From the NCBI RefSeq assembly GCF_900105125.1, contig NZ_LT629750.1, positions 2,170,001 through 2,234,000 on the forward strand: a stretch of DNA of 64,000 bases. The letters are read 5' to 3'. Shown piece after piece: positions 1 to 64,000 of this stretch (its first letter is position 1; the number at the start of each line of letters is the position of its first letter). The translations under genes were made by a program, and so were the position numbers. The notes under the pieces were generated by a model that saw only the letters and a list, made by a program, of their open reading frames with translations, was not told where the DNA came from and did not search any database. The stretch is from Bradyrhizobium canariense (lineage in GTDB: Bacteria > Pseudomonadota > Alphaproteobacteria > Rhizobiales > Xanthobacteraceae).

Positions 1-167
1 TGTACCGTCGGTGGTCGCTGGAAGGCGATAAAGTAGAGGTCTGCGACGTCGCAGACGACATTCCGACGCTCGACGTGGGCCTGATGTGGAAGGGCGAGCA
101 GATTTCAAACGCTGCTGCAGCGACATTCCAGAATTTCTGCCGCATCGAGGGTGTCAAAGCGACATAG
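1..167 (+). CDS. LysR-family regulator, C-terminal fragment (truncated by window edge)
   Basis: The frame is open from base 3 to the TAG at 165-167 and gives about 54 residues. The end of the translation (a TLDVGLMW-like strand, then an SNAAAATFQNFCR-like helix) resembles the last strand and helix of the effector-binding domain of LysR-type regulators. The DNA-binding domain is outside the window, so the family call rests on this short tail. The gene converges on the reductase gene that stops at 246, with about 78 bases between them. It could control the Rieske-oxygenase operon, but being convergent and truncated its target cannot be judged. Confidence 0.5.
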   Translation, partial: YRRWSLEGDKVEVCDVADDIPTLDVGLMWKGEQISNAAAATFQNFCRIEGVKAT

Positions 168-245
168 ACGAGCGAAGCACCCGCATTTCTATAATTATCG
201 GCGCTGTAAATGTACCGTCGGTGAACTGCCCACCGGTGGGGCTAG

Positions 246-1199
246 TCATATGTCGAGCTTGAGGCGCAGGGTCTTTGCGCGGGAGACGCACACCATCATC
301 CAGTCCGCCTGCTCATCTTCGGTAAGGACGAAGTCCTGATGATCGGCCACGCCTTCAAGGATGCGCGTTCGGCAAACCCCGCAGGTTCCAGCCTCGCAAG
401 AGCTTTCGAGGTCGCGCCCGCGGGCGCGCAGAGCCGTAAGAATCGACTCATTTACGCCAACTGGAATGATTTCGCCGGTGGATCCGATTTCGACCTCGAA
501 GCCGGGCTCGCTATCTAAATTCAAGGGAGCCGCCGCTGTTGATACGAAGCTTTCGTAATGCACCGAGCCTGACGGCCAGTGCCCCGTCGCGTTACGCACC
601 GCCGCTAGCAAACCGGCCGGCCCGCAGCAATAGATCTGGTGTCCTGGTATTGGCACGCCCAGGAGCTGCTTGACGTCGAGCTGCCTACTTGGATGGCCGT
701 CGTCGAGATGAAGACGGAGCCGGTGCGGTCCAGCGACCATGCGGGCTTCGCCAACGAGCGCCATGCGTTCGAGCCCGCGCCCACAATAATGTAACACGAA
801 TTCTCTGCCTTCCGCCTGAAGATGGCGCGCCATCGCGATCAGCGGCGTAATGCCGATGCCGCCACCAATGAGAATATAGCCCAGGGCACCGTCTTGGAGC
901 GAAAAATGGTTGACGGGCGTGGAGACCCTGAGGACATCGCCAACTCGTACAGCATCATGCAGAAAGCGCGATCCTCCACGGCCACCCTGTTCACGCTGCA
1001 CCGTGATCTCATAGCGGTGAGTTTCAGACGGATCGCTGTGCAGAGAATATGGCCGCGACAGGCCATTGGGCAGATACAATTCGATGTGAGCACCAGGTGA
1101 AAAGGACGGGAGCTCAACCGGCATAACTGGCCGCAGTTCGATCGAGACAATGCCCTCCGCCTGATAGGTTATACATGTCACACGTGCGTCGATGCTCAT
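246..1199 (-). CDS. Phthalate-dioxygenase-reductase-type oxidoreductase (flavin/NAD/2Fe-2S)
   Basis: A 317-residue electron-transfer partner predicted to pass electrons from NAD(P)H to the Rieske oxygenase of the same operon. The order is that of phthalate dioxygenase reductase and VanB: flavin domain with RPYSL at 49-53, nucleotide domain with GGGIGITPL at 112-120, and a C-terminal plant-type 2Fe-2S domain with cysteines at 268, 273, 276 and 304. An upstream in-frame start would overlap the preceding gene by about 44 bases. The ATG at 1199 gives a normal start 28 bases after that gene and has a GAGAG-like ribosome site, so it is preferred. It is the last gene of the minus-strand operon. The redox partner is inferred from context. 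Confidence 0.85.
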   Translation of the reverse strand: MSIDARVTCITYQAEGIVSIELRPVMPVELPSFSPGAHIELYLPNGLSRPYSLHSDPSETHRYEITVQREQGGRGGSRFLHDAVRVGDVLRVSTPVNHFSLQDGALGYILIGGGIGITPLIAMARHLQAEGREFVLHYCGRGLERMALVGEARMVAGPHRLRLHLDDGHPSRQLDVKQLLGVPIPGHQIYCCGPAGLLAAVRNATGHWPSGSVHYESFVSTAAAPLNLDSEPGFEVEIGSTGEIIPVGVNESILTALRARGRDLESSCEAGTCGVCRTRILEGVADHQDFVLTEDEQADWMMVCVSRAKTLRLKLDI

Positions 1200-1227
1200 T
1201 GCAGATCTACTCTCGGTATGGACCGCG

Positions 1228-2109
1228 TCAGCCACTAAAGAACGGTTCGGGAATACCTGGCACGTCAACATCGATCGAAAAGATCGCTCCGGCGAGCGGC
1301 TGCTTCTTGAGATCCGGTGCAGCGATAGGATAAGTCGCGCTCGTAATGTAGAGGGTCTTCAAATTGCTTCCGCCGAATGCACACATCGTGGGACGTTGCA
1401 CGGGTAGTCCGATGACGCGATCAATCACGCCATCTGGCGAATAGCGTGCCACGCGCCAAGCGCCGATATGGCAAATCCAGTAATAGCCTTCGACGTCGAC
1501 AGCCGCTCCGTCGGGGCGGCCTTCCTGGATATCGATGCGCAGAAACACACGTTGATTGGTGATATCGCCCGTCGCGCGATCGAAGTCCCACGCCCAGACA
1601 TAATCCTGGCGGCTGTCGGAGTGATACATCGTGCGCGCATCCGCGCTGAACGCCAAGCCGTTCGAGCAAATGAGCTTGTCGACCATGCGCGTGCATGTGC
1701 CGTCCGGATCGTAGCGAAACAGCGAAGCCACTCGCTTGTCCATGCTTTCGACGACAGCGCCAGCCCAAAAGCGCCCCAACGGATCACACCGCCCATCGTT
1801 GAAGCGTATGTTTGGATTTTCGGTTTCGTAGTCGAAGACGCGCCGCACCGTCGGAGCGCCATCGTCGAAGAGGTCAACCAGAAAAATACCTGACTGCATG
1901 CCTGCGATCAGTCCCCCATCGCGACGGAAGCCAAAGCAGCCGATCCGCTCCGGCATGACCCATTTACGGACCATCCTGCTTTGCGGATCGAACCTGTTGA
2001 CGGACGGCTCATGAATGTCGACCCAGTAGAGGCAATTTTCGACCGGGTGCCAGCGCGGACACTCGCCGATCTGCGCGCGGATATCGATCGCAAGCTTGAC
2101 CTGATTCAT
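1228..2109 (-). CDS. SMP-30/gluconolactonase/LRE-family protein
   Basis: 293 residues of the six-bladed propeller family that hydrolyses sugar and other lactones with one divalent metal. Visible family signatures are GECPRWHP near residue 15 (metal-binding Glu), IRFNDGRCDPLGRFWAG near 100, CSNGLAFS near 148 with a metal-ligand Asn, and a GAAVDVEGYYW segment with the expected Asp near 200. No signal peptide is seen, so the protein is cytoplasmic. Between a RidA protein and a reductase in a Rieske-oxygenase operon, it may open a lactone formed downstream of ring or side-chain oxidation; that role is inference. Regucalcin-like proteins of this family have many substrates. Confidence 0.8.
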   Translation of the reverse strand: MNQVKLAIDIRAQIGECPRWHPVENCLYWVDIHEPSVNRFDPQSRMVRKWVMPERIGCFGFRRDGGLIAGMQSGIFLVDLFDDGAPTVRRVFDYETENPNIRFNDGRCDPLGRFWAGAVVESMDKRVASLFRYDPDGTCTRMVDKLICSNGLAFSADARTMYHSDSRQDYVWAWDFDRATGDITNQRVFLRIDIQEGRPDGAAVDVEGYYWICHIGAWRVARYSPDGVIDRVIGLPVQRPTMCAFGGSNLKTLYITSATYPIAAPDLKKQPLAGAIFSIDVDVPGIPEPFFSG

Positions 2110-2172
2110 GTTCCGATTTTCCTTGCGATCATCCGTTGAGACAATCGACTGTCGCTGCGCGATGCAGGTCGC

Positions 2173-2559
2173 TCAGCGTTTCTTGACGACAAAGTCGATT
2201 TCGATGTCGCACCCCCGCGCCAAGGCCGTCACACCGACACAGGTCCTCGCCGGCATGCATTCTTTTGCAAACAGCCGGGAATAAACCGCGTTCATCCGCT
2301 CGTAGTGCATTTCGAACCGCGTCAAGAAGACTCGCACGCTGACGATCGCGGCATCGGCGAAACCCGCACGTTCCATAACGGATCGCAGATTATGAAGCAC
2401 GGCTTCAGTCTGGGCCTCGATCCCCTCCGGAATTGAACCATCCGGCAGGATCGGCATCTGCCCTGTGAGGAACAACCAACCGTCTGCCTCTACGGCGTGA
2501 CTGTAAGGCGCGACCATGGCCGGACCATCATTGAACGTGTGATAGGTCACCTCAGACAT
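2173..2559 (-). CDS. RidA/YjgF-family enamine/imine deaminase-like protein
   Basis: 128 residues, the usual RidA length. RidA proteins hydrolyse reactive enamine/imine intermediates to ketoacids; divergent members serve catabolic pathways. The family arginine is seen at 105 in MPARTCVGV and the carboxylate at 120 in CDIEIDF. The reading frame extends further upstream, but the ATG at 2559 is chosen because it gives the family N-terminus and overlaps the Rieske gene stop by only 8 bases, which suggests translational coupling. Its place beside an oxygenase suggests that an unstable imine or enamine arises in the pathway, and so a nitrogen-containing substrate; this is inference. Confidence 0.85.
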   Translation of the reverse strand: MSEVTYHTFNDGPAMVAPYSHAVEADGWLFLTGQMPILPDGSIPEGIEAQTEAVLHNLRSVMERAGFADAAIVSVRVFLTRFEMHYERMNAVYSRLFAKECMPARTCVGVTALARGCDIEIDFVVKKR

Positions 2560-3940
2560 TGGCGGGCTCCAGAGAAGACCGATCATTGGCCTGGACATAA
2601 AAGGCACCCTGGTCCTGCATTGCACGGACGACGTCCTCGACGTGCCGCTGACGTGGCCCCGGAGGCAACTCGGCACTCTCAATCGCTGCGTTGCAGACCA
2701 TGTGCCCGAAGTTACGAATGAGGGCGACATCATCGCCCCTCAACCGCGGAACCCGCAGGATTGTCTCGTTGTTATAGGTCGGTACGATACCTTTGCCGTA
2801 TCGGCGTGGTTGAGCCGGCAGGCCTCCTGCCTGCAGTGCCCGCACACCCGTCCGAATCTGGCGCCGCAGCTGCGCTACACCCTTGTCGGTCGACGACAGG
2901 TTTTCGTTGCGGTGAACCGTGATTGGACCCTGTGCGACCATCGCGTCCCAATCACCGGGACTCTTTTGCCGCTCCGCATAGGGCCGCTCGTCGGTTTGCC
3001 CCATCAAATCAATCTTACCGAGACCGATCTGATCCTCGCGCCCTTGTTTGAGCGGATCGATGACGTCGTTGAAGTGCCGAACACCAATGACAATACAATT
3101 GGTATCATCGAGTGGCACTATCCATCGTGTGAATGCGGCACATAACGCGAACTTCTCCTTGCTGCCGTCCACGAACCCCGTCCCGAACTGAGCGACATTC
3201 GGAAGGATCACGTCGCTAGCGCGAATCCAAAGTTGTTCACCAACGCGACGGGTCGCCACCGAAAGAAGGCCGAGCGGTGTGTCCAGAAATTCGATCGTCG
3301 GCAGTTCCGCAAAGGCCGGCGTGAACTGCACGCCGGTGACGATCGAATGCAGATATGCCGTATGAATTGGATCAGCGGCGTTTTCGTGCACCTGCAGCCA
3401 ATTGCAGGGCATGTCTAGCTTGTAAGGGACGAGATGGTTGCCATCCGGCCACACCAAAGTGTCGTAGACCGGGAAATCAGGCGTCTCTTCCGGCGGCCCC
3501 ATATACGCAAAGACAAGTCCCGCAAATTCATGAGTGCGGTAGGCTCCCTGACACACGGCTTCGCGTAAACGACTTCCCTGTGGCTCGCTTGGCGTTTCAA
3601 GCACAGTACCGTCAATGTCAAATGCCCATCCATGGTACGCACAGCGGATGCCTTGCTCGCCAATGATGCCGTATTCAAGCGAGGTGCCGCGATGACTGCA
3701 GCGCTTGTGCACCAGACCCAGGCGTCCGCTCTTGTCACGGAACAGCACCAGGTCCTCGCCCAGCGCACGAACCGGAATCGGCATATCCTTTACCTCGGAC
3801 ACCATTGCAATCGGTTGCCAGAAGCGACGCAGATAGTTGCCGCAGGGCGTTCCAGGACCTACGCGCGTCAATTCGGCATCATCTTCAATTGAAGGCTGAT
3901 TGTAAAATCCGCCGAAAGGCGGTCGTTTTGCCTTAGCCAT
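2552..3940 (-). CDS. Rieske 2Fe-2S ring-hydroxylating oxygenase, phthalate-4,5-dioxygenase type
   Basis: 462 residues, the size of single-component (alpha-only) Rieske oxygenases such as phthalate 4,5-dioxygenase or vanillate demethylase-type enzymes. The Rieske site is C81-x-H83 with C100-x2-H103. The mononuclear iron site follows at D190-P-I-H193-x4-H198, where Asp190 is the usual bridge between subunits. There is no small (beta) subunit gene nearby, as expected for this class. The matching reductase is three genes downstream and a NitT importer lies directly upstream, so uptake and first oxidation are encoded together. The substrate is unknown; O- or N-demethylation is as possible as dihydroxylation. 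Confidence 0.88.
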   Translation of the reverse strand: MAKAKRPPFGGFYNQPSIEDDAELTRVGPGTPCGNYLRRFWQPIAMVSEVKDMPIPVRALGEDLVLFRDKSGRLGLVHKRCSHRGTSLEYGIIGEQGIRCAYHGWAFDIDGTVLETPSEPQGSRLREAVCQGAYRTHEFAGLVFAYMGPPEETPDFPVYDTLVWPDGNHLVPYKLDMPCNWLQVHENAADPIHTAYLHSIVTGVQFTPAFAELPTIEFLDTPLGLLSVATRRVGEQLWIRASDVILPNVAQFGTGFVDGSKEKFALCAAFTRWIVPLDDTNCIVIGVRHFNDVIDPLKQGREDQIGLGKIDLMGQTDERPYAERQKSPGDWDAMVAQGPITVHRNENLSSTDKGVAQLRRQIRTGVRALQAGGLPAQPRRYGKGIVPTYNNETILRVPRLRGDDVALIRNFGHMVCNAAIESAELPPGPRQRHVEDVVRAMQDQGAFYVQANDRSSLEPANV

Positions 3941-3966
3941 GGGCTGCTCCTTGCTGGGGTTAGGAC

Positions 3967-4749
3967 TTAAGCTGACGCTCTGAGCTTGGCAGTACGCCAG
4001 GGCACGAAGACGATCTCCGCGACCACCACGGCATAGAACAGCAACAAGCCGATCAGGGAGAGAATGCTCAGGGCAGAGAACATCCTCACGGTATCGAACT
4101 GGCCTTGCGCCACCAGGATCGTGTAGCCAAGCCCGCGGTTTGCGGCGACGAACTCGCCGATGATGGCACCGATCAGCGCCAGCGAAATGCCTACCTTCAT
4201 TCCGGCGAACAGCGCGGGAAGTGCATGTGGAAAACGAATCTTCCAGATGATCATCACAGCCGATCCGCGCGCGGTGCGTCCGAGATCAATGATCTCCGGA
4301 TCGATCGATTTCAGCCCATGCACCATGTCGATTACGATCGCAAAGACTGCGATCATCGCAGCGATTGCGATCTTTGGATTGAGGCCTGTTCCCATCCAGA
4401 CGATGAATAACGGCGCGACCGCAACCTTTGGAATGCTGTTAAGGGAGACCAGCAGCGTATAGAGAGTTTGTTCGACGGCCTTGAACTGAACTATAAGAAT
4501 GGCGAGACCCACACCGAGAACAACAGCCAGTGCGAAGCCACTCAATGTGGCCTGCAACGTGTAGCCGGACTGATACAAATAGAGCTTCGGCTCGGCCGCG
4601 ATGGCTGCGGCGATCTTCGTCGGCGCCGGCAGCAAGTATTCCGGAACGCGAAACAATTGGGTCACACCCTGCCAGAAAGCGATCAATACGACAAAGATGC
4701 CGAAGGGCATCAAAACGCTGTGCATCGCGCGCTTCATCCGTCGACTCAT
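3967..4749 (-). CDS. NitT/TauT-type ABC transporter permease
   Basis: 260 residues with about six hydrophobic segments and the family's EAA-type cytoplasmic loop (GRTARGSAVMIIWKIRFPHALP region, near 155-180) that docks on the ATPase. It belongs to the SsuC/TauC group of permeases for sulfonates, nitrate, taurine and similar small ligands. Its start overlaps the ATPase stop by four bases (4746-4749), so the two are translationally coupled. It probably forms a homodimer, since only one permease is present in this set. Confidence 0.88.
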   Translation of the reverse strand: MSRRMKRAMHSVLMPFGIFVVLIAFWQGVTQLFRVPEYLLPAPTKIAAAIAAEPKLYLYQSGYTLQATLSGFALAVVLGVGLAILIVQFKAVEQTLYTLLVSLNSIPKVAVAPLFIVWMGTGLNPKIAIAAMIAVFAIVIDMVHGLKSIDPEIIDLGRTARGSAVMIIWKIRFPHALPALFAGMKVGISLALIGAIIGEFVAANRGLGYTILVAQGQFDTVRMFSALSILSLIGLLLFYAVVVAEIVFVPWRTAKLRASA

Positions 4750-5588
4750 ATTCCGCGCCTCAAAATACCGAGATCCTCAAATGTCTTGCGGATCAGCCGA
4801 CCATATTCGGCAAACTCAGGACTTTCCTTGACCGCCAGCGGGCGTGGGCGTGGAAGATGGATATCGATCACCAGAGCGACCCGTCCGGGTCGACGATCCA
4901 TCACCACAACCTGATCGGCCAGGAAAATGGCCTCACTTATGTTATGTGTGATGAAGATAGTCGTCGCCTTGGTGCGCTGGCTCGTTGCTTGAAGCTCAAG
5001 GTTCAGATCGTCGCGCGTGAATGCATCCAGTGCGGCAAACGGCTCGTCCATCAGCAAAATATCGGGATCACTCAGCATCGCCCGACAGATCGACACGCGC
5101 TGCCGCATACCTCCAGAAAGCTCCCAGGGATAGCAGTCATGAAAGCTTTCAAGCCCGAAGACGTCCAGGAGCTGCCTGGCCCGGGCGACCCATTCACTGC
5201 GGTGGCCACGACGGAGCTCGATCAGCAACAGGACATTGTCCAGAACCGTTCGCCACTCCAGCAACACATCGCGCTGAAACACCATGCCGAGGTTTTGAGG
5301 CGGAGCATCGATCTCCCGGCCGCCGATCACAACGCCACCAGTACTGGGCCTTTCCAACCCCGCGATGCAACGCATTAGCGTACTCTTGCCGCATCCACTC
5401 GGACCGACGATGCTGACGAAGGCTCCGGGACGAATCTTCAGACGGATATCGCGCAGCGCCTCGACCTCACCCCGATCGGAACAGTAGATCTTTGAAACGC
5501 TGTCGATGATGATGTGGGCATCTGCCGGGCGTTGCCGCCCATCCTCGATCAGGTCCCGGGGCACCGCCTCGCGCAACACGCTGCGCAC
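4746..5588 (-). CDS. NitT/TauT-type ABC transporter ATPase
   Basis: 280-residue nucleotide-binding subunit of the SsuB/TauB family. Walker A is GPSGCGKST at 62-70, the signature LSGGMRQR starts at 157, and Walker B ILLMDEP is at 177-183, followed by the usual FAALD and the switch His in TIFITHN. The start is a GTG that shares one base with the TAG of the binding-protein gene (TAGTG junction at 5586-5590), a tight coupling. It energises import of the ligand caught by the 5588-6595 product. Confidence 0.88.
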   Translation of the reverse strand: MRSVLREAVPRDLIEDGRQRPADAHIIIDSVSKIYCSDRGEVEALRDIRLKIRPGAFVSIVGPSGCGKSTLMRCIAGLERPSTGGVVIGGREIDAPPQNLGMVFQRDVLLEWRTVLDNVLLLIELRRGHRSEWVARARQLLDVFGLESFHDCYPWELSGGMRQRVSICRAMLSDPDILLMDEPFAALDAFTRDDLNLELQATSQRTKATTIFITHNISEAIFLADQVVVMDRRPGRVALVIDIHLPRPRPLAVKESPEFAEYGRLIRKTFEDLGILRRGI

Positions 5589-6595
5589 TATTTGGCTCCG
5601 TCGATCAGCTTGTTCGTGAAATAGTCATCAGGCTTGCTGCCGGCAGGGATCAGGGCAGCATTCTCCATCAGCTCAATGACGCGCTTCCAGTCCTCCGCGG
5701 ATTGGTAACCCAGCGGCTTGGACGCAGTGTTCGGCGTGTGGAAGTACTTGATGTGCTCGCGTATCGAGATCAGAAGTTGCTCGCGATCTAGCTTCGCATC
5801 GGGGCGCGCCTTCATGAGAATGGAGGCGGCCTCCTCTGCGGAGCTTTCGCCGCCGTCGATGATCTGTTGCCAGGCTTCAAAATATGCGTCTGCAAGACCC
5901 TTCAAGCCTGTACCGCGTTTCTCGAGCGTATCCTGCGTCACCACAAGTCCGTACGACGGCAGGTCGAGGCCGTAGTCGCCGAAAAGAATGTAGTTCGAAG
6001 GGCGCGTCTTTTGCACGTAAGCCATACCGAACGGAATGGAGACGATCATCGCATCGCCTTTGCCTGCGGCGTAACTCGGTATCTTTGCCGCCGCGTCAAC
6101 GCTCATGAGATTTATCTTGTCGCGATTGGTACCACCTGCCTTCAGGAACGGATCGATAAACGGCCCCTCGAACGAAGTCGCCGTATAGATGACTTCCTTG
6201 CCTTCCAAATCCTTGGCAGTCTTGATCCCGGAGTCCTTGGGAACGAACACGCCGATGGAGGTTTTCTGGATCAATCCTCCGATCGAGATCAGATTCATGC
6301 CCTTGCCCCGCGCGACCGCCATGACCGAGAGATCGGCGTGCCCCACGTCGAATTTTCCGGAATTGACCAGTTGAACGGTTACGCCTGAGCCGTTGCCGTC
6401 TTCGAGCGCAACACTGACACCGTGTTTTGCGAATAGGCCTTTGTTCATGGCCCAGTACCAACCCGCCTGCAGGCCGCTGACCGACCAGCTGTCTCGAACG
6501 GTAAAAGCATCCAGCGCCGACGCAGGACTGTTGTTGCCGAGGGATAACAATGCTGCGGCCACGAGCCCCAGAAAGCGGCGGTCCCTGATCATCAT
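5588..6595 (-). CDS. NitT/TauT-type ABC transporter substrate-binding protein
   Basis: 335 residues. An N-terminal hydrophobic stretch (LGLVAAALLSLG) followed by a likely cleavage site near SPASA/LDA marks export to the periplasm. The fold is that of SsuA/TauA/NMT1-like binding proteins: the early strand with WYWAMNKGLFAKHGV and the VQLVNSGKFDVGHADLSV segment are typical. It is the first gene of the operon that continues through ATPase, permease, Rieske oxygenase, RidA, lactonase and reductase. The ligand is unknown; family members bind sulfonates, nitrate, aromatic acids and pyrimidine precursors. Confidence 0.87.
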   Translation of the reverse strand: MMIRDRRFLGLVAAALLSLGNNSPASALDAFTVRDSWSVSGLQAGWYWAMNKGLFAKHGVSVALEDGNGSGVTVQLVNSGKFDVGHADLSVMAVARGKGMNLISIGGLIQKTSIGVFVPKDSGIKTAKDLEGKEVIYTATSFEGPFIDPFLKAGGTNRDKINLMSVDAAAKIPSYAAGKGDAMIVSIPFGMAYVQKTRPSNYILFGDYGLDLPSYGLVVTQDTLEKRGTGLKGLADAYFEAWQQIIDGGESSAEEAASILMKARPDAKLDREQLLISIREHIKYFHTPNTASKPLGYQSAEDWKRVIELMENAALIPAGSKPDDYFTNKLIDGAK

Positions 6596-8428
6596 TTTTT
6601 ACCTAGTCCAACTAAAGGAGAGCAGAGTTGAAACTCGTGCGTACAGTTGGCCGTAATAGCGTCGGCGCGCCGGCCACTGTAAATTTCCAATTTGGGAATG
6701 TTGCTTTCGGAAATTCAGAATGCATGCTGCAATAGTAAGCGGCAGTGGCGCAAAGTACGTCAGATCGGATAGAGTACGCGGTCGACACTACGTGCTCGAT
6801 AGAACGCCCCTACTCATCTGAAGTCGTCGTGATTCAAATGGCTTGATGAAAGACTTCTAAACTTTCGCCGATCCAATCTCCTGGTATAAACTCAACGGCA
6901 CTCATGCCTTCATATCGAGCATGCGTCTTGGCCTTGACCGATATGCGATTCCATCGAGCCGCTGATCATTCTGTGAATGCCGGGGTGGGTTACTCTCTTG
7001 TCTCGCGCCTCAGTGCAACGGACCCTGCCAGAGTGATCTCGCTCCCCACGAAGAACCCGTTGATACATCGAGGCCGCACGCACCTGCCTTCACGCGAAGA
7101 GCGCACGCTTCCTCCTGCTGCAACCGAACTGCTGCGCCTGATCGCAGGCAACATGAAACAGTTGCCTCACAAAGCAGGTCCAGCGATGATGGCCACGATG
7201 GTCGTGGCCGACAGAAAAGCAATCATCTGACCGCGACGCACTGACGAATATCGGCTCGACGAGATGCGCGCGAACCGGATGAGTTCGCGAAGGCAGCGAA
7301 AGAGGTGCGCGCCTAGGGAGATTTTCTCAAGAGGATGTAAGCGATGAATGTCGCTGAGTGCCGATAGACGACATCGACCAATGCTTGGTCGCGCCGTGAG
7401 AGCTCAGGTGAGACTGCTACGCCCTACTCAACGACGCGCAGCGCCCGATAAAATCCGCTATGCAAGATCGACGGGATTTGGCGACTAACGGCTGCAATCT
7501 CGTAAGAAACGAAAGCGAAAGAATAGTAGAACGTGCGTGCACAGGATTTGCACAAGCCCCTCACTTAAGTATTTGATTTTCAAAATACTCTCTTTCCAAT
7601 CCATCATTGGCGCGACGGAGAAAAGGCAATCGTGGGATTTCGTGGTTTTTTCGGTCATTTCAGTTACTTAGCGATATTCCTGAGTTTTCCATTGCAGCTC
7701 GTTTTTTAGCCATTTTCTCCGTTTTTGGCACGTCCGGTACTGCGGCGTAGTACCGAAGATGGCCATGCAGTACCAATGACGAAGCCTCCCGAGATGGGAA
7801 CGGTCGTACCACGCAAGCGAAGCGATGGCTCTACAGGATACTAGGCCCAGTTCCTCATCAAGCGAGCTGGCAAGATCGTTCATCGAGAAAATCGGAGAGG
7901 CAAACAAAAATCAATCGGTCGATGGAGCTGAACGTTTGTTTCTTAGGAGCGGTTCGCCGCAGAACATTTATCTGCTGTCGCAACGTCAGGATTTCCGCCT
8001 CGAGCGCTGTCCACGACCGAAACAGATCTACGACCGTCCAAACAATGAGCCTGACAAGATCTCTCATCCTGTAACAGCATCGCCCGATTCTCGATCAACT
8101 GCCAGTCAGATTGAGTTTGCGACAGGGACAGGCGCGCGATCATCGAGAATCAGCCTGACGGACGCTCTTCCGAGATCATTTCAAGCATTGAACTTCGCCG
8201 CCGAGCCGCCCGCATCTTGCCGTTGAAGAAGTGGCGATTCTTATGCGCAACAAAGTGAGCCTGTCGGAGACGCTGATGTGGCGCGCCACGAGCCACCATT
8301 CTTAATTACAACACCATCGGAAACCATCGCTCCTTGGACAGCAAGGCTTCGATGTCACGTCATCAGCGCCGACAGCCTAATGCTGCGGTCGGTTGATGCG
8401 GTGAGCTTGTTCGCTGCGCTTGTGCAAG
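6596..8428. other. Decayed intergenic region of about 1.8 kb
   Basis: No intact gene with recognisable homology is seen on either strand. Open frames here are short and of poor composition. Base composition is visibly more AT-rich than the neighbouring genes, for example 7540-7720. The one recognisable item is a transposase fragment at 7858-8067. The promoter of the operon that starts at 6595 must lie in its left end, but no convincing -35/-10 pair could be identified. Confidence 0.55.
7858..8067 (-). pseudogene. Transposase/integrase N-terminal relic
   Basis: The 69-codon frame begins MRDLVRLIVWTVVDLF and continues with the helix EAEILTLRQQINVLRRTAPK and then SSIDRLIFV. From memory this is very like the start of an integrase-core (DDE) transposase common in Bradyrhizobium genomes. 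The similarity stops after IDRLIFV; the rest of the reading is unrelated and a stop follows, so the catalytic domain is missing. No terminal repeats or target duplication were recognised. It marks past insertion and decay between two catabolic units. Confidence 0.55.
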
Positions 8429-9193
8429 CTACGGGCTTCGAGCCTTCCAAGCCAATAACCTGTTGCTCACCATGGTGAGGATCGAGGCGCCGAGATATCC
8501 GATGATACCCAGGAGAAACACTCCCGCATAGAGATCAGGCGAGCGGAACGCTCTCGCCGAAATCAACGTCCAACTTCCGAGACCATCGACGCCGATCAAC
8601 ATCTCGCACACCACGGTCAGGATCAGTGCAACAGTGAGACTGAGGCGCAAACCCGACAAGATATCCGGGAGTGCGCTGGGCAATGCAATTTTCAAAATGA
8701 CTGATGCTTTCGACAGATGGAGTACCCGCGCCACCTCGTAAAGCCGGGGCTCAACCGCCTCGAAGCCGTGAACGGTGCCCAGCAGCATGGGCCATAGAGC
8801 CCCGAACGCGACAACCGTCAGTACCATCGCATTGGACAGCCCCAACAGAACGATGAAGATTGGTATCGTCGCGGACGCTGGCAAGGGCCTCAAGAATTCA
8901 AGTATCGGCCCCAGTAATCGTCGAAGGCGGGGTGAACTTCCAATCAAGGATCCCAGCAAGACCCCAAGAACGGATGCGAGCGCCCAACCAATGAGCATTC
9001 GCCATACCGTCGCATAGACCCGCGGCGCCAAATCACCGGACGCAGCCGCGCGCGTAAAAGCCTTCCAGGTCCGATCGGGCCCCGGGAAAAAAGCCGGGGA
9101 CAATATCTTCATGTCCGCGATGATCTGCCAAAGCAGGACCAGAACGACGCCGACCGCTATACTGGCGAGGGCCCATGCTATGCGCGCCTTCAC
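8429..9193 (-). CDS. NitT/TauT-type ABC permease (second of a pair)
   Basis: 254 residues, six or so membrane segments, with the EAA loop in EVARVLHLSKASVILKIALPSALP near 160-180. It is the last gene of the leftward GntR operon and overlaps the other permease gene by four bases (9190-9193). The two permeases are clearly different in sequence, so the importer is probably a heterodimer, unlike the usual single-permease sets of this family. Confidence 0.86.
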   Translation of the reverse strand: MKARIAWALASIAVGVVLVLLWQIIADMKILSPAFFPGPDRTWKAFTRAAASGDLAPRVYATVWRMLIGWALASVLGVLLGSLIGSSPRLRRLLGPILEFLRPLPASATIPIFIVLLGLSNAMVLTVVAFGALWPMLLGTVHGFEAVEPRLYEVARVLHLSKASVILKIALPSALPDILSGLRLSLTVALILTVVCEMLIGVDGLGSWTLISARAFRSPDLYAGVFLLGIIGYLGASILTMVSNRLLAWKARSP

Positions 9194-9972
9194 CGTAAGC
9201 CTCCCGCGCCTGCGCGTCCAAACAAGCGCGCCTGCAAAAATATGAGCAAGCTGTTGATTGCCACGCCGACCACGCCTATCCAGACCAGCATCGCCAGCAT
9301 CAACGCAGGCTGAAGCGACTGCTGTGCCATCATGATGGCGTGGCCAAGCCCGATCGGATTGGCGGCAATTTCCACGGTCACCGACACGATCATCGCGATG
9401 CCGGCCGCGAGTCGAATACCGACAAATATCCGCGGCAGCGAAGCGGGAAGCACAATCTTGAATGTTGTCGCGATCACACCCAGACGCAGGACCCGTGCGA
9501 CTTCGATAAGGCGCGGCTCAATTTCCGCAATCGCCGATCGCGTGGTGATCAGGACCGGCCACGCAGCGGCGAAACTCACGACGGCAATCTCCATCGTATA
9601 GCCGAAGCCAGCCACGATCATAGCGATAGGAATCAATGCGACGGAAGGAATGGGCCTGATAACCTCGACCGGAAAACGAAAGAGCTTATCCAGTCGCGAG
9701 AAAGACCCGAGCAAAGTGCCGAGCGCGAGACCGGCCAATCCACCGAATGCAAGGCCGCCGAATGTCGTAACCAGAGTATCTCGAGTCGCGGCAATCAATG
9801 TGCCGTCTCTAAGGGCGCGGATGAAGGAGAACAATATCTTGCTGGGAGCGGCCAGCGTATCGCCGTGCAGATGTCCAAGGCGGAAAGCCGCCTCCCCGAT
9901 GACAACGACCAACAATGGAATGAGCAGGCCGCTGGCGCGATCGATGATCGGTCGGCTATTTGTCGCGCTCAT
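9190..9972 (-). CDS. NitT/TauT-type ABC permease (first of a pair)
   Basis: 260 residues with an N-terminal membrane helix (LLIPLLVVVIGEAAF) and the EAA loop EVARVLRLGVIATTFKIVLPASLP near 165-185. It overlaps the ATPase gene by 17 bases (9956-9972) and the second permease gene by four. No binding-protein gene is in this leftward operon; the matching one is probably the 14821-15756 product in the divergent operon. Confidence 0.86.
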   Translation of the reverse strand: MSATNSRPIIDRASGLLIPLLVVVIGEAAFRLGHLHGDTLAAPSKILFSFIRALRDGTLIAATRDTLVTTFGGLAFGGLAGLALGTLLGSFSRLDKLFRFPVEVIRPIPSVALIPIAMIVAGFGYTMEIAVVSFAAAWPVLITTRSAIAEIEPRLIEVARVLRLGVIATTFKIVLPASLPRIFVGIRLAAGIAMIVSVTVEIAANPIGLGHAIMMAQQSLQPALMLAMLVWIGVVGVAINSLLIFLQARLFGRAGAGGLR

Positions 9973-10810
9973 TCTCGGCTTTCTTGATGAAATCGAACAG
10001 TTCTCTGCGCAACTTCAGAAATTCGGGCTGCTCGCGGGTTAGAAGCTGATCTCTCGGTTTCGGCAAGTTGACGGCGAAAGAGGTGCCTATCCGGCCGGGA
10101 TTGGATCGCAGACCTATGATGCGATCACCGAGGTAGATCGCCTCTTCTAGGTCGTGTGTCACGAAAAAGACCGCCGCCCCCGAGGTCCTCACGATGGAAA
10201 GGATTTCATCCTGAAGGGATTGCCGGGTCATCGCATCCAGCGCGCCGAACGGTTCATCCATCAACAGCACGCTCGGCTTCTGGGCGAGACACCTTGCGAT
10301 CTGCAGACGTTGCTGCATGCCGCCCGACATCTCAGCGGGATATTTCCCCGCGTGATCTTGCAGTCCCACCTTGAGAAGCAGGTCGGCGATTACCGGCTTG
10401 CGTTCCCTGGCAGGGATGCTGCGAGCTTCCAGCGCCAGCGATATATTTTGAGCAGCCGTCCTCCAGGGCAAAAGAGCCTTGCTGTAATCCTGAAAGACGA
10501 CCGCAATATCGCGGCTCGATTCAACAAGCGGGCAACCGCGGAAAAGGATCGTGCCACGACTGGGTTTGATGAGCCCTGCGAGCAGCCGCAGTGCGGTCGT
10601 CTTGCCGGAGCCGGATGGGCCGACAATACAAACGAATTCTCCGCTGGCTATTTGCAAGGTGAGATCATCGATGATCCTTCGTCCATCGAACTCGACATCG
10701 ACATGGTCGAACGCAATCGAGCAATCGTTCGGTCTTGGTACGCGATCCCCCGTGCCGCGCTCCTCGCCTCGAACGGACGAGGACGACACGCCGGCGGAGG
10801 CCGTGTTCAT
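9956..10810 (-). CDS. NitT/TauT-type ABC transporter ATPase
   Basis: 284 residues. Walker A is GPSGSGKTT at 64-72; the signature reads MSGGMQQR; Walker B is VLLMDEPFGALD; the switch His is in VFFVTHDLEEA. An extra stretch of about 30 residues precedes the domain. Its ATG overlaps the TGA of the hydroxyacid dehydrogenase (10807-10810), so enzyme and transporter are translated in one coupled run. It serves the two permeases downstream. Confidence 0.87.
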   Translation of the reverse strand: MNTASAGVSSSSVRGEERGTGDRVPRPNDCSIAFDHVDVEFDGRRIIDDLTLQIASGEFVCIVGPSGSGKTTALRLLAGLIKPSRGTILFRGCPLVESSRDIAVVFQDYSKALLPWRTAAQNISLALEARSIPARERKPVIADLLLKVGLQDHAGKYPAEMSGGMQQRLQIARCLAQKPSVLLMDEPFGALDAMTRQSLQDEILSIVRTSGAAVFFVTHDLEEAIYLGDRIIGLRSNPGRIGTSFAVNLPKPRDQLLTREQPEFLKLRRELFDFIKKAENERDK

Positions 10811-11775
10811 GCCCCGCTCCGTACGACGTTCAACATCTGGTCGGGCTCACCATTGAGGTAATGATGTAGATTCCTCTCGATGATCGGCAGAGCCTGAAGA
10901 TCATAGTCGTCGGTAAGGCCGCCCATGTGACAGGTGATGATGACGCTCTCCATAGCCCAGAACCGATGGTCCGAGGGCAGCGGCTCGGTGGCAAATACGT
11001 CCAGGGCGGCGCCGCTCACCGGCCCCTCTTCGAGCGCCTTGATGAGCGCGGTCTCATCGACCACGCCGCCCCGCGCTAGATTGACCAGGTAACTTCCTTG
11101 CTTCATGCCCATCAGCACCTCTTCGTTCACGATATGATGGGTCGCAGTTGAATACGGCGTTAAGAGCACGAAAAAATCGAGCTCGGCAGCCACGTTCTTC
11201 AGTTCGCTCATGGGATGCATGCGATCGAAGCCAACGACATCGCGCTGGGATGTGCTAAGGCCCACGACGGTCATGCCCAGCGCCTTGCATCTCGGCGCCA
11301 GCGCCTCGGCGATCACGCCGACGCCGAGGATGCCGACCGTCTTGCCGTGAATGATTTCCGGCAGCCAGCGCTCCCAAACGTGCTTGTCCTGATTGCGTAT
11401 CGTGCGAGGGATTTTTCGGGAAAGCGCCAACATAGATGCAATCGCCGCTTCCGACATCTGCGGTCCGTGGGCGCCGCGCATATTGGTCACCAGCACGCTC
11501 GCGGGCAAGCTTGGCCGATCGATGATATTATCGACACCAGTCCCGGTGCCCTGAATCCAGCGCAACTTCGGCATGTGCCCCAGCACATAATCCGCGCGCG
11601 TGGAGAGGTAGGGGCCATGCGTCATCAGGATTTCAGCATCGGTAAGAAACCTGTCGACATTGGTTACGTTCTCCACCAGATCGAAACTCACGTTCGGAAA
11701 CGTACGCGCCAGATAGCGGTGAAATTTGTTGCGGAGCTTTTCCGGCATATTGAGCAGCAGCAGCACCTTGGTCAT
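10807..11775 (-). CDS. D-2-hydroxyacid dehydrogenase family protein (NAD-dependent)
   Basis: 322 residues. The family reduces 2-oxoacids or oxidises D-2-hydroxyacids. The Rossmann segment GILGVGVIAEALA near 165-177 has Ala where the third glycine is common. The catalytic triad is present: Arg in NLARGGVVDE, Glu in FATEPLP and His in ITCHMGG. It sits between the GntR regulator and the ATPase with four-base overlaps on both sides. That suggests the imported compound, or a product from the divergent FAH/enolase operon, passes through a 2-hydroxy/2-oxoacid stage. The substrate is unknown. Confidence 0.85.
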   Translation of the reverse strand: MTKVLLLLNMPEKLRNKFHRYLARTFPNVSFDLVENVTNVDRFLTDAEILMTHGPYLSTRADYVLGHMPKLRWIQGTGTGVDNIIDRPSLPASVLVTNMRGAHGPQMSEAAIASMLALSRKIPRTIRNQDKHVWERWLPEIIHGKTVGILGVGVIAEALAPRCKALGMTVVGLSTSQRDVVGFDRMHPMSELKNVAAELDFFVLLTPYSTATHHIVNEEVLMGMKQGSYLVNLARGGVVDETALIKALEEGPVSGAALDVFATEPLPSDHRFWAMESVIITCHMGGLTDDYDLQALPIIERNLHHYLNGEPDQMLNVVRSGA

Positions 11776-12551
11776 GATTCGTGATCCTTTTGGCGAAAGC
11801 TGCCCATTTTTCTCGCCATTTGCTGGATGAGATCGCGAGTACGATCAGGCGCCGCGCCCCTTGCCAACGGGCGTGCAGGTTCCGCGTAGTTCTTCAAGAC
11901 GAGATCTCTGGTGCGGCCAAAATGTTGCGCCAGCAGCGTTGTCGCCGCCGCGGCGTCGCGCGCGAGCGTTGCCTTCATCAGTTCGCGATGTTCAGTTTCG
12001 AGATCGCGCGCAACATTCTTTCGGCTTCTCGACAAAGCGCGATAGCGTTCGCTTTGCTCGAACAAAACGGCACGAAATCGCATCAGCCATTCCAGTCCGC
12101 ACGCCCCGACAAGACTGGCGTGAAAACGATTGTGCAGATCCGGCCATGTTTCGTTTCCGGGCCGCGCACCCGACATGGACTTCCAGGCTGCCTCAATCTC
12201 TTCGGACCAGTCCGCGCCTCCGCGCGCGATGGAACGGCGGAGTGCCAGGCATTCGATCTCGATGCGTGTTTCCGTCACGTCGTCGAGATCTCTGATCGAG
12301 GCCGGACTGACGCGAAATCCCCGCTGATCTTCCGCGACGACCAAGCCGTCCGCGACAAGCCGGGAGAGCGCTTCGCGAACCGCCGCGAGGCTTACGTCAT
12401 AAACCTTGGCGAGATTTCCGATATGCAGCTTTTCGTCGGGCTTCAGCCGGCACGACAAAATCTCGGCCTTCAGATTCGCAAAGACCGCTGACGTAAGCGA
12501 CCGGACTTCGGACAGATCGGTTCTGATTGTGCGGGTCGGATGCTTTTGCAT
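11772..12551 (-). CDS. GntR-family regulator, FCD (FadR-like) type
   Basis: 259 residues: an N-terminal winged helix (KAEILSCRLKPDEKLHIGNLAKVYDVSLAAVREALSRL region, about 25-70) followed by an all-helical FCD effector domain with the usual late histidines (ETEHRELM and AQHFGRTRD). It is the first gene of the leftward operon and faces the FAH gene across 175 bases that hold a perfect 16-bp palindrome at 12608-12623. It most likely represses both directions until a pathway acid is bound. Its stop overlaps the dehydrogenase start by four bases. Confidence 0.88.
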   Translation of the reverse strand: MQKHPTRTIRTDLSEVRSLTSAVFANLKAEILSCRLKPDEKLHIGNLAKVYDVSLAAVREALSRLVADGLVVAEDQRGFRVSPASIRDLDDVTETRIEIECLALRRSIARGGADWSEEIEAAWKSMSGARPGNETWPDLHNRFHASLVGACGLEWLMRFRAVLFEQSERYRALSRSRKNVARDLETEHRELMKATLARDAAAATTLLAQHFGRTRDLVLKNYAEPARPLARGAAPDRTRDLIQQMARKMGSFRQKDHES

Positions 12552-12607
12552 GCCGGCTTCTCATGCCCCAACCAAAAGCGCCGGTCAATAAAATTGATGT
12601 TTTATAG

Positions 12608-12623
12608 TGAAAATCGATTTTCA
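12608..12623. promoter_or_regulatory. 16-bp palindrome, candidate GntR operator of the divergon
   Basis: TGAAAATC followed directly by its reverse complement GATTTTCA, in the only intergenic space of the divergon. On the minus strand it lies directly upstream of a TATAAA-like -10 element (about 12602-12607), so it occupies the spacer of the likely leftward promoter. A symmetric site is expected for a dimeric GntR/FCD protein. Binding by the adjacent regulator is inference. Confidence 0.55.
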
Positions 12624-12726
12624 TTGACGGCGGTTCGATCGTCCATTAGCTGTGACGCAGGCGCCATTTCGTCCGCACGGCATCCCGCCGGCGCAGGAGA
12701 GAACGTGAACGCTGCGGGGATTTCCG

Positions 12727-13572
12727 ATGCGGTTGGTGAGTTTTGTTGCTGGTGCGAGCTCCTGTTATGGAGTTGTTAAGAATGATCGGATCATCGATCT
12801 GTCTAAACGAATGAAGTTCTCCAGCCTGCGCGAAATGATCGGTGCGGGTGCGCTTGGAGAGGCCGGGAAACTTGCCGCCACGATCGAGGCCGATCTGCCG
12901 CTCGAAGGAACGCGGCTCCTGCCACCTATTCCTGATCCGGGAAAAATAATTTGCGTCGGCTTGAACTACCACGACCACGTCGCGGAGACGGGGCGCAAGC
13001 TGACCGAGAAGCCGGCGCTGTTCAATCGATTTGCAGAAAGCCAGATCGGCCATTTGCAACCGATGATCAAGCCGTTGGAGTCCGATCAGCTGGATTATGA
13101 GGGCGAATTAGCCATCGTGATCGGCAAGGCGGGGCGCAGAATCAACGTCGCCGATGCGATGGACTATGTCGCCGGCTATTCCTGCTACAACGACGGTAGC
13201 GTGCGCGATTGGCAATACCACACCACCCAGTTCATGTCCGGCAAGAACTTTGTCGGAACCGGCGCATTCGGTCCCTGGTTGGTGACCGCTGACGAGATCG
13301 CCGATCCCACGGTGTTGCGGCTGACAACGCGTCTGAACGGCACCGTCATGCAAACGGCGACCGTCGACATGATGATCACCTCGATACCCGCGCAGATTGC
13401 CTACATCTCCACGTTCATACCGCTGCAACCCGGAGACGTCATTGTGACGGGTACCCCGGGGGGCGTCGGGTCGAAGCGCAAGCCACCGATCTTCATGAAA
13501 CAAGGAGATACAATCGAAGTGGAGATCGACCAGGTCGGCACGTTGCGCAACACCATCGAGAACGAGCGCTAA
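12727..13572 (+). CDS. Fumarylacetoacetate hydrolase (FAH) family protein
   Basis: 281 residues. The C-terminal FAH fold starts near residue 75 (IPDPGKIICVGLNYHDHVAE). Metal ligands are the ExE pair in DYEGELAIVIGK near 120-124 and the Asp in YNDGSVRDWQ near 155, with SGKNFVGTGAFGPWLV and VTGTPGGVGSKRKPP further on. Family members hydrolyse C-C bonds of acylpyruvates or decarboxylate oxalocrotonate-type acids (HpaG). With the CHM isomerase three genes downstream it resembles part of a homoprotocatechuate-like meta pathway, though no ring-cleavage enzyme is in the window. First gene of the rightward operon. Confidence 0.87.
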   Translation: MRLVSFVAGASSCYGVVKNDRIIDLSKRMKFSSLREMIGAGALGEAGKLAATIEADLPLEGTRLLPPIPDPGKIICVGLNYHDHVAETGRKLTEKPALFNRFAESQIGHLQPMIKPLESDQLDYEGELAIVIGKAGRRINVADAMDYVAGYSCYNDGSVRDWQYHTTQFMSGKNFVGTGAFGPWLVTADEIADPTVLRLTTRLNGTVMQTATVDMMITSIPAQIAYISTFIPLQPGDVIVTGTPGGVGSKRKPPIFMKQGDTIEVEIDQVGTLRNTIENER

Positions 13573-13607
13573 GGGAACGCATTCCGAGGTCGGAAGGCGT
13601 ATGAACC

Positions 13608-14792
13608 ATGAAAATAACCTCGATCGACGATTTGCATGCGGATGGCGGATGGCGAACGCTTTCGTTCTTGAAGGTCGTAACCGACGAAGGAATCGTGGGC
13701 TGGTCCGAGTTTCATGAAGGAACGACGACGCCTGGACTAACGGCTGTGGTCCGCAAACTCGCCATGGGGCTGATCGGCGCGGATCCGCGCGATGTATCGG
13801 TGATTTCCGCGCGGCTTAACGCAGCGTCCCGCAATGCCGGCGGCGGTATAATCTCCCAGGCAATTGCAGCGATTGAAAACGCCTGCCTTGATGTGAAAGC
13901 CAAGGCGCTCGGCATCCCGGTATACGCGCTGCTGGGTGGTGCGTTCCGATCACGGTTACCGCTGTATTGGTCGCAGTGCGGGACCCTGCGGACCCGCTAC
14001 CCGGAATTGTTCGGTACGGCACCTCTGCGGTCGCTTGACGACATTGTTCAACTCGGAAAAGAGGTCAAGGCGTCACACTATAAAGCCTTGAAAACCAATG
14101 TGCTGTTGTTTGCCGATGGAACCTCATCCAACTATCGCCCCGGTTTCGGCAATGGCGCCGGCCATCCGGCATTGAACCTGGATGGCTCGACATTGGCGGC
14201 GATCACCGACCTTTTCGCGGCTTTCCGTCAGGGGGCCGGTCCGAATGTCGATCTGCTGCTGGACCTGAACTTCAATTTCAAACCCGAAGGCGTCCGGCGT
14301 ATCGCCCGGGAACTCGAGCGGTTCAAGTTGACGTGGCTCGAGCTCGACCTCTACGAGGTGAAAGCCCTCTCGATGTTGCGACAGTCAACCACAACTCCGA
14401 TCGCGTCCCTCGAATCGATCTATGGACGCAGAGCCATGCGGCCATTCCTCGACGAAGAGGCCGTTGATGTGGCTATTATCGATCCGCAATGGAACGGGTT
14501 GTTGGAATCGATGAAGATGGCAAGCCTTGCCGATAGCTATGAGGTCAATATCGCACCTCACAATTTCCATGGACAGCTTTCGACGCTGATGGGCGCACAT
14601 ATGTCGGCCGCGGTCCCGAACTTTCGCATCATGGAGTTTGTCGTGGATGAAGCGCCGTGGACGCGTGATTTTTTGACCGAACCCCTTGTCATCGAAAACG
14701 GCGAATTGCTGTTGCCAAGCTCCCCAGGGTGGGGAAGCGACGTCAACGAAGAAGCCGTTCGCGCCAGGCCAAGTAAAGCGCTATATCAGTAG
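13608..14792 (+). CDS. Mandelate racemase/muconate-lactonizing-type enzyme (enolase superfamily)
   Basis: 394 residues, the usual size. The N-terminal capping domain is followed by the barrel. Lysines in YKALKTN near 160, metal-binding acids in LLLDLNFNF, WLELDLYE and ASLESIYG, and a general acid/base His in IAPHNFHG can be recognised. Such enzymes abstract a proton next to a carboxylate and then racemise, dehydrate or cycloisomerise. An acid-sugar dehydratase or a lactonising role are both possible. It follows the FAH gene by 35 bases. Confidence 0.83.
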   Translation: MKITSIDDLHADGGWRTLSFLKVVTDEGIVGWSEFHEGTTTPGLTAVVRKLAMGLIGADPRDVSVISARLNAASRNAGGGIISQAIAAIENACLDVKAKALGIPVYALLGGAFRSRLPLYWSQCGTLRTRYPELFGTAPLRSLDDIVQLGKEVKASHYKALKTNVLLFADGTSSNYRPGFGNGAGHPALNLDGSTLAAITDLFAAFRQGAGPNVDLLLDLNFNFKPEGVRRIARELERFKLTWLELDLYEVKALSMLRQSTTTPIASLESIYGRRAMRPFLDEEAVDVAIIDPQWNGLLESMKMASLADSYEVNIAPHNFHGQLSTLMGAHMSAAVPNFRIMEFVVDEAPWTRDFLTEPLVIENGELLLPSSPGWGSDVNEEAVRARPSKALYQ

Positions 14793-14820
14793 GACATTTT
14801 TAGATCGAACCGGAACGGAC

Positions 14821-15756
14821 ATGAAAATCACCACCCAGGCGCTCCTTGCCATGTGCCTGCTATTGGCTGCGGGGTTTGCGCGGGCTACTGCGCCAGAAAC
14901 GCCCAAGCTCTCACTCGCCTATATTCCGATCAGCAACTTCCTGACCGCCTATGTTGCAAAAGATCAGGGCTACTTTACCGCGCATGGACTGGACGTCACG
15001 CTCATTCCCATCAATCAGGGGAATACCGGTGTGGCCGGGATCGTTTCCAAATCCGTGGAGTTGTCGACGCCGACGCCGACGACCTTCTTGCAGGCCGTCG
15101 ACAATGGCGTCGACCTCGTCATTGTCGCCGCGACGCACACCTATCCCACGCCCAACAAGGTCGGGCTGCTGGTTTCCACCACCGGCGACATTACGGCTGC
15201 CAAGGACCTGGTGGGAAAAAAAGTGGGCATCAATGGTATCGGCGGCATGCAGTTTGTTCTTCTGCAAGAATGGCTCATCAAACACGGCGTCAACCCCAAG
15301 TCGATCACCTTCGTCGAGATCAGCTTTCCTCAGATGGCTGATGCGCTGCAGGCCAAGCAAGTCGACGCCGTGACGATCTCCGAGCCGTTCTACCAGCGCG
15401 TCATCTCCTCGAAAATTGGTCGTATGCTCGCCGACTTGCAGGCTGATATTCCCGCCGGCACGCTCGGCACGATGTATGTATCAACAGGCGAATGGGCGAA
15501 AAAGAATCCCGGCACGATTGCGGCGCTTCGCGCGAGCCTGGAGGATGCTACGCGGTTTATCAAAACAAACCCCGAGACTGCGAAAAAAAGCCTGATCACC
15601 TATGCGCAAATGTCAGAACAATTACTGCAACTCGTCAATGTACCAAGCGTCACGGTCGCGGCGGCGCCCTCCCAGATGAAATTCTGGATCGACCTGATGG
15701 ATCAACAGCAGCTCACAACGGGAACAATTGATCCCCAAAGCATCATTGCACCCTGA
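14821..15756 (+). CDS. NitT/TauT-type ABC substrate-binding protein
   Basis: 311 residues from the ATG at 14821, which gives a classic signal peptide (MKITTQALLAMCLLLAAGFA, then ARATA). Binding-protein features follow: YVAKDQGYFTAHGLDVTLIP, then a STPTPTTFLQAV loop and GKKVGINGIGGMQ. No permease or ATPase accompanies it in this operon. The two permeases and the ATPase of the divergent operon (8429-10810) lack a binding protein, so the two halves very probably make one importer. The reading frame extends upstream of 14821, overlapping the previous gene, but only this start gives an export signal. Confidence 0.87.
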   Translation: MKITTQALLAMCLLLAAGFARATAPETPKLSLAYIPISNFLTAYVAKDQGYFTAHGLDVTLIPINQGNTGVAGIVSKSVELSTPTPTTFLQAVDNGVDLVIVAATHTYPTPNKVGLLVSTTGDITAAKDLVGKKVGINGIGGMQFVLLQEWLIKHGVNPKSITFVEISFPQMADALQAKQVDAVTISEPFYQRVISSKIGRMLADLQADIPAGTLGTMYVSTGEWAKKNPGTIAALRASLEDATRFIKTNPETAKKSLITYAQMSEQLLQLVNVPSVTVAAAPSQMKFWIDLMDQQQLTTGTIDPQSIIAP

Positions 15757-15768
15757 AGAGAAATCGCA

Positions 15769-16167
15769 ATGCCTCACATCGTTGTTGAATACAGCAAGAA
15801 CCTCGAGCAGAGCGTCGATATTCCCGACCTCATAAGAGTCGTTCACGATGCAGTGATCGCAACCAATGCTTTCCCGCTGGAAGCAGTTCGGACGCGCGGC
15901 GCCCCCCGGGATGATTTCCGCATTGCCGACGGCGACCCTCGCAATGCTTTCCTGGCGGTCGTTGGTCGGATTGCGCCGGGACGTCCGCAACAGCTCCGGC
16001 ATGAATTGGGAAAGACGCTATTCGATGCCATCCGGGGCTATTTAAGCGATGTCTCCGAAGCGATTCCACTCAGTATCACCGTGGAGCTGCAGGAGATCGA
16101 CCAAACATCAGCCTTCAGGCACAATTCGATTGTCGTCAAACCGTCGGACATGTTGGCTAAAAGTTAG
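15769..16167 (+). CDS. hpaF: 5-carboxymethyl-2-hydroxymuconate isomerase family (HpaF-like)
   Basis: 132 residues, matching the tautomerase-superfamily CHM isomerase in length. The mature N-terminus would be Pro2 (MPHIVVEYSKNL), the catalytic base of the superfamily. EIPLSITVELQEID-like and NSIVVKPSDMLA segments match the C-terminal half. The known reaction is isomerisation of 5-carboxymethyl-2-hydroxymuconate in homoprotocatechuate degradation; a relative substrate is possible here. It closes the rightward operon 12 bases after the binding-protein gene and converges on the chemoreceptor gene. Confidence 0.82.
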   Translation: MPHIVVEYSKNLEQSVDIPDLIRVVHDAVIATNAFPLEAVRTRGAPRDDFRIADGDPRNAFLAVVGRIAPGRPQQLRHELGKTLFDAIRGYLSDVSEAIPLSITVELQEIDQTSAFRHNSIVVKPSDMLAKS

Positions 16168-16184
16168 CAGGGCTGCTTCGCGCT

Positions 16185-17876
16185 TCAGGCAGCGCGGACG
16201 CCTGCCAGGAATGTGGTGACCTCGCCGGACAACCGTTCCGCCTGTTTCGACATGTTGGAGGCCGCGCTGAGCACCAGACCGGCAGCCCCCCCGGTTTCGC
16301 TGGCGGCGGCGCTGACGCCGTCAATGTTGGTCGTCACATCCTGCGTCGCCTGCGCCGTCTGGGTCACGTTGCGCGCGATCTCCGCCGTCGCGGATCTCTG
16401 CTCCTCGACCGATGACGCGATCGTTGCCGCGATGCTGCCGACTTCCTCGATCGTGGTGGTGATGCCCTGAATCGCCTCCACGGCTTCCCTGGTCGCGCTC
16501 TGAATCTGCGCGATCCGGGTGCCGATTTCCTTGGTGGCCTCTGCCGTCTGGCCAGCGAGGCTCTTCACCTCGGATGCCACGACCGCAAAGCCGCGTCCAG
16601 CATCGCCGGCGCGAGCGGCCTCGATGGTGGCATTGAGCGCGAGCAAATTGGTTTGTCCGGCAATAACCGAGATCAGCTCAGCCACATGTTCGATCTGCTG
16701 CGCGCCATCGGCCAGCGCCCGCACGATCGTGTCGGTCCGGCGCGCGCTGTCGACGGCGCGGTTAGTGATCTTGGCAGACTGTTCGACCCGACGACTGATC
16801 TCGCCGATCGACGACGTCAGTTCCTCTGCCGCCGAAGCCACGGTCTGCACCCGTGTACTGGCTTCGGACGCCGCCGAACTCACCACCGACGCCCTCTGGT
16901 TGGTCCGCTCGGCCGTGCCGGTCATGGATTGCGCGGTCGCTTCCAGTTCGACCGACCCCGATGCCATCAGTCCGACGAGTTGGCCAACGGAGGCGTCGAA
17001 GCGATCAGCGAGCGCAATGAGCGATTCACGCTTTTCGGTTTCGCTCTGCTGCTTCAACTCGGCCTGTTCCGTTTCCAGCGTCCGCGCGGTCAACGCGGTC
17101 TTGCGAAGCATTTCCAGGGTTTCTGCCATCCGGCCGATTTCGTCGGCGCGTTCCGTTTCGCCGACCTCGTCGTTCAGCGATCCGGTGGCGATACGTTGCA
17201 TCCGGCTCTGCAGCCGCTTCAGCGCTCCGAGCACGTCCCGAGCGATCAGCCAGGATAGTAAGCCCATCAGCACCATGACACCCCCGCCGATGGCTCCCAT
17301 TCGCAGCAGCAGCGCGTTGATGTCGGTGTCGAGATCATCGACATACAGGCCGACGCTGATGACGATATTCCACGGATCGAACATGCGGGCGAAAACCAGC
17401 TTTTGCTGCGGCGTGGTTTGACCGGGACGCGGAAAAAAGTAAGTCGTGGTGCCACCTTCGGGGCTGCGACGGGCGGTTTCAAGCACCGCCGGCACGATCA
17501 AAACGCCGTTTGCGTCCTTCACGTTGTTGGTCTTGCCATCAAGTTGCGGGTTGGCGGCATTCATCATCGTGCTGGTATCGGTTCGATAGGCGACCACATA
17601 ACCTTGTCCCTTGTCGAACATCATACGCTTGCCGCGCCTGCGAAACTCGCTTTCTGCGTCGGCAAGGGTCATCCTGCCCGCGGTCACCTCATCCTGCAGC
17701 GACTGCGCCATTCCAATGGTGATGTCCACGGCTGTCTGCAACTGCGCCACCCGGTCGTCCAGCATGCGCTTCTGACTGAGCGAGGCCGACCAGGCGATGA
17801 TCGCGCAGACCGCCAGGATCGATAGCGCTACTATGCTGACAAGTTTGGTACGGATCTTGAATCGACTCAGAATCAT
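16185..17876 (-). CDS. Methyl-accepting chemotaxis protein with Cache sensor
   Basis: About 563 residues. Order: first membrane helix (about 11-32), a periplasmic single-Cache-type sensor ([20 protein letters not shown] and [20 protein letters not shown] are typical), second membrane helix near 190-210, HAMP, then the coiled-coil signalling domain. The conserved hairpin tip reads [28 protein letters not shown] in part. The ATG at 17876 is chosen over a TTG 30 bases upstream. The binding site may recognise a small organic acid, as sCache_2 sensors often do. The gene is convergent with the CHM isomerase. Confidence 0.9.
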
Positions 17877-18321
17877 TTCAGTCTCTGATTGGAATTTGAG
17901 TATCAAAACGGTATCATTCGACTCCTTACCAATCGTGAAGACTGAAGAGATCAGGTTGGGTCAACTGGCAGATGCTCCCGGGGGAGTGGGTTTGCCTCAA
18001 AACGTTGCTTGGGCGGGCGTCCGCGCTGGCGGTAACGTCGCCAAAGTTGCTGGAGCTTCGTTCTTGTACTGCCTGCTGCGTAGGCAATCTCCTGGGTGGG
18101 CCGCACCCATACGAACTTTACGAGCATGCGGAGATCACGGCGTCGGCAACTGCCGCGAGATGTGAAGCACCGTCTCTTCTATTGCTCAGCCTATTGACCA
18201 GATAGTCGAGACGGTCGCGAGACCACACGCTCTGCAGAGTGGCTTGGACTTCGGCCGCAAAACGGTCCAGTGGCTATGATCGCGCTCGCGGTATTGCCCG
18301 GTCAACATTCGTGGCCGCACA
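17877..18321. other. Intergenic region with a possible short-chain dehydrogenase relic
   Basis: About 445 bases without an intact gene. On the minus strand, about 18265-18130, a stop-bounded reading contains DRFAAEVQATLQSVW, then SRDRLDYLVN. This resembles the segment just before the NNAG motif of some short-chain dehydrogenases, but it diverges at that motif. I treat it as a likely pseudogene fragment of low certainty. The rest shows nothing recognisable. Confidence 0.3.
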
Positions 18322-19971
18322 TCAAGACTCATCCGATGTCAGGTTCAAGCCGCCCGACGGCGTCACCAGGCAGGTGTCCTCGTAAGCAATCGCGTGGCCC
18401 GCGATCGGCCATTGATATTCGCAACAGGCGATCATCCCTTCGCTGAGCGCATCCTGGGTGCGGCTGGTGAAGGTCAAATGCGCGAGGTTGTTCTTGCCGA
18501 GCAGATGGCCGACGTCGCGATCGTAGCCGGCGATCGGATCCGGCAGATCGACGAACAGAGGATTGCCGACCGGCCTAGACGCGGCCCCCCAAATTGCCTC
18601 GACGCCTGCGGCATGGATCGCATCGCCACGGGCGCCGACCTTGCATGCAGGTATCAATGTATCGCGCACGCCGCGCTGAAATAGCGCGTACAGTTCGCGA
18701 CCCGCGTCCGACAGCGCCAGTGTACGAGCGATGTCGGAGCAGCCGAGCAGCACGCCTTGCGGATCGAACAGGAGGCAACCGGTATCGAGCTTCAACATGT
18801 TGGCCTCCGCCGACAAAGGCGCGGCCGTCGCATTGGCCGGAAAGATCGTGCGCGCCCCGGAATGGAAATTGGTGAGGGTTTTTCCGACTCGCAGCTCTGG
18901 AGCAACCTCCAGGACGAAAGCGTGCAGCGTATCGAAATAGACTTTGTAAGCATCCATCTCGGTAACAGCGCGACCGGTATCGATGGCATTCCCCGCGAAT
19001 TCCAGAGCGCTCTCCATTGCCCGCGCGGACGCCCGGGTCGCGATGATATAAAAGGCAAGATCCGGTAGCGTATTGTGGTCGCGCCAGCGGCGCAGAAGGA
19101 TGTCAGCGGCGACCGTCTCGCGTGCGTCTAGTCCAAGGCTCGCAAACAGGCCAAAGCCGATATCGTCCATTTCGCAGGCCACGCGCCCGGTGGCGCAAAT
19201 ATCCGTGAAGGCTGCCCGAGACGACGAAAAGGTCTTTCCAGAGCCACCCGTTCCGGCTTCCACCACCCAGGCGCTCCCGCCCGGAATATAAAACGCCGCA
19301 AGCGGTGCGCGCTTGGCCCGCATCGGCACGCCCGCGACCTCCTGAATGTTCAGCCTTGTGGTCAGCACCAGCGCGTCGATGCCCTCAGCCGAAAGCAAGC
19401 GATCGAGCGCCGCCAAGCGATCTTGTTCGGGGACGTCAAGGTACGGCGTGATGCGATCGCGCACCGGCGAACGTGTCAGCAACCGCTGTGCGGCACGACC
19501 AGCCGAAGGGCGCCACGCCGCAAGCATCTCAGCGGTAGCCGCGGCCGAGACCTGCCGGAGCGTGACGGGTCCAGCATCGAATACTTCTTCATGTGAGACC
19601 GTGAAGGTGCGGGCAAGGTCGGTCGCCACCGTCATGGGCAATTTGGCATCGATCTGCAACGCGCGCTCGCCCTGCGCGAGATTGCAGATCGCATCGCTCA
19701 GCGTCGCATACACAGGCCCGTGCAGCGTCGGTTCGAAGGTGAAGTACGGCCGGTAAAACACCTGTCCGATCGTCGGTGGCAGCATTGCCGCGCTGGCGTT
19801 GCCGTGCTCGACATGAACGAACAACGCGGTGCGCCGGCCGCCGGCCTCAAGAATAAATGGCGTCACCGATTTCGCGTTATCGAATGAACGCACCGGCATC
19901 AGAAAGCGGTCGCGCAGTCCGCATTCGAACTCCTGCTCGATATACGACCAGTCGGCGTGAAGGCTCATCAT
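18322..19971 (-). CDS. M24 (pita-bread) metallopeptidase-fold protein with N-terminal extension
   Basis: 549 residues. The last ~350 residues match the creatinase/Xaa-Pro aminopeptidase fold. All five metal ligands can be placed: D396 (LDTG), D413 (CSDIART), H489 (DVGHLLG), E518 (CCEYQWP) and E531 (YEDT). The first two Asp are 17 residues apart rather than the more common 11, and the N-terminal ~190 residues are not the usual M24 partner domain that I recognise. The fold also serves non-peptidase reactions (creatinase, the DMSP lyase DddP), so a lyase or amidohydrolase role is open. It is the last gene of the long cluster; its ATG overlaps the ferredoxin TGA (19968-19971). Confidence 0.75.
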   Translation of the reverse strand: MMSLHADWSYIEQEFECGLRDRFLMPVRSFDNAKSVTPFILEAGGRRTALFVHVEHGNASAAMLPPTIGQVFYRPYFTFEPTLHGPVYATLSDAICNLAQGERALQIDAKLPMTVATDLARTFTVSHEEVFDAGPVTLRQVSAAATAEMLAAWRPSAGRAAQRLLTRSPVRDRITPYLDVPEQDRLAALDRLLSAEGIDALVLTTRLNIQEVAGVPMRAKRAPLAAFYIPGGSAWVVEAGTGGSGKTFSSSRAAFTDICATGRVACEMDDIGFGLFASLGLDARETVAADILLRRWRDHNTLPDLAFYIIATRASARAMESALEFAGNAIDTGRAVTEMDAYKVYFDTLHAFVLEVAPELRVGKTLTNFHSGARTIFPANATAAPLSAEANMLKLDTGCLLFDPQGVLLGCSDIARTLALSDAGRELYALFQRGVRDTLIPACKVGARGDAIHAAGVEAIWGAASRPVGNPLFVDLPDPIAGYDRDVGHLLGKNNLAHLTFTSRTQDALSEGMIACCEYQWPIAGHAIAYEDTCLVTPSGGLNLTSDES

Positions 19972-20336
19972 GCTGAGGCGCAGTCAACCGACGGATCGCC
20001 GTCGATGTCGTCAAAATCGAACCGGGCGTTGCGGGCCATGCTGAGATCGACCACGGTGTCTGCGACCAGCAGATCGCGGCGAATCGGTTCGATCACCATG
20101 CCGTCGGTAACGGGAACGACGCACGCGGTTTCAATCTTGCCGTTGGCGCGTACGACACAGCAGGCGCACATGCCCCGCCGACAGGACAAATAATAGCCTA
20201 TGCTCGAATCGATATGCCGCGCCACATATTGCAGGGCACTGCTGATGCTGGTCGGACCGAAATCGGGAAGCTCGAACGTATCGCGCCGCGCCTCGACGGA
20301 ATTTCCGACCTGCTCACGCACGATGGTGATCTTCAT
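19968..20336 (-). CDS. 2Fe-2S ferredoxin-domain protein, SdhB N-terminal-like
   Basis: 122 residues from the ATG at 20336, which is inside a longer frame but gives the family start MKITIVREQ. The sequence has the plant-type cluster motif CRRGMCACC with a later Cys in KIETAC. It resembles only the N-terminal ferredoxin domain of succinate dehydrogenase/fumarate reductase iron-sulfur subunits; the 4Fe-4S/3Fe-4S half is missing. It lies 10 bases after the flavoprotein gene, so it probably carries electrons to or from that flavoprotein. No membrane anchor subunit is near, so the pair is likely soluble. Confidence 0.75.
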   Translation of the reverse strand: MKITIVREQVGNSVEARRDTFELPDFGPTSISSALQYVARHIDSSIGYYLSCRRGMCACCVVRANGKIETACVVPVTDGMVIEPIRRDLLVADTVVDLSMARNARFDFDDIDGDPSVDCASA

Positions 20337-20346
20337 AGGGTGATCC

Positions 20347-22104
20347 TCATGCCACGGTCTTGACAACCGGCGCCGCCGGTTGCGCCCTTCCCTGCACTGG
20401 CACGAACCGATGCACGGGCGCGCCATCCACCGATGACAGCACGCTGTTGGACGCGAACTGGGCGTCCGGTGCCGGAAAATCGGTGCGGAAATGTGCGCCA
20501 CGGCTTTCACGCCGCGACAGCGCGGACAATGCGATCGATTCGGCCGTGAGTGCGGCGCTGCGGGTCTCAAGGGCGTCAATCCAGCCGCGGTTGTAGGGCC
20601 GGTCGGTGCTGGGAGAAACCAGTCGCGGCAACTCCTGCGTCCGGATCGTTCTTATTTCTTCCAGCGCGGCGGCGAGGTCATCTCCATTCCGCACCACGTT
20701 AACCGCGCTTTTAGTGAGCGCCTGAATGCGGCTCCTCACCTCATGCGGCGCAATACCCTGGCGCAGTGCGAGCGGGCGCTCGATGCGCTCGACGACATTG
20801 CCCCAGACATCGGGCGGTACCCACGCGCCAGAAGCTCGCGCGCGGATCGCGGCGGCACGCCCGGTGCGCCGTCCCTGCACAAGGAACTGACTGCAAGCAT
20901 TGCCCGACAGGCGATTGGCTCCGTGCACCCCGCCTGCCACTTCGCCGCAGGCGAACAGACCCGGCACGCGACTTTCGCCGACGGCATCGGTGCGCACGCC
21001 GCCCATGTGGAAATGGCTCGCAGGTGCGACCTCGACGGCATAGCCTTGCCGAATACGCTCGACCAGCGGCGCGAAATCGAAACCTTCCCAGGTCCAGTTC
21101 GCGTGCAACAGCGGTTTTCCATACCACTGCGGCAGGAAGTCGAGGATGTCGCGCGGAAGATGCGCCCACGACATGAACACACCTCCATTGGGCCCACCGC
21201 GGCCTTCCAGCACCTCGCGCACACACGCAATGGAGATGATGTCGCGCGTCGATATTTCCATGCGCTCGGGATCGTAGCGCGCCATGAAACGTTCGCCGTA
21301 GCGATTAAGCAGCCAGGCCCTCGTCCCGCTCTGCGGGCCGATGATCCACGGGAATTGAATGCCTCGCCACAACGGCGGGTCGACAAGACAACATGGCAGA
21401 AATTGCACCATCTCCATGTCGATCAACTCGGCGCCAGCTTCGAACGCCATACGATAGCCGTCGCCGACCAATTCTTCCGGCGCCGTGGTGATGGGATAGG
21501 ACATGGCGCCGCCACCGGTGGCGAGTACGACCGATGTTGCTTCCACACCGGACGGAATGCCGCTGCGCAAATCAATACCCGCAATGCCTGCTGCAGTTCC
21601 GTCGGCGCCGACCAGGATGTCGGTCGCATAAAACTCGTCACGAAACCGCACGCCGGCCTTCATCGCATTCCGGGTCAGTATCTGCAGCATCTGCATGCCC
21701 GAAACGAGAACACCTCGCGGGTGGCGGTGTCCGGGCGCGTGACCAATGCCGGCGACCTTCAGGCCGGCGTCGAGCAACAGACCAAGTTCGGCGCCGACAC
21801 CCTCGACCATGGCCTGCGCCAGGATGGGATCGTTTATGTTTGCGCCGCCGGCCAGCGTATCTTCGTAGAAACGCTCGATACTGTCAGCGGTATCGCCCGC
21901 AAGACCGAGCCGCTTAATGGTTGAGCCGTCGACCGAGATATCGCCGGTAATGGTCGCAGTCGCGCCGGAGCGGCCGACCTGTCCTTTGGTGAGCACGACG
22001 ACGCTGGCGCCCTGGATCGCGGCTTCCGTGGCGGCAAGCAAACCGGCGGCGCCGCTGCCGAGCACGGCGACATCGACGCGCTTTAGGGCGGGATGTGCGC
22101 TCAT
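20347..22104 (-). CDS. Fumarate reductase/succinate dehydrogenase-type FAD flavoprotein
   Basis: 585 residues. FAD-binding GSGAAGLLAATEAA near 15-30; family signatures HFHMGGVRTD, GEVAGGVHGANRLSGNA and SRGAHFRTDFP are all present. The His that binds FAD covalently in SdhA/FrdA is absent: the GRSGATATITGD stretch has Ser/Thr there, so FAD is probably non-covalent as in L-aspartate oxidase. The start at 22104 (MSAHPALKRVDVAVLG) fits the domain edge and overlaps the stop of a short upstream frame (ATGA, 22101-22104). With CoA-transferase, crotonase and SDR genes nearby it may oxidise an acyl chain or reduce a double bond. The substrate is unknown. Confidence 0.78.
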   Translation of the reverse strand: MSAHPALKRVDVAVLGSGAAGLLAATEAAIQGASVVVLTKGQVGRSGATATITGDISVDGSTIKRLGLAGDTADSIERFYEDTLAGGANINDPILAQAMVEGVGAELGLLLDAGLKVAGIGHAPGHRHPRGVLVSGMQMLQILTRNAMKAGVRFRDEFYATDILVGADGTAAGIAGIDLRSGIPSGVEATSVVLATGGGAMSYPITTAPEELVGDGYRMAFEAGAELIDMEMVQFLPCCLVDPPLWRGIQFPWIIGPQSGTRAWLLNRYGERFMARYDPERMEISTRDIISIACVREVLEGRGGPNGGVFMSWAHLPRDILDFLPQWYGKPLLHANWTWEGFDFAPLVERIRQGYAVEVAPASHFHMGGVRTDAVGESRVPGLFACGEVAGGVHGANRLSGNACSQFLVQGRRTGRAAAIRARASGAWVPPDVWGNVVERIERPLALRQGIAPHEVRSRIQALTKSAVNVVRNGDDLAAALEEIRTIRTQELPRLVSPSTDRPYNRGWIDALETRSAALTAESIALSALSRRESRGAHFRTDFPAPDAQFASNSVLSSVDGAPVHRFVPVQGRAQPAAPVVKTVA

Positions 22105-22259
22105 CGCGCGGCCGCCGGCAAATCGCGGGCGTTGCCGAGCGCGCACAGGTTGCGCAGCCGCGCCGGCACCGGGCGCGCCCGGGCATTCCCTAGTTCGTCC
22201 TCTGCGCATTCGGTGAATTTGTTGTCCATCATGGCCTCGCTCATGGGTACATCGGGCAT
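22101..22259 (-). pseudogene. Possible MmgE/PrpD C-terminal remnant
   Basis: A 52-codon frame between the crotonase and flavoprotein genes. It starts MPDVPMSEAMMDNKF and continues TECAEDELGNARARP, then ARLRNL and ARDLPA. The pattern M-S-x-x-x-x-x-x-K-F-x-x-C-A followed by a helix ending in DLPA resembles the tail of MmgE/PrpD (2-methylcitrate dehydratase) family proteins. Only this tail is present, and its TGA overlaps the next ATG. It may be the scar of a deleted dehydratase gene, or a small real protein. Confidence 0.33.
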
Positions 22260-22278
22260 GGCATGCGCGGGACCGAAC

Positions 22279-23010
22279 TCATGACGTCGCTCCCTGGCGC
22301 GGACGGCTGGCATAATCCGCGATACGTTCACGCAATCCGGGCTTCGCCGCCGACCGCACCAATGCCGCCAGGTCGGCATCGCGCAGATCGGCGCGGCTGG
22401 CACGATGAAGCGCCGCGATCGTGCGCTGGTCGACCTTTGGCTCCAGCAATTGCGCCGCGAGCCAGGCCTCGCGATCCTCGGGCTCTACGATGTCGGTTGT
22501 CAGGCCCGCCACAAGGGCTTGCTGCGCCGAAATCTCGGTACCCTCCGTCAACCAACGTCGCGCAAGATCCTCGCCGACCCGTGCGGCAAGGCGACGCGTG
22601 CCAAGCACGATGCCAAAGCCGGCACCCGGAAAGCGAAACCGGGTCGCCGAGCAAGCCACGCGGATGTCGCACGCGGCCGCCATGTCGGCGCCGGCGCCCC
22701 AGGTCCGGCCGGCCGCAATCGCGACGGTGCGAACAGGTGCGTGCCAGAGCAGCGCCAACAGCAACTCGATGCGTACAAAACGATACAACAGGTCTCCGTC
22801 GCTTTGCCGATCGAGCCCGTCGAGATCGAAACCGGTGCAGAAATGCTTGCCCTCGCCGCGCAAGATCACGGTGTGAACGGCAGGATCGCACCAGGTTCGC
22901 GGCAGCACGTCCAGCAGTCGCTCAACAAGGTCGCTCGCCAACGCGTTGCCGCGGGCGGCGCGCTGCAGGGTGACGATGGCGAGGCCAGATGTGATGGTGA
23001 GTTCCAGCAT
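22279..23010 (-). CDS. Enoyl-CoA hydratase/isomerase (crotonase) family protein, atypical active site
   Basis: 243 residues with both oxyanion-hole segments (KHFCTGFDL near 58 and GRTWGAGADMAA near 104). Both catalytic glutamates of true hydratases seem absent: the usual P-E-x-x-x-G reads PGAGFG near 130, and the second position reads LARRW. It may therefore act as an isomerase, hydrolase, decarboxylase or lyase on a CoA ester. It lies six bases after the C-S lyase gene and in the same run as a CoA-transferase. Confidence 0.8.
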   Translation of the reverse strand: MLELTITSGLAIVTLQRAARGNALASDLVERLLDVLPRTWCDPAVHTVILRGEGKHFCTGFDLDGLDRQSDGDLLYRFVRIELLLALLWHAPVRTVAIAAGRTWGAGADMAAACDIRVACSATRFRFPGAGFGIVLGTRRLAARVGEDLARRWLTEGTEISAQQALVAGLTTDIVEPEDREAWLAAQLLEPKVDQRTIAALHRASRADLRDADLAALVRSAAKPGLRERIADYASRPRQGATS

Positions 23011-23016
23011 CTTCGT

Positions 23017-24207
23017 TCAACCGGCTTCGGCAAATGTTGCGGCGGCAGCCTGCAGATCAGCGAGAAGATCCTCAACATCTTCAAGGCCGGCATGAAAACG
23101 CACCAGGGGGCCTGCCGGATTGGGCGAGGCCGTGCGCAACGTCGCCCACGGTTCGGGGCGTGCGAGGCTTTCGAAACCGCCCCATGAAGAGCCAAGCCCG
23201 AACAGATTCAGCCGATCGAGGAATTTCTCAATTACCGGTTCGCCGACGCCGCCGAACTCGACCGAGAACAGGCCGCAGGCTCCGGAAAAGTCGCGGCGCC
23301 ACAACGCATGGGTCGAATGATTTTCCAGCGCTGGAAAATAGACGCGCTTTACCCACGGCTGAGCGACAAACCAGTCTGCCAGTATACGGGCGTTGCGCTC
23401 GTGCTCGCTGAGACGCACCCCGAGTGTCCGCAGGCCGCGCAGCACCAGATAGGCATCCTCCGGAGAGCAGGCCGCGCCCATCAATTCCGCCATGCCGTCA
23501 AGCGCCGGCCATGCCGCTTCGTTGGTGACGACCGCACCCAGCAGCACGTCCGAGTGGCCGGCGAGATATTTTGTAGCCGACAGGATCGAGACGTCGGCGC
23601 CGAGGGTCAGGGGATGGTACGTCCAGCCCGATCCCCATGTGCTGTCAACCGCAACTGCAATGCCACGGGCGTGCGCAATGGCTCCCAGTCTCGGCAAATC
23701 GGCGATTTCGAACAGCGAAGAGCCCGGACATTCCAGATAGACCAGTTTCGTCTGCGGCCGCAGGAAGGATTCCAGATCAGTGCCATCGGCGGGAAAGAAG
23801 TCGTAAGCGATGCCGTAAGTGGCGAGAAAATTCTTTGCAAAGCGGCGCACCGGCCCATACACGCCATCTGAAATCGCGACATGATCGCCGGGCTTGAGAT
23901 AGCTCAGAAACACCAACGCATTGGCCGCAAGTCCCGACGCGGTGAGCCGCGCGCCGTGGCCATGTTCGAGATCGGTCAAGGCGTCCTCAAGAGCGAATCC
24001 GGTGTCGGTGCCCCGGCGGCCGTAAGTTTGCACGCGGTGTCCCGCCGCGCGTTCGGCTTCAGCGCCGCGCATGTTGGCGACGGTCCGGTGCAGGATCGTG
24101 CTGGCGCGCACGATCGGCGGATTGACCGGCCCTTTCGACCTCGCATCCGGTCGCCCGCCGTGAACCAGGCGGGACTTCGGTCGCAGGCGGGGCGGGTCGC
24201 CGATCAT
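23017..24207 (-). CDS. Cystathionine beta-lyase-like PLP enzyme
   Basis: 396 residues of the Cys/Met metabolism PLP family. The PLP lysine is K213 in SATKYLAGHSD and the pyridine-N Asp is D188 in VAVDST. YGRRGTDTGFALEDAL near 62-77 is typical of MetC-type beta-lyases. The reaction expected is beta-elimination, giving pyruvate, ammonia and a thiol. Inside a catabolic operon it may cleave a C-S bond of an imported S-substituted amino acid rather than make methionine. RidA beside it would handle the aminoacrylate formed; this is inference. Its ATG overlaps the stop of the CoA-transferase gene (24204-24207). Confidence 0.84.
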   Translation of the reverse strand: MIGDPPRLRPKSRLVHGGRPDARSKGPVNPPIVRASTILHRTVANMRGAEAERAAGHRVQTYGRRGTDTGFALEDALTDLEHGHGARLTASGLAANALVFLSYLKPGDHVAISDGVYGPVRRFAKNFLATYGIAYDFFPADGTDLESFLRPQTKLVYLECPGSSLFEIADLPRLGAIAHARGIAVAVDSTWGSGWTYHPLTLGADVSILSATKYLAGHSDVLLGAVVTNEAAWPALDGMAELMGAACSPEDAYLVLRGLRTLGVRLSEHERNARILADWFVAQPWVKRVYFPALENHSTHALWRRDFSGACGLFSVEFGGVGEPVIEKFLDRLNLFGLGSSWGGFESLARPEPWATLRTASPNPAGPLVRFHAGLEDVEDLLADLQAAAATFAEAG

Positions 24208-25382
24208 CGCGCGCGACCGACCGGCAGCGCCGCTACGGCCGCCCGCGGCTCGACGAGTTCTGCCAGCACTTCGTCGGTGTGCTCACCGAGTGCCGGCGGC
24301 CGGCGATAGACCTGGCCACCTTCGCCGTTGTAACGGATCGGGGCCGTGAACGCGCGGGTCTCTGCGCCCCCCGGCAAGGTCATCGGCTGTACCCAGCCAT
24401 AGTGCTGGACCTGCGGATCAGCGAGCGCCTGGGAATAAGTGTTGATCGGTGCGCACGGCACGCCGGCCTCGATCATGTGCGCAAGACAGGCCTCTGCCGT
24501 CAGTGTCTCGAACGTATCTTCCAGCAGATCCCTGAGCACAGCTTGATTTTTCGCCCGCAAGACTGGCGTCGCAAAACGGGGGTCGCCGATCAATTCGTTG
24601 CGTCCGATCGCCTCACAGGCGCGCCGGTATAATTCATTGTTTCCTGCCGCCATGACAAAATAACCGTTTGCGCAGCGGAACGCCTGATAGGGCGCGTTGC
24701 GTGGATGCGCCGAGCCAAGCTTTTGAGGGTCGATCCCGGTGCCGAAATATTCACTCACCTGCAGCGCCGCGATGCCGAGAGTGGTACCGAGCATCGGCAC
24801 ATCGATGTGACCGCCGCCCTGCCCGTTCGCAACCTTGCGAAGGGCGCAGACAACGGCATAGGCGGCATACAATCCGGCAGCGAAATCGCTGATAGGCACG
24901 CCGCATTTCACCGGTGCGCCGTCGGGCTCTCCGGTGACGCTCATGACGCCGCCGATGGCCTGGATCGAAACGTCGAAGCCGCCCTCGTTGGCGCGCGGCC
25001 CCTCCTGCCCGAACGCGGAAATTGAACAATAAACCAGCGAGGGCGCCAACACTTTCAGGGCCTCGAATCCAAGCCCGAGGCGGTTCATGGCACCGGGGCG
25101 AAAGTTTTCGATGACGACGTCGGCACCGACACACAGCGCCCGGGCATGTGCGAGGTGCTCGGGGTTCTTCAGATCGAGTACGACCGACCTTTTGTTGCGG
25201 TTGAGCGAGGCAAAATTTTCGGAATAACCGTCGGTCTGCGGCGGCCACTGACGCATGCCGTCGCCCTCGCGGGCTTCGATCTTGATCACGTCCGCTCCCA
25301 TATCGGCCAACAGAACGCCCGCAAAGGGACCGGCCGCGATCTGACCGAACTCGACGACGCGGATACCAGAAAGTGCTTGCAT
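24204..25382 (-). CDS. CaiB/BaiF-type (family III) CoA-transferase
   Basis: 392 residues from the ATG at 25382 (MQALSGIRVVEFGQIAAGPF), the normal family start and length; the frame runs on upstream without similarity. The catalytic Asp is D137 in EGGFDVSIQ. Family signatures VIKIEAREGD, NRNKRSVVLDLK and VVIENFRPGAMNRLG are present. It would move CoA between organic acids and so activate a carboxylate for the crotonase, SDR and flavoprotein in the same run. The donor and acceptor are unknown. Confidence 0.87.
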   Translation of the reverse strand: MQALSGIRVVEFGQIAAGPFAGVLLADMGADVIKIEAREGDGMRQWPPQTDGYSENFASLNRNKRSVVLDLKNPEHLAHARALCVGADVVIENFRPGAMNRLGLGFEALKVLAPSLVYCSISAFGQEGPRANEGGFDVSIQAIGGVMSVTGEPDGAPVKCGVPISDFAAGLYAAYAVVCALRKVANGQGGGHIDVPMLGTTLGIAALQVSEYFGTGIDPQKLGSAHPRNAPYQAFRCANGYFVMAAGNNELYRRACEAIGRNELIGDPRFATPVLRAKNQAVLRDLLEDTFETLTAEACLAHMIEAGVPCAPINTYSQALADPQVQHYGWVQPMTLPGGAETRAFTAPIRYNGEGGQVYRRPPALGEHTDEVLAELVEPRAAVAALPVGRAR

Positions 25383-25423
25383 GGAAGGTTTCACTCGATC
25401 TTGGAACGGGAAGGCGTGTGCCG

Positions 25424-26239
25424 TTAGCTGCTCTGGGATTCCATTGTGAGATGCGATGTTTCCGCCACCCCTGCGGTACGTCCACCATCGACCGGCAGCG
25501 CGACGCCAGTGATATATTTCGCTTCGTCCGAGGCCAGGAACAGCGTGGCGAACGCGATGTCGTCGGCCTCGCCGATACGTCCCATCGGAATGACCATCGA
25601 AGTACGACGCCAGTTCTGATCGAAGTTGCCGGAGGACGCGAGCGCGCCGCGCAGCATCGGCGTGTCGATCGAACCCGGGCAGATGCAGTTCACGCGAACG
25701 CCGTCGCGCGCATGCGCCAGCGCCATCGACTTCGTCAGCGAGACGATGCCGGCCTTGGTGGCGCCGTAGAATGGCTGCCACGGGCGGCCGACGATGCCGG
25801 CGTTCGAGGCGTCGTGAACGATGGCGCCGCCACCCGCTGCGATCATGTGCGGAATCACGGCCTGGCTGGCGAGAACAAGCCCCTTCAGATTGACCCCGAC
25901 CAGGAAATCGATGTCAGCCATCGTCGTGTCCATGAAAGGCCGCGTCAACGTGACGCCGGCATTGTTGACCAGCACCGTGATCGGGCCGAACCGTTCGACC
26001 GTTTCGTCCACAACGCGCTTGATGTCGGCGGGCTCCGTGACGCTGCCGGGCACGGCGTGCACCTTGTGTCCGGCACCCGAAAGCGTCGATGCCATCTTCG
26101 CAAGACCATCGGCGTCCTTGTCGATCAGGCCGATCGCGGCGCCGGCTTTTGCAAACAGCGTGGCGGTCGCGGCCCCGATGCCATTGGCAGCGCCGGTAAT
26201 CAGTACGACCTTGCCGCGCAATCTTTCAGAAATTGTCAT
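25424..26239 (-). CDS. SDR-family oxidoreductase
   Basis: 271 residues, classical short-chain dehydrogenase. NAD(P) motif TGAANGIGAATA near 15-26, NNAGVT near 92, and catalytic Ser in ASNAGIVG, then Y-x3-K in YGATKAG near 158-164. The acid after the second strand (LIDKDAD) favours NAD(H). Likely oxidises a hydroxyl group made during breakdown of the CoA-activated substrate. It is about 40 bases upstream of the CoA-transferase gene. Confidence 0.87.
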   Translation of the reverse strand: MTISERLRGKVVLITGAANGIGAATATLFAKAGAAIGLIDKDADGLAKMASTLSGAGHKVHAVPGSVTEPADIKRVVDETVERFGPITVLVNNAGVTLTRPFMDTTMADIDFLVGVNLKGLVLASQAVIPHMIAAGGGAIVHDASNAGIVGRPWQPFYGATKAGIVSLTKSMALAHARDGVRVNCICPGSIDTPMLRGALASSGNFDQNWRRTSMVIPMGRIGEADDIAFATLFLASDEAKYITGVALPVDGGRTAGVAETSHLTMESQSS

Positions 26240-26317
26240 AGCTCACCATCTCGATAGGCGGCACGCCGCCGGGGTAGACCGATGTTCGTTTTGCAGGGCG
26301 AATTCCCGCGAAGCTCA

Positions 26318-26791
26318 TCATTTGTAGAGTTCGGCCGGTGCAGCACCGGCAGGCTCGAACTGGTCGAGCCGCGAGATACCGAGCGCGATTGTAAGCGGCC
26401 AGGCTTCGATTTGAAGGATGCGAGCCGGCTTGTCGGGATCGAGATTGATATGCCGGTGTTTCACATTCGGCGGCAGATAGAACGTATCGCCCACAGCCCA
26501 GTCAAACGTTTGATCGCCGACGATTTCCCGGCCACGCCCTTCAAGCACATAGGCCGCGGCTTCGAACGTATGTTCGTGCAGACCGGATTGTCCGCCCGGC
26601 GCAATTTCGGTGATGATGGTGCCGAACGACCGCGCCTCCATGCCGGTTGACGCGTCGACCACAACGGCGTTGCGGCCCTGCGGGCTCGTGTGCCACTTGA
26701 CCTCATCGGCACGGATGATCAGTTTGCCCTTGTAATTGTAGGTTTCCGCCTGCCGGCGCATGAGGCCTTCGTAGAATGTCTCGCCACTCAT
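26318..26791 (-). CDS. Cupin-domain protein
   Basis: 157 residues. The first cupin motif reads SGLHEHTFEAAAYVLEGRG (about 75-93) with two His and a Glu metal ligand; a second motif with PPNVKHRHIN follows. The start is set at the ATG 26791 because AGGGAG lies six bases before it, while an in-frame GTG six bases upstream would overlap that site. Small cupins serve as dioxygenases, isomerases or stress-binding proteins; no function can be fixed. It follows RidA by 12 bases. Confidence 0.8.
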   Translation of the reverse strand: MSGETFYEGLMRRQAETYNYKGKLIIRADEVKWHTSPQGRNAVVVDASTGMEARSFGTIITEIAPGGQSGLHEHTFEAAAYVLEGRGREIVGDQTFDWAVGDTFYLPPNVKHRHINLDPDKPARILQIEAWPLTIALGISRLDQFEPAGAAPAELYK

Positions 26792-26803
26792 CGCCACTCC
26801 CTT

Positions 26804-27187
26804 CTATTCGTCGCAAACCGCAATCGCCTCGATTTCGATGATGAATCCGCCGAGCAGACCGCCTTGCAACGTGGTGCGCGCCGGATAAGTCGGCCCCTCG
26901 AAAAACTCCTTGAAAGCTTCATTGAACCCGATGTAGTCCGTCGGAAAATTCGGCAGGATGCAGGTCAGTTTCATGATCCTGTCGAGCGAGCTACCCGAGG
27001 CTTCCAGCACCGCCGTCAGGTTCTTCATCACCTGTCGGGTCTGCTCCTTGATGTCGCCGAGCACCGGCTTGCCGGACACCCCGTCATAGGCAACCTGACC
27101 GGCCACATAGACGATGCCGTTATGACGCACGGCCTGCGAAAACGGTCCAGGCGGCATCGTGGCAATGCCGGTTTTGATAACTTCCAT
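26804..27187 (-). CDS. RidA/YjgF-family protein (second copy in window)
   Basis: 127 residues, close to canonical RidA: IATMPPGPFSQAVRHNGIVYVAGQV at the start, the substrate-binding Arg in YPARTTLQGG near 102 and the Glu in IIEIEAIAV near 120. It would hydrolyse 2-aminoacrylate or related imines. That fits well with the PLP beta-lyase four genes downstream, whose product is aminoacrylate. Its neighbours are the importer permease upstream and the cupin downstream. Confidence 0.88.
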   Translation of the reverse strand: MEVIKTGIATMPPGPFSQAVRHNGIVYVAGQVAYDGVSGKPVLGDIKEQTRQVMKNLTAVLEASGSSLDRIMKLTCILPNFPTDYIGFNEAFKEFFEGPTYPARTTLQGGLLGGFIIEIEAIAVCDE

Positions 27188-27263
27188 CCTGTCTCTCCCT
27201 TGTATTGGTCAACCAATGCGATGTGGCGCGGGTGCCGACGGCATATTCAACGATGAGCAAATG

Positions 27264-28103
27264 CTACAAGCCGGCGCCCAGTTCCTGGCCGTGCTTGCGG
27301 CTGCGTCCTTTCAGGAACATCCGCTCGGCAACCTCGACGACATAGTAGAAGGCAAAGCCCATCACGATCAGCCACGTGATGGCAGCAAATACGGTAACCA
27401 TCGACAGATTGGCGCGTGCCTCGACGAGGACGTAGCCGAGGCCGGAATCCGAGGCGACAAACTCCGCCACGATGGCTCCGACCACGGCGAATGTCATGGC
27501 CACCTTGAAACCCGCAAACATGCTCGGCAGCGCCGTCGGCAAGCGAACTTTCCAGAATGCTTGCCAGCGATTGCCGCCCATTGAACGGATCAACATCAGA
27601 CTTTCGGGGCGGACGGCCATCAATCCCGTCAGGGTGTCGATCACGATCGGAAAAAACGCGATCAGAAAGGTCATGATCACCTTCGGCAACAAGCCAAAGC
27701 CAAACCAGACGATGAAGAGCGGCGCCAACGCCACCTTTGGCAGCACCTGGGCCGTGATCAGCACCGGATGGATCGCTTCGCTGAAGGTCTTCGAATAGAC
27801 CATCACCGTCGCCATCGGCACTCCGACGAGGACGGCCAGGACGAAACCCAGGATGACGGCCCAGGCCGTCGCAATCGCGTTCTTCAGAAAATACGCATGT
27901 TGCGCCACAACTTCGTGCAGCACGGCGCTCGGCGGTGGCAGCATAAAGACCGGCACTTTCAGCAGCCGTACCGCCGCTTCCCAAATCAGCAGACACAACA
28001 GCGTTGTTGCGACCGGCACCAGGCGGCTGACGAGGCGTCGGCCGGTTCGCTTCTGCACCGGAGGAGCCGGCGCTGCTGAAGTCGGAATGCTCGCATCAGT
28101 CAT
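27264..28103 (-). CDS. NitT/TauT-type ABC transporter permease
   Basis: 279 residues from the ATG at 28103, which overlaps the ATPase stop by eight bases. A 30-residue soluble head precedes the first helix (LVPVATTLLCLLIWEAA). The EAA-type loop is in RSMGGNRWQAFWKVRLPTALPSM near 180-200. A long open frame on the same strand in another phase (27247-27996) is a shadow with no similarity. Confidence 0.88.
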   Translation of the reverse strand: MTDASIPTSAAPAPPVQKRTGRRLVSRLVPVATTLLCLLIWEAAVRLLKVPVFMLPPPSAVLHEVVAQHAYFLKNAIATAWAVILGFVLAVLVGVPMATVMVYSKTFSEAIHPVLITAQVLPKVALAPLFIVWFGFGLLPKVIMTFLIAFFPIVIDTLTGLMAVRPESLMLIRSMGGNRWQAFWKVRLPTALPSMFAGFKVAMTFAVVGAIVAEFVASDSGLGYVLVEARANLSMVTVFAAITWLIVMGFAFYYVVEVAERMFLKGRSRKHGQELGAGL

Positions 28104-28902
28104 TGGCGAACACTCCCATTTGCTTGAACAGCTTGCGGATACGGCCGGTGTAGGCGTTAAATTCCGGCGTATCGCGCATTTCGAGCGTTCGCGGCCGCGG
28201 CAGATCAATCGTGATGTCTTCGGCGACCGATGCAGGCCGCGCGCTCATGACGATTACGCGGTCCGACATGAACACCGCCTCGTCGATGCTGTGGGTCACC
28301 AGGATCGCTGTTTTACGCTTCTCCATCCATAACCGCTGTAGATCCGCGTTCATCTGATCACGGGTCATGGCGTCGAGCGCACCGAACGGCTCGTCCATCA
28401 GCAGAATGTCCGGATCGTGCACCAATGCCCGGCACAGGGCCACACGCTGTTTCATTCCGCCTGAGAGCTCGTCGGGAAATTTTTCTTCGAAGTCCTTCAG
28501 TCCGACATTGGCCAGCAACTGTCGCGCGGCAGGCAAATAGTCCCGCGTCGGCAGTTTGCGGATTTCGATCTGCAGTAGAATGTTTTGTAATGCGTTCCGC
28601 CACTCCAGCAGCTCGGCGTTCTGAAATATAATGCCCAGATCGGTATAAGGACCGTTGACCCGACGCCCGCCGATCTGAACTTCTCCCTGGGTCGGTGGTG
28701 CAAGCCCCGCAACGATCATCATCAGCGTGGTCTTGCCGCATCCGCTCGGACCGAGCAGGGAGATGAACTGCCCCTCCTCGATCCGCATGGATACGCTGGA
28801 CAGGGCCTGTACGCCGACGCCGTCCGCCGAGTCATAGCGTTTGTTGACGGCACGGATGTCGATGAACGGCGCAGCAGGATTCACGATCGGATCATTCAGC
28901 AT
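28096..28902 (-). CDS. NitT/TauT-type ABC transporter ATPase
   Basis: 268 residues. Walker A GPSGCGKTT at 51-59, signature LSGGMKQR, Walker B ILLMDEPFGALD, switch His in TAILVTHSIDEA. Same family as the ATPases at 4746 and 9956 but clearly a different copy. Gene order binding protein, ATPase, permease equals that of the first operon. Confidence 0.88.
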   Translation of the reverse strand: MLNDPIVNPAAPFIDIRAVNKRYDSADGVGVQALSSVSMRIEEGQFISLLGPSGCGKTTLMMIVAGLAPPTQGEVQIGGRRVNGPYTDLGIIFQNAELLEWRNALQNILLQIEIRKLPTRDYLPAARQLLANVGLKDFEEKFPDELSGGMKQRVALCRALVHDPDILLMDEPFGALDAMTRDQMNADLQRLWMEKRKTAILVTHSIDEAVFMSDRVIVMSARPASVAEDITIDLPRPRTLEMRDTPEFNAYTGRIRKLFKQMGVFAND

Positions 28903-28935
28903 TTAAATGCTCGCGTACAAGGTTTCTGATCCAGC

Positions 28936-29955
28936 TTACTGAGCCAGGTATTCATTGGTGAAGACCATCTCCGGCTTCACGGTGTCTTTCGGCACGGAGG
29001 CGTATTCGACCAGCAGATCGATTGATTTCTGCCAGTCGCCCGCATCCATTACACCGGTCGGCTTGCTCTTGGTCGCATCTGTATGCAGGAGCTTGACGGT
29101 TTCTTCCCACTGCTTGGTCACGACTTGGCGGCTGAGCTGGGTGCTCTTGGCGTATTCGAAAAAGGCGTCGATGGCCTTTTCCGGCGACTTTATCGAAGCA
29201 TCAATCGCTTCGACGGTCGCCTGGGCAAATTTTTTCACGATTTCAGGATTCTCAGCCGCATATTTGGTGCTGACGACGATGCCGTTGCTGATCGGATTGA
29301 GACCGTATTTCGGGTAGGCGATGACGTCGATCTTGCAGGCACATTTTTCTTCCATCAGCGGCAACTGCGTGACCGAATATCCAAAGCTGAAATCGGTCTG
29401 TTTCTGCAGGAACAGACTGTCGCGGGTCGGAATGTCGACACCGACCTTCTGGATCGCGCTGCCATCGACACCCGCGGCCTTCAGGAAAGCCGGGAAAATC
29501 TGCTCGGGCGCGGAGCCGGTGCCGAAGCCGCCCTTGCGGCCGGCGAGATCCTTCGGGCCTTTGATGTTTGCCTCAGCCATCGACATGATGATCGACGGGT
29601 TGGTCTGAAGCATGCCGACGATCTGCTTGGCCTGCAGGCCCTGCGCCGCGAACTTCACCAGGGTGCCGCCGTCGGCGAAGCCGAACTGGTCGGTGCCGGC
29701 CACCACGGTCTGGATCGTGGTGGCGGAGCCGCGACCTGTTTGCGCCGTGACGTCGAGGCCGTGCTTTTTGTAGATGCCATCGACAATCCCGTAAAGGATC
29801 GGCACATGCGACCCATAGAAGTAGACGTCGACCCGCACGGTCACCGGTGTCTGCGCCTGGGCCGCAGCCGGGGCCAGCGCGAGGGAGCCAGAGAGGATTG
29901 CGGCAAGCGCGATAGCCGCGCCAGCCAATCGACCGCGTATGACGACATTGCTCAT
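28936..29955 (-). CDS. NitT/TauT-type ABC substrate-binding protein
   Basis: 339 residues from the ATG at 29955, which gives a signal peptide (GAAIALAAILSGSLALAPAAAQA). The body has VPILYGIVDGIYKKHGLDVT and GRGSATTIQTVVAGTDQFGFADGGTL as in NMT1/SsuA-like proteins. Its ATG overlaps the TGA of the FMO gene (29952-29955), tying uptake to the monooxygenase. A Cys pair in EEKCACKID is unusual for the family. Ligand unknown. Confidence 0.86.
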   Translation of the reverse strand: MSNVVIRGRLAGAAIALAAILSGSLALAPAAAQAQTPVTVRVDVYFYGSHVPILYGIVDGIYKKHGLDVTAQTGRGSATTIQTVVAGTDQFGFADGGTLVKFAAQGLQAKQIVGMLQTNPSIIMSMAEANIKGPKDLAGRKGGFGTGSAPEQIFPAFLKAAGVDGSAIQKVGVDIPTRDSLFLQKQTDFSFGYSVTQLPLMEEKCACKIDVIAYPKYGLNPISNGIVVSTKYAAENPEIVKKFAQATVEAIDASIKSPEKAIDAFFEYAKSTQLSRQVVTKQWEETVKLLHTDATKSKPTGVMDAGDWQKSIDLLVEYASVPKDTVKPEMVFTNEYLAQ

Positions 29956-31391
29956 GGATTGGTGCTCCGTGACGATGATGGGAAAACAGAAGATGCGACG
30001 CACGCGCGAGGCTCATCCCGCCAACGGCGCAACCGGGAGACCTTGCGAGCGCCGTCGCGCGCCGCCTTTCGCCGCCGGCCCAGCCGCAACGCGCGTGCAA
30101 GTTCGGCGTAGTATTTCACGCTGTCCTCCTGAAGGCTGTGGCGAACGGCGCGACCAAATATCTTCTCGACCCAGAGCTGCTTGGCAGCAATGTCCGCCCG
30201 CATGTCGTCCTCGGACGGCAAAATAAGTGCTTCGCTCTCGATCCTTGCGATCCACTGCGCCTGCCGCTCGCATGCGTGGTTGATCGGCGTATCGAGATTG
30301 ATCATTCCGACGAAGTAGAGACCCGGCCATCCCGGCGCCGCGATGCGCTTGTAGAGATCGAGGCGATTATTGACCGGGCGCACGATGTCCTCGGAGAGGA
30401 ACGGAAATTCCGTGACGAAGCCGGTCGCGGCGATGATGCAATCGAACGCCTCGCGCGATCCGTCGACGAAGCCGATATCCCGGTCTGCGATCGTCGCGAT
30501 ACCCTGCTTCACGGCGACGCGCTCGAACAGGATATCCTGTATGATGGTCGAACTGATCGTCGCATGAACGCGGTGCGTCAGCGGCTTGAAGCCGTGCGAG
30601 GTCATATCGCCATGTACGGCGCGGATCAGCCAACCCATCACTCTTCGACGGAAGGCCGTCGGGATAAAGCGGCGCTGCAGCAGCGCGCCAATGTCGCCGA
30701 TAGCACGACCGAGCACGACGTGCGGCATGACGAGCACGGGCGAGCGCGCCACCAGCACGGTGCGGGCCGCGGTGGTGCAAATGTCGCTGGCGATATCCAC
30801 CGCACTGTTGCCGGCTCCGATAATGCAGACGCGCCTTCCGACAAAAGCTTCCGGCGTGCGGTAGTCTGACGAATGCAGATATTCGCCGGCAAAACCGCCG
30901 CGAATCTCTTCCGCATGCGCGGCGCGCGCGAACGGCCCGGTGCAGACAACGACGGCGTCGAAGGCGCCTTCCTGACCGTCTGCGGTTCGCACGGTCCAGC
31001 CCGCATCCCCTGCGGCGCCGGGAACGGGCGGCTGTATCGCGGCGACATCCGCCTTGAAACGGATCAGGGAGTAAAGATCGAATTGATGCGCATAGGCATT
31101 GAGGTACCGCGCCATATCGCGGTGGTCCGGGATGCGCTGGGTTGCGGCATCGAACGGGAAATCCGCGAACTGGGTCAGCTTCCGGGACGTGTTGATGTGC
31201 AGATTTCGGTAGAGATAATTCCGGCCATTGTCGTTGTCGTAGACCCAGGCGCCGCCGACCATCGAGCCCTTTTCATAAACGACAACCTTGAAACCCTTAT
31301 CTTTAAGAGTCTTGGCCGTAACCAGCCCTGCAGGGCCGGCACCGATGACGGCGACCCTTCGCTGTTGAAGTTGAGCTGATTTCGCAGTCAC
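29952..31391 (-). CDS. Flavin-containing monooxygenase (FMO)-type enzyme
   Basis: About 479 residues. FAD motif AVIGAGPAGLVTAK at the N-terminus, NADPH motif VCIIGAGNSAVDIA near 190, and the ATGF segment (CIIAATGFVTEFPF) near 325. FMOs oxygenate soft nucleophiles (amine N, thioether S) or do Baeyer-Villiger oxidations. The start is uncertain: the GTG at 31391 is preferred over a TTG at 31418, neither with a strong ribosome site. As first gene of the long minus-strand cluster it probably makes the initial attack on the imported compound; with the C-S lyase downstream, S-oxygenation is an attractive but unproven idea. Confidence 0.82.
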   Translation of the reverse strand: MTAKSAQLQQRRVAVIGAGPAGLVTAKTLKDKGFKVVVYEKGSMVGGAWVYDNDNGRNYLYRNLHINTSRKLTQFADFPFDAATQRIPDHRDMARYLNAYAHQFDLYSLIRFKADVAAIQPPVPGAAGDAGWTVRTADGQEGAFDAVVVCTGPFARAAHAEEIRGGFAGEYLHSSDYRTPEAFVGRRVCIIGAGNSAVDIASDICTTAARTVLVARSPVLVMPHVVLGRAIGDIGALLQRRFIPTAFRRRVMGWLIRAVHGDMTSHGFKPLTHRVHATISSTIIQDILFERVAVKQGIATIADRDIGFVDGSREAFDCIIAATGFVTEFPFLSEDIVRPVNNRLDLYKRIAAPGWPGLYFVGMINLDTPINHACERQAQWIARIESEALILPSEDDMRADIAAKQLWVEKIFGRAVRHSLQEDSVKYYAELARALRLGRRRKAARDGARKVSRLRRWRDEPRACVASSVFPSSSRSTNP

Positions 31392-31471
31392 CAAAGGCGT
31401 GGTCCACAATTTGTGCAATCAGGCTAGCTGCCTCACCGCAGTGCAGCAAGACAGTTTGCAATGGATAATCA

Positions 31472-31486
31472 ATAAGTTTAGCTTAT
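31472..31486. promoter_or_regulatory. Candidate LysR box between FMO cluster and its regulator
   Basis: ATAAG-N5-CTTAT, an inverted repeat that also satisfies the T-N11-A rule of LysR binding sites (T at 31473, A at 31485). It ends six bases before the LysR start codon in the roughly 100-base space to the divergent FMO gene, where an autoregulatory activator site is expected. Binding is inferred. Confidence 0.45.
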
Positions 31487-31491
31487 GTGTT

Positions 31492-32349
31492 ATGCCGATC
31501 CTGGATATTGACGCGCTGCGCACATTCGTCTCCGTGGTGGACCAAGGCTCTTTCGCCGCTGCGGCCGGACGCGTCTATCGTACGCAGGCCGCCGTGACCC
31601 AGCGGATTCAACGGCTGGAGGCCAACATCGGGCGGCCGCTGCTCCGCAAAGTGGGCCGCGCCAAACGCCTCACCGATGACGGCGTCACGCTGCTGGATTA
31701 TGCCCGCCGCATTCTGGCGTTGCATGACGAAGCCTGCGCGTCGCTGGTCGGAACGAAGGTCACCGGGGAAATCCGCCTTGGCGCTCCAGATGATGCCAGC
31801 GAAACCATCCTCCCGGGCATGCTACGGCGCTTTGCAACGATGTTTCCCGAGGTGCGCGTCGTCATTCACATCGCGCGTAGCGCGTTTTTGATGCAATCCC
31901 TGAAACAGGGCGAGATCGACATGGCGATTTCGACGCGAGATGATCCTTCTCATCCACGCCTGCGTTTGCGCACCGCGCCGACGTTCTGGCTCTCCGCGGC
32001 GGAGTTCAAGCTCGTTCGCAACGAGCCGGTGCCGTTGGTGATGCACGACGAGCCGAGTCTTTTTCGCTCAATTGCACTGGACGCCCTCGAGAAAGCTCAT
32101 ATTCCGATGCGCCTCACCCACATCTCAGGCTCGCTATCCGGCATCAGGGCGGCGGTACGCGCGGGCCTTGGCATCACGGCACGCTCCATCGAAACGCTTG
32201 AGCCTACCTTTCGCGTACTCGGCACAGCGGATGGCTTGCCGCCGTTGCCCGATGTCAGCCTCTATCTTTATCTCGCTACCCTGAATGCTCATCCGACTGC
32301 GCGGCAGCTTTTTGACAGCCTTCGGGATTCATTTGGAGAGCCGGACTGA
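31492..32349 (+). CDS. LysR-family transcriptional regulator
   Basis: 285 residues from the ATG at 31492, which gives the usual LysR start (MPILDIDALRTFVSVVDQGSFAAAAGRVYRTQAAV in part). The helix-turn-helix is in the first 60 residues and the effector domain follows. The frame extends upstream but without similarity. Divergent from the FMO cluster, so the natural target is that 13-kb cluster; the inducer is probably the imported compound or an intermediate. Confidence 0.9.
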   Translation: MPILDIDALRTFVSVVDQGSFAAAAGRVYRTQAAVTQRIQRLEANIGRPLLRKVGRAKRLTDDGVTLLDYARRILALHDEACASLVGTKVTGEIRLGAPDDASETILPGMLRRFATMFPEVRVVIHIARSAFLMQSLKQGEIDMAISTRDDPSHPRLRLRTAPTFWLSAAEFKLVRNEPVPLVMHDEPSLFRSIALDALEKAHIPMRLTHISGSLSGIRAAVRAGLGITARSIETLEPTFRVLGTADGLPPLPDVSLYLYLATLNAHPTARQLFDSLRDSFGEPD

Positions 32350-32363
32350 GAGTTCAGGACTGA

Positions 32364-32390
32364 TGACTGATCTTCAGTCAAATTTTTTTT
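32364..32390 (+). terminator. Intrinsic terminator after the LysR gene
   Basis: TGACTGA, three-base loop TCT, TCAGTCA (32364-32380), then two A and eight T (32383-32390). A perfect 7-bp stem with a U-run, placed 15 bases after the LysR stop. Confidence 0.7.
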
Positions 32391-32490
32391 AGCGTTGAAA
32401 TTGAGCCCCCCGGGGAAAACGAACTCGGATTCCGTCAGATGCTTGATGTCTGGCAGACACCTGCTTCAATTTCGCAGATTGGCGTAGTTG

Positions 32491-32640
32491 GTGTGGAAAT
32501 CCTTTAGCGGCTTTCGTCTTTTACCGACAGGTGCAAACGGGCAGCCGGCCTTCGCCCTTTACGGCCGCAATGTCACGGGCGGACCTTGGAGCGCGCACTC
32601 CGTCCATGTCCTCACACTGGACCACGGAGCGCCTGTGTGA
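32491..32640 (+). pseudogene. C-terminal relic of an ECF sigma factor with SnoaL-like tail
   Basis: The frame ending at the TGA 32638-32640 reads FRLLPTGANGQPAFALYGRN, then HSVHVLTLD. This closely resembles the SnoaL-like C-terminal extension of ECF41/SigJ-type sigma factors, where an ANGQPA-x-x-x-Y motif is followed by HxxxVLTL. No sigma-2 or sigma-4 region precedes it; a stop lies just upstream. It is a tail fragment lying between two catabolic units. Confidence 0.5.
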
Positions 32641-32643
32641 CTT

Positions 32644-33168
32644 TCAGTCAGATTTCCTGCTGAGTTCTACGAACTCCCCGCCGCGATATATCAGGGGTAG
32701 TCGATCTGTTTCCTGCACAAACACCACTCGCCCGATAAAAACCGAGTGGGTTCCTGACTTTGTTTGCGCTTCAACGACACATTCAAGCTGAGCGGCACAT
32801 CCCTCGATCATTGGCACGCCCGTCAGGCCCGAACGATAATCTACTCGTCCCAGCGGATCATCCGGCTTCAACGCAAAGTGCTGCGCGATGGCGATCTGGT
32901 CTGCTGACAATACATTTACAGCAAAAATGCCGGACCTCTCAATCAATGAATGCGATTTGTTGGCCTGGTTGATCACCACAAGAATGCACGGCGGGGCGGC
33001 TGAAACGCTGCACACGGCCGTTGCAGTCATCCCGTTTGAAACAGACCCCTCTCTGCTCGTAATGACTGTAACAGTGGACGCCATGCATCGCATGGCAGCC
33101 TTGAACTGGGCCGCATCGATACTTACCAAGGATCTTGCCAGGGATGCGTATTCGTTGAGTACCGGCAT
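32644..33168 (-). CDS. Flavin reductase domain protein (HpaC/NtaB-like)
   Basis: 174 residues of the flavin-reductase-like fold: MRCMASTVTVITSR near 27-40, NGMTATAVCSVSAAPPCILVVIN near 45-67 (FMN site) and the late GRVVFVQ strand. It would supply reduced FMN to the two-component monooxygenase encoded directly upstream; its ATG lies immediately next to that gene's TAA. Last gene of the leftward operon. Confidence 0.88.
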   Translation of the reverse strand: MPVLNEYASLARSLVSIDAAQFKAAMRCMASTVTVITSREGSVSNGMTATAVCSVSAAPPCILVVINQANKSHSLIERSGIFAVNVLSADQIAIAQHFALKPDDPLGRVDYRSGLTGVPMIEGCAAQLECVVEAQTKSGTHSVFIGRVVFVQETDRLPLIYRGGEFVELSRKSD

Positions 33169-34503
33169 TTACTTATCTTTCGTCGCGATCATACCGAGAT
33201 GATCACGAAGAGTTCGGCCCTCATATTCGCGTCGAAACAGGCCCTTCTCCTGCAGGATCGGCACGACCTCGCCGACGAAATCCTCGAACGTGTCTGGCAG
33301 GAATGCGGGAGAAACGACGAATCCGTCGGCTGCACCTGATGTCACCGTATCGGCCATCTGTTCGGCGACGTCCTTTGCGGTCCCGACGAACCGTGGGCAC
33401 ATGACTCCCCGGCCGTAAATCCGTCCGGCGTCGGCAATCGTGATCGATTGTCCGGCCGCAATGCTTTTCAGGGCCGCGAGATTTCCCTGACTTCCCGAGG
33501 ACTGGACAGTCTCGACACTGGCGTCGAGAGGCAGATCGGAAAAATCCGCGTTGGCGTGCGCGGCAAGCGTCGACAGTCCGACCAAAGGGTCGACCAGTGA
33601 ATCGTGAAGATCACGCTTCTCTTCCGCCTCCGAGCGGCTTTCGCCGATGAACGGCATCATCGCCATCAGTACTTTGCTGGAATCCGGCGGCCGGCCCACA
33701 TCAGCGAGCGCCATACTCACATCGGCCTTGAACGCCCGCATCCGTTCCAGACTCGGCTGAAGCGCGAAGATCACCTCGGACCAGCGCGCCGCGAACGCCT
33801 TGCCGCGGCCGGACGATCCGGCCTGGATCACCACCGGGCGTCCTTGCGGACTTCGCGGGATGTTCAGAGGGCCGCGCGATTGAAACCATTTTCCACAGTG
33901 GTTGAGATAGTGAACCTTGTCCGGATCCGCATAGATCCCATTCTCCCGGTCGAGAACAAGCGCATCCTCATCCCAACTGTCCCAGAGACCGAAAGCGACC
34001 TCCATGAACTCATCGGCCCGGTCGTAGCGTTCGTCATGACCAAGATGCGGGACATTGCCGAAGTTTAGCGCTTCTCCATCGTTCATCGATGTCACGACGT
34101 TCCACGCGGCGCGGCCTGCGGAAATGTGATCAAGCGTCGCAAATTCGCGCGCGATATTATAAGGCGCGTCATAGGTCGTAGACCGTGTCGCGCCTAGGCC
34201 GATATGGCTCGTGACGGCCGCCAGCGCGCCGAGCAACGGAACCGGATCCATGCGCGTGGCATCCTGATCGCCATGGCGAATGCCGGTGCGGTGACTCGCT
34301 CCATAGCGATCGGCGATCGCAAGCCGATCGGCAAAGAACAGGAAATCAAATCGGCCGCGCTCCAATAGCTGCGCGATCTCGACGTAGTGCGCCAGACCCA
34401 GAAAATCGGTCGGATGTTTCGGATTGCGCCAGATCGCATGGCTGTGAACCACAGGGCCAGCGATCAGAAATCCGCAAAGATGCATGGTGCTTGCTTTTGA
34501 CAC
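33169..34503 (-). CDS. FMNH2-dependent monooxygenase, NtaA/SnaA/DszA family (luciferase-like)
   Basis: 444 residues. Family signatures GRAAWNVVTSMND near 135, HDERYDRADEFMEVA near 160 and RPVVIQAGSSGRGKAFAA near 225 are clear. Members oxidise nitrilotriacetate, EDTA, sulfones and related molecules with FMNH2 from a partner reductase, here encoded next door. The start is the GTG at 34503: AAGGAGGA sits five bases before it, whereas the nearest ATG (34485) is more than 20 bases from any ribosome site. It shares its operon with a Liv-type importer, which probably brings in the substrate. Confidence 0.88.
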   Translation of the reverse strand: MSKASTMHLCGFLIAGPVVHSHAIWRNPKHPTDFLGLAHYVEIAQLLERGRFDFLFFADRLAIADRYGASHRTGIRHGDQDATRMDPVPLLGALAAVTSHIGLGATRSTTYDAPYNIAREFATLDHISAGRAAWNVVTSMNDGEALNFGNVPHLGHDERYDRADEFMEVAFGLWDSWDEDALVLDRENGIYADPDKVHYLNHCGKWFQSRGPLNIPRSPQGRPVVIQAGSSGRGKAFAARWSEVIFALQPSLERMRAFKADVSMALADVGRPPDSSKVLMAMMPFIGESRSEAEEKRDLHDSLVDPLVGLSTLAAHANADFSDLPLDASVETVQSSGSQGNLAALKSIAAGQSITIADAGRIYGRGVMCPRFVGTAKDVAEQMADTVTSGAADGFVVSPAFLPDTFEDFVGEVVPILQEKGLFRREYEGRTLRDHLGMIATKDK

Positions 34504-34570
34504 GCGAATCCTCCTTGGGCGCCGCACAGGCTGCGCTCCGCTGCGAGTGACCGGCAGCTTTCCAACCAGC

Positions 34571-35800
34571 TCAGGTTACGATTTCGACGATCTCGTTTTT
34601 GCCGTTGTGGATGACTTGGTGAACGAAGGAGCGGTTGAGCTGATCCCCACGTTCATTGAAATCCACCGTCGCGCCTGCGCCGACGAAATTGGTCTTCTTG
34701 CCCGCACGCACCATTTCCAGCGCACGCACGATGTCGTCGACTTCTTCGCCCGGTGGATTGCAGACCTCGGGAATCGATTTGACCCAAACCGCCGCATCGG
34801 AAGACTTGGCATGCTCCATGGCAAGGGCCGTTACGCAAACCTGGTCGTGCGTGTTGCCCGCGAACAGGAAGACGGTGCCCTCCGGAGCGCCCATTTCCTT
34901 GACGAACTTCCTGTAGGCGTCCGAATTCAGCGGCGGTCCCGGCTGCAGGTGGTGGATTCCTTCGGCCACTTCCGGCGGAACGCTTTTGAGGAACGCACCG
35001 TCGGCGTCGGCGCCGGTACCAAGCCCCACGATCTTCGACTGGTATCCGCCGCGATACACTTCCTTCGCGATCGCGACAAAGTCCGTCAGCAACGAGCCGC
35101 AGAACACACCGTCCGGCTCCGAACCGAACGCTTTCTCGACTTCCGCGCGGTACGATGCCTGGTTGGGATTGTACATGATGACGTCAAGGACCGTGCCGCC
35201 GCGCTTGGCCATTTCGGCCTTGAACGGCTCGATCATCGCGACCACGAACGGGTTCTGCTGCGCCAGGATATTGATCTTCTTGAGGTTCAAGCTTGTCACT
35301 ACTTTTGCGCCCGCAGGCCCCCACTGCGAGCTCTTGGCCTGGAACCGGTAAACTTGCCCCTTGTTGTCACCGTCGGTGATGGCGTCTGCCGCGGCCGAAA
35401 CCATTTCAACCTTGTTGGCGGCGAGAATCAGCGGTTTTGCAGCCAATGCTTCCGGGCTTCCCCAGAAGCCTCCGACGACTTCCACCTTGTTGACATCGAG
35501 CAGCTTATGCGTGGCGGTCACGCTGGTCGTCGCGCTGGTTTCCGAATCTTCGATATAGAGATGAAATTTTCGGCCGCCCAGAATTCCGCCCGCATCGTTG
35601 ATCGTTTTCACAACGAGATCAGCGGCCTTCTTCATGTCCGGGCCGTAGGGACCGGTGGCGCCTGTGAACGGCAAGACCATTCCGATCGCGATTTCCTCTG
35701 CCCCCTGGCCGAATGATGGTCGCATACCAAGACCCGTCAACGAGAGGCTCAGCATGCCTACAATGTGACGCCGGTTGAACGCGCTGGCCGATTTCATCAT
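34571..35800 (-). CDS. Branched-chain amino acid-type ABC substrate-binding protein (LivJ-like)
   Basis: About 409 residues. An N-terminal NRRHIVGMLSLSLTG stretch looks like a twin-arginine or Sec signal; mature part begins with EEIAIGMVLPFTGATGPYGPDMKKAADL, the classic periplasmic type-I fold start. Of the clustered ATGs, 35800 has GGAG eight bases upstream, while the one at 35806 has it only two bases away. In this family ligands range from amino acids to amides, urea and aromatic acids. It belongs with the LivM, LivH, LivF and LivG genes upstream. Confidence 0.88.
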   Translation of the reverse strand: MMKSASAFNRRHIVGMLSLSLTGLGMRPSFGQGAEEIAIGMVLPFTGATGPYGPDMKKAADLVVKTINDAGGILGGRKFHLYIEDSETSATTSVTATHKLLDVNKVEVVGGFWGSPEALAAKPLILAANKVEMVSAAADAITDGDNKGQVYRFQAKSSQWGPAGAKVVTSLNLKKINILAQQNPFVVAMIEPFKAEMAKRGGTVLDVIMYNPNQASYRAEVEKAFGSEPDGVFCGSLLTDFVAIAKEVYRGGYQSKIVGLGTGADADGAFLKSVPPEVAEGIHHLQPGPPLNSDAYRKFVKEMGAPEGTVFLFAGNTHDQVCVTALAMEHAKSSDAAVWVKSIPEVCNPPGEEVDDIVRALEMVRAGKKTNFVGAGATVDFNERGDQLNRSFVHQVIHNGKNEIVEIVT

Positions 35801-35802
35801 GA

Positions 35803-36795
35803 TCATAACTCCGTTTTCGAGAACCCAGATTCAAAGCTGTCGAAGGCTGATCGTCCCGGAGAAGAACGCGAGGCTTCGACGTCCTCCTCACTCTCAGGGA
35901 AGAAGTCGCGCACCTGCTTTCGCGGCTCGGGAAGCAGCCCTTGTGGCTTCAGGATCAGCAATAGAATGATGCCAATGCCGACAAGGCCAAGGCGCAGCGC
36001 AGAGAGCTGGGCGCCGTCCACAACCTGGAGAACATCCTTCAAGAAACGGGTTGCCTCTATCAAAGCCATGATCGTGCAGACGCCGATCAATAGACCGATG
36101 TTCGACCCGCGGCCTCCGAGGATCACGGCCATGAACGCATAGGCTGTGATGATCGACGTGAATTGGCCGGGATCGATATAGGTCAGGAAAAACGCATGAA
36201 GCGCCCCGGCAATCCCCATCACCGCGCCGCCGATCGCAAAGGCCTTTATTCTCAGGAGAAGGACCGGTTTTCCGAGTGCGCAGGCAACCGTCGGATCGTC
36301 GCGGACCGCGCGGAGCGCTCGTCCGAACGGCGAACGCACCAGCATTTCGAGCGTCACGAACGCCAGCGCCACCAGCACGATCGAAAAACAGAGCAGCACG
36401 GCGTCGTATCGGGCCATTGGAACGAGCGCGGAAAACGGCCGCGGAATATCGGCGATCCCGATGGCACCGCCTGTCAGCCAGTCTTCATTGAGCAGGAGAA
36501 TGCCGACGATCTCGCCGAATCCGATCGTCACGATCGCCAGATAATCATCGGCCAGACGGATCGACAGGAAGGCCAGGATTGTGCTCGCGGCGGCGCTCAC
36601 CGCGGCGGCGGCTACCATGGCACCGAACCATCCGATGTGAGGGGCAAGCAAAGCCGTCGCGTAGGCGCCCAGCGCAACAAACCCGACAACGCCGAAGTTC
36701 GCGAGGCCTGCAACGCCCCACTGGAAGTTAAGCGCAAGTCCGACAAGCGCCGCAATCGAGACAAGAACGCCCAGCGTGGAGAGATAGGCGATCAT
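35803..36795 (-). CDS. Branched-chain-type ABC permease LivM-like
   Basis: 330 residues from the ATG at 36795, which overlaps the LivH-like stop by four bases. Eight or more hydrophobic helices, with the LivM signature GFGEIVGILLLNEDWLTGG near 125 and GRALRAVRDDPTVACALG near 190. Partner of the LivH-like permease in the membrane. Confidence 0.9.
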   Translation of the reverse strand: MIAYLSTLGVLVSIAALVGLALNFQWGVAGLANFGVVGFVALGAYATALLAPHIGWFGAMVAAAAVSAAASTILAFLSIRLADDYLAIVTIGFGEIVGILLLNEDWLTGGAIGIADIPRPFSALVPMARYDAVLLCFSIVLVALAFVTLEMLVRSPFGRALRAVRDDPTVACALGKPVLLLRIKAFAIGGAVMGIAGALHAFFLTYIDPGQFTSIITAYAFMAVILGGRGSNIGLLIGVCTIMALIEATRFLKDVLQVVDGAQLSALRLGLVGIGIILLLILKPQGLLPEPRKQVRDFFPESEEDVEASRSSPGRSAFDSFESGFSKTEL

Positions 36796-37655
36796 CGTCG
36801 AACCGCCTTTCCGCCGAGCAATCCTTGCGTTCGTATCAACAGGAGCAGAAGGATGATACCGAAGCTTACAACCTGCCGGTAGTTTGTCGGCAGGATCAGC
36901 GTCGAGAGCTCCTCGGTCAGACCGATGACGAGCGCACCGATCACCGCGCCGAGCGGATTTCCAAGTCCGCCCAGAATCGCGGCAGCGAATACCGGTATCT
37001 GATAATTCCAACCGAGCAGCGGATCGACGGCGCGATCAAGACCGGCGAGAACCCCCGACATCGCAAGCAGTGCGCCCGACAACGCCCATGTAATGCGGAC
37101 GATCGTTTCCCGTTCGATCCCGCGTACTGCGGCAAGCGCCGGATTGTCCGCCGTCGCGCGCATCGCCCGTCCAAGCGGAGATGCATAGAGAAGGAGCTGC
37201 ACGACAATAACGCAGAGAATGACCGTTATCGCGGCGACAAACTGCTCGTGGTTGATGCGCAAGCCGTGCCAGCGCATGGGCCGGGCAATTTCAGCGTTGA
37301 AATTGCGGGTCGAGTTGCCGAATGCGAACCTGCAGATGTTCTCGAGGATCAGCGACAGCCCCAACGACGCGACCAAAAGGACGATCGACCCGCGGTCGCG
37401 GAGCCGCACAAAAATGAGCACGTCGGACAACACCAAGACCCCCGCAACAATCAGTGCGGAGATGGCGCCCGCCTCAAGCAGGGACAGATGCAGGAAAGTG
37501 TTGATGACCCAGGCAGTATAGGCACCCAGTGTCAGTGTCGCGCCAACCGCGAAGTTCGGAAACTTCAGAATGCCGAACACGATCGTCAAGGCGAGCGCCG
37601 GAAGCGCAAGCAACAGACCCGACACCAACCCATCAACCACCAACTGGCCAACCAT
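36792..37655 (-). CDS. Branched-chain-type ABC permease LivH-like
   Basis: 287 residues, strongly hydrophobic. LivH-type signatures: GLVSGLLLALPALALTIVFGI at the N-terminus and GRAMRATADNPALAAVRGI near 165, then ILGGLGNPLGAVIGALVIG near 230. It is two bases from the LivF-like gene upstream in the operon. Confidence 0.9.
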   Translation of the reverse strand: MVGQLVVDGLVSGLLLALPALALTIVFGILKFPNFAVGATLTLGAYTAWVINTFLHLSLLEAGAISALIVAGVLVLSDVLIFVRLRDRGSIVLLVASLGLSLILENICRFAFGNSTRNFNAEIARPMRWHGLRINHEQFVAAITVILCVIVVQLLLYASPLGRAMRATADNPALAAVRGIERETIVRITWALSGALLAMSGVLAGLDRAVDPLLGWNYQIPVFAAAILGGLGNPLGAVIGALVIGLTEELSTLILPTNYRQVVSFGIILLLLLIRTQGLLGGKAVRR

Positions 37656-37657
37656 GA

Positions 37658-38395
37658 CTATTGCATCTTTCCGAAAAACAGGTCGGCCAGGTCACCGCTG
37701 GAGACATCGGACGGCGGGGCCTGAAGACTCTTGCGGCCTGCCACCAGGACCATGACCTCGTCGGCAATACGCAGCGCGGCTGCAACGTTCTGCTCGACCA
37801 GGAGAACGGTGACGCCGGCTTCACGGACCCGGATGACGGCCTCCATGGTTTCGCCGACGAATTTGGGAGACAGCCCCGCTGTCGGCTCGTCGAGCAGCAG
37901 GACTTCGGGATTGGCAAGCAGCGCGCAGGCGAAGGCGAGCATCTGCCGCTGGCCGCCTGAAAGATTTCCCGCCAGGGCCTTTGGCCGTCGCGCGATCTCT
38001 GGAAACAACGAGAGCACCTGCTCCTCCTGCGCGGGACCGACACCGCTGCGGCCGCGCAGAAATTCCGTAGCCAGCTTCAGGTTTTCGCGGATCGTTAGAT
38101 TGCGGAAGACATTTGCCTCCTGTGGGACGTAGGCCAGCCCGGACATTACCCGTCTGGCAGGCGACAGGCCCGTGATGGCCCGGCCGGTAACTTCAATCGA
38201 GCCCTCGCGCGAGCGAAGCAATCCGGCCAACGTCTTCACAAAGGATGACTTGCCGGAGCCGTTGGGACCGATCACGGCAAGGATGGTTTCCGGAGCCAGA
38301 TCGAGGCTGATGCCGCGCACGATATCGCCGCCGCCTTGATATCCCGCACGAAGACCGCGTACCGACAATGCCGGGATTGGAGCTTCCGCGCTCAC
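37658..38395 (-). CDS. Branched-chain-type ABC ATPase LivF-like
   Basis: 245 residues. Walker A GPNGSGKSS near 42, signature LSGGQRQM, Walker B VLLLDEPTAGLSP, and the LivF-type VLLVEQN switch region. Starts with GTG at 38395, overlapping the LivG-like TGA (GTGA). Forms a heterodimer with the LivG-like ATPase. Confidence 0.9.
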   Translation of the reverse strand: MSAEAPIPALSVRGLRAGYQGGGDIVRGISLDLAPETILAVIGPNGSGKSSFVKTLAGLLRSREGSIEVTGRAITGLSPARRVMSGLAYVPQEANVFRNLTIRENLKLATEFLRGRSGVGPAQEEQVLSLFPEIARRPKALAGNLSGGQRQMLAFACALLANPEVLLLDEPTAGLSPKFVGETMEAVIRVREAGVTVLLVEQNVAAALRIADEVMVLVAGRKSLQAPPSDVSSGDLADLFFGKMQ

Positions 38396-39156
38396 AACGC
38401 CATTCCCAGGTACGCGTCGATTACACGCTCGTCCGACGTCACATCGGCAAACGATCCGGAGACAAGCGTCCTGCCTTCCGCGAGAACATGAACGTCATGG
38501 CAGACTTCGCCAATGAGATGCATGTCATGTTCGACGATGCCGAACGAGATGCCCTCGCCATTCAGCTCACGGATCAGGCGTATGATGTCCTTGAGCAGAG
38601 GCGGCGCAACCCCCGCAGCCGGCTCGTCGAGAAGAATGAGTTTCGGGTTGAGCAAAAGGACGCGCGCAAGTTCGAGCAGCTTCTTTTGCCCGCCCGACAA
38701 CGCCGAGGCCGATCGATCGGCCAGATGCCATAGGCCGAGGCGAACGAGGATCTCGCGGGCCCTCGCCGCGTTCTCCTGGTCCTGCTGTCTGACAGCGCGA
38801 TGCAGAAACAACGCGGCGCCGACTTTCTCGCCGACCTGGTGCGGCGGCGCGAGCAGCAGATTTTCCAGCACGGTCAGGCCGCCCAGCTCTCTGACGATCT
38901 GGAAGGTTCTGACAAGTCCGAATGACGCAATCTGGTGTGTCGGCGAGCTGGTGATGTCATGTCCGTCGAAATAGACAGAGCCGGTATCCGGCTTTACCAA
39001 GCCGCTGATGACGTTCAGTAGCGTCGTCTTGCCTGCACCATTCGGCCCGATGATGCCGGTGACTTTGCCTTTGCCAAGCGCAAGGGTGCAGTCGCTGAGC
39101 GCAGCGACACCGCCGAAATGTTTGCTGACATGACCTATCTTGAGCACGTCCATCAT
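38392..39156 (-). CDS. Branched-chain-type ABC ATPase LivG-like
   Basis: 254 residues. Walker A GPNGAGKTT near 37, signature LSGGQKKL, Walker B LILLDEPAAGVAP, switch segment FGIVEHDM. The VRTFQIVRELGGLTVLENLL stretch is typical of LivG. First gene of the leftward run Liv ATPases, permeases, binding protein, FMN monooxygenase and flavin reductase; faces a LysR gene across about 200 bases. Confidence 0.9.
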   Translation of the reverse strand: MMDVLKIGHVSKHFGGVAALSDCTLALGKGKVTGIIGPNGAGKTTLLNVISGLVKPDTGSVYFDGHDITSSPTHQIASFGLVRTFQIVRELGGLTVLENLLLAPPHQVGEKVGAALFLHRAVRQQDQENAARAREILVRLGLWHLADRSASALSGGQKKLLELARVLLLNPKLILLDEPAAGVAPPLLKDIIRLIRELNGEGISFGIVEHDMHLIGEVCHDVHVLAEGRTLVSGSFADVTSDERVIDAYLGMAL

Positions 39157-39359
39157 CGAGCCCAGCGATTCCGCAAGTGTTCGGTGAACTCGGCGTGCGC
39201 CGTGACCGCAAGCATTCTGCGCTGATTAAAGTTTGGACACATGTGCTCTCGTTGTGGGCACGATGAAAATCGGTGCTTTAAAGAACGGTAGTTCGCGCCT
39301 TGCACATAGGCAAATTTATTGTGCTTCGCGAAAAGCAAAGTTTTATTTATCATTTGGTC

Positions 39360-40250
39360 ATGGCTCGCCCGCTCGAGATCAACCTGTTGCGCACGTTCGT
39401 CATGCTCATCGAGGAGCAAAGCGTGACGCGCGCCGCGCGCCGTCTCAACAGGACGCAGCCGGCAATCAGTCTTCAACTCGGCCGTCTGAGCGAGGCGGTC
39501 GGCCGTCCACTGTTCGAGCGTGATCTCCGGCATCCTCGCCTGACGCGTCACGGCGAGATGCTGTTGCCTTACGCGCGGCAGATGTTGAAGATGCATGACG
39601 ACGCGCGTTCGCGGCTTTCCAGCGAAGAAATCGCCGGCCGCGTCACGCTCGGCTGTCCGGACCTTTACGCAGCCTTTCTGCTTCCGGTGACCCTCGCGAG
39701 CTTCAGGGAAGCGTATCCGGGTATTGAAGTGACGGTGCGCTGCGCGCTCAGCGCACAATTGTCCGAGGAAATTTCCACTGGACGAATTGACGTTGCGCTC
39801 GCAACACGCATGCCCAACGTTCATCCGAACGTCGCCAGCATCACGCTGTTGCGAACCGAACCGCTCGTCTGGCTTGGCGCCAAGTCAGGAACCGCTTTTC
39901 AGGAGAAGACGCTTCCTCTGGCTCTTCTGCCAGAAGGCAACCTGTACCGGGATTACGCACTTAGCGCACTCAACAATGCCGGTCGCGCGTGGCGCATAGC
40001 CTGTGTTTCCGAAAGCATCGCCGGAATGGAAGCCATGGCGCTTGCCGATGCAGCGGTCATCGTGCTGGCGGAGTCCGTGAAAGTTACGGGGCTCCGGCGA
40101 TTGAACGAACGGGACGGAATGCCACCGCTGCCACCTGTCGACCTGGTTCTTTGGCGACGGGAGCTCGGCGTCTTTCCGGCCGCGGATCATCTGGCCGCGC
40201 ATATCGAACGAGACATTGGAGGCCTGGCCAGGGCGCCTGGCGCGCTATAG
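39360..40250 (+). CDS. LysR-family transcriptional regulator
   Basis: 296 residues from the ATG at 39360 (MARPLEINLLRTFVMLIEEQSVTRAARRL in part). N-terminal winged helix, then effector domain with GRVTLGCPDLYAAFLLP. Divergent from the Liv/monooxygenase operon, which it probably controls. The AT-rich space upstream (39290-39359) holds imperfect inverted repeats but no site clear enough to call. Confidence 0.9.
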   Translation: MARPLEINLLRTFVMLIEEQSVTRAARRLNRTQPAISLQLGRLSEAVGRPLFERDLRHPRLTRHGEMLLPYARQMLKMHDDARSRLSSEEIAGRVTLGCPDLYAAFLLPVTLASFREAYPGIEVTVRCALSAQLSEEISTGRIDVALATRMPNVHPNVASITLLRTEPLVWLGAKSGTAFQEKTLPLALLPEGNLYRDYALSALNNAGRAWRIACVSESIAGMEAMALADAAVIVLAESVKVTGLRRLNERDGMPPLPPVDLVLWRRELGVFPAADHLAAHIERDIGGLARAPGAL

Positions 40251-40267
40251 AGGGAAATTCGAAAAGA

Positions 40268-40447
40268 TGTCTGCTTTGCGCCGCCAGCAGCAGTCACCAC
40301 AAGCATTCCGGCATCTTCGGCTGTGGCGACACGCCCGAGCGGCGCGGTGTCGCCTCGAAGCCAATGGGATCGAGTGCGCATGGCTTGCCAATCGGCGTGC
40401 AAATCGTTGGTCGCCGCTTTACCGATGCCGATGTCCTCCCGCGCTAG
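40268..40447 (+). pseudogene. Amidase C-terminal relic, frameshifted
   Basis: Two frames together spell the end of an amidase-signature enzyme. One reads DVCFAPPAAVTTSIPAS, matching the D-x-x-x-x-P-x-A-P strand. A second frame then reads SSAHGLPIGVQIVGRRFTDA, the conserved closing segment of GatA-like amidases, and stops at 40445-40447. The catalytic Ser-Lys region is missing and a frameshift separates the pieces, so it is inactive. It lies directly after the LysR gene and abuts the IclR stop. Confidence 0.6.
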
Positions 40448-41244
40448 CTTCTGCCGTCGATATCCCGCGATATCCGACGCGCGCACTCTAGAAGCATTGG
40501 CGCAAGCTCTTTCTTCACACCTGCGACTGTCCAGCGCGATGATGGTACTGCAATATTAATTGCCGAACGAACGTCCCCGTCACGATCGAAAATCGGGGCG
40601 GCCACGGAAATATCTCCCAGATACGCTTCCTGATCGTTGATCACAAACATGTCGCGCCTGGCTCGGTCGAGTATTGCATTTAGCGCCTTCAAGTCGGTGA
40701 CTGTGTATTTTGTCATGGCCACGCGTCGCCTGGCCAGAATGGCCTGCGCCTGTTCCGGCGCCAGATACGCAAGAATGGCGCGGCCGGCCGCTGAGCAGAA
40801 GGCTGGCAGACGCGAACCGACATGTAGGTTTACGCTCACCGGATGCACGCTTGCGAAGCGCGACACATAGACGATTTCTTCACCCTCCAATTCCATGAGA
40901 TTGACCGTTTCCTTGCTCTCTTGGTTCAGGCGACGCAGGTGAGGTTCCGCAATCTCGCGCACTTCGTTGGCGGCCAACACGCTGTGGCCAAACTCCAGCA
41001 ATTTCGAGGACAGCACGTAAGCACGCGTGCGCGGATGCTGACGCAGATAGCCAAGCAAGCAGAGCGTGTGAGTGAGGCGTTGGACCGTGCTGGTGGTAAA
41101 GTTCGCTATCTGCGCCAGTTCCGAAAGCGTCAGTGCCCGCTGCGCCGTATTGAAGCACTCGAGTAGATGAAAGCACTTCCCTATGGACATGATGAACAGA
41201 CGGTCGTCGGCGTGTTCACCGTGCTTGTTCGGGGCCGTTGCCAT
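40444..41244 (-). CDS. IclR-family transcriptional regulator
   Basis: 266 residues from the ATG at 41244; the upstream part of the frame overlaps the dipeptidase and has no similarity. N-terminal winged helix (FHLLECFNTAQRALTLSELA and STVQRLTHTL), then the IclR effector domain with LEGEEIVYVSRF and FCSAAGRAILAYL. It follows the dipeptidase gene by seven bases, so both are co-transcribed. An inverted repeat at 42282-42304, in front of both transcription units, is its likely operator. Confidence 0.9.
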   Translation of the reverse strand: MATAPNKHGEHADDRLFIMSIGKCFHLLECFNTAQRALTLSELAQIANFTTSTVQRLTHTLCLLGYLRQHPRTRAYVLSSKLLEFGHSVLAANEVREIAEPHLRRLNQESKETVNLMELEGEEIVYVSRFASVHPVSVNLHVGSRLPAFCSAAGRAILAYLAPEQAQAILARRRVAMTKYTVTDLKALNAILDRARRDMFVINDQEAYLGDISVAAPIFDRDGDVRSAINIAVPSSRWTVAGVKKELAPMLLECARRISRDIDGRS

Positions 41245-41251
41245 CGCCAGC

Positions 41252-42253
41252 TCAGCGCCAGATCTTGTCGAAAGCGCGCAGGAAATTGCCTCCGGCGATG
41301 CCGTCGATCTCGCTTGCCTTGAAACCGCTTCGATCGAGCGCCTCCAGCATCTTGGAAAACTGTCGTGGCGTCGGCGTTTCCTTCGGATAGCGGTCCGCAA
41401 GATCGTTGCCAAAAGCGTCGATGAAGACCCCTGCTGCCTCGGGATAGCCCTTGCTTAGGCTCAAGACGCGGTCGACTTCGGAAGCATTTTGGACACAGGC
41501 AAAGTCAGTTCCGATGCCGACGTGCTCAGAACCGACCAGATTAGCGACGTATTTCACGTGCTTGACGAAATTTTCGAGGGTCGGCGGCTGTGAAGGATCA
41601 CCGTTCCAGTTCATGAAACCATGAATGCTGATCCCGATCACACCGCCGGTAGCGGCCACGGCGCGGATCGAATCGTCCGTCTTGTTGCGTAAGCGCGCGT
41701 CGACACTCTTGGCGTTCGCGTGAGTCAGAAACACGGGCTGGCTTGATAAGGCCGCCGTTTCCTGCACGGTTTTTTCGGAGCAATGACTAAGATCGATGGC
41801 GATCCCAAGCCGGTTGAGCTCGTGCACGACCTTCCTGCCGAACACCGTCAGCCCGCCGTTACGTTCTTCTCCGCAGCCATCCCCCACGAAATTGGCGTCG
41901 TTGTAGGTGAGCTGTGCCACTCTCAAACCTAAGGCATGGAATCCGGCGATACGATCGATGCTGCGTTCGATCGGCCACAGATTCTGCCAGCCCATTATTA
42001 AGCCAGTCTTGCCTTCTTCCTGCGCAACGCGGATGTCCCCGGCTCGCAAGACAAGCTTCCATCCGGAATCGTCGCGCTCGGCAATGGCACGCCACCGGCT
42101 CATGTTGTCGAACGCGGACTGAAAGCCTTCGAGATAAGGCGCCACGGTGATGTTAGCCGCAGTCACCCCGCCCGATCGCAGCGGCTCGGGATCGCCGTCG
42201 CTGTGAAACACCAACCCATCGATGACGATCGTCGTAGGTGAGCCTTTGGCCAT
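41252..42253 (-). CDS. Membrane dipeptidase (M19, renal dipeptidase) family protein
   Basis: 333 residues without signal peptide, so cytoplasmic. Conserved histidines appear in IDLSHCSE and FLTHANAKSVD, and the late Asp in HVGIGTDFAC. The bridging Glu of classical members is replaced in GWQNLWPIE, and the N-terminal DG-x-H-x-D motif is altered (DGLVFHSDG). This places it in a divergent subgroup whose substrates are less certain. With a D-amino-acid-dehydrogenase-like enzyme on the divergent side, hydrolysis of a dipeptide or N-acyl compound containing a D-residue is plausible. Confidence 0.82.
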   Translation of the reverse strand: MAKGSPTTIVIDGLVFHSDGDPEPLRSGGVTAANITVAPYLEGFQSAFDNMSRWRAIAERDDSGWKLVLRAGDIRVAQEEGKTGLIMGWQNLWPIERSIDRIAGFHALGLRVAQLTYNDANFVGDGCGEERNGGLTVFGRKVVHELNRLGIAIDLSHCSEKTVQETAALSSQPVFLTHANAKSVDARLRNKTDDSIRAVAATGGVIGISIHGFMNWNGDPSQPPTLENFVKHVKYVANLVGSEHVGIGTDFACVQNASEVDRVLSLSKGYPEAAGVFIDAFGNDLADRYPKETPTPRQFSKMLEALDRSGFKASEIDGIAGGNFLRAFDKIWR

Positions 42254-42281
42254 CCCATCACTCCATAAATAATTTTATCGC

Positions 42282-42304
42282 ATTGCAATAACGGCTATTG
42301 CAAT
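42282..42304. promoter_or_regulatory. Inverted repeat, candidate IclR operator
   Basis: ATTGCAATA-N5-TATTGCAAT, a perfect 9-bp inverted repeat in the 131-base space between the dipeptidase start (42253) and the TctC-like start (42385). Each arm contains the self-complementary ATTGCAAT. AT-rich promoter-like sequence surrounds it on both sides. Control of both directions by the adjacent IclR protein is inferred. Confidence 0.55.
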
Positions 42305-42384
42305 AAAATATTACACCGCGGATGATTTTTTGGCGAGCGGGCTCGACGGAGAGTCCGAAATGAATCGGCATGTGCGAGGAAAAT

Positions 42385-43359
42385 ATGTACTGGCGCCCGC
42401 TTCTACTTCTGGCTCTGTTCGGCTTCGTTCAAGCGCAGATTGGACTAGCCTGTGCTGAACCCTACCCAGCGCGGCCCGTTCGTATCGTTGTCGCTTATCC
42501 GGCGGGCGGCAGCACCGACACCACGGCGAGACTTCTCGCTCAAGCTCTCGGCGAGAAAACACACGGCACCTTTGTCATCGAAAACCGCAGCGGTGCCGGC
42601 GGTGTCATTGGAGCGGATAACGTCGCTAAATCGACCGCTGACGGTTACACGTTGTTGTACGCCGCATCACCAGAACTCGCCTTGGTAACCTCTACGAAGA
42701 AGTCTGTACCCTACGATCCCGTGAAGGACTTTGTGCCGATCTCCATGATCGGTCGCGCTCCATTCGTATTGGTCGCCAACAAGGATTTTCCGCCCAATGA
42801 CGTCAAGGAACTGATTGAATACACCAAGGAACACCCGAATTCGGTTAGCTTTTCGTCGTTTGGAAGTGGAACATCAAACCATCTGGCCGGGGAAATGCTG
42901 AATCTCCAGGCCGGAATAACGATGCTGCATATTCCTTATCGTGGCAGTGCCCCGTCGTTGACTGACCTGATGGCAGGACAGGTGCAGGTGACGTTCGACG
43001 CCATCACGGCCGTCCTGCCATTGCTCGAAGCTGGACAAATCAAGGCATTGGCTGTCGCGACACCACAGCGGCTGAAGGCACTTCCCACCGTCCCGACGCT
43101 CTCTGAAAGCGGCCTGCCGGGCTTTACGGGAGGTACATGGTTTGCGTTGATGGCGCCAGCCGATACTCCAACCGCGATCGTAGCGGAGCTTTCGAAGCTG
43201 ACGACAGACGTGCTCGCGTCCGCCGATTTCCAGAAGGCCCTTGATGCTCAGGGTATCGTAACAGAGGATCAAAGGCCCGAAGCCTTCAACCAATTTCTGT
43301 CCGGGGAAATCGATAAATGGCACAAGGTCGTCAAGCAAATCGGGCTCGTACCGCAGTAA
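42385..43359 (+). CDS. Tripartite tricarboxylate transporter binding protein (TctC/Bug family)
   Basis: 324 residues from the ATG at 42385, chosen because GAGGA lies five to six bases upstream; an ATG 15 bases earlier has none. Signal peptide LLLLALFGFVQAQIGLACA, then the Bug start YPARPVRIVVAYPAGGSTD. The GAGGVIGADNVAKS and IPYRGSAPSLTDLMAGQVQ segments are diagnostic. No TctA/TctB membrane genes are near, as is common for the many orphan Bug proteins; it may share a distant permease. Confidence 0.9.
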   Translation: MYWRPLLLLALFGFVQAQIGLACAEPYPARPVRIVVAYPAGGSTDTTARLLAQALGEKTHGTFVIENRSGAGGVIGADNVAKSTADGYTLLYAASPELALVTSTKKSVPYDPVKDFVPISMIGRAPFVLVANKDFPPNDVKELIEYTKEHPNSVSFSSFGSGTSNHLAGEMLNLQAGITMLHIPYRGSAPSLTDLMAGQVQVTFDAITAVLPLLEAGQIKALAVATPQRLKALPTVPTLSESGLPGFTGGTWFALMAPADTPTAIVAELSKLTTDVLASADFQKALDAQGIVTEDQRPEAFNQFLSGEIDKWHKVVKQIGLVPQ

Positions 43360-43363
43360 CGCC

Positions 43364-44614
43364 ATGACGGCGCGGAATGAGCGTAGCGTCTTGGTGATAG
43401 GCGCTGGAATCGTCGGACTATGTACCGGGTACGAGCTTGCCAAGAACGGATGGGACGTCAGCCTGTTCGACCCTAATCCGCCCGGCTCTCAGTGTTCGTT
43501 CGGAAATGCCGGTGCTCTATCTTCCGGCTCGGTCGCACCGCTGGCAATGCCTGGGGCGGTGAAGGACGCGTTCACAATGTTGGTTGATAGCAAGGGTCCC
43601 TTGCATCTGCCCTTTCACTACTGGTTTCGCGCTGCTCCGTGGTTGACTTCTTTCGTTAGGGCGTCACGGCGCGAGCGCGTCGAGCAGGTCGCGGCCGCGC
43701 TCCATGAACTACTGAAGGACTCAGTGTCCAGTCATCGTCAGCTTGCTGCCGATGTCGGTTGTCCCGAGCTTATTCGGCAAACGGGGCAGTTGCATCTCTA
43801 TCCGGATGCGCAGGCGATGCGCAAAGATGACGCGTCTTGGTCATTGAAACGCAAATACGGCCTGCGCGTGGAATACGTCGATGCAAAAGCGATAAACGCT
43901 CTCGAACCTGCCGTCAGCGATAATTATCGCATGGGCGTCTTTTTGCCAGACGAGGCGAGCGTTAGCGATCCTCTACAATACTGTCGGTCCATCGCCGACG
44001 CGCTCCGAGCGCGAGGCGGAGACTTCGTTCAGGCCCGTGTGACGTCACTTGTGCGTTCAGGCGACGACTGGCACATCAGCGATGGTATGAGAAACTGGTC
44101 TGGCAAACACGTCGTAGTCAGCGCTGGCGTGTGGTCCGGCAACCTGCTTGCGACGCTCGGCTACAAGATTCCTTTGATCAGCCAACGAGGCTATCACGTT
44201 CAGGTGGCACAACCGGGTGTTTCCTTGTCGCGCATCGTAGTGCTAGCCGACCGGAAGGTGTTTCTCAATTCGATGACAGAGGGTCTCCGGATCGCCGGTA
44301 CCGTGGAGATCGATTCGATTGACCGTCCGTTGAATAAACCTCGCGCGCTCTTGCTCAAGGATCACGCGAAAGCAGGATTGCGAGATCCGGTGTTGGAAAA
44401 CGAATCGACTTGGATGGGACATCGCCCCTGCTTGCCGGATTCCATGCCCGTGCTCGGCGCCGTCCCGAACCATCCCAACTTATGGTGCGCTTTCGGGCAT
44501 GGGCATCTCGGCCTCACCGGATCGGCGAACACCGCAAAGCTCATCGCCCGCGCGCTGACGCGTAATTCGGTCGAAAACGAGACTTCGATGTTTTCGGTTG
44601 ATCGCTTTAACTGA
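43364..44614 (+). CDS. D-amino acid dehydrogenase-like FAD oxidoreductase (DadA family)
   Basis: 416 residues. N-terminal FAD motif VLVIGAGIVGLCTGYELA, then the DadA-type CSFGNAGALSSGSVAPLAMPG near 45-65, and C-terminal GHRPCLPDSMPVLGAVP with FGHGHLGLTGS. DadA enzymes oxidise D-amino acids to 2-oxoacids and pass electrons to the respiratory chain. It lies four bases after the TctC-like gene, so uptake, dipeptide cleavage and oxidation may form one route. Confidence 0.85.
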   Translation: MTARNERSVLVIGAGIVGLCTGYELAKNGWDVSLFDPNPPGSQCSFGNAGALSSGSVAPLAMPGAVKDAFTMLVDSKGPLHLPFHYWFRAAPWLTSFVRASRRERVEQVAAALHELLKDSVSSHRQLAADVGCPELIRQTGQLHLYPDAQAMRKDDASWSLKRKYGLRVEYVDAKAINALEPAVSDNYRMGVFLPDEASVSDPLQYCRSIADALRARGGDFVQARVTSLVRSGDDWHISDGMRNWSGKHVVVSAGVWSGNLLATLGYKIPLISQRGYHVQVAQPGVSLSRIVVLADRKVFLNSMTEGLRIAGTVEIDSIDRPLNKPRALLLKDHAKAGLRDPVLENESTWMGHRPCLPDSMPVLGAVPNHPNLWCAFGHGHLGLTGSANTAKLIARALTRNSVENETSMFSVDRFN

Positions 44615-44640
44615 TTGACCGAACGCCAAGGTCGAACATT

Positions 44641-46182
44641 TCACCCCGAGAGCGCGGGCCGCGGTTCGCCGAGCCAACACGACGCGGCCTGAACAGCTTC
44701 CTCATAGTTGGGGGCGGCCTCACCGGCCCAGGCGACGACGCCATCAGGGCGCACGAGCACGGCGTTCAAGCCCAACCGATCCTCGACGTCACTTGCGACA
44801 TACGTGATCCGACCACCCCAGCGGCTTGCAAGCGCCTGAAGCACTGGACGAGCGTCAAAGTCCAAAAATAGGCCTTTCCCGTTCGTAAGGAGCTCGCCGA
44901 GTTTCGTCCCGTCGACCAACTCAAAGTCGGGAGCGCTGCGGCCCACCAGCGGGTGGGTGCCGCCAAGATCATAGCGGAGAGAAACACCCCACACACGCTC
45001 GGCGAAGTATGTCGCGCCGTCTCGCGTGTCGATGAGATCACGGATGATGGCTTCGAGCGCGCGCGAACTCCGGGTCGGCCGCATGAGCGCGACCTGGGCG
45101 CGCGACCAGTCAAGAACCTGCGCTCCCACCGGATGCCGTTCGCTCAAATAGCTCTCGAGCAGGCCGACCGGCGCGTCACCACGGATCGTGGAAGCCAGCT
45201 TCCAACCAAGGTTTATTGCGTCGCCAAGCCCGAGGTTGAGCCCTTGGCCGCCCAGGGGGGAATGGATGTGCGCGGCATCGCCCGCGAGCAGCACCCGCCC
45301 CTTGCGATATGCGGTCGCCTGGTAGGCGCGATCCGTCCAGGTCGTGGCAAGCTGGAGGGCCGTCAAGGTGACGTCGGCGCCGGAGATGCGGCGCAATACC
45401 GCCTGCACATGCTCAAGCGTGATTGGTTGGGTTCGGTGGAATGCGCCCCCATCGAAATCGACCATCGCGATCGTCCCGGGCCGCGAGTAAGTATACATGC
45501 CCGTCGGCGTGTAGTGGCGGCCCAGGCGGAGCTTATCCGGATCGGCCATATCGACTTCAACGGAATAGCCGGTGAACTCGGGATCGGTGCCGACGAACTC
45601 AAAGCCGCCAGCCTTGCGAACCGTGCTGCGGCCGCCATCACATCCAACGAGCCAGCGTCCGCGAAAAGCCTCACCACCAGCGCGAATGGTCACTTCTTCA
45701 TCCGATTGCTCGAGGTCCTCGACGCCGAGGCCGCGCCTGATCTCGACCCCTATCGCGCTTGCGCGAGCGGCCAAGGCGGTTTCGAGGGACTCCATCTCGA
45801 CCGCCATGCTGGTGCCGGCCGGACTTGGCAGGCGATACTGCCACTTCGAGGAATCGATGTTGTCGTAGAAAAACTGGATGCCGGCGAAATGGCCGCCGGG
45901 GCGGCGCGGCAGTTGCATCCAATGCGCCGCAGTCGAAGCGTTGCTGCTGCCCGAGTCGTCTTTCGCGCGTTGCGGCGTCACGATGTCGTTCAGCAGCCCG
46001 CGACGGTAGAAGGCCTCGATGGTGGGTACCGAAAGGCCGCGCATGCCGAATGGAAGCCGCTTCAAGGGGGAGCGCGGATCTTCGGCTTGCTCTAGCACCA
46101 ACACCGAAAGGTCTGCGAGGCGCAGCTCACAGGCGAGAAACAAGCCGACGGGGCCGGCACCGGCAATCACGACATCATACAT
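44641..46182 (-). CDS. FAD-dependent aromatic hydroxylase (PheA/TfdB/MhpA-like)
   Basis: 513 residues. FAD motif VIAGAGPVGLFLACELRLA at the N-terminus, DG motif VGCDGGRSTVRKAGG near 175, GD motif LLAGDAAHIHSPLGGQGLN near 285, and a C-terminal thioredoxin-like domain (about 390-513) as in phenol 2-monooxygenase and related enzymes. ATG at 46182 is preferred over the TTG just before it. The enzyme would hydroxylate a phenol-like ring with NAD(P)H and oxygen; antibiotic-modifying relatives also exist. It is divergent from a TetR gene. Confidence 0.87.
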   Translation of the reverse strand: MYDVVIAGAGPVGLFLACELRLADLSVLVLEQAEDPRSPLKRLPFGMRGLSVPTIEAFYRRGLLNDIVTPQRAKDDSGSSNASTAAHWMQLPRRPGGHFAGIQFFYDNIDSSKWQYRLPSPAGTSMAVEMESLETALAARASAIGVEIRRGLGVEDLEQSDEEVTIRAGGEAFRGRWLVGCDGGRSTVRKAGGFEFVGTDPEFTGYSVEVDMADPDKLRLGRHYTPTGMYTYSRPGTIAMVDFDGGAFHRTQPITLEHVQAVLRRISGADVTLTALQLATTWTDRAYQATAYRKGRVLLAGDAAHIHSPLGGQGLNLGLGDAINLGWKLASTIRGDAPVGLLESYLSERHPVGAQVLDWSRAQVALMRPTRSSRALEAIIRDLIDTRDGATYFAERVWGVSLRYDLGGTHPLVGRSAPDFELVDGTKLGELLTNGKGLFLDFDARPVLQALASRWGGRITYVASDVEDRLGLNAVLVRPDGVVAWAGEAAPNYEEAVQAASCWLGEPRPALSG

Positions 46183-46280
46183 CAAGGACAGATCCTCATC
46201 CCTGTCGGCAAAGCGTCTCGAATCGCCATCCGCGGCGTATCTGCCTTGCTGTAAGGTTCCGTAACGGACCCAATTTTCTC

Positions 46281-46309
46281 TTGAGACAAATCGCCGATCC
46301 TACTATAAA
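46281..46309 (+). promoter_or_regulatory. Sigma-70-type promoter of the TetR gene at 46381
   Basis: TTGAGA (46281-46286), a 17-base spacer, then TATAAA (46304-46309). The predicted start of transcription (about 46316) falls inside the first palindrome of the pair at 46311-46348, a typical arrangement for self-repression. Confidence 0.55.
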
Positions 46310-46310
46310 T

Positions 46311-46348
46311 TCGCACTCAGTGCGATTTATTATTACACTCAGTGTAAT
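46311..46348. promoter_or_regulatory. Two tandem palindromes, candidate TetR operators
   Basis: TCGCACT-C-AGTGCGA (46311-46325, 7+1+7) and ATTACACT-C-AGTGTAAT (46332-46348, 8+1+8). Both share the core CACTCAGTG and are perfect. Their centres are 22 bases apart, about two helical turns, so two dimers could bind the same face. They lie between the divergent hydroxylase and TetR genes, next to a promoter at 46281-46309. Confidence 0.65.
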
Positions 46349-46380
46349 TCCGCAAGTGGCCATTGGAGAAGTCGGCTTAT

Positions 46381-46977
46381 ATGAAAAGCGCGTCGGAAAG
46401 GCCGCAGGGCCTGCGGGAACGCAAGCGGCGTGAGACGTCCGAGCGGATAATCGAGAAAGGTTTGAAACTGTTCGTGAAGAACGGCTACGAAGCCACGACG
46501 CTCGACGCGATCGCGGACGCCGCCGGCATTTCGCGCCGGACCTTCTTCTACTATTTCAAGTCCAAGGAGGACGTTCTGCTGGCCGCGCACGATAGCGGCT
46601 TCCGGGAAGCGCTAAGGCCCGCGATGCTCGACGAGCCTCCCGATCAGGCACCTCTTGATGCCGTCCAAAAGTGCCTGATCAAGCTCGCGTCACGCTACGA
46701 GACGAAGGAGTCCATCGTCTTCGACCGCCTGATGCAATCAACCGAAGCGCTCCGCGCACGGAAGGAAGCCGTTTTCGTCGAGACGGAGCAGATCCTGTTG
46801 GAAGCGATGTGCGAGCTTTGGCCGCCGCCGGGACGACGGGACGGGCTTCGGCTGGTCGCGATGGTGGCGATGGGTACGCTGCGTCTGGCCCTGGACAAGT
46901 GGAAACAGAACGACGCGGCACACCCGTTGGCCTACTACCTCCGTCAGGGTTTCAGCCTTTTGGCAAAACAGTTCTGA
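46381..46977 (+). CDS. TetR-family transcriptional regulator
   Basis: 198 residues from the ATG at 46381, preceded by GGAGAA at 46365-46370; a TTG at 46363 lies within that site. The helix-turn-helix is in GYEATTLDAIADAAGISRRTFFYYFKSKEDVLLAA in part, at about 30-62; the effector domain follows. Divergent from the aromatic hydroxylase, which it probably represses together with itself. It could also influence the export unit that starts at 47532. Confidence 0.9.
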   Translation: MKSASERPQGLRERKRRETSERIIEKGLKLFVKNGYEATTLDAIADAAGISRRTFFYYFKSKEDVLLAAHDSGFREALRPAMLDEPPDQAPLDAVQKCLIKLASRYETKESIVFDRLMQSTEALRARKEAVFVETEQILLEAMCELWPPPGRRDGLRLVAMVAMGTLRLALDKWKQNDAAHPLAYYLRQGFSLLAKQF

Positions 46978-47531
46978 AGATTCAATCAGCTACGTCGGGG
47001 ATCGGGATAACTCCCATCGGTGACAACACCTGGCGAGATTGGAGACGAGTAGGTCAAATCACTCTGATCTCTCCCAAAATTACGCTCATTCGGGAAATCC
47101 GGATAGGCGCAGCGAACGGTGCCTGGCTAGAATGGCGGACGTACTTCGGGCGATCTTGCTCATTCCTGATCTATTTTGGCAATGGCTGCGCAATTTCATA
47201 CGCAACAACGGCAAATTATTTCTGTTCCAATTCCCGGCGCGCGGATGCCAATCCATGGGCCATGATACGAAAACAGCAGCTTTCACCAAACAAAGTATCG
47301 AATGTCCAAGCTCGCGCAATCGATAGGCGAGATGTTTGGAGCCGTGCTGCTTAGGCTGGACTGCCGGTTATGTCCCTGCACCGAGATGGATGGCGACGGG
47401 GCGCCTGCCAATGGTTTGTCTTCCTGCTCAAGGAATTCGCTCCGCCAGAACAACCAATCGAGATTGGACGCGACGTAACAACCAATGCATAATTGTCTCC
47501 TATACCGGTCATGGGGCGAATGGAGGCGGGC
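46978..47531. other. Intergenic region, nothing recognised
   Basis: About 550 bases between the TetR and the first membrane-fusion-protein gene. Several short open frames exist on both strands but none has a credible start, composition or family resemblance. The promoter of the export unit should be here; no clear element was identified. Confidence 0.4.
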
Positions 47532-48587
47532 ATGGACATGACACCTGGCAAGGAAACTCAAAGTATGTCCGAGACGCCAAATGCCGGACAGAAGAATACG
47601 CACGGTGTGACACGCACTCCTTCCATTATCGTCGGTATCGTCGCAGCTATCGTCGTCGCGTTATCTGTCTTCTATCTGTTGCGGCCTGAACCACTGCTGG
47701 TACAGGGCGAGGCCGATGCAACACGGCTCGACATCGCCGCGCGCGTCGACGGACGGGTCAAGGAGATACCCGTGGAACGTGGCCAGAACGTTCCAGCGGG
47801 CGCCGTCCTCGTACGGATCGATAATCCTGAAACCGTGGCCAAACACGAGCAAATGAGGGCGGCGAAGGTTGTTGCCGAGGCCCAGCTTGCCAATGTACTC
47901 GCCGGAACACGGGTGGAAACCATTGCCGCGCGGAAAGCGGAACTGGAGCGCGCGCAGGCGGCTCTGGTGCTGGCGCAGAAGACCTTTGACCGCACTCATA
48001 CATTGACCGAGCAAGGCAACGCGCCGCAAGCCCGCCTCGACCAGATGACTGACTCGCTGCACGAAAGCGAACGCGCCGTCGATCAGGCCAAGTCAGCCTA
48101 CGACCAGGCTGTCAATGGCTACACAAAAGAGGAACGGGCCATTTCCAGGGCCAACGTCGAAAAGGCCAATGCCGACATCCAGAGCGTTCAATCGACCATC
48201 GATCAGCTCGTGATCTATGCGCCGGTGGCTTCGCAGGTCTACCAGCGCAATGTGGAGCCGGGCGAATATGTATCTCCGGGCGTACCGCTCGTTACCTTGA
48301 TCGATTTGGCCGATGTCTGGATCCACTTCGATCTTCGCGAAGATCTGGTGAAGGGCTTGAAGGTCGGCGATCGATTCGACGTGCACATTCCGGCTCTCGA
48401 TGACCGCCGTATCACGGTCGAAGTCAAGCTGATTGCGACCAAAGGCGAATATGCGAGCTGGCGGGCTACGCGTGCGTCGGGCGATTTCGATCTGCGAACG
48501 TTTTCGATTCGTGCCTACCCGGTCCAGCCGGTGCCCGAGCTCCGACCAGGAATGAGCGCCTATCTCGACTGGCGGTCACGGCAATGA
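47532..48587 (+). CDS. HlyD/EmrA-type membrane fusion protein
   Basis: 351 residues. Start at the ATG 47532, which has GGAGG five bases upstream; the frame continues to a TTG at 47493. One membrane helix (SIIVGIVAAIVVALSVFYLL near 35-55), then biotinyl-lipoyl half (ARVDGRVKEIPVERGQNVPAGAVLVRID), a long alpha-helical hairpin rich in Ala/Glu/Gln, and the beta-barrel (VYQRNVEPGEYVSPGVPLVTL). It spans the periplasm as adaptor for the permease encoded next, whose start overlaps its stop (48584-48587). Confidence 0.88.
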   Translation: MDMTPGKETQSMSETPNAGQKNTHGVTRTPSIIVGIVAAIVVALSVFYLLRPEPLLVQGEADATRLDIAARVDGRVKEIPVERGQNVPAGAVLVRIDNPETVAKHEQMRAAKVVAEAQLANVLAGTRVETIAARKAELERAQAALVLAQKTFDRTHTLTEQGNAPQARLDQMTDSLHESERAVDQAKSAYDQAVNGYTKEERAISRANVEKANADIQSVQSTIDQLVIYAPVASQVYQRNVEPGEYVSPGVPLVTLIDLADVWIHFDLREDLVKGLKVGDRFDVHIPALDDRRITVEVKLIATKGEYASWRATRASGDFDLRTFSIRAYPVQPVPELRPGMSAYLDWRSRQ

Positions 48588-50914
48588 AGCTGGCCTCAAA
48601 ACCCGGATTTTGGCTGGTTGCGCGGCGCGAGTGCCGTTGGCTGTTTCGCGATCGCGTCGCGTTGCTACTGATTTTCGGCGTACCCCTCTTTGCGTTCGTT
48701 GTTCTCACGACCGTCTTCAGCCATCCGGTCATCCGCGGCCTCGGCGTGACGGTCGTCGACGAGGATAGGTCGGATGCGTCTCGCGCGCTGGTGGAATATA
48801 TCGCAGCGTCACCGAGCCTGCATGTCGTCGACCGTGCCGGCACGCTGTCCACGGCCGTGCGTGACATACGAACCGGCAAGGCGATCTCGGCAGTCTATAT
48901 CCCGCCGGATTTCGAGCGCGACCTGAAAGCCGAACGCCGACCACAGGTCGTAGGCTTTTATAACCAGCAGTTCCTGACGCCGTCCGGCATTGCATCCTCA
49001 GGGCTGAGCGATGCGCTATCCGCTGCGGCGTCAGCGGCCGCCCCCGCCAAGCGCGCCGCGCCCGCGCCGGCTTCCATCGGAACGCTGACCAGCGAGACCA
49101 TCGCGCTTGTCAATCCGCAAAAGAACTATGCCCAGTTCCTGCTGCGCGCGCTGCTGCCAACGATCATCCATGTGGTGATCACCCTGGCCGCAGGCTATTC
49201 CGTCGGATCCGAATTCCGCCGCCGCGACGCGCGGGCCTGGCTCGAAAGCGCCGGAGGCGATCCGATCGTCGCGCTGGTCGGCAAGCTCGCGCCGCTGTTC
49301 GTCATCTTCTTCCTGATCATGTTGGCTGAAGTGCTCTTCCTGGAGGGCGTGCTGCAAATCACCTTCAGGGGGGACGTGCCATTGCTGGTCGCCGCTGGCT
49401 GCCTGCTGATCATTGCCCACCTGTCGCTCGGCGCCTTGCTGCAGCTCCTGGTCGGCGACTTGGCGACAGGCCTCGGACTTGCGGGCCTCATTGCCTCTCC
49501 TGCATTCGGCTACGCAGGCGTCGGCTTCCCCACGGTCGGCATGAATACGTTTGCGCAAGTCTGGAGCACTATCCTGCCGCTGCGCTGGTACATGGCCGTC
49601 TTGCTGGGACAGGCGGCGCGCGGATTGCCGGTCTCGGATTCCGCCGTTCCCTTCGCGGCGCTGGCGGGCCTGACAGTGCTCTTCGCCGGCCTCGCATTGC
49701 TGCGCATGGCGAGCCTCAAGCGCAAGGGCTGGTTTGAGACGGCGCGGCCTGCCGAGCAACCCGCAACAGAGGACGCGCCACGCGGCATCGGCGGCGCCTT
49801 CAAGGCGGAGTGGCGGCGCATGCTCGGGACGCGAAGTGCCTTCAGCCTCTTGTTCCTGGCTCCTCTGATTTACGGCATTTATTATCCGCAACCTTATCTG
49901 AACCAGATCCTTCGCAAGCTTCCCATCGCGGTCGTCGATAATGATCTGAGCGATCTCAGCCGACAGATCGTCGAGACGCTGGATGCGAGTGGAGCATTGA
50001 GCGTCGTGGTTCGCGCCCGAACACTTGCCGAGGCGCACACCGCAATCGATCGCGGGCAGGCCTTTGCCGCCGTCGAGATCCCGCCCGGGACCGAGCGCGA
50101 TGTGCTCAAAGGCATCACCGCTCACATCCCGGTCTACGCGGATGCCACCTACCTCTTCATATTCAGATCGACCGCAAGCGGGGTCGCCACGGCGGTCGGC
50201 GCATTGACGTCCGACCTCGTTTCGCGAGGCGCACGTTCCGATGGAAGTCTTGTCAAAGCGAAATTGGCGAGTTTGAACCCGACCGACGTTCTGCTGCAGC
50301 CGATCTTCAACCCGGTGGGCGGCTATGCGAGCTACGTCGTCCCAGCGGCGTTCGTGCTGATCCTGCAGCAAACCCTTCTGATCGGTGCGGCGATGCTGAC
50401 CGGTACGGCGCTGGCGAAAGGCGGCGGAGCGTTTGCGGGCGTGTTCGGCCGTGGGATCGCCCATCTGACCATCTATCTTCCAGCGGTTGCGCTCTATCTC
50501 ATCGTGCTGCCGCGCATCTACGGCTTTTCGACGCTCGGCCATCTTCCGCAACTGTTCGCGCTCGCTGCGGTCTTTCTGCTTGCTACCAGCTTCATGGGAC
50601 AGGCTGTCGGAGCCTGGTTCACGCGACCGGAGAACGCAACCATCCTCCTGCTGGCAACGAGTCTGCCTCAGTTCTTCATGGCCGGCTTCGCGTGGCCGCG
50701 CGAAGCAATTCCCGATGTGGCCCTTGCGCTCGGTCGGATTTTCCCCGCCGACACCGCGATTGATGGCCTCGTGCGCATTAACCAGCTCGGCGCCAGCATC
50801 TGGGAGGTCGCGCATGATTGGCTCGGGCTGTGGTGTCTGGCGCTCGCCTATTTCGTGCTCGCCGTGATCTCGGCATTTGTCGTCAAGAGAGGACAGGGAC
50901 ATGCGCAAAGCTAG
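48584..50914 (+). CDS. Duplicated ABC-2-type permease (two permease halves in one chain)
   Basis: 776 residues made of two homologous halves. Each has an N-terminal membrane helix, a large extracytoplasmic domain and about five helices: half one from about 10, with VTVVDEDRSDASRALVEYI; half two from about 405, with IAVVDNDLSDLSRQIVETL. The repeat DxDxSDxSRxxVExx shows internal duplication. No Walker motif is present and no ATPase gene lies in the operon. It resembles YhhJ/YbhR-type drug-export permeases fused head to tail. Neighbours on both sides are membrane fusion proteins, so it is the inner-membrane core of an exporter. Confidence 0.82.
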   Translation: MKLASKPGFWLVARRECRWLFRDRVALLLIFGVPLFAFVVLTTVFSHPVIRGLGVTVVDEDRSDASRALVEYIAASPSLHVVDRAGTLSTAVRDIRTGKAISAVYIPPDFERDLKAERRPQVVGFYNQQFLTPSGIASSGLSDALSAAASAAAPAKRAAPAPASIGTLTSETIALVNPQKNYAQFLLRALLPTIIHVVITLAAGYSVGSEFRRRDARAWLESAGGDPIVALVGKLAPLFVIFFLIMLAEVLFLEGVLQITFRGDVPLLVAAGCLLIIAHLSLGALLQLLVGDLATGLGLAGLIASPAFGYAGVGFPTVGMNTFAQVWSTILPLRWYMAVLLGQAARGLPVSDSAVPFAALAGLTVLFAGLALLRMASLKRKGWFETARPAEQPATEDAPRGIGGAFKAEWRRMLGTRSAFSLLFLAPLIYGIYYPQPYLNQILRKLPIAVVDNDLSDLSRQIVETLDASGALSVVVRARTLAEAHTAIDRGQAFAAVEIPPGTERDVLKGITAHIPVYADATYLFIFRSTASGVATAVGALTSDLVSRGARSDGSLVKAKLASLNPTDVLLQPIFNPVGGYASYVVPAAFVLILQQTLLIGAAMLTGTALAKGGGAFAGVFGRGIAHLTIYLPAVALYLIVLPRIYGFSTLGHLPQLFALAAVFLLATSFMGQAVGAWFTRPENATILLLATSLPQFFMAGFAWPREAIPDVALALGRIFPADTAIDGLVRINQLGASIWEVAHDWLGLWCLALAYFVLAVISAFVVKRGQGHAQS

Positions 50915-51866
50915 GACGATCGCTGCGATCGTACTCGTGGTTCTCGCGGGTGCCCTGATCTACGTCGAGCGTCGTCCCGATTCTCCGACCGCAATCGTTG
51001 GCGTCGTGCGGGCAACCGAAGTCAGAGTGGAGCCGGAGGTGACCGGCCAACTCGCGTCGATTGCGGTTGAGAAAGGCGCGCACGTGCACGCCGGCGATGT
51101 CCTGGCACGGCTCTCCGCGGTGGAGTTGACGGCGCAGGCGGACCAGGCGCGTGCTGCGCTCGCGTCGGCAACCGCAAATCGCAACAACGTCTATGCCGGC
51201 GTCCGTCGTGAACAGGTCGACTCTCTGAAAGCTGAAATCGCCAAGGCAAGCGCTCGCCTCGACTATGTTCAGGCACAGCTGACAAGGACCAGCACGCTGG
51301 CACGCCAGAGCTTTGAGTCCCAGCAGGCGCTTGACCAGGCCGAAAACGACGCTGCAAGCGCACGGGCCGATGTGGCGGAGGCCCAGGCGAATTATGATGC
51401 GGCGGTGGCGGGTCCGACCCGGGAGGAACGCGCGATCGCCGACGCGCAGGTGCAGGCCGCGGCCGCCGCAGTCGCCGTGATCGAGCGCCGTCTTGAAAAA
51501 ATGACCTTGCGTGCTCCAGCCGATGGCGTGGTCAGCGTTGTCGCCGCAGAGGTGGGCGAAAATGTTCGGCCGGGTCAACCGATCCTTATGGTCGAGGCCG
51601 CGGGCAAGCAATGGCTCTCGTTCAATGTGCGAGAAGACCATCTCAGTGGCCTTGCGATGGGCGAAACGGTGAGCGTGATGCGGAACGGTCCCGATGGCGC
51701 GATTAAATCCGTCATCACCGAAGTGCAGCCGCTCGGGGTCTTTGCCACCTGGCAGGCCGAGCGGGTGATTGGCGATCACGACCGCAATACGCTGCGCTTG
51801 CGCCTCGACCCGCAGGGGGTCTCGGCAGGCCTTGAACCAGGCATGACTGTTTGGATCCCGCTTTAA
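50901..51866 (+). CDS. HlyD-type membrane fusion protein (second)
   Basis: 321 residues from the ATG at 50901, which lies within the last 14 bases of the permease gene and follows GGACAGGG. One N-terminal helix (TIAAIVLVVLAGALIYVE), lipoyl half (VEPEVTGQLASIAVEKGAHVHAGDVLARL), an Ala-rich coiled-coil hairpin (about 75-185), and the barrel (GVVSVVAAEVGENVRPGQPILMV). It is distinct from the first adaptor, so the exporter may use a mixed adaptor ring. No outer-membrane TolC-like gene accompanies it. Confidence 0.88.
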   Translation: MRKARTIAAIVLVVLAGALIYVERRPDSPTAIVGVVRATEVRVEPEVTGQLASIAVEKGAHVHAGDVLARLSAVELTAQADQARAALASATANRNNVYAGVRREQVDSLKAEIAKASARLDYVQAQLTRTSTLARQSFESQQALDQAENDAASARADVAEAQANYDAAVAGPTREERAIADAQVQAAAAAVAVIERRLEKMTLRAPADGVVSVVAAEVGENVRPGQPILMVEAAGKQWLSFNVREDHLSGLAMGETVSVMRNGPDGAIKSVITEVQPLGVFATWQAERVIGDHDRNTLRLRLDPQGVSAGLEPGMTVWIPL

Positions 51867-52224
51867 TGGCAAAGCGCTGAAAGTCTCGACTGACTCCGTT
51901 TTGCGACAAACCTTATCGGTGAGCCGACTGACTCCGTTTCACGATTTTGCTCATATGTTGGCGAACTATTCGTCATTCAAAAAACTCCGCTCCGGCAGGA
52001 GTCCGGATTTCGGGAAGCTGGTGGTGGCGTCTGAAGCTCGCCGGCCCTTTTAGGTCGGCTGCGGATTCGAGATTGGTATGAGTTTGGCCATCCGAAGGTT
52101 ATGGACGAAGGAGGAACCATTGAAATTCTGATCTATATACCTCATGAATGGACCGGCTAAGGTCGGAACGGGTCATTCTATCAGGGCACGCATCAAGTGG
52201 CCCGACGTCATTCGGGAGGAAGTC
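51867..52224. other. Intergenic region with a 15-bp direct repeat
   Basis: About 360 bases. CGACTGACTCCGTTT occurs at 51887-51901 and again at 51925-51939 with a 38-base period. No gene is recognised. The promoter for the SDR gene at 52225 probably lies in the right part; GGGAGGAA at 52215-52222 is its ribosome site. Confidence 0.45.
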
Positions 52225-52983
52225 ATGGCCGCCGTCTATTCGGATCTCGCCGGCAAGGTCGTTCTCGTCACCGGCGGCGCATCGGGCATCGGTGAAGCGA
52301 TCGTGCGGCGCTTCGCGCAGCAGAAATCCACTGTCGTGTTCTTCGACATCAAGGTCGAGGAAGGAGTTCGCCTCGCGCGCGAGCTCTCGAGCCAGGGTCT
52401 TGGCGCGCACTTTCTGAATGTCGACCTCACCGATATTGCCGCGTTGCGCGCCGGCGTCGCTGACGCGCGCAAGGCCCACGGTCCAGTCAATGTCCTCGTC
52501 AACAACGCTGCCCATGATGAGCGACATTCGACGGAAGAGATGACGCCGGAGTATTGGGACGACCGGATCGCGGTTAATCTCAAGCATCAGTTCTTTGCCG
52601 CGCAAGCCGTGCTGCCGGACATGAAGGCGGCGAATGAGGGCGCCATCATCAATTTCGGCTCGGTCTCGTGGATGGTGGGACAAGGCGGCATGGCGGCCTA
52701 CACCGCCAGCAAGTCGGGCGTACTCGGTCTCACCCGCTCACTGGCGCGCGACTATGGCCCGTACAACATTCGCGTCAACGCGATCGCGCCCGGCTGGATC
52801 ACGACCCAGCGCCAGATCGAGAAATGGCTGACGCCTGAGGGCGTGGAAGAACTGATGCAGCGCCAGTGCCTGAAACGCAAGCTCGTCCCGGACGAGATCG
52901 CGAAGTTCACGCTGTTCCTTGCGTCGGACGAAGCGTCGGCGTGCACGTCACAGCAATACGTCGTAGATGGCGGCTGGGTGTGA
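52225..52983 (+). CDS. SDR-family dehydrogenase, probable sugar dehydrogenase
   Basis: 252 residues from the ATG at 52225, which has GGGAGGAA just upstream. NAD motif TGGASGIGEAIV near 15, NNAAHDE near 90, Ser in NFGSVSWMVG and Y-x3-K in YTASKSG near 152. The ASACTSQQYVVDGGWV end is typical of sugar or sugar-acid SDRs (for example galactose or arabinose 1-dehydrogenases). It converges on the sugar importer operon, and the neighbourhood suggests oxidation of the imported sugar. Confidence 0.85.
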   Translation: MAAVYSDLAGKVVLVTGGASGIGEAIVRRFAQQKSTVVFFDIKVEEGVRLARELSSQGLGAHFLNVDLTDIAALRAGVADARKAHGPVNVLVNNAAHDERHSTEEMTPEYWDDRIAVNLKHQFFAAQAVLPDMKAANEGAIINFGSVSWMVGQGGMAAYTASKSGVLGLTRSLARDYGPYNIRVNAIAPGWITTQRQIEKWLTPEGVEELMQRQCLKRKLVPDEIAKFTLFLASDEASACTSQQYVVDGGWV

Positions 52984-53030
52984 GGACTGCGGCGGGCGGC
53001 CTGCGCGCCGACGCCTGCTACCCACGCAGC

Positions 53031-53060
53031 GTGGAAAAGGGGCACTCCCCATTTGTCCAC
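53031..53060. terminator. Possible bidirectional terminator hairpin
   Basis: GTGG.AAAGGGG, loop CACT, then CCCC.TTT.CCAC with small bulges, in the 117 bases between the convergent SDR and permease genes. It is an imperfect stem without a long T-run. Confidence 0.3.
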
Positions 53061-53100
53061 TCAAGCGGTGCTGCGGCAACATTTGCCTGCGTACGCCCCC

Positions 53101-54072
53101 CTAGCCCGTCGTCGTCGCGCGGCGGCTGCGCTGCACGAGGTATTGGTCGGCGAGCACACCGATGAGGATCACCGTCCCCATCACCGCAAAGTTCAGCGAG
53201 CTCGGAATGCCCAGCAGGTTGACGAGGTTTTGCAGCACCTGGAGCAACACAGTGCCGAGCACGACGCCTATGATCGAACCCTCGCCGCCGCGCAACGAGC
53301 AGCCGCCGAGCACGGCGGCGGCGATGGCGTAGAGCTCATAGAAGGAACCGTGCACCGCCGGCGAGATTGAACGCGTGTACATCGCGATCAGAATCGCCGA
53401 GAACGCCGTCAGTCCGCCGCAGATGATGTAGGCGGAGATGACGACTCGATTGGCGCGGATGCCGGAATAACGTGCCGCCTCCTCGTTCTTGCCGACCGCA
53501 TAGAGATAGCGCCCGAACACAGATCGGTGCAGCAACACCCAGGTGACCGCTGTGACGATGATCAGCGCCACCACGCTGTGCGGCAGCGGAAAGCCCAACA
53601 CGTTGGTCCGACCGGCGGTCAGCCATTCCAGCGTCGGAAAGCTCGCGCCAAAACCAAAGCCGGCCGTGGCATCCTCGGTGTAGTAGCGCGCGGCGCCGCG
53701 GTAGATCAGCAATCCGCACAGCGTGACCACGAAGGGCTGGATACGCATCCTGGTGACAAGCGTGCCATGCACCACGCCGATCGCAAGTCCACCGGCGATC
53801 GTGATGCCGACGGCTGCAACCCAGTTGACGTCGTGATTGACAATCAAGTCGATAAACAACACGCCGAGCAGCGCAATCACCGAGCCGACCGACAGCTCGA
53901 TTCCGCCGACGACGATAACGAAGGCCTCGGCGATGGAGAAGATGCCGAAGAGCCCGACCTGGTTGGCGATGTTGGAGAGATTTCCGACCAAAAGAAAGCG
54001 CGGATTGATGGAGGCGACGACGGCACCCACCACCAGGATCAAGACGAGCAGGCTCAAGTCTTTCTTGCGCAA
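53101..54072 (-). CDS. Sugar ABC transporter permease (RbsC-like)
   Basis: 323 residues, about eight to ten helices, with the family segments FVIVVGGIELSVGS near 50 and AVGKNEEAARYSGIRANRV near 195. The start codon is TTG at 54072, supported by GGGGGA four to five bases upstream and by the family N-terminus MRKKDLSLL. Third gene of the binding protein, ATPase, permease operon. Confidence 0.88.
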   Translation of the reverse strand: MRKKDLSLLVLILVVGAVVASINPRFLLVGNLSNIANQVGLFGIFSIAEAFVIVVGGIELSVGSVIALLGVLFIDLIVNHDVNWVAAVGITIAGGLAIGVVHGTLVTRMRIQPFVVTLCGLLIYRGAARYYTEDATAGFGFGASFPTLEWLTAGRTNVLGFPLPHSVVALIIVTAVTWVLLHRSVFGRYLYAVGKNEEAARYSGIRANRVVISAYIICGGLTAFSAILIAMYTRSISPAVHGSFYELYAIAAAVLGGCSLRGGEGSIIGVVLGTVLLQVLQNLVNLLGIPSSLNFAVMGTVILIGVLADQYLVQRSRRATTTG

Positions 54073-54083
54073 GGTTCCCCCGC

Positions 54084-55616
<1,533 letters not shown>

Positions 55617-55622
55617 TCTGAG

Positions 55623-56576
55623 CTACTTGTGAAGCATCTGCTTCATCTGCCCCATGAAGTCGTCAACGTTCGATTTGTCGATGACCTTGCCGGGAACGAT
55701 GATGATGCCGCTCGCTGGAATGCCTGACTTGTCGCCTTCGAGATATTTCGCCATTAGCTTCATGCCCTGGTAGCCCCACTCGAACGGCTGCTGCACGACG
55801 GTGCCGACGATGCTGCCTTCCTTGACACCGCCGAGCGTGATCGGATCCTCGTCAAAGCCGATGATCTTGATTTTATCGAGCTTGCCCGCCTCCTTCAGCA
55901 CCTCGTAGATGCGTGGCGTGTTATAGGAGTAAAAGCCGACGAGGCAGTTCACGTCGGGCATGGCGGCGAGAATGTCTTCCACGTTGCGCTTGGCGCGAGT
56001 CTGATCGATCTCATCGCCGCGAACGTCGACGAGATCGACTTTCGAGCCCTTGATCGTCTCCTTGACGCCTTCGATGCGCTCACGCGCGTTGTCGGCCCCG
56101 GGCAGTCCGACGAAGCCGACGCACTTGCCGCCATTTGGCAATGCCTTCAGCATCAACTTACCGGCTTCCTTGCCGAGATCGGTGTTGGACGAGCCGATAT
56201 AGGCAACGCGCTTCGATTGCGGGGCGTCGCTGTCGGTGGTGAATAGCACGGTCTGCGAGGCGATCTTGTTGAGCTCCTCGGTCTGGTTCTTCGGATCCAC
56301 GGCGCTGACCATGATTCCGGCGGCGCCCGCCGCCACGAGGTCGTCCATCACCCGCTGCTGCACAGCGGCTGCGGCCTGTTCAGGATATTTGAACTGAAGG
56401 TCGTAATTGGGCAGCTCGGCTTGCGCCTTTTTCACGCCGGCCTCGGCGATCTTCCAGAAGTCGGACGCGCCGTTGACGACGAAGGCCAGAACCTTCTTGT
56501 CAGCCGCATTCGCCGACCCGAGACCAAGCGTCATCGCCAACGCAACGGACGCACCCGCAACCAAGAGACGCTGCAT
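55623..56576 (-). CDS. Sugar ABC transporter substrate-binding protein (RbsB-like)
   Basis: 317 residues from the ATG at 56576, seven bases after GGGGAGGG. Signal peptide LLVAGASVALAMTLGLGSANA then ADKKVLAFVVNG. Family features: SAVDPKNQTEELNKIA near 90, the hinge-region KIIGFDEDPITLGGVKEG near 235 and VQQPFEWGYQGMKLM near 260. Likely ligand is a pentose, hexose or polyol. An inverted repeat lies 22 bases upstream. Confidence 0.9.
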   Translation of the reverse strand: MQRLLVAGASVALAMTLGLGSANAADKKVLAFVVNGASDFWKIAEAGVKKAQAELPNYDLQFKYPEQAAAAVQQRVMDDLVAAGAAGIMVSAVDPKNQTEELNKIASQTVLFTTDSDAPQSKRVAYIGSSNTDLGKEAGKLMLKALPNGGKCVGFVGLPGADNARERIEGVKETIKGSKVDLVDVRGDEIDQTRAKRNVEDILAAMPDVNCLVGFYSYNTPRIYEVLKEAGKLDKIKIIGFDEDPITLGGVKEGSIVGTVVQQPFEWGYQGMKLMAKYLEGDKSGIPASGIIIVPGKVIDKSNVDDFMGQMKQMLHK

Positions 56577-56887
56577 TACATCCCTCCCCTTTATGTGGTT
56601 GGCCATCAGTGCGGCCAACTCTTCATATTGTCGAACGAGCGCCTCATTTCTGCTGTCGGCGGGGAGAAGACGCCATCCGTGTTTGCGGAAGAGGCGGCAG
56701 CGTCAGCTCGGGTCCGCAAGGAAGAAAAAATGAAGCACGCGCTTGAAGCTACCAGAGGCGCTCCAAGCGCGCAACCGCAGGGGATTCGCGTATCCAGCAA
56801 GCGCAAATTCGCTGTTTCTTGACCCGTAACATCGTGTTTCGGATCAGCTAATCTTCCGCAACCCGTTGCCGTCGTCGGATTCTGAAG
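56577..56887. other. Promoter region of the sugar operon
   Basis: About 310 bases between the binding-protein start and the TetR stop. Apart from the inverted repeat at 56598-56619 and the GGGGAGGG ribosome site, nothing is recognised. Confidence 0.4.
56598..56619. promoter_or_regulatory. Inverted repeat upstream of the sugar importer
   Basis: GTTGGCC-N8-GGCCAAC, a perfect 7-bp inverted repeat 22 bases before the binding-protein start codon. Position suits a repressor operator near the start of transcription. No LacI- or DeoR-type regulator is in the window, so the cognate protein is unknown; a leader-RNA hairpin is the alternative. Confidence 0.4.
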
Positions 56888-57508
56888 CTAATTGCGATGA
56901 CCCCCACGCGCCCCCTTCTTCGTGGCGACAAGGGGTAAAAAAATTGTGTCGAGTATCTCGGCTATGACGGCTCTTGGAACTGGTTTATGCGTCATGAAAA
57001 CTTCGTGACGCCCGAGGTCCAGTGGCAGTGACGCTATTCGTTTCGTCAGCTTGCTCGGATCGATCTCTCCACGCCGGACGCCGCGCTGAAGCACCTCTTC
57101 GACCGTCCGGCGACCTTCGAGCTTGCTTCTCAGGTCAGCCAGGCTGGAGTTTGTCTCCACGAAGTAGTCGCGCATACTGAACAAGACTTTGGTGATTGTG
57201 CTCGCGCCCCGCTCCGAGAACTTCTGCAAAAGCATCGCGAGTTCATCGCGTACGCTTCCAAGGTCGGGAACAGAGACGGGATTCTTCTGGATGTAATGGC
57301 CGATTGCGGCAACGGCGAATTCGGCACGAGTTGGCCAACGGCGAGACAGCACGGGCCGACTGGTGCCGGCTCGTTTGGCGACTGCCTCCATCGTGAAGTT
57401 GACATAGCCGTGGTCGAGCAGTTCAGCCCAGGCAGTCTCAAGGATTGCCTCCTCGAGCGCGCTTCCACGTCGCCTTATGGCTTTTTTCACCGTCATCGCG
57501 TCACCCAT
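56888..57508 (-). CDS. TetR-family transcriptional regulator
   Basis: About 206 residues. The frame is much longer upstream, but the family fold begins near MTVKKAIRRRGSALEEAILETAW. The ATG at 57508 (MGDAM) or 57496 (MTVKK) are the realistic starts. The helix-turn-helix is in NFTMEAVAKRAGTSRPVLSRRWPTRAEF in part. It is divergent from the 2-hydroxyacid dehydrogenase, and the space between holds two identical inverted repeats, with a third copy before the FAD monooxygenase at 60012. It is therefore the likely repressor of both. Confidence 0.87.
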   Translation of the reverse strand: MGDAMTVKKAIRRRGSALEEAILETAWAELLDHGYVNFTMEAVAKRAGTSRPVLSRRWPTRAEFAVAAIGHYIQKNPVSVPDLGSVRDELAMLLQKFSERGASTITKVLFSMRDYFVETNSSLADLRSKLEGRRTVEEVLQRGVRRGEIDPSKLTKRIASLPLDLGRHEVFMTHKPVPRAVIAEILDTIFLPLVATKKGARGGHRN

Positions 57509-57511
57509 TTC

Positions 57512-57535
57512 ATAAGATGCAATAATGAATCTTAT
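57512..57535. promoter_or_regulatory. Candidate TetR operator O1 (ATAAGAT-N10-ATCTTAT)
   Basis: First of three identical 7+10+7 inverted repeats. It starts four bases upstream of the TetR start codon and ends at the -35 element (TTGCCA, 57535-57540) of the divergent promoter, so it can repress the regulator's own gene. Confidence 0.7.
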
Positions 57536-57563
57536 TGCCAGCCCGCCGCATCTAAGATATAAG
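57535..57563 (+). promoter_or_regulatory. Promoter of the 2-hydroxyacid dehydrogenase gene
   Basis: TTGCCA (57535-57540), 17-base spacer, TATAAG (57558-57563). The -10 element overlaps operator O2 and the -35 touches operator O1, so both operators flank it. Confidence 0.5.
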
Positions 57564-57582
57564 ATATATGCGTGAATCTTAT
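57559..57582. promoter_or_regulatory. Candidate TetR operator O2 (ATAAGAT-N10-ATCTTAT)
   Basis: Second copy, 47 bases from O1. It overlaps the -10 of the rightward promoter and an in-frame GTG at 57572, which argues that the true start of the dehydrogenase is the ATG at 57599. Confidence 0.7.
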
Positions 57583-57598
57583 CAGCGAGCTCAATGAT

Positions 57599-58633
57599 AT
57601 GCCAATAACACCCGTGCCAACGAACAAGAAGGCGACGGGTAACCACACGCCCAAGGTGGCGATACTCGACGACTACGCTCGCGTTGCCCTCGACCTCGCC
57701 GACTGGTCGCCCGTGCAGAACAGGGCGGACGTAACGGTTTTTGACCGTCACCTCTCCGAGGACGAGGCAGTCGAGGCGCTGCAGTCGTTCGACGTGGTTT
57801 GCACCCTCCGCGAGCGCATGGCCTTCCCGCGCACGCTGATCGAACGGCTGCCGAACCTGAAACTAATGACAATCGTCGGCATGAGCCTGACGAACCTGGA
57901 CATGGCCGCTGCCAGCGAATGCGGCGTCCTTGTCGCACACCCGAACTTCGCCAACCCTGGATTCGCCGCCGCAGGCAACGGCGTCCCGGAACTGGCATGG
58001 GGGTTGATGATGGCGACGGTGCGCAACCTGGCCGAAGAACATCGGCGCATGCGCGAGGGCGGGTGGCAGGCAACCGTAGGTATGACCCTGCACGGCAAGA
58101 CGCTCGGCCTTCTCGGTCTCGGCAGGCTCGGCAAACGGATGAACGAATACGCGAAGGTATTCGGGATGAAGGTGATCGCCTGGAGCCAGAATCTTACCGA
58201 CGAGGCCGCAGCGACGGCGGGCGTGCGCCGGGTCGAGAAAGAGACCCTCTTCAAGGAAGCCGACGTGATCTCCATTGGATTGGTGCTGTCGGAACGCACG
58301 CGAGGTCTCGTGGCTGCACCCGAACTGGCCCTGATGAAGCCAAGCGCCTATTTGATCAACATCTCCAGAGGCCCGATCGTCGATGAGGCGGCTCTTATCG
58401 CTGCGCTGCGAGCCGGACGGATCGCCGGGGCTGGACTGGACGTCTATGACGTCGAACCGCTGCCATCAGATCATCCGTTGCGGTCTCTGCCGAACGTGAC
58501 GCTGTCTCCCCATCTTGGGTACGTCACCCGCGAACTCCTGAGCGTCGTCTATTCAGACACCGTAGAAGCCGTGGCGGCTTGGCTGGATGGGAAGCCCGTT
58601 CGGATTGTGAACCGCGAGGCGCTGCAGCATTAA
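57599..58633 (+). CDS. D-2-hydroxyacid dehydrogenase family protein (NAD-dependent)
   Basis: 344 residues from the ATG at 57599; an upstream GTG lies inside operator O2. Rossmann motif GLLGLGRLGKRMNE near 165-178. Catalytic Arg in NISRGPIVDE, Glu in YDVEPLP and His in LSPHLGY are complete. The substrate is unknown. It is under the same predicted TetR operator as the FAD monooxygenase downstream, so the two probably act in one response. Confidence 0.87.
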   Translation: MPITPVPTNKKATGNHTPKVAILDDYARVALDLADWSPVQNRADVTVFDRHLSEDEAVEALQSFDVVCTLRERMAFPRTLIERLPNLKLMTIVGMSLTNLDMAAASECGVLVAHPNFANPGFAAAGNGVPELAWGLMMATVRNLAEEHRRMREGGWQATVGMTLHGKTLGLLGLGRLGKRMNEYAKVFGMKVIAWSQNLTDEAAATAGVRRVEKETLFKEADVISIGLVLSERTRGLVAAPELALMKPSAYLINISRGPIVDEAALIAALRAGRIAGAGLDVYDVEPLPSDHPLRSLPNVTLSPHLGYVTRELLSVVYSDTVEAVAAWLDGKPVRIVNREALQH

Positions 58634-58788
58634 GCTTCCGCAGGTTAGAGAGCGCTTCCGGTGATCGGGCCCAGCCACGGCTCGCACACGATCATCCACG
58701 CTGCCTCCAACCCTGCGACCGCCGGCGGAGCGGATCCCGTAAGGTTCAAGCGGATAGCGCCCCGGTTCGTCAGGCTCAACTCCCTGCG

Positions 58789-60012
58789 TCAGCTATAGTC
58801 AGGCAAGGTGAGCGCGCTATGGACCTGCCGCCTGTGGACCTGCCGCGCGTCGTCTTTCCGGAAGATCTTGCCGATCGGCTCCTCTGCCATCTTTCGGAGC
58901 ATCTCGTTGCGGGCTTCGAGTTCCTGCTGAGTGTCGGGAATCATAATGGACTTGCCCGTTTCGACCAGAGCCTGGTTCATCTCGGCAAAGGGCCGCATCA
59001 GTTTTTCGTATGCCTCGAAGGCAGAGCTGTAGTCAGGCTTGGTCGCGATCTCGCCGGCCAGGATGTAGGCGCCGACAAGCGCTATGCTCGATCCCTGACC
59101 CGACAGGAAAGAGGTGGCGTGCGTGGCGTCCCCGGCGAGCACGATCCGTCTCCTCGACCAGGTCGGCATGTGGATCTGGCTGACGGCGTCGAAGAACAGG
59201 TCCTCGGCCTTCCGCATGTCTTCGACCAGTTGCGGTACGATCCACCCGTCGACACCTTCGAACATACTGGCGGTCAGCTTCCGCTTATCCTCTTCGGCGA
59301 CGCTCTTCCGGAACGGCGAAGTGGGATACCTGAAGACCAGGAACGCATAGACCTGGCCGCCGTCATTGGTCGCATAGACCACCGCATTCTTCCCCGGAAG
59401 CGTATAGGCCAGGGCGCCGCGGTCGAGGCCGAAAGTGTTTGGGACCGTGAACCCGGCGAAGCAGAAGCCGATGTATTTTTCGAATTGGGACTCGTGGCCG
59501 AAGATCAGGGATCGCGTGTTCGAATGCAGGCCATCCGCACCGATGACAATGTCGTAGGTTCCGATGTCTCCGCTGACAAATGTCACGTCTACGCGGTCCG
59601 CGTGCTCGTCCAGAGAGGCGATGGAGTCGTTGAACTTGTAGTCCGCCTTGTCCTTCGTGGCGGCGTACAGGATCGTTGCGATGTCGCCCCGGCGGATCTC
59701 GACGTCCGTGCCCCTGACGCCTCCCGTGATCGCTTCCGGATCGATCTTCGCGATCACCGCGCCGTGCTCGTCCACGAAGGCGATGCTCTGGGAGTCGACG
59801 TGCGCCGCGCGCATCTGCGGGTAGAGGCCCATTCGCTCCACCGCATCGAGCGCGGTGCCGCGGATGTCGATCGGATAGCCGCCGCCGCGCAACGATGATG
59901 ACTTCTCCACGACCGTTGTGTTGATGCCGTAGCGGGTCAGCCAGAAGGCCAGAGCAGGTCCTGCTATACTCGCACCGGATATGAGGACGTTTTTGACTGC
60001 TCTCTCGCCCAT
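58789..60012 (-). CDS. FAD-dependent monooxygenase (group A flavoprotein, TetX/PgaE-like)
   Basis: 407 residues. FAD motif VLISGASIAGPALAFWLTRYG near 8-28 (Ser in place of one Gly), GADGLHSNTRSLIFG near 160, GDATHATSFLSGQGSSIALVGAYILAGEI in part near 290. It hydroxylates an aromatic or polyketide-like ring, or inactivates such compounds. The C-terminus lacks the thioredoxin-like domain seen in the 44641 enzyme. Convergent with the dehydrogenase gene; its promoter carries the third TetR operator, about 160 bases upstream. Confidence 0.85.
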   Translation of the reverse strand: MGERAVKNVLISGASIAGPALAFWLTRYGINTTVVEKSSSLRGGGYPIDIRGTALDAVERMGLYPQMRAAHVDSQSIAFVDEHGAVIAKIDPEAITGGVRGTDVEIRRGDIATILYAATKDKADYKFNDSIASLDEHADRVDVTFVSGDIGTYDIVIGADGLHSNTRSLIFGHESQFEKYIGFCFAGFTVPNTFGLDRGALAYTLPGKNAVVYATNDGGQVYAFLVFRYPTSPFRKSVAEEDKRKLTASMFEGVDGWIVPQLVEDMRKAEDLFFDAVSQIHMPTWSRRRIVLAGDATHATSFLSGQGSSIALVGAYILAGEIATKPDYSSAFEAYEKLMRPFAEMNQALVETGKSIMIPDTQQELEARNEMLRKMAEEPIGKIFRKDDARQVHRRQVHSALTLPDYS

Positions 60013-60560
60013 CGCCTGAATTCCTAAATAGTATTATTGGGTCACGCCTCTGACCGCTTATCTGCAACTGCCCCGCGCCCCGCCTTGTCGCAGGATGTCA
60101 GGGTCCGGCGATCTGCTGACTGCGGGTGGATGACATCCAAAACCCTACGGCCGGCCCCCAAGCCTTGTCAATAAGATACATGGACATATCTTATCTAGGA
60201 GGACGCAATATCAGCTTGATGTCACCCTGTTCGAGCGCGACGGCCGGACAGAAATCTCTCGACACAGCTCGGTACATTGTCGATGAAACCGAATCCATCG
60301 TCGCGCGTCTGAAGACTCGCTCCCGAGCGCGAGCACTGTAAGACGGACCGCAAGCCGGCCGTCGGTCCCCAGCCCGTTCTCCTACCGGAGATCGCTATTT
60401 GGTCAGCGGCGGCCGGCTGGGTCGCCGGTTGGCGTGCCAAGCGTGAGTATGCGGTTCACGCGGGCCGGAGCTTCGATGACGGAAATAATTGATGCCGGCC
60501 TCCGCCAGCCAGCATCTTGAATCACAAACCAGTCAGATCAGGAATTCTCAAATGATTCAG
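60013..60560. other. Intergenic region with operator O3; no gene recognised
   Basis: About 550 bases between the FAD monooxygenase start and the trans-sulfuration enzyme stop. It contains the third TetR operator and, on its right side, an AGGAGG at 60197-60202 that is not followed by a start codon at normal distance. A 53-codon frame from 60181 overlaps the operator and resembles nothing I know. Confidence 0.4.
60171..60194. promoter_or_regulatory. Candidate TetR operator O3 (ATAAGAT-N10-ATCTTAT)
   Basis: Third exact copy of the half-sites and spacer length found at 57512 and 57559. On the minus strand a consensus -35 (TTGACA, 60171-60166) begins at its edge, with a weak -10 about 18 bases further, pointing toward the FAD monooxygenase gene. 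This links that gene to the TetR at 56888-57508. Confidence 0.7.
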
Positions 60561-61751
60561 TCAATCAATGAAACGCTCTGGCCGCTCAGCCCGGCGACCG
60601 ACGGCCAGGAGGCTCCGATCAAGATCTGCGATCAGATCGGCCTCCGCCTCAAGGCCGATCGAGAGCCGCAGAAGGCTGTCATTGATGCCAGCGGCGCGGC
60701 GCGCCTCCTCTCCCATGCCGGAATGGGTCATCGTTGCCGGATGAGCGACCAAACTTTCGACGCCCCCGAGTGATTCCGCCAGCGTGAAAACCTCCACGGC
60801 CTCCACGAAACGGCGCACATGCTCGACGCCTCCCACCAATTCGAAACTGAGCATCGCGCCGAATCCCGCTTGCTGCTTTTTGGCGAGGGCATGGCCAGGG
60901 TGCGACGCAAGCCCGGGATAGTGGACAACGCGCACCAGCGGATGCTGATCCAGGAACGCCGCTACGGCGGCGGCGTTCTTCTGCTGGTGATCAATCCGGG
61001 GAAACAATGTCCTGAGCCCCCGCAGGGTCAGATAGGCGTCGAAGGGAGAGCCCGTGACTCCCGTGAGGTTAGCCCAGTCAGCAAGGGCCTCCGCATCGGC
61101 TTTATCTGCTGCGATCACGACGCCGCCGACCACATCCGAATGGCCGTTGAGGTATTTTGTGGTCGAATGGATGACGAAATCGGCACCGAGCGCGATCGGC
61201 CGTTGGAGCGCCGGCGACAGGAACGTGTTGTCGACCACGACCCTGGCGCCGACGGATTTGGCCTGCGCCGCGATCGCACGAACGTCGACGACGCGTATAA
61301 GCGGATTGCTCGGCGTTTCAATCAGGATGAGCGACGGCGACCTTGTCAGGGCCTTCGAAAGCGCCACGTCGTCTCCTTGATCGACATAGGCGACGTCGAA
61401 TTGTCGGCGATCGCGCCGAGCGGCGAGCAAGCGGTAGGTGCCGCCATAGCAGTCGTGCGGCGCGATGATGAGATCGTCGCGGCCCAATTGCGAGAGTACA
61501 AGATCGATCGCCGCCATTCCCGATGTCGTCACCACCGCGCCGGCGCCGCCCTCCAGCTTGGCAAGCGTATCGGCCAGCACGTCCCGGCCGGGATTGGCGG
61601 TGCGGGTGTATTCATAGCTCCCCGGCCGCTCAAAACCAGAAAACGCAAAGGTGCTGGTGAGATAGATGGGCGGCACGACTGCGCCGAATGTCGGGTCGGC
61701 GGCAATGCCGTTGGACGCAGCAACAGTCTGAGGATGTCTGGGTTTCGGCAT
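60561..61751 (-). CDS. Cystathionine gamma-synthase/gamma-lyase-type PLP enzyme
   Basis: 396 residues from the ATG at 61751, with GGAGG about ten bases upstream (an in-frame TTG lies too close to that site). PLP lysine K199 in HSTTKYLNGHSD, Asp D174 in VVVDNTFLSP, and YEYTRTANPGRDVLADTLAKLE near 47-67 as in MetB-type enzymes. Could make cystathionine from an activated homoserine, or act as a gamma-lyase/O-acyl-homoserine sulfhydrylase. Near an SsuD-like monooxygenase that releases sulfite, a sulfur-assimilation role is plausible. Confidence 0.85.
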   Translation of the reverse strand: MPKPRHPQTVAASNGIAADPTFGAVVPPIYLTSTFAFSGFERPGSYEYTRTANPGRDVLADTLAKLEGGAGAVVTTSGMAAIDLVLSQLGRDDLIIAPHDCYGGTYRLLAARRDRRQFDVAYVDQGDDVALSKALTRSPSLILIETPSNPLIRVVDVRAIAAQAKSVGARVVVDNTFLSPALQRPIALGADFVIHSTTKYLNGHSDVVGGVVIAADKADAEALADWANLTGVTGSPFDAYLTLRGLRTLFPRIDHQQKNAAAVAAFLDQHPLVRVVHYPGLASHPGHALAKKQQAGFGAMLSFELVGGVEHVRRFVEAVEVFTLAESLGGVESLVAHPATMTHSGMGEEARRAAGINDSLLRLSIGLEAEADLIADLDRSLLAVGRRAERPERFID

Positions 61752-61828
61752 GAAGATCAAGCCTCCGACTTTAGATGTGCTTCGTGTACGAGGATGGCTC
61801 TCGCAGAGCGCAACACAATTGCGCTACG

Positions 61829-62956
61829 TTACGCTATCTTCTGCCACGCGGCGTCACGATCCTTGGTAAAAGCGGAAGTGACGCCGGTCTCGACCGGACG
61901 TTCGACGGGCAGATGTGGTAAGACCAACTCGGCGAAGCGATACGCTTCCTCGAGCAGCGGCATACCCGACACAATCAGCACCTCGTGCCCAGCATCCCGG
62001 TAATCCTGAATGCGCGCCAAAACTTGCTTGGCGCTGCCAACAAGCGCCGTGCCCGGCCCATGACGAACCAGACCGATACCCGCCCAAAGATTGGGCGCAA
62101 TTTCAAGCTCCCGCAAATCCTTGGGCTTACGTCCGCCGTGCAACGCTGACATGCGCTGCTGACCGATGGAATCGATGCCCGTGACATAGGCTTGAGCGCC
62201 AGCGATCGCCTTCTCGTCCATGTGGTCGTAGATATCTTGCGCTGCGGCCCATGCCGCCTCTTCGGTCTCGCGCACGATAACATAAAGCCGGATGCCAAAG
62301 CTGATCTTGCCGGCCCGGCCATGGCTTGCTGCGAGAGCTTTAACCGCGCGAACTTTTACCTCAGCCTGTTCCGGCGTTTCGCCCCACGAGAGATATGTAT
62401 CGATATGCTTGGCGGCCACCTCATAGGCCGCCGGCGAGGACCCCGCAAACCAGAGAGGCACATGAGGCCGCTGTACGGGCGGTAGCGGAACGCCGGCATC
62501 GACGACGTGGATGTGACGCCCCTTGAAATTGACCGTTTCGCCGCGCAACAGGGCGCTCAGCACAGTCAAATATTCATCGGTGTAGGCGTAACGCTCGTCG
62601 TGACTGAGATGTACGCCGTATTGCGCCATCAACTTGGCATCGCCGTTGACGATGTTCACTCGTAGCCTGCCCTTCGAGAACTGATCGAAAGTCGTGATCA
62701 TCTTGGCCAGCAGCGTCGGTGACAGCAGCGGGGGATGCGCGGCGATGAGGTGCTGGAAGTTATCGGTATAGGGAATGAGCGACGCCCCCTGAATCCAGGC
62801 GTCGTGCGAACCGGTTGCAAGCAACGCACCGGTGTAGCCGAGATGATCGACCGCGCGCGCCAATTGCTGAAAGTAAGCGTAACTGAGCTTGCGCGCACCA
62901 TCGGAGCGCCAGGGATAGCGGCCGTCGGGGCCGGTGAGATACCAGAGAACTTCCAC
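61829..62956 (-). CDS. FMNH2-dependent alkanesulfonate monooxygenase-like protein (SsuD family)
   Basis: 375 residues, the SsuD size. Start at GTG 62956, which has AGAGG six bases upstream and gives the family N-terminus (MEVLWYLTGPDGRYPW). Luciferase-like barrel with RVNIVNGDAKLMAQYG near 115, HDERYAYTDEYL near 135 and WFAGSSPAAYEVAAKH near 190. The expected reaction is cleavage of a sulfonate to aldehyde and sulfite using FMNH2. No dedicated reductase is adjacent; the reductase at 32644 is 29 kb away. Confidence 0.85.
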   Translation of the reverse strand: MEVLWYLTGPDGRYPWRSDGARKLSYAYFQQLARAVDHLGYTGALLATGSHDAWIQGASLIPYTDNFQHLIAAHPPLLSPTLLAKMITTFDQFSKGRLRVNIVNGDAKLMAQYGVHLSHDERYAYTDEYLTVLSALLRGETVNFKGRHIHVVDAGVPLPPVQRPHVPLWFAGSSPAAYEVAAKHIDTYLSWGETPEQAEVKVRAVKALAASHGRAGKISFGIRLYVIVRETEEAAWAAAQDIYDHMDEKAIAGAQAYVTGIDSIGQQRMSALHGGRKPKDLRELEIAPNLWAGIGLVRHGPGTALVGSAKQVLARIQDYRDAGHEVLIVSGMPLLEEAYRFAELVLPHLPVERPVETGVTSAFTKDRDAAWQKIA

Positions 62957-62985
62957 GGCAAACCTCTTCGTCGAGTGAGGGGACT

Positions 62986-63858
62986 TCAGGCGGCGGCAGA
63001 AAAATGGGTGGGATCGACAGTATCGGCCACATCGATGCTGCGCGGTATCAGACCGAACTTGGCAAAGATGTTTGCGTGGGCCTGCTGCTCGGCGAGAAAG
63101 CCTGCGTCCGGCGCCTCTACGCCCCAGGGACGCGAGGTGAGCGCGAGCAGCCAATCGTCAGCGGAGTTTCCATTAAGCCCGGCAAGCAGCGCCGCCGCTT
63201 CGCGCGGATTCGCCGCAGTCGCCTGATCCGAGTCGATCAGCGCGTTGAGCAACGCGCGTACCGCGTCCGGTCGATCGCCGAGCACTTCACGCAACCCCCA
63301 GTAAACGGAGCGGTTGGAAAATGCTGCACCGGGCGCCGCAAGCACACGCGTCGGCACTTTGCCGGCAATCTGCGAGTAGAGCGGATCGGTTGCAACGATT
63401 GCGTCGAGCAGCCCTTCAAGAAAGGCGTCCTTGGCCGTGGCGGGAATGATTTCAGCGGCGCGAACGTCGTTCCATCGAAGACCCGCCGCATCGAGTTCTG
63501 CCGCCAGGAATTGTGTGTGCCAGGAAATCGGCATCAGCCCGATCCCCTTTCCCTTGAGATCGGAAAGGCTACAAATGCCGGATGCTTCGCGTACCAGCAA
63601 CCCGCCACGTTCCGGACGCGGCCCGGACATGCCGAAAACCGCCGCCGCAAGCCCTTCCGCCCCGGCCAGGATCGGTGGCGTCGCGCCGGTACCTGCAAGA
63701 TGCAACACCCCGGCCTTCAGCAGCGGAATGGTTTGCGAGCCGGCGCCGTAAACAAAAAACCTCAGACCCGCCTCGCGCAGCGCCGCTACGGCGCTCGGCC
63801 TGCGCGCGAGGATGGACAGCGACAGATTTTGGGGGTGAGCTCCGACAACCAGCGTCAC
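62986..63858 (-). CDS. SsuA/NMT1-type binding-protein-fold protein without signal peptide
   Basis: 290 residues that begin directly at the first strand of the fold (MTLVVGAHPQNLSLSILARR). Fold segments such as GAGSQTIPLLKAGVLHLAGTGATPPI and SDLKGKGIGLMPISWHTQFL are clear. No hydrophobic export signal or lipobox precedes them, so unless the start is wrong the protein stays in the cytoplasm. The start is a GTG that overlaps the TGA of the upstream gene (GTGA, 63855-63858), and this upstream gene leaves no room for a signal sequence. It may be a cytoplasmic enzyme of this fold or a degraded binding protein. Confidence 0.72.
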   Translation of the reverse strand: MTLVVGAHPQNLSLSILARRPSAVAALREAGLRFFVYGAGSQTIPLLKAGVLHLAGTGATPPILAGAEGLAAAVFGMSGPRPERGGLLVREASGICSLSDLKGKGIGLMPISWHTQFLAAELDAAGLRWNDVRAAEIIPATAKDAFLEGLLDAIVATDPLYSQIAGKVPTRVLAAPGAAFSNRSVYWGLREVLGDRPDAVRALLNALIDSDQATAANPREAAALLAGLNGNSADDWLLALTSRPWGVEAPDAGFLAEQQAHANIFAKFGLIPRSIDVADTVDPTHFSAAA

Positions 63859-64000
63859 GAGATAGCTCCTTCACGAGAGATGGATGGGGGCGACGGCTGC
63901 AGCCGTTCGTCCGGCGGCGCGATTTCGGTTACGAGATCGCGGATGAGCGCCTTCTTGGGAAGCGGCGCCAAAGTGGTCACACCTTCCTTGAGGCGGACCG
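63855..64000 (-). CDS. C-terminal end of an unidentified gene (truncated by window edge)
   Basis: A frame open from the window edge to the TGA at 63857-63855 encodes about 47 residues: VRLKEGVTTLAPLPKKALI, then RDLVTEIAPPDERLQ and a Ser/Pro-rich tail. Its stop overlaps the next start (GTGA), so it is in the same operon as the binding-protein-fold and SsuD-like genes. I do not recognise the family. By context a transporter subunit or another sulfonate-related enzyme is likely. Confidence 0.5.
   Translation of the reverse strand, partial: VRLKEGVTTLAPLPKKALIRDLVTEIAPPDERLQPSPPSISREGAIS

Follow-up and report, generated by a model that had tools for sequence, protein, structure and literature searches.

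Local repressors of the TetR/QacR type have a helix-turn-helix and a ligand domain, palindromic operators at a divergent promoter and an adjacent target gene. QacR itself binds as two dimers to a 28-bp palindrome, according to the accessible text of PMC9210681. Another repressor, the estrogen-dependent EdcR of Caenibius tardaugens, shares the C-terminal Pfam domain PF16859 with the protein described here, and the accessible part of PMC8700777 reports a 24-bp palindrome that overlaps the -10 boxes of several promoters within a single degradation cluster. In addition, plasmids of Komagataeibacter, Deinococcus, Agrobacterium and Streptomyces carry a homologous repressor divergent from an FAD monooxygenase (or from an MFS gene plus monooxygenase) with related operators. 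We analyzed a comparable locus in Bradyrhizobium canariense, within a window of 64,000 nucleotides (the whole stretch of DNA under study; contig NZ_LT629750.1). A local TetR repressor, released by a small molecule, very probably controls itself, a D-2-hydroxyacid dehydrogenase and an FAD monooxygenase through three copies of one operator (O1 to O3).

The repressor gene (56888-57508, minus strand) encodes a TetR_N helix-turn-helix (PF00440, 39.3 bits, cut-off 24) followed by a TetR_C_11 ligand domain (PF16859, 49.7 bits, cut-off 32). Its likely start is 57496, since most homologue alignments begin at about residue 5-12. The dehydrogenase (57599-58633, plus strand; likely start 57599), scored without its first methionine, reaches 200.9 bits for PF02826 (cut-off 25.1) and 47 bits for PF00389 (cut-off 24.6), and none of 21 NCBIfam families compared with it reached its own cut-off. 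The third gene (58789-60012, minus strand) encodes a class A FAD-dependent monooxygenase (PF01494) related to tetracycline destructases and to 6-hydroxynicotinate 3-monooxygenase.

The palindrome ATAAGAT-N10-ATCTTAT, which belongs to neither strand, is present without mismatch on the repressor side (O1, 57512-57535) and the enzyme side (O2, 57559-57582) of the intergenic region, and as a single site at the putative monooxygenase promoter (O3, 60171-60194), at the coordinates named in the first-pass annotation. That annotation had proposed a genome-wide search for the pattern; in the whole 7,841,944-base genome (7.84 Mb) it occurs exactly at 57512, 57559 and 60171 only, all in the repressor/enzyme cluster, and no fourth exact copy was found. 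The base composition of the window predicts about 0.003 exact copies per genome and about 1e-6 in 2.7 kb, which bears out the earlier judgement that a triple recurrence is unlikely by chance. Within the window, no exact 7+7 inverted repeat with a spacer of 0-20 other than ATAAGAT with spacer 10 occurs more than once. The next best match in the genome has one mismatch (C1:3155314) and lies within a response-regulator-like reading frame, named by eye. With up to three mismatches the motif is found at 80 genome places versus 34 for a reversed control; it is thus not rare genome-wide in this relaxed form, and we put weight only on exact or near-exact sites.

The spacer is itself constrained. Among 33 hand-picked spacer-10 sites, C9 is found in 30, A10 in 27, T15 in 30 and G16 in all 33. 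The consensus of the 24-bp palindrome reads ATAAGATrCAtnnaTGyATCTTAT. The conserved inner CA/TG deviates in one half of O2 and in one half of O3. A genome search with the refined pattern for further regulon members gave seven places, namely O1 to O3 and four sites with three mismatches (reversed control: four), while O1 was the sole genome match to a stricter consensus. Upstream of the cystathionine synthase gene, the best operator candidate has five mismatches.

O1 and O2 are candidate palindromic operators at the repressor's own, divergent promoter. The putative dehydrogenase promoter TTGCCA-N17-TATAAG (57535-57563, plus strand), which had been described as overlapping one of the two operators, is indeed present by direct reading: its -10 box overlaps O2 and the first T of its -35 box is the last base of O1. 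Our promoter scan, whose rules require a terminal T in the -10 box, gave two matches (0.8 expected), and this promoter is neither of them. O2 also overlaps the -10 box of a minus-strand promoter-like match for the repressor gene (57605-57576), a weak match given the numbers found and expected. This arrangement recurs among relatives: in 16 of 24 loci a TTGACA-like -35 box begins at the border of the repressor-side site or close to it, versus 213 of 4800 in the control, and the second site in the repressor loci is usually positioned over the -10 box.

We compared 32 loci, i.e., the window and 31 relatives, accepting sites with at most three mismatches in 14 and a spacer of 10 or 9. An operator-form site by the repressor start was found in 28 loci from four phyla, 22 with spacer 10 and six with spacer 9; other stretches used as controls gave 6/1102 and 1/1102, respectively. 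A second site with at most four mismatches is present in 24 of these 28. This comparison with related species, likewise proposed in the first-pass annotation, shows that operators of one type accompany the homologous repressor across phyla. The closest repressor relative found (81% identity) is from Granulicella sp. S156, where a pair of exact sites, 46 bases from each other, lies between the repressor and a divergent monooxygenase gene. In L047 and L054 the operator sites are not directly in front of the repressor, and the stretches of L045 and L065 contain no site with up to three mismatches. Four weak repressor relatives (L017-L020, 25-37% identity) have no site at spacer 9 or 10.

The spacer class of the operator follows the repressor phylogeny. 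On a repressor tree with 30 labelled rows, two changes of class suffice, while 500 shuffles required three to six and none gave two or fewer. The tree test neither establishes nor rules out that the spacer-9 repressors are monophyletic (AU p 0.34).

Besides the sites, their conservation and their promoter junctions, the sequence shows gene linkage and a mosaic ancestry. In 257 genus genomes, the monooxygenase lies within 1.3 kb of the repressor family at 8/8 places found and the dehydrogenase at 3/3 places found, the window being counted among them. The cassette is a mosaic by descent: the nearest relative is a different one for each of the three genes. Several repressor relatives have other neighbors (DUF3313, MFS, PNPOx, methyltransferase), so the target gene is not fixed. 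Regulator and operator seem to move together as one module, with an exchange of target genes. In a leader alignment, the leader and first codons of the dehydrogenase resemble the monooxygenase leader of Granulicella, and the dehydrogenase reading frames of relatives begin further in than that of the window. We give even chances to a fuller scenario: a cross-phylum repressor lineage would carry a self-contained twin 24-bp operator with a built-in promoter, which is transferred in one piece as one target gene replaces another (monooxygenase, dehydrogenase, DUF3313, transporter); in the window, the dehydrogenase would have taken over a monooxygenase's operator, leader and first codons; and the half-site spacing would have switched between 10 and 9 once or twice together with the repressor.

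For the regulation itself, we infer operator binding, repression rather than activation, an inducer and the enzyme substrates. The TetR-type protein encoded at 56888-57508 would bind the 24-bp palindrome. Bound to O1, directly against the putative dehydrogenase -35 box, and to O2, over the -10 box, it would silence both the dehydrogenase gene and the repressor gene itself. From O3, directly against the putative monooxygenase -35 box, it would silence the monooxygenase. Its release may be due to a small hydrophobic compound of soil or plant origin, probably aromatic or polyketide-like; the monooxygenase may hydroxylate this compound or a relative, and the dehydrogenase may use a 2-keto or 2-hydroxy product as its substrate or else provide redox balance.

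The role of O3 is where this reading meets its main rival, namely that repressor control extends to the repressor's own gene and the dehydrogenase but no further, with O3 a relic of rearrangement or serving a rightward transcript and the monooxygenase using another promoter. As claimed earlier, O3 adjoins a TTGACA in front of the monooxygenase. This putative -35 box (60171-60166, minus strand) lies 158 bases before the ATG at 60012; the promoter scan gives none for the monooxygenase here and has only a plus-strand match across O3 (60165-60192), directed away from that gene. The rival gains from this, from the distance to the start codon, from the poor best -10 candidate after the TTGACA, from O3 being single where L054 and L063 have twin sites, and from the rearrangement of the locus relative to L051, L053 and L063. 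Decay would be expected of a relic, whereas both 7-base arms of O3 are perfect and its consensus TTGACA is offset from the operator just as in L054 and L063, two relatives with separate operators for the monooxygenase. The proximity of this monooxygenase subfamily to the repressor family at all eight places found in the genus sample likewise speaks against the rival, and we consider it unlikely. Beside O3, nothing convincing was seen of a decayed second operator at the expected distance. Nor do we claim a QYQLDVTLFERDG-like monooxygenase remnant to the right of O3, for which three tblastn queries gave E values of 0.25-0.55 among the matches listed. A different regulator might instead bind the palindromes: binding by this TetR protein is a prediction, and TetR-like candidates are plentiful in the genus (7-46 at first look per same-genus genome). 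Since operator form and spacer class track the repressor phylogeny across phyla, and the sole exact genome copies flank the repressor gene cluster, we regard this as extremely improbable. One regulon joining repressor, dehydrogenase and monooxygenase, as first suggested, is thus supported by the cross-phylum operators, by the spacer class and by the likeness of O3 to L054 and L063.

It is also very improbable that the monooxygenase inactivates tetracycline and that the cassette responds to this drug. Among the closest solved structures of the enzyme (closest chains 5tul, 8twg and 5tue) are Tet(55) and Tet(50), and in a hand-read phmmer alignment to Tet(50) it has both residues that the accessible text of PMC10944477 reports to separate destructases from other monooxygenases. 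Against this, it scores 262.6 bits for the tetracycline destructase family NF033476, where the curated cut-off is 550, and 6-hydroxynicotinate 3-monooxygenase scores in between the destructases. It differs, in the same hand reading, at two of six further positions where Tet(50) is sensitive and where inactive relatives are changed, and 14 of 50 high-scoring destructase candidates were active, both as given in the accessible part of that source. By sequence, the likeness to the type 2 destructases is that of related class A FAD monooxygenases, with the window protein under the curated cut-off. An aromatic or polyketide-like substrate is a reasonable reading of its subfamily, no more.

Among the titles listed from the open-licence PMC literature, none describes the window operator or gene set, which is no proof of absence in print. 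The repressor lineage offers a testable, sequence-specific operator code in four phyla and, with its operators, a natural series for a change in TetR half-site spacing and for the gain of new targets by a regulatory module. A single inducer would connect a dehydrogenase with a destructase-like monooxygenase subfamily, and the repressor is a possible handle for finding the dehydrogenase and monooxygenase substrate. The plasmid pairs differ from the window: their repressors are 44-50% identical to that of the window, and their stretches gave no dehydrogenase match and have no third operator at another gene, except for a 2-mismatch match inside the L041 repressor gene; neither of the two S. goshikiensis-type monooxygenases (L044, L049) matched that of the window in tblastn. 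The 12-bp operator of AtsR, as given in the accessible text of PMC9210681, is different from that of the window. EdcR, compared by description and not by protein sequence, has another proposed operator (TnnCnnTACnAnTnGTAnnGnnA, accessible part of PMC8700777) and other targets. The window system differs from TetR/QacR-type local repressors in its operator sequence and in operators that are usually twins framing the promoter, with a third at a distant gene; as a whole, it resembles a small mobile cassette of a well-known type, in which a switch is combined with enzymes.

We found that the three ATAAGAT-N10-ATCTTAT copies from which the first-pass annotation proposed a small TetR regulon are all exact and positioned as claimed. 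O1 (57512..57535) and O2 (57559..57582) lie in the gap between the repressor gene (56888..57508, minus strand) and the dehydrogenase gene (57599..58633, plus strand), and O3 (60171..60194) lies before the monooxygenase gene (58789..60012, minus strand). A genome-wide search (one contig, 7.84 Mb) returned no further exact copy of the 24-bp pattern, and no other exact inverted repeat with 7-base arms and a spacer of 0-20 was found to recur in the window. When three mismatches are allowed, the motif occurs at 80 places genome-wide versus 34 for the reversed control and is thus not rare, so that weak matches elsewhere carry little meaning. The same genome (G000) shows a possible second local operator family of the form ATAAGGTTTT..AAACCTTAT at three places within about 62 kb (C1:7013310, 7032086 and 7075655; loci L009 and L010 among these), one with a changed arm.

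For the window and 31 relatives (32 loci in all), a 245-base stretch covering the repressor start and the DNA upstream of it was scanned with the same two arms. A site with at most three mismatches is present with ten bases between the arms (spacer 10) in 22 loci and with nine (spacer 9) in six additional ones; comparison with related loci thus supports the proposed operators, with an operator-type site by the repressor start in 28 of 32. Spacers 8, 11, and 12 gave sites in 1, 0, and 1 of the same loci. As a control, 1102 further stretches of 245 bases from the relatives' loci gave 6 matches at spacer 10 and 1 at spacer 9 (2, 1, and 0 at spacers 8, 11, and 12), part of which are probably true sites, since L047, L054, and L063 carry sites farther off. 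Twenty-four of the 28 site-bearing loci contain a second site (up to four mismatches), the exceptions being L043, L046, L050, and L060, the last of which lies at a contig end. Loci L045 and L065, as well as four more distant relatives (L017-L020), have no site with three or fewer mismatches across their whole stretches. Within 33 hand-typed spacer-10 sites, some of them near-identical, the inner positions C9, A10, T15, and G16, which played no role in site selection, are present in 30, 27, 30, and 33 sites; this set excludes the sites of L044, L047, L048, L049, and L060, the monooxygenase pair of L063, and, in L052, L066, and L068, the weaker site of each pair. Spacer class requires two changes over the 30 labelled rows of the repressor tree (three to six in 500 shuffles). 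The six spacer-9 repressors may form one clade.

The operators are arranged around promoters. A TTGACA-like hexamer (at least five positions matching), counted if starting from six bases before to seven after the repressor-side operator end in loci with two placed sites, occurs in 16 of 24 loci versus 213 of 4800 in the control. It nearly always starts at -1 or -4 relative to that end. In 12 of these 16 loci the -35 start lies, by arithmetic, 22-24 bases from the second-operator start, and the second operator therefore covers the -10 box. In the window, TTGCCA adjoins O1, TATAAG is overlapped by O2, and TTGACA adjoins O3. The monooxygenase genes of L054 and L063 have their own twin operators, with TTGACA or TTGACC adjoining the first operator as at O3; because these promoters share its -35 junction, O3 is best read, on sequence grounds, as the putative first operator of a twin pair with the second one missing. 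A consensus promoter scan listed neither the TTGCCA/TATAAG nor the O3-TTGACA promoter, and gave two matches (0.8 expected by shuffling), one for the repressor gene (minus strand, -10 within O2) and one on the plus strand across O3. No convincing gene was seen in the 366-base stretch (60195-60560) from O3 to the cystathionine gamma-synthase gene (60561-61760; TIGR02080, 593.5 bits, cut-off 504.55), which reads towards the cassette; the best operator match in a 221-base region spanning its start has five mismatches. The 366-base stretch contains a short FAD-monooxygenase-like peptide, QYQLDVTLFERDG, whose match is not significant.

The monooxygenase (E 1e-100) was found at eight places in 7 of 257 genus genomes (window counted), each, by coordinates, no more than 1.3 kb from a repressor relative, and the dehydrogenase (E 1e-120) at three places in three of these 257, all adjoining one; only seven or eight first-look candidates were scored per genome, so unlinked copies of either may escape. 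L051 and L053 contain a row of repressor, divergent dehydrogenase and monooxygenase, and in L063 the two enzyme genes lie on either side, with twin sites at each. The window monooxygenase is matched in 15 of the 31 relatives' fetched stretches, once by a truncated copy (L052); in L044 and L049 an FAD monooxygenase is annotated that gives no match of this kind. Other neighbors are DUF3313 (L058, L059, L062, L069), a methyltransferase (L066), a PNPOx-like protein (L047), and an MFS transporter (L046). DUF3313 is also found in L042, there after the monooxygenase, and its recurrence beside this repressor family is a possible lead to its function. In L052 (4115-4862), a truncated dehydrogenase and monooxygenase beside the repressor run into one another, as if by deletion; the repressor frame and an operator are kept.

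Repressor relatives occur in 11 of 265 genus genomes at E 1e-25 and, at E 1e-35, in 4 of 341 of the family sample and 3 of 398 of the phylum sample (window counted in each). Sixty plasmid records match at E 1e-5, 11 of which were examined. The species-collection search, whose reach is limited to close relatives, gave a single relative, 81% identical, in the acidobacterium Granulicella sp. S156 (one of 3 of 250 in its own family sample at E 1e-35). There the repressor and a monooxygenase are arranged divergently, with two exact operators at a distance of 46 bases (47 in the window) and no further exact copy elsewhere in the genome. This repressor is the nearest of eight compared (80% protein identity, next 69%), shares 83% of DNA bases versus 68-70% for three others, and pairs with that of the window at a tree support of 92/88, slightly under the tool's strongest mark. 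The enzymes have other nearest relatives, giving the cassette a mosaic ancestry: for the monooxygenase L053 (78%, next 54%, support 100/100, not counting the truncated copy of L052, which reaches 72% over the part it retains), and for the dehydrogenase L051 (87% versus 84% and 83%). Directly after the operator, the window dehydrogenase has a leader and initial codons similar to those of the Granulicella monooxygenase (local score 28, against a maximum of 26 in 2000 single-base shuffles). Scores of 25, 16, and 15 were obtained for the dehydrogenase leaders of L063, L053, and L051, but these derive from the dehydrogenase's own codons farther in. This short alignment suggests that the dehydrogenase may have become joined behind a monooxygenase leader.

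The repressor carries TetR_N and TetR_C_11 domains; its neighbor on the plus strand encodes a D-2-hydroxyacid dehydrogenase, and the other minus-strand gene a class A FAD monooxygenase. No NCBIfam family reached its own cut-off for the dehydrogenase (21 families) or the monooxygenase (best 25 of 51). Among proteins of solved structure, those closest to the monooxygenase are tetracycline destructases and 6-hydroxynicotinate 3-monooxygenase. In an alignment read by hand, the protein has both of the destructase-specific residues reported in PMC10944477 and departs at two of the six other sensitive positions; given this pattern and a score below the curated destructase cut-off, the protein is not classed as a destructase.

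The proposed regulon of repressor, dehydrogenase and monooxygenase is borne out as far as sequence reaches. Its repressor shares a C-terminal Pfam domain with EdcR, an estrogen-dependent TetR repressor for which a 24-bp operator overlapping -10 boxes has been proposed (PMC8700777), and by analogy a hydrophobic compound would be expected to relieve repression. Systems of this kind are already familiar; this example adds the cross-phylum operator, the promoter within an operator pair, the switch in spacing and the swapping of parts.
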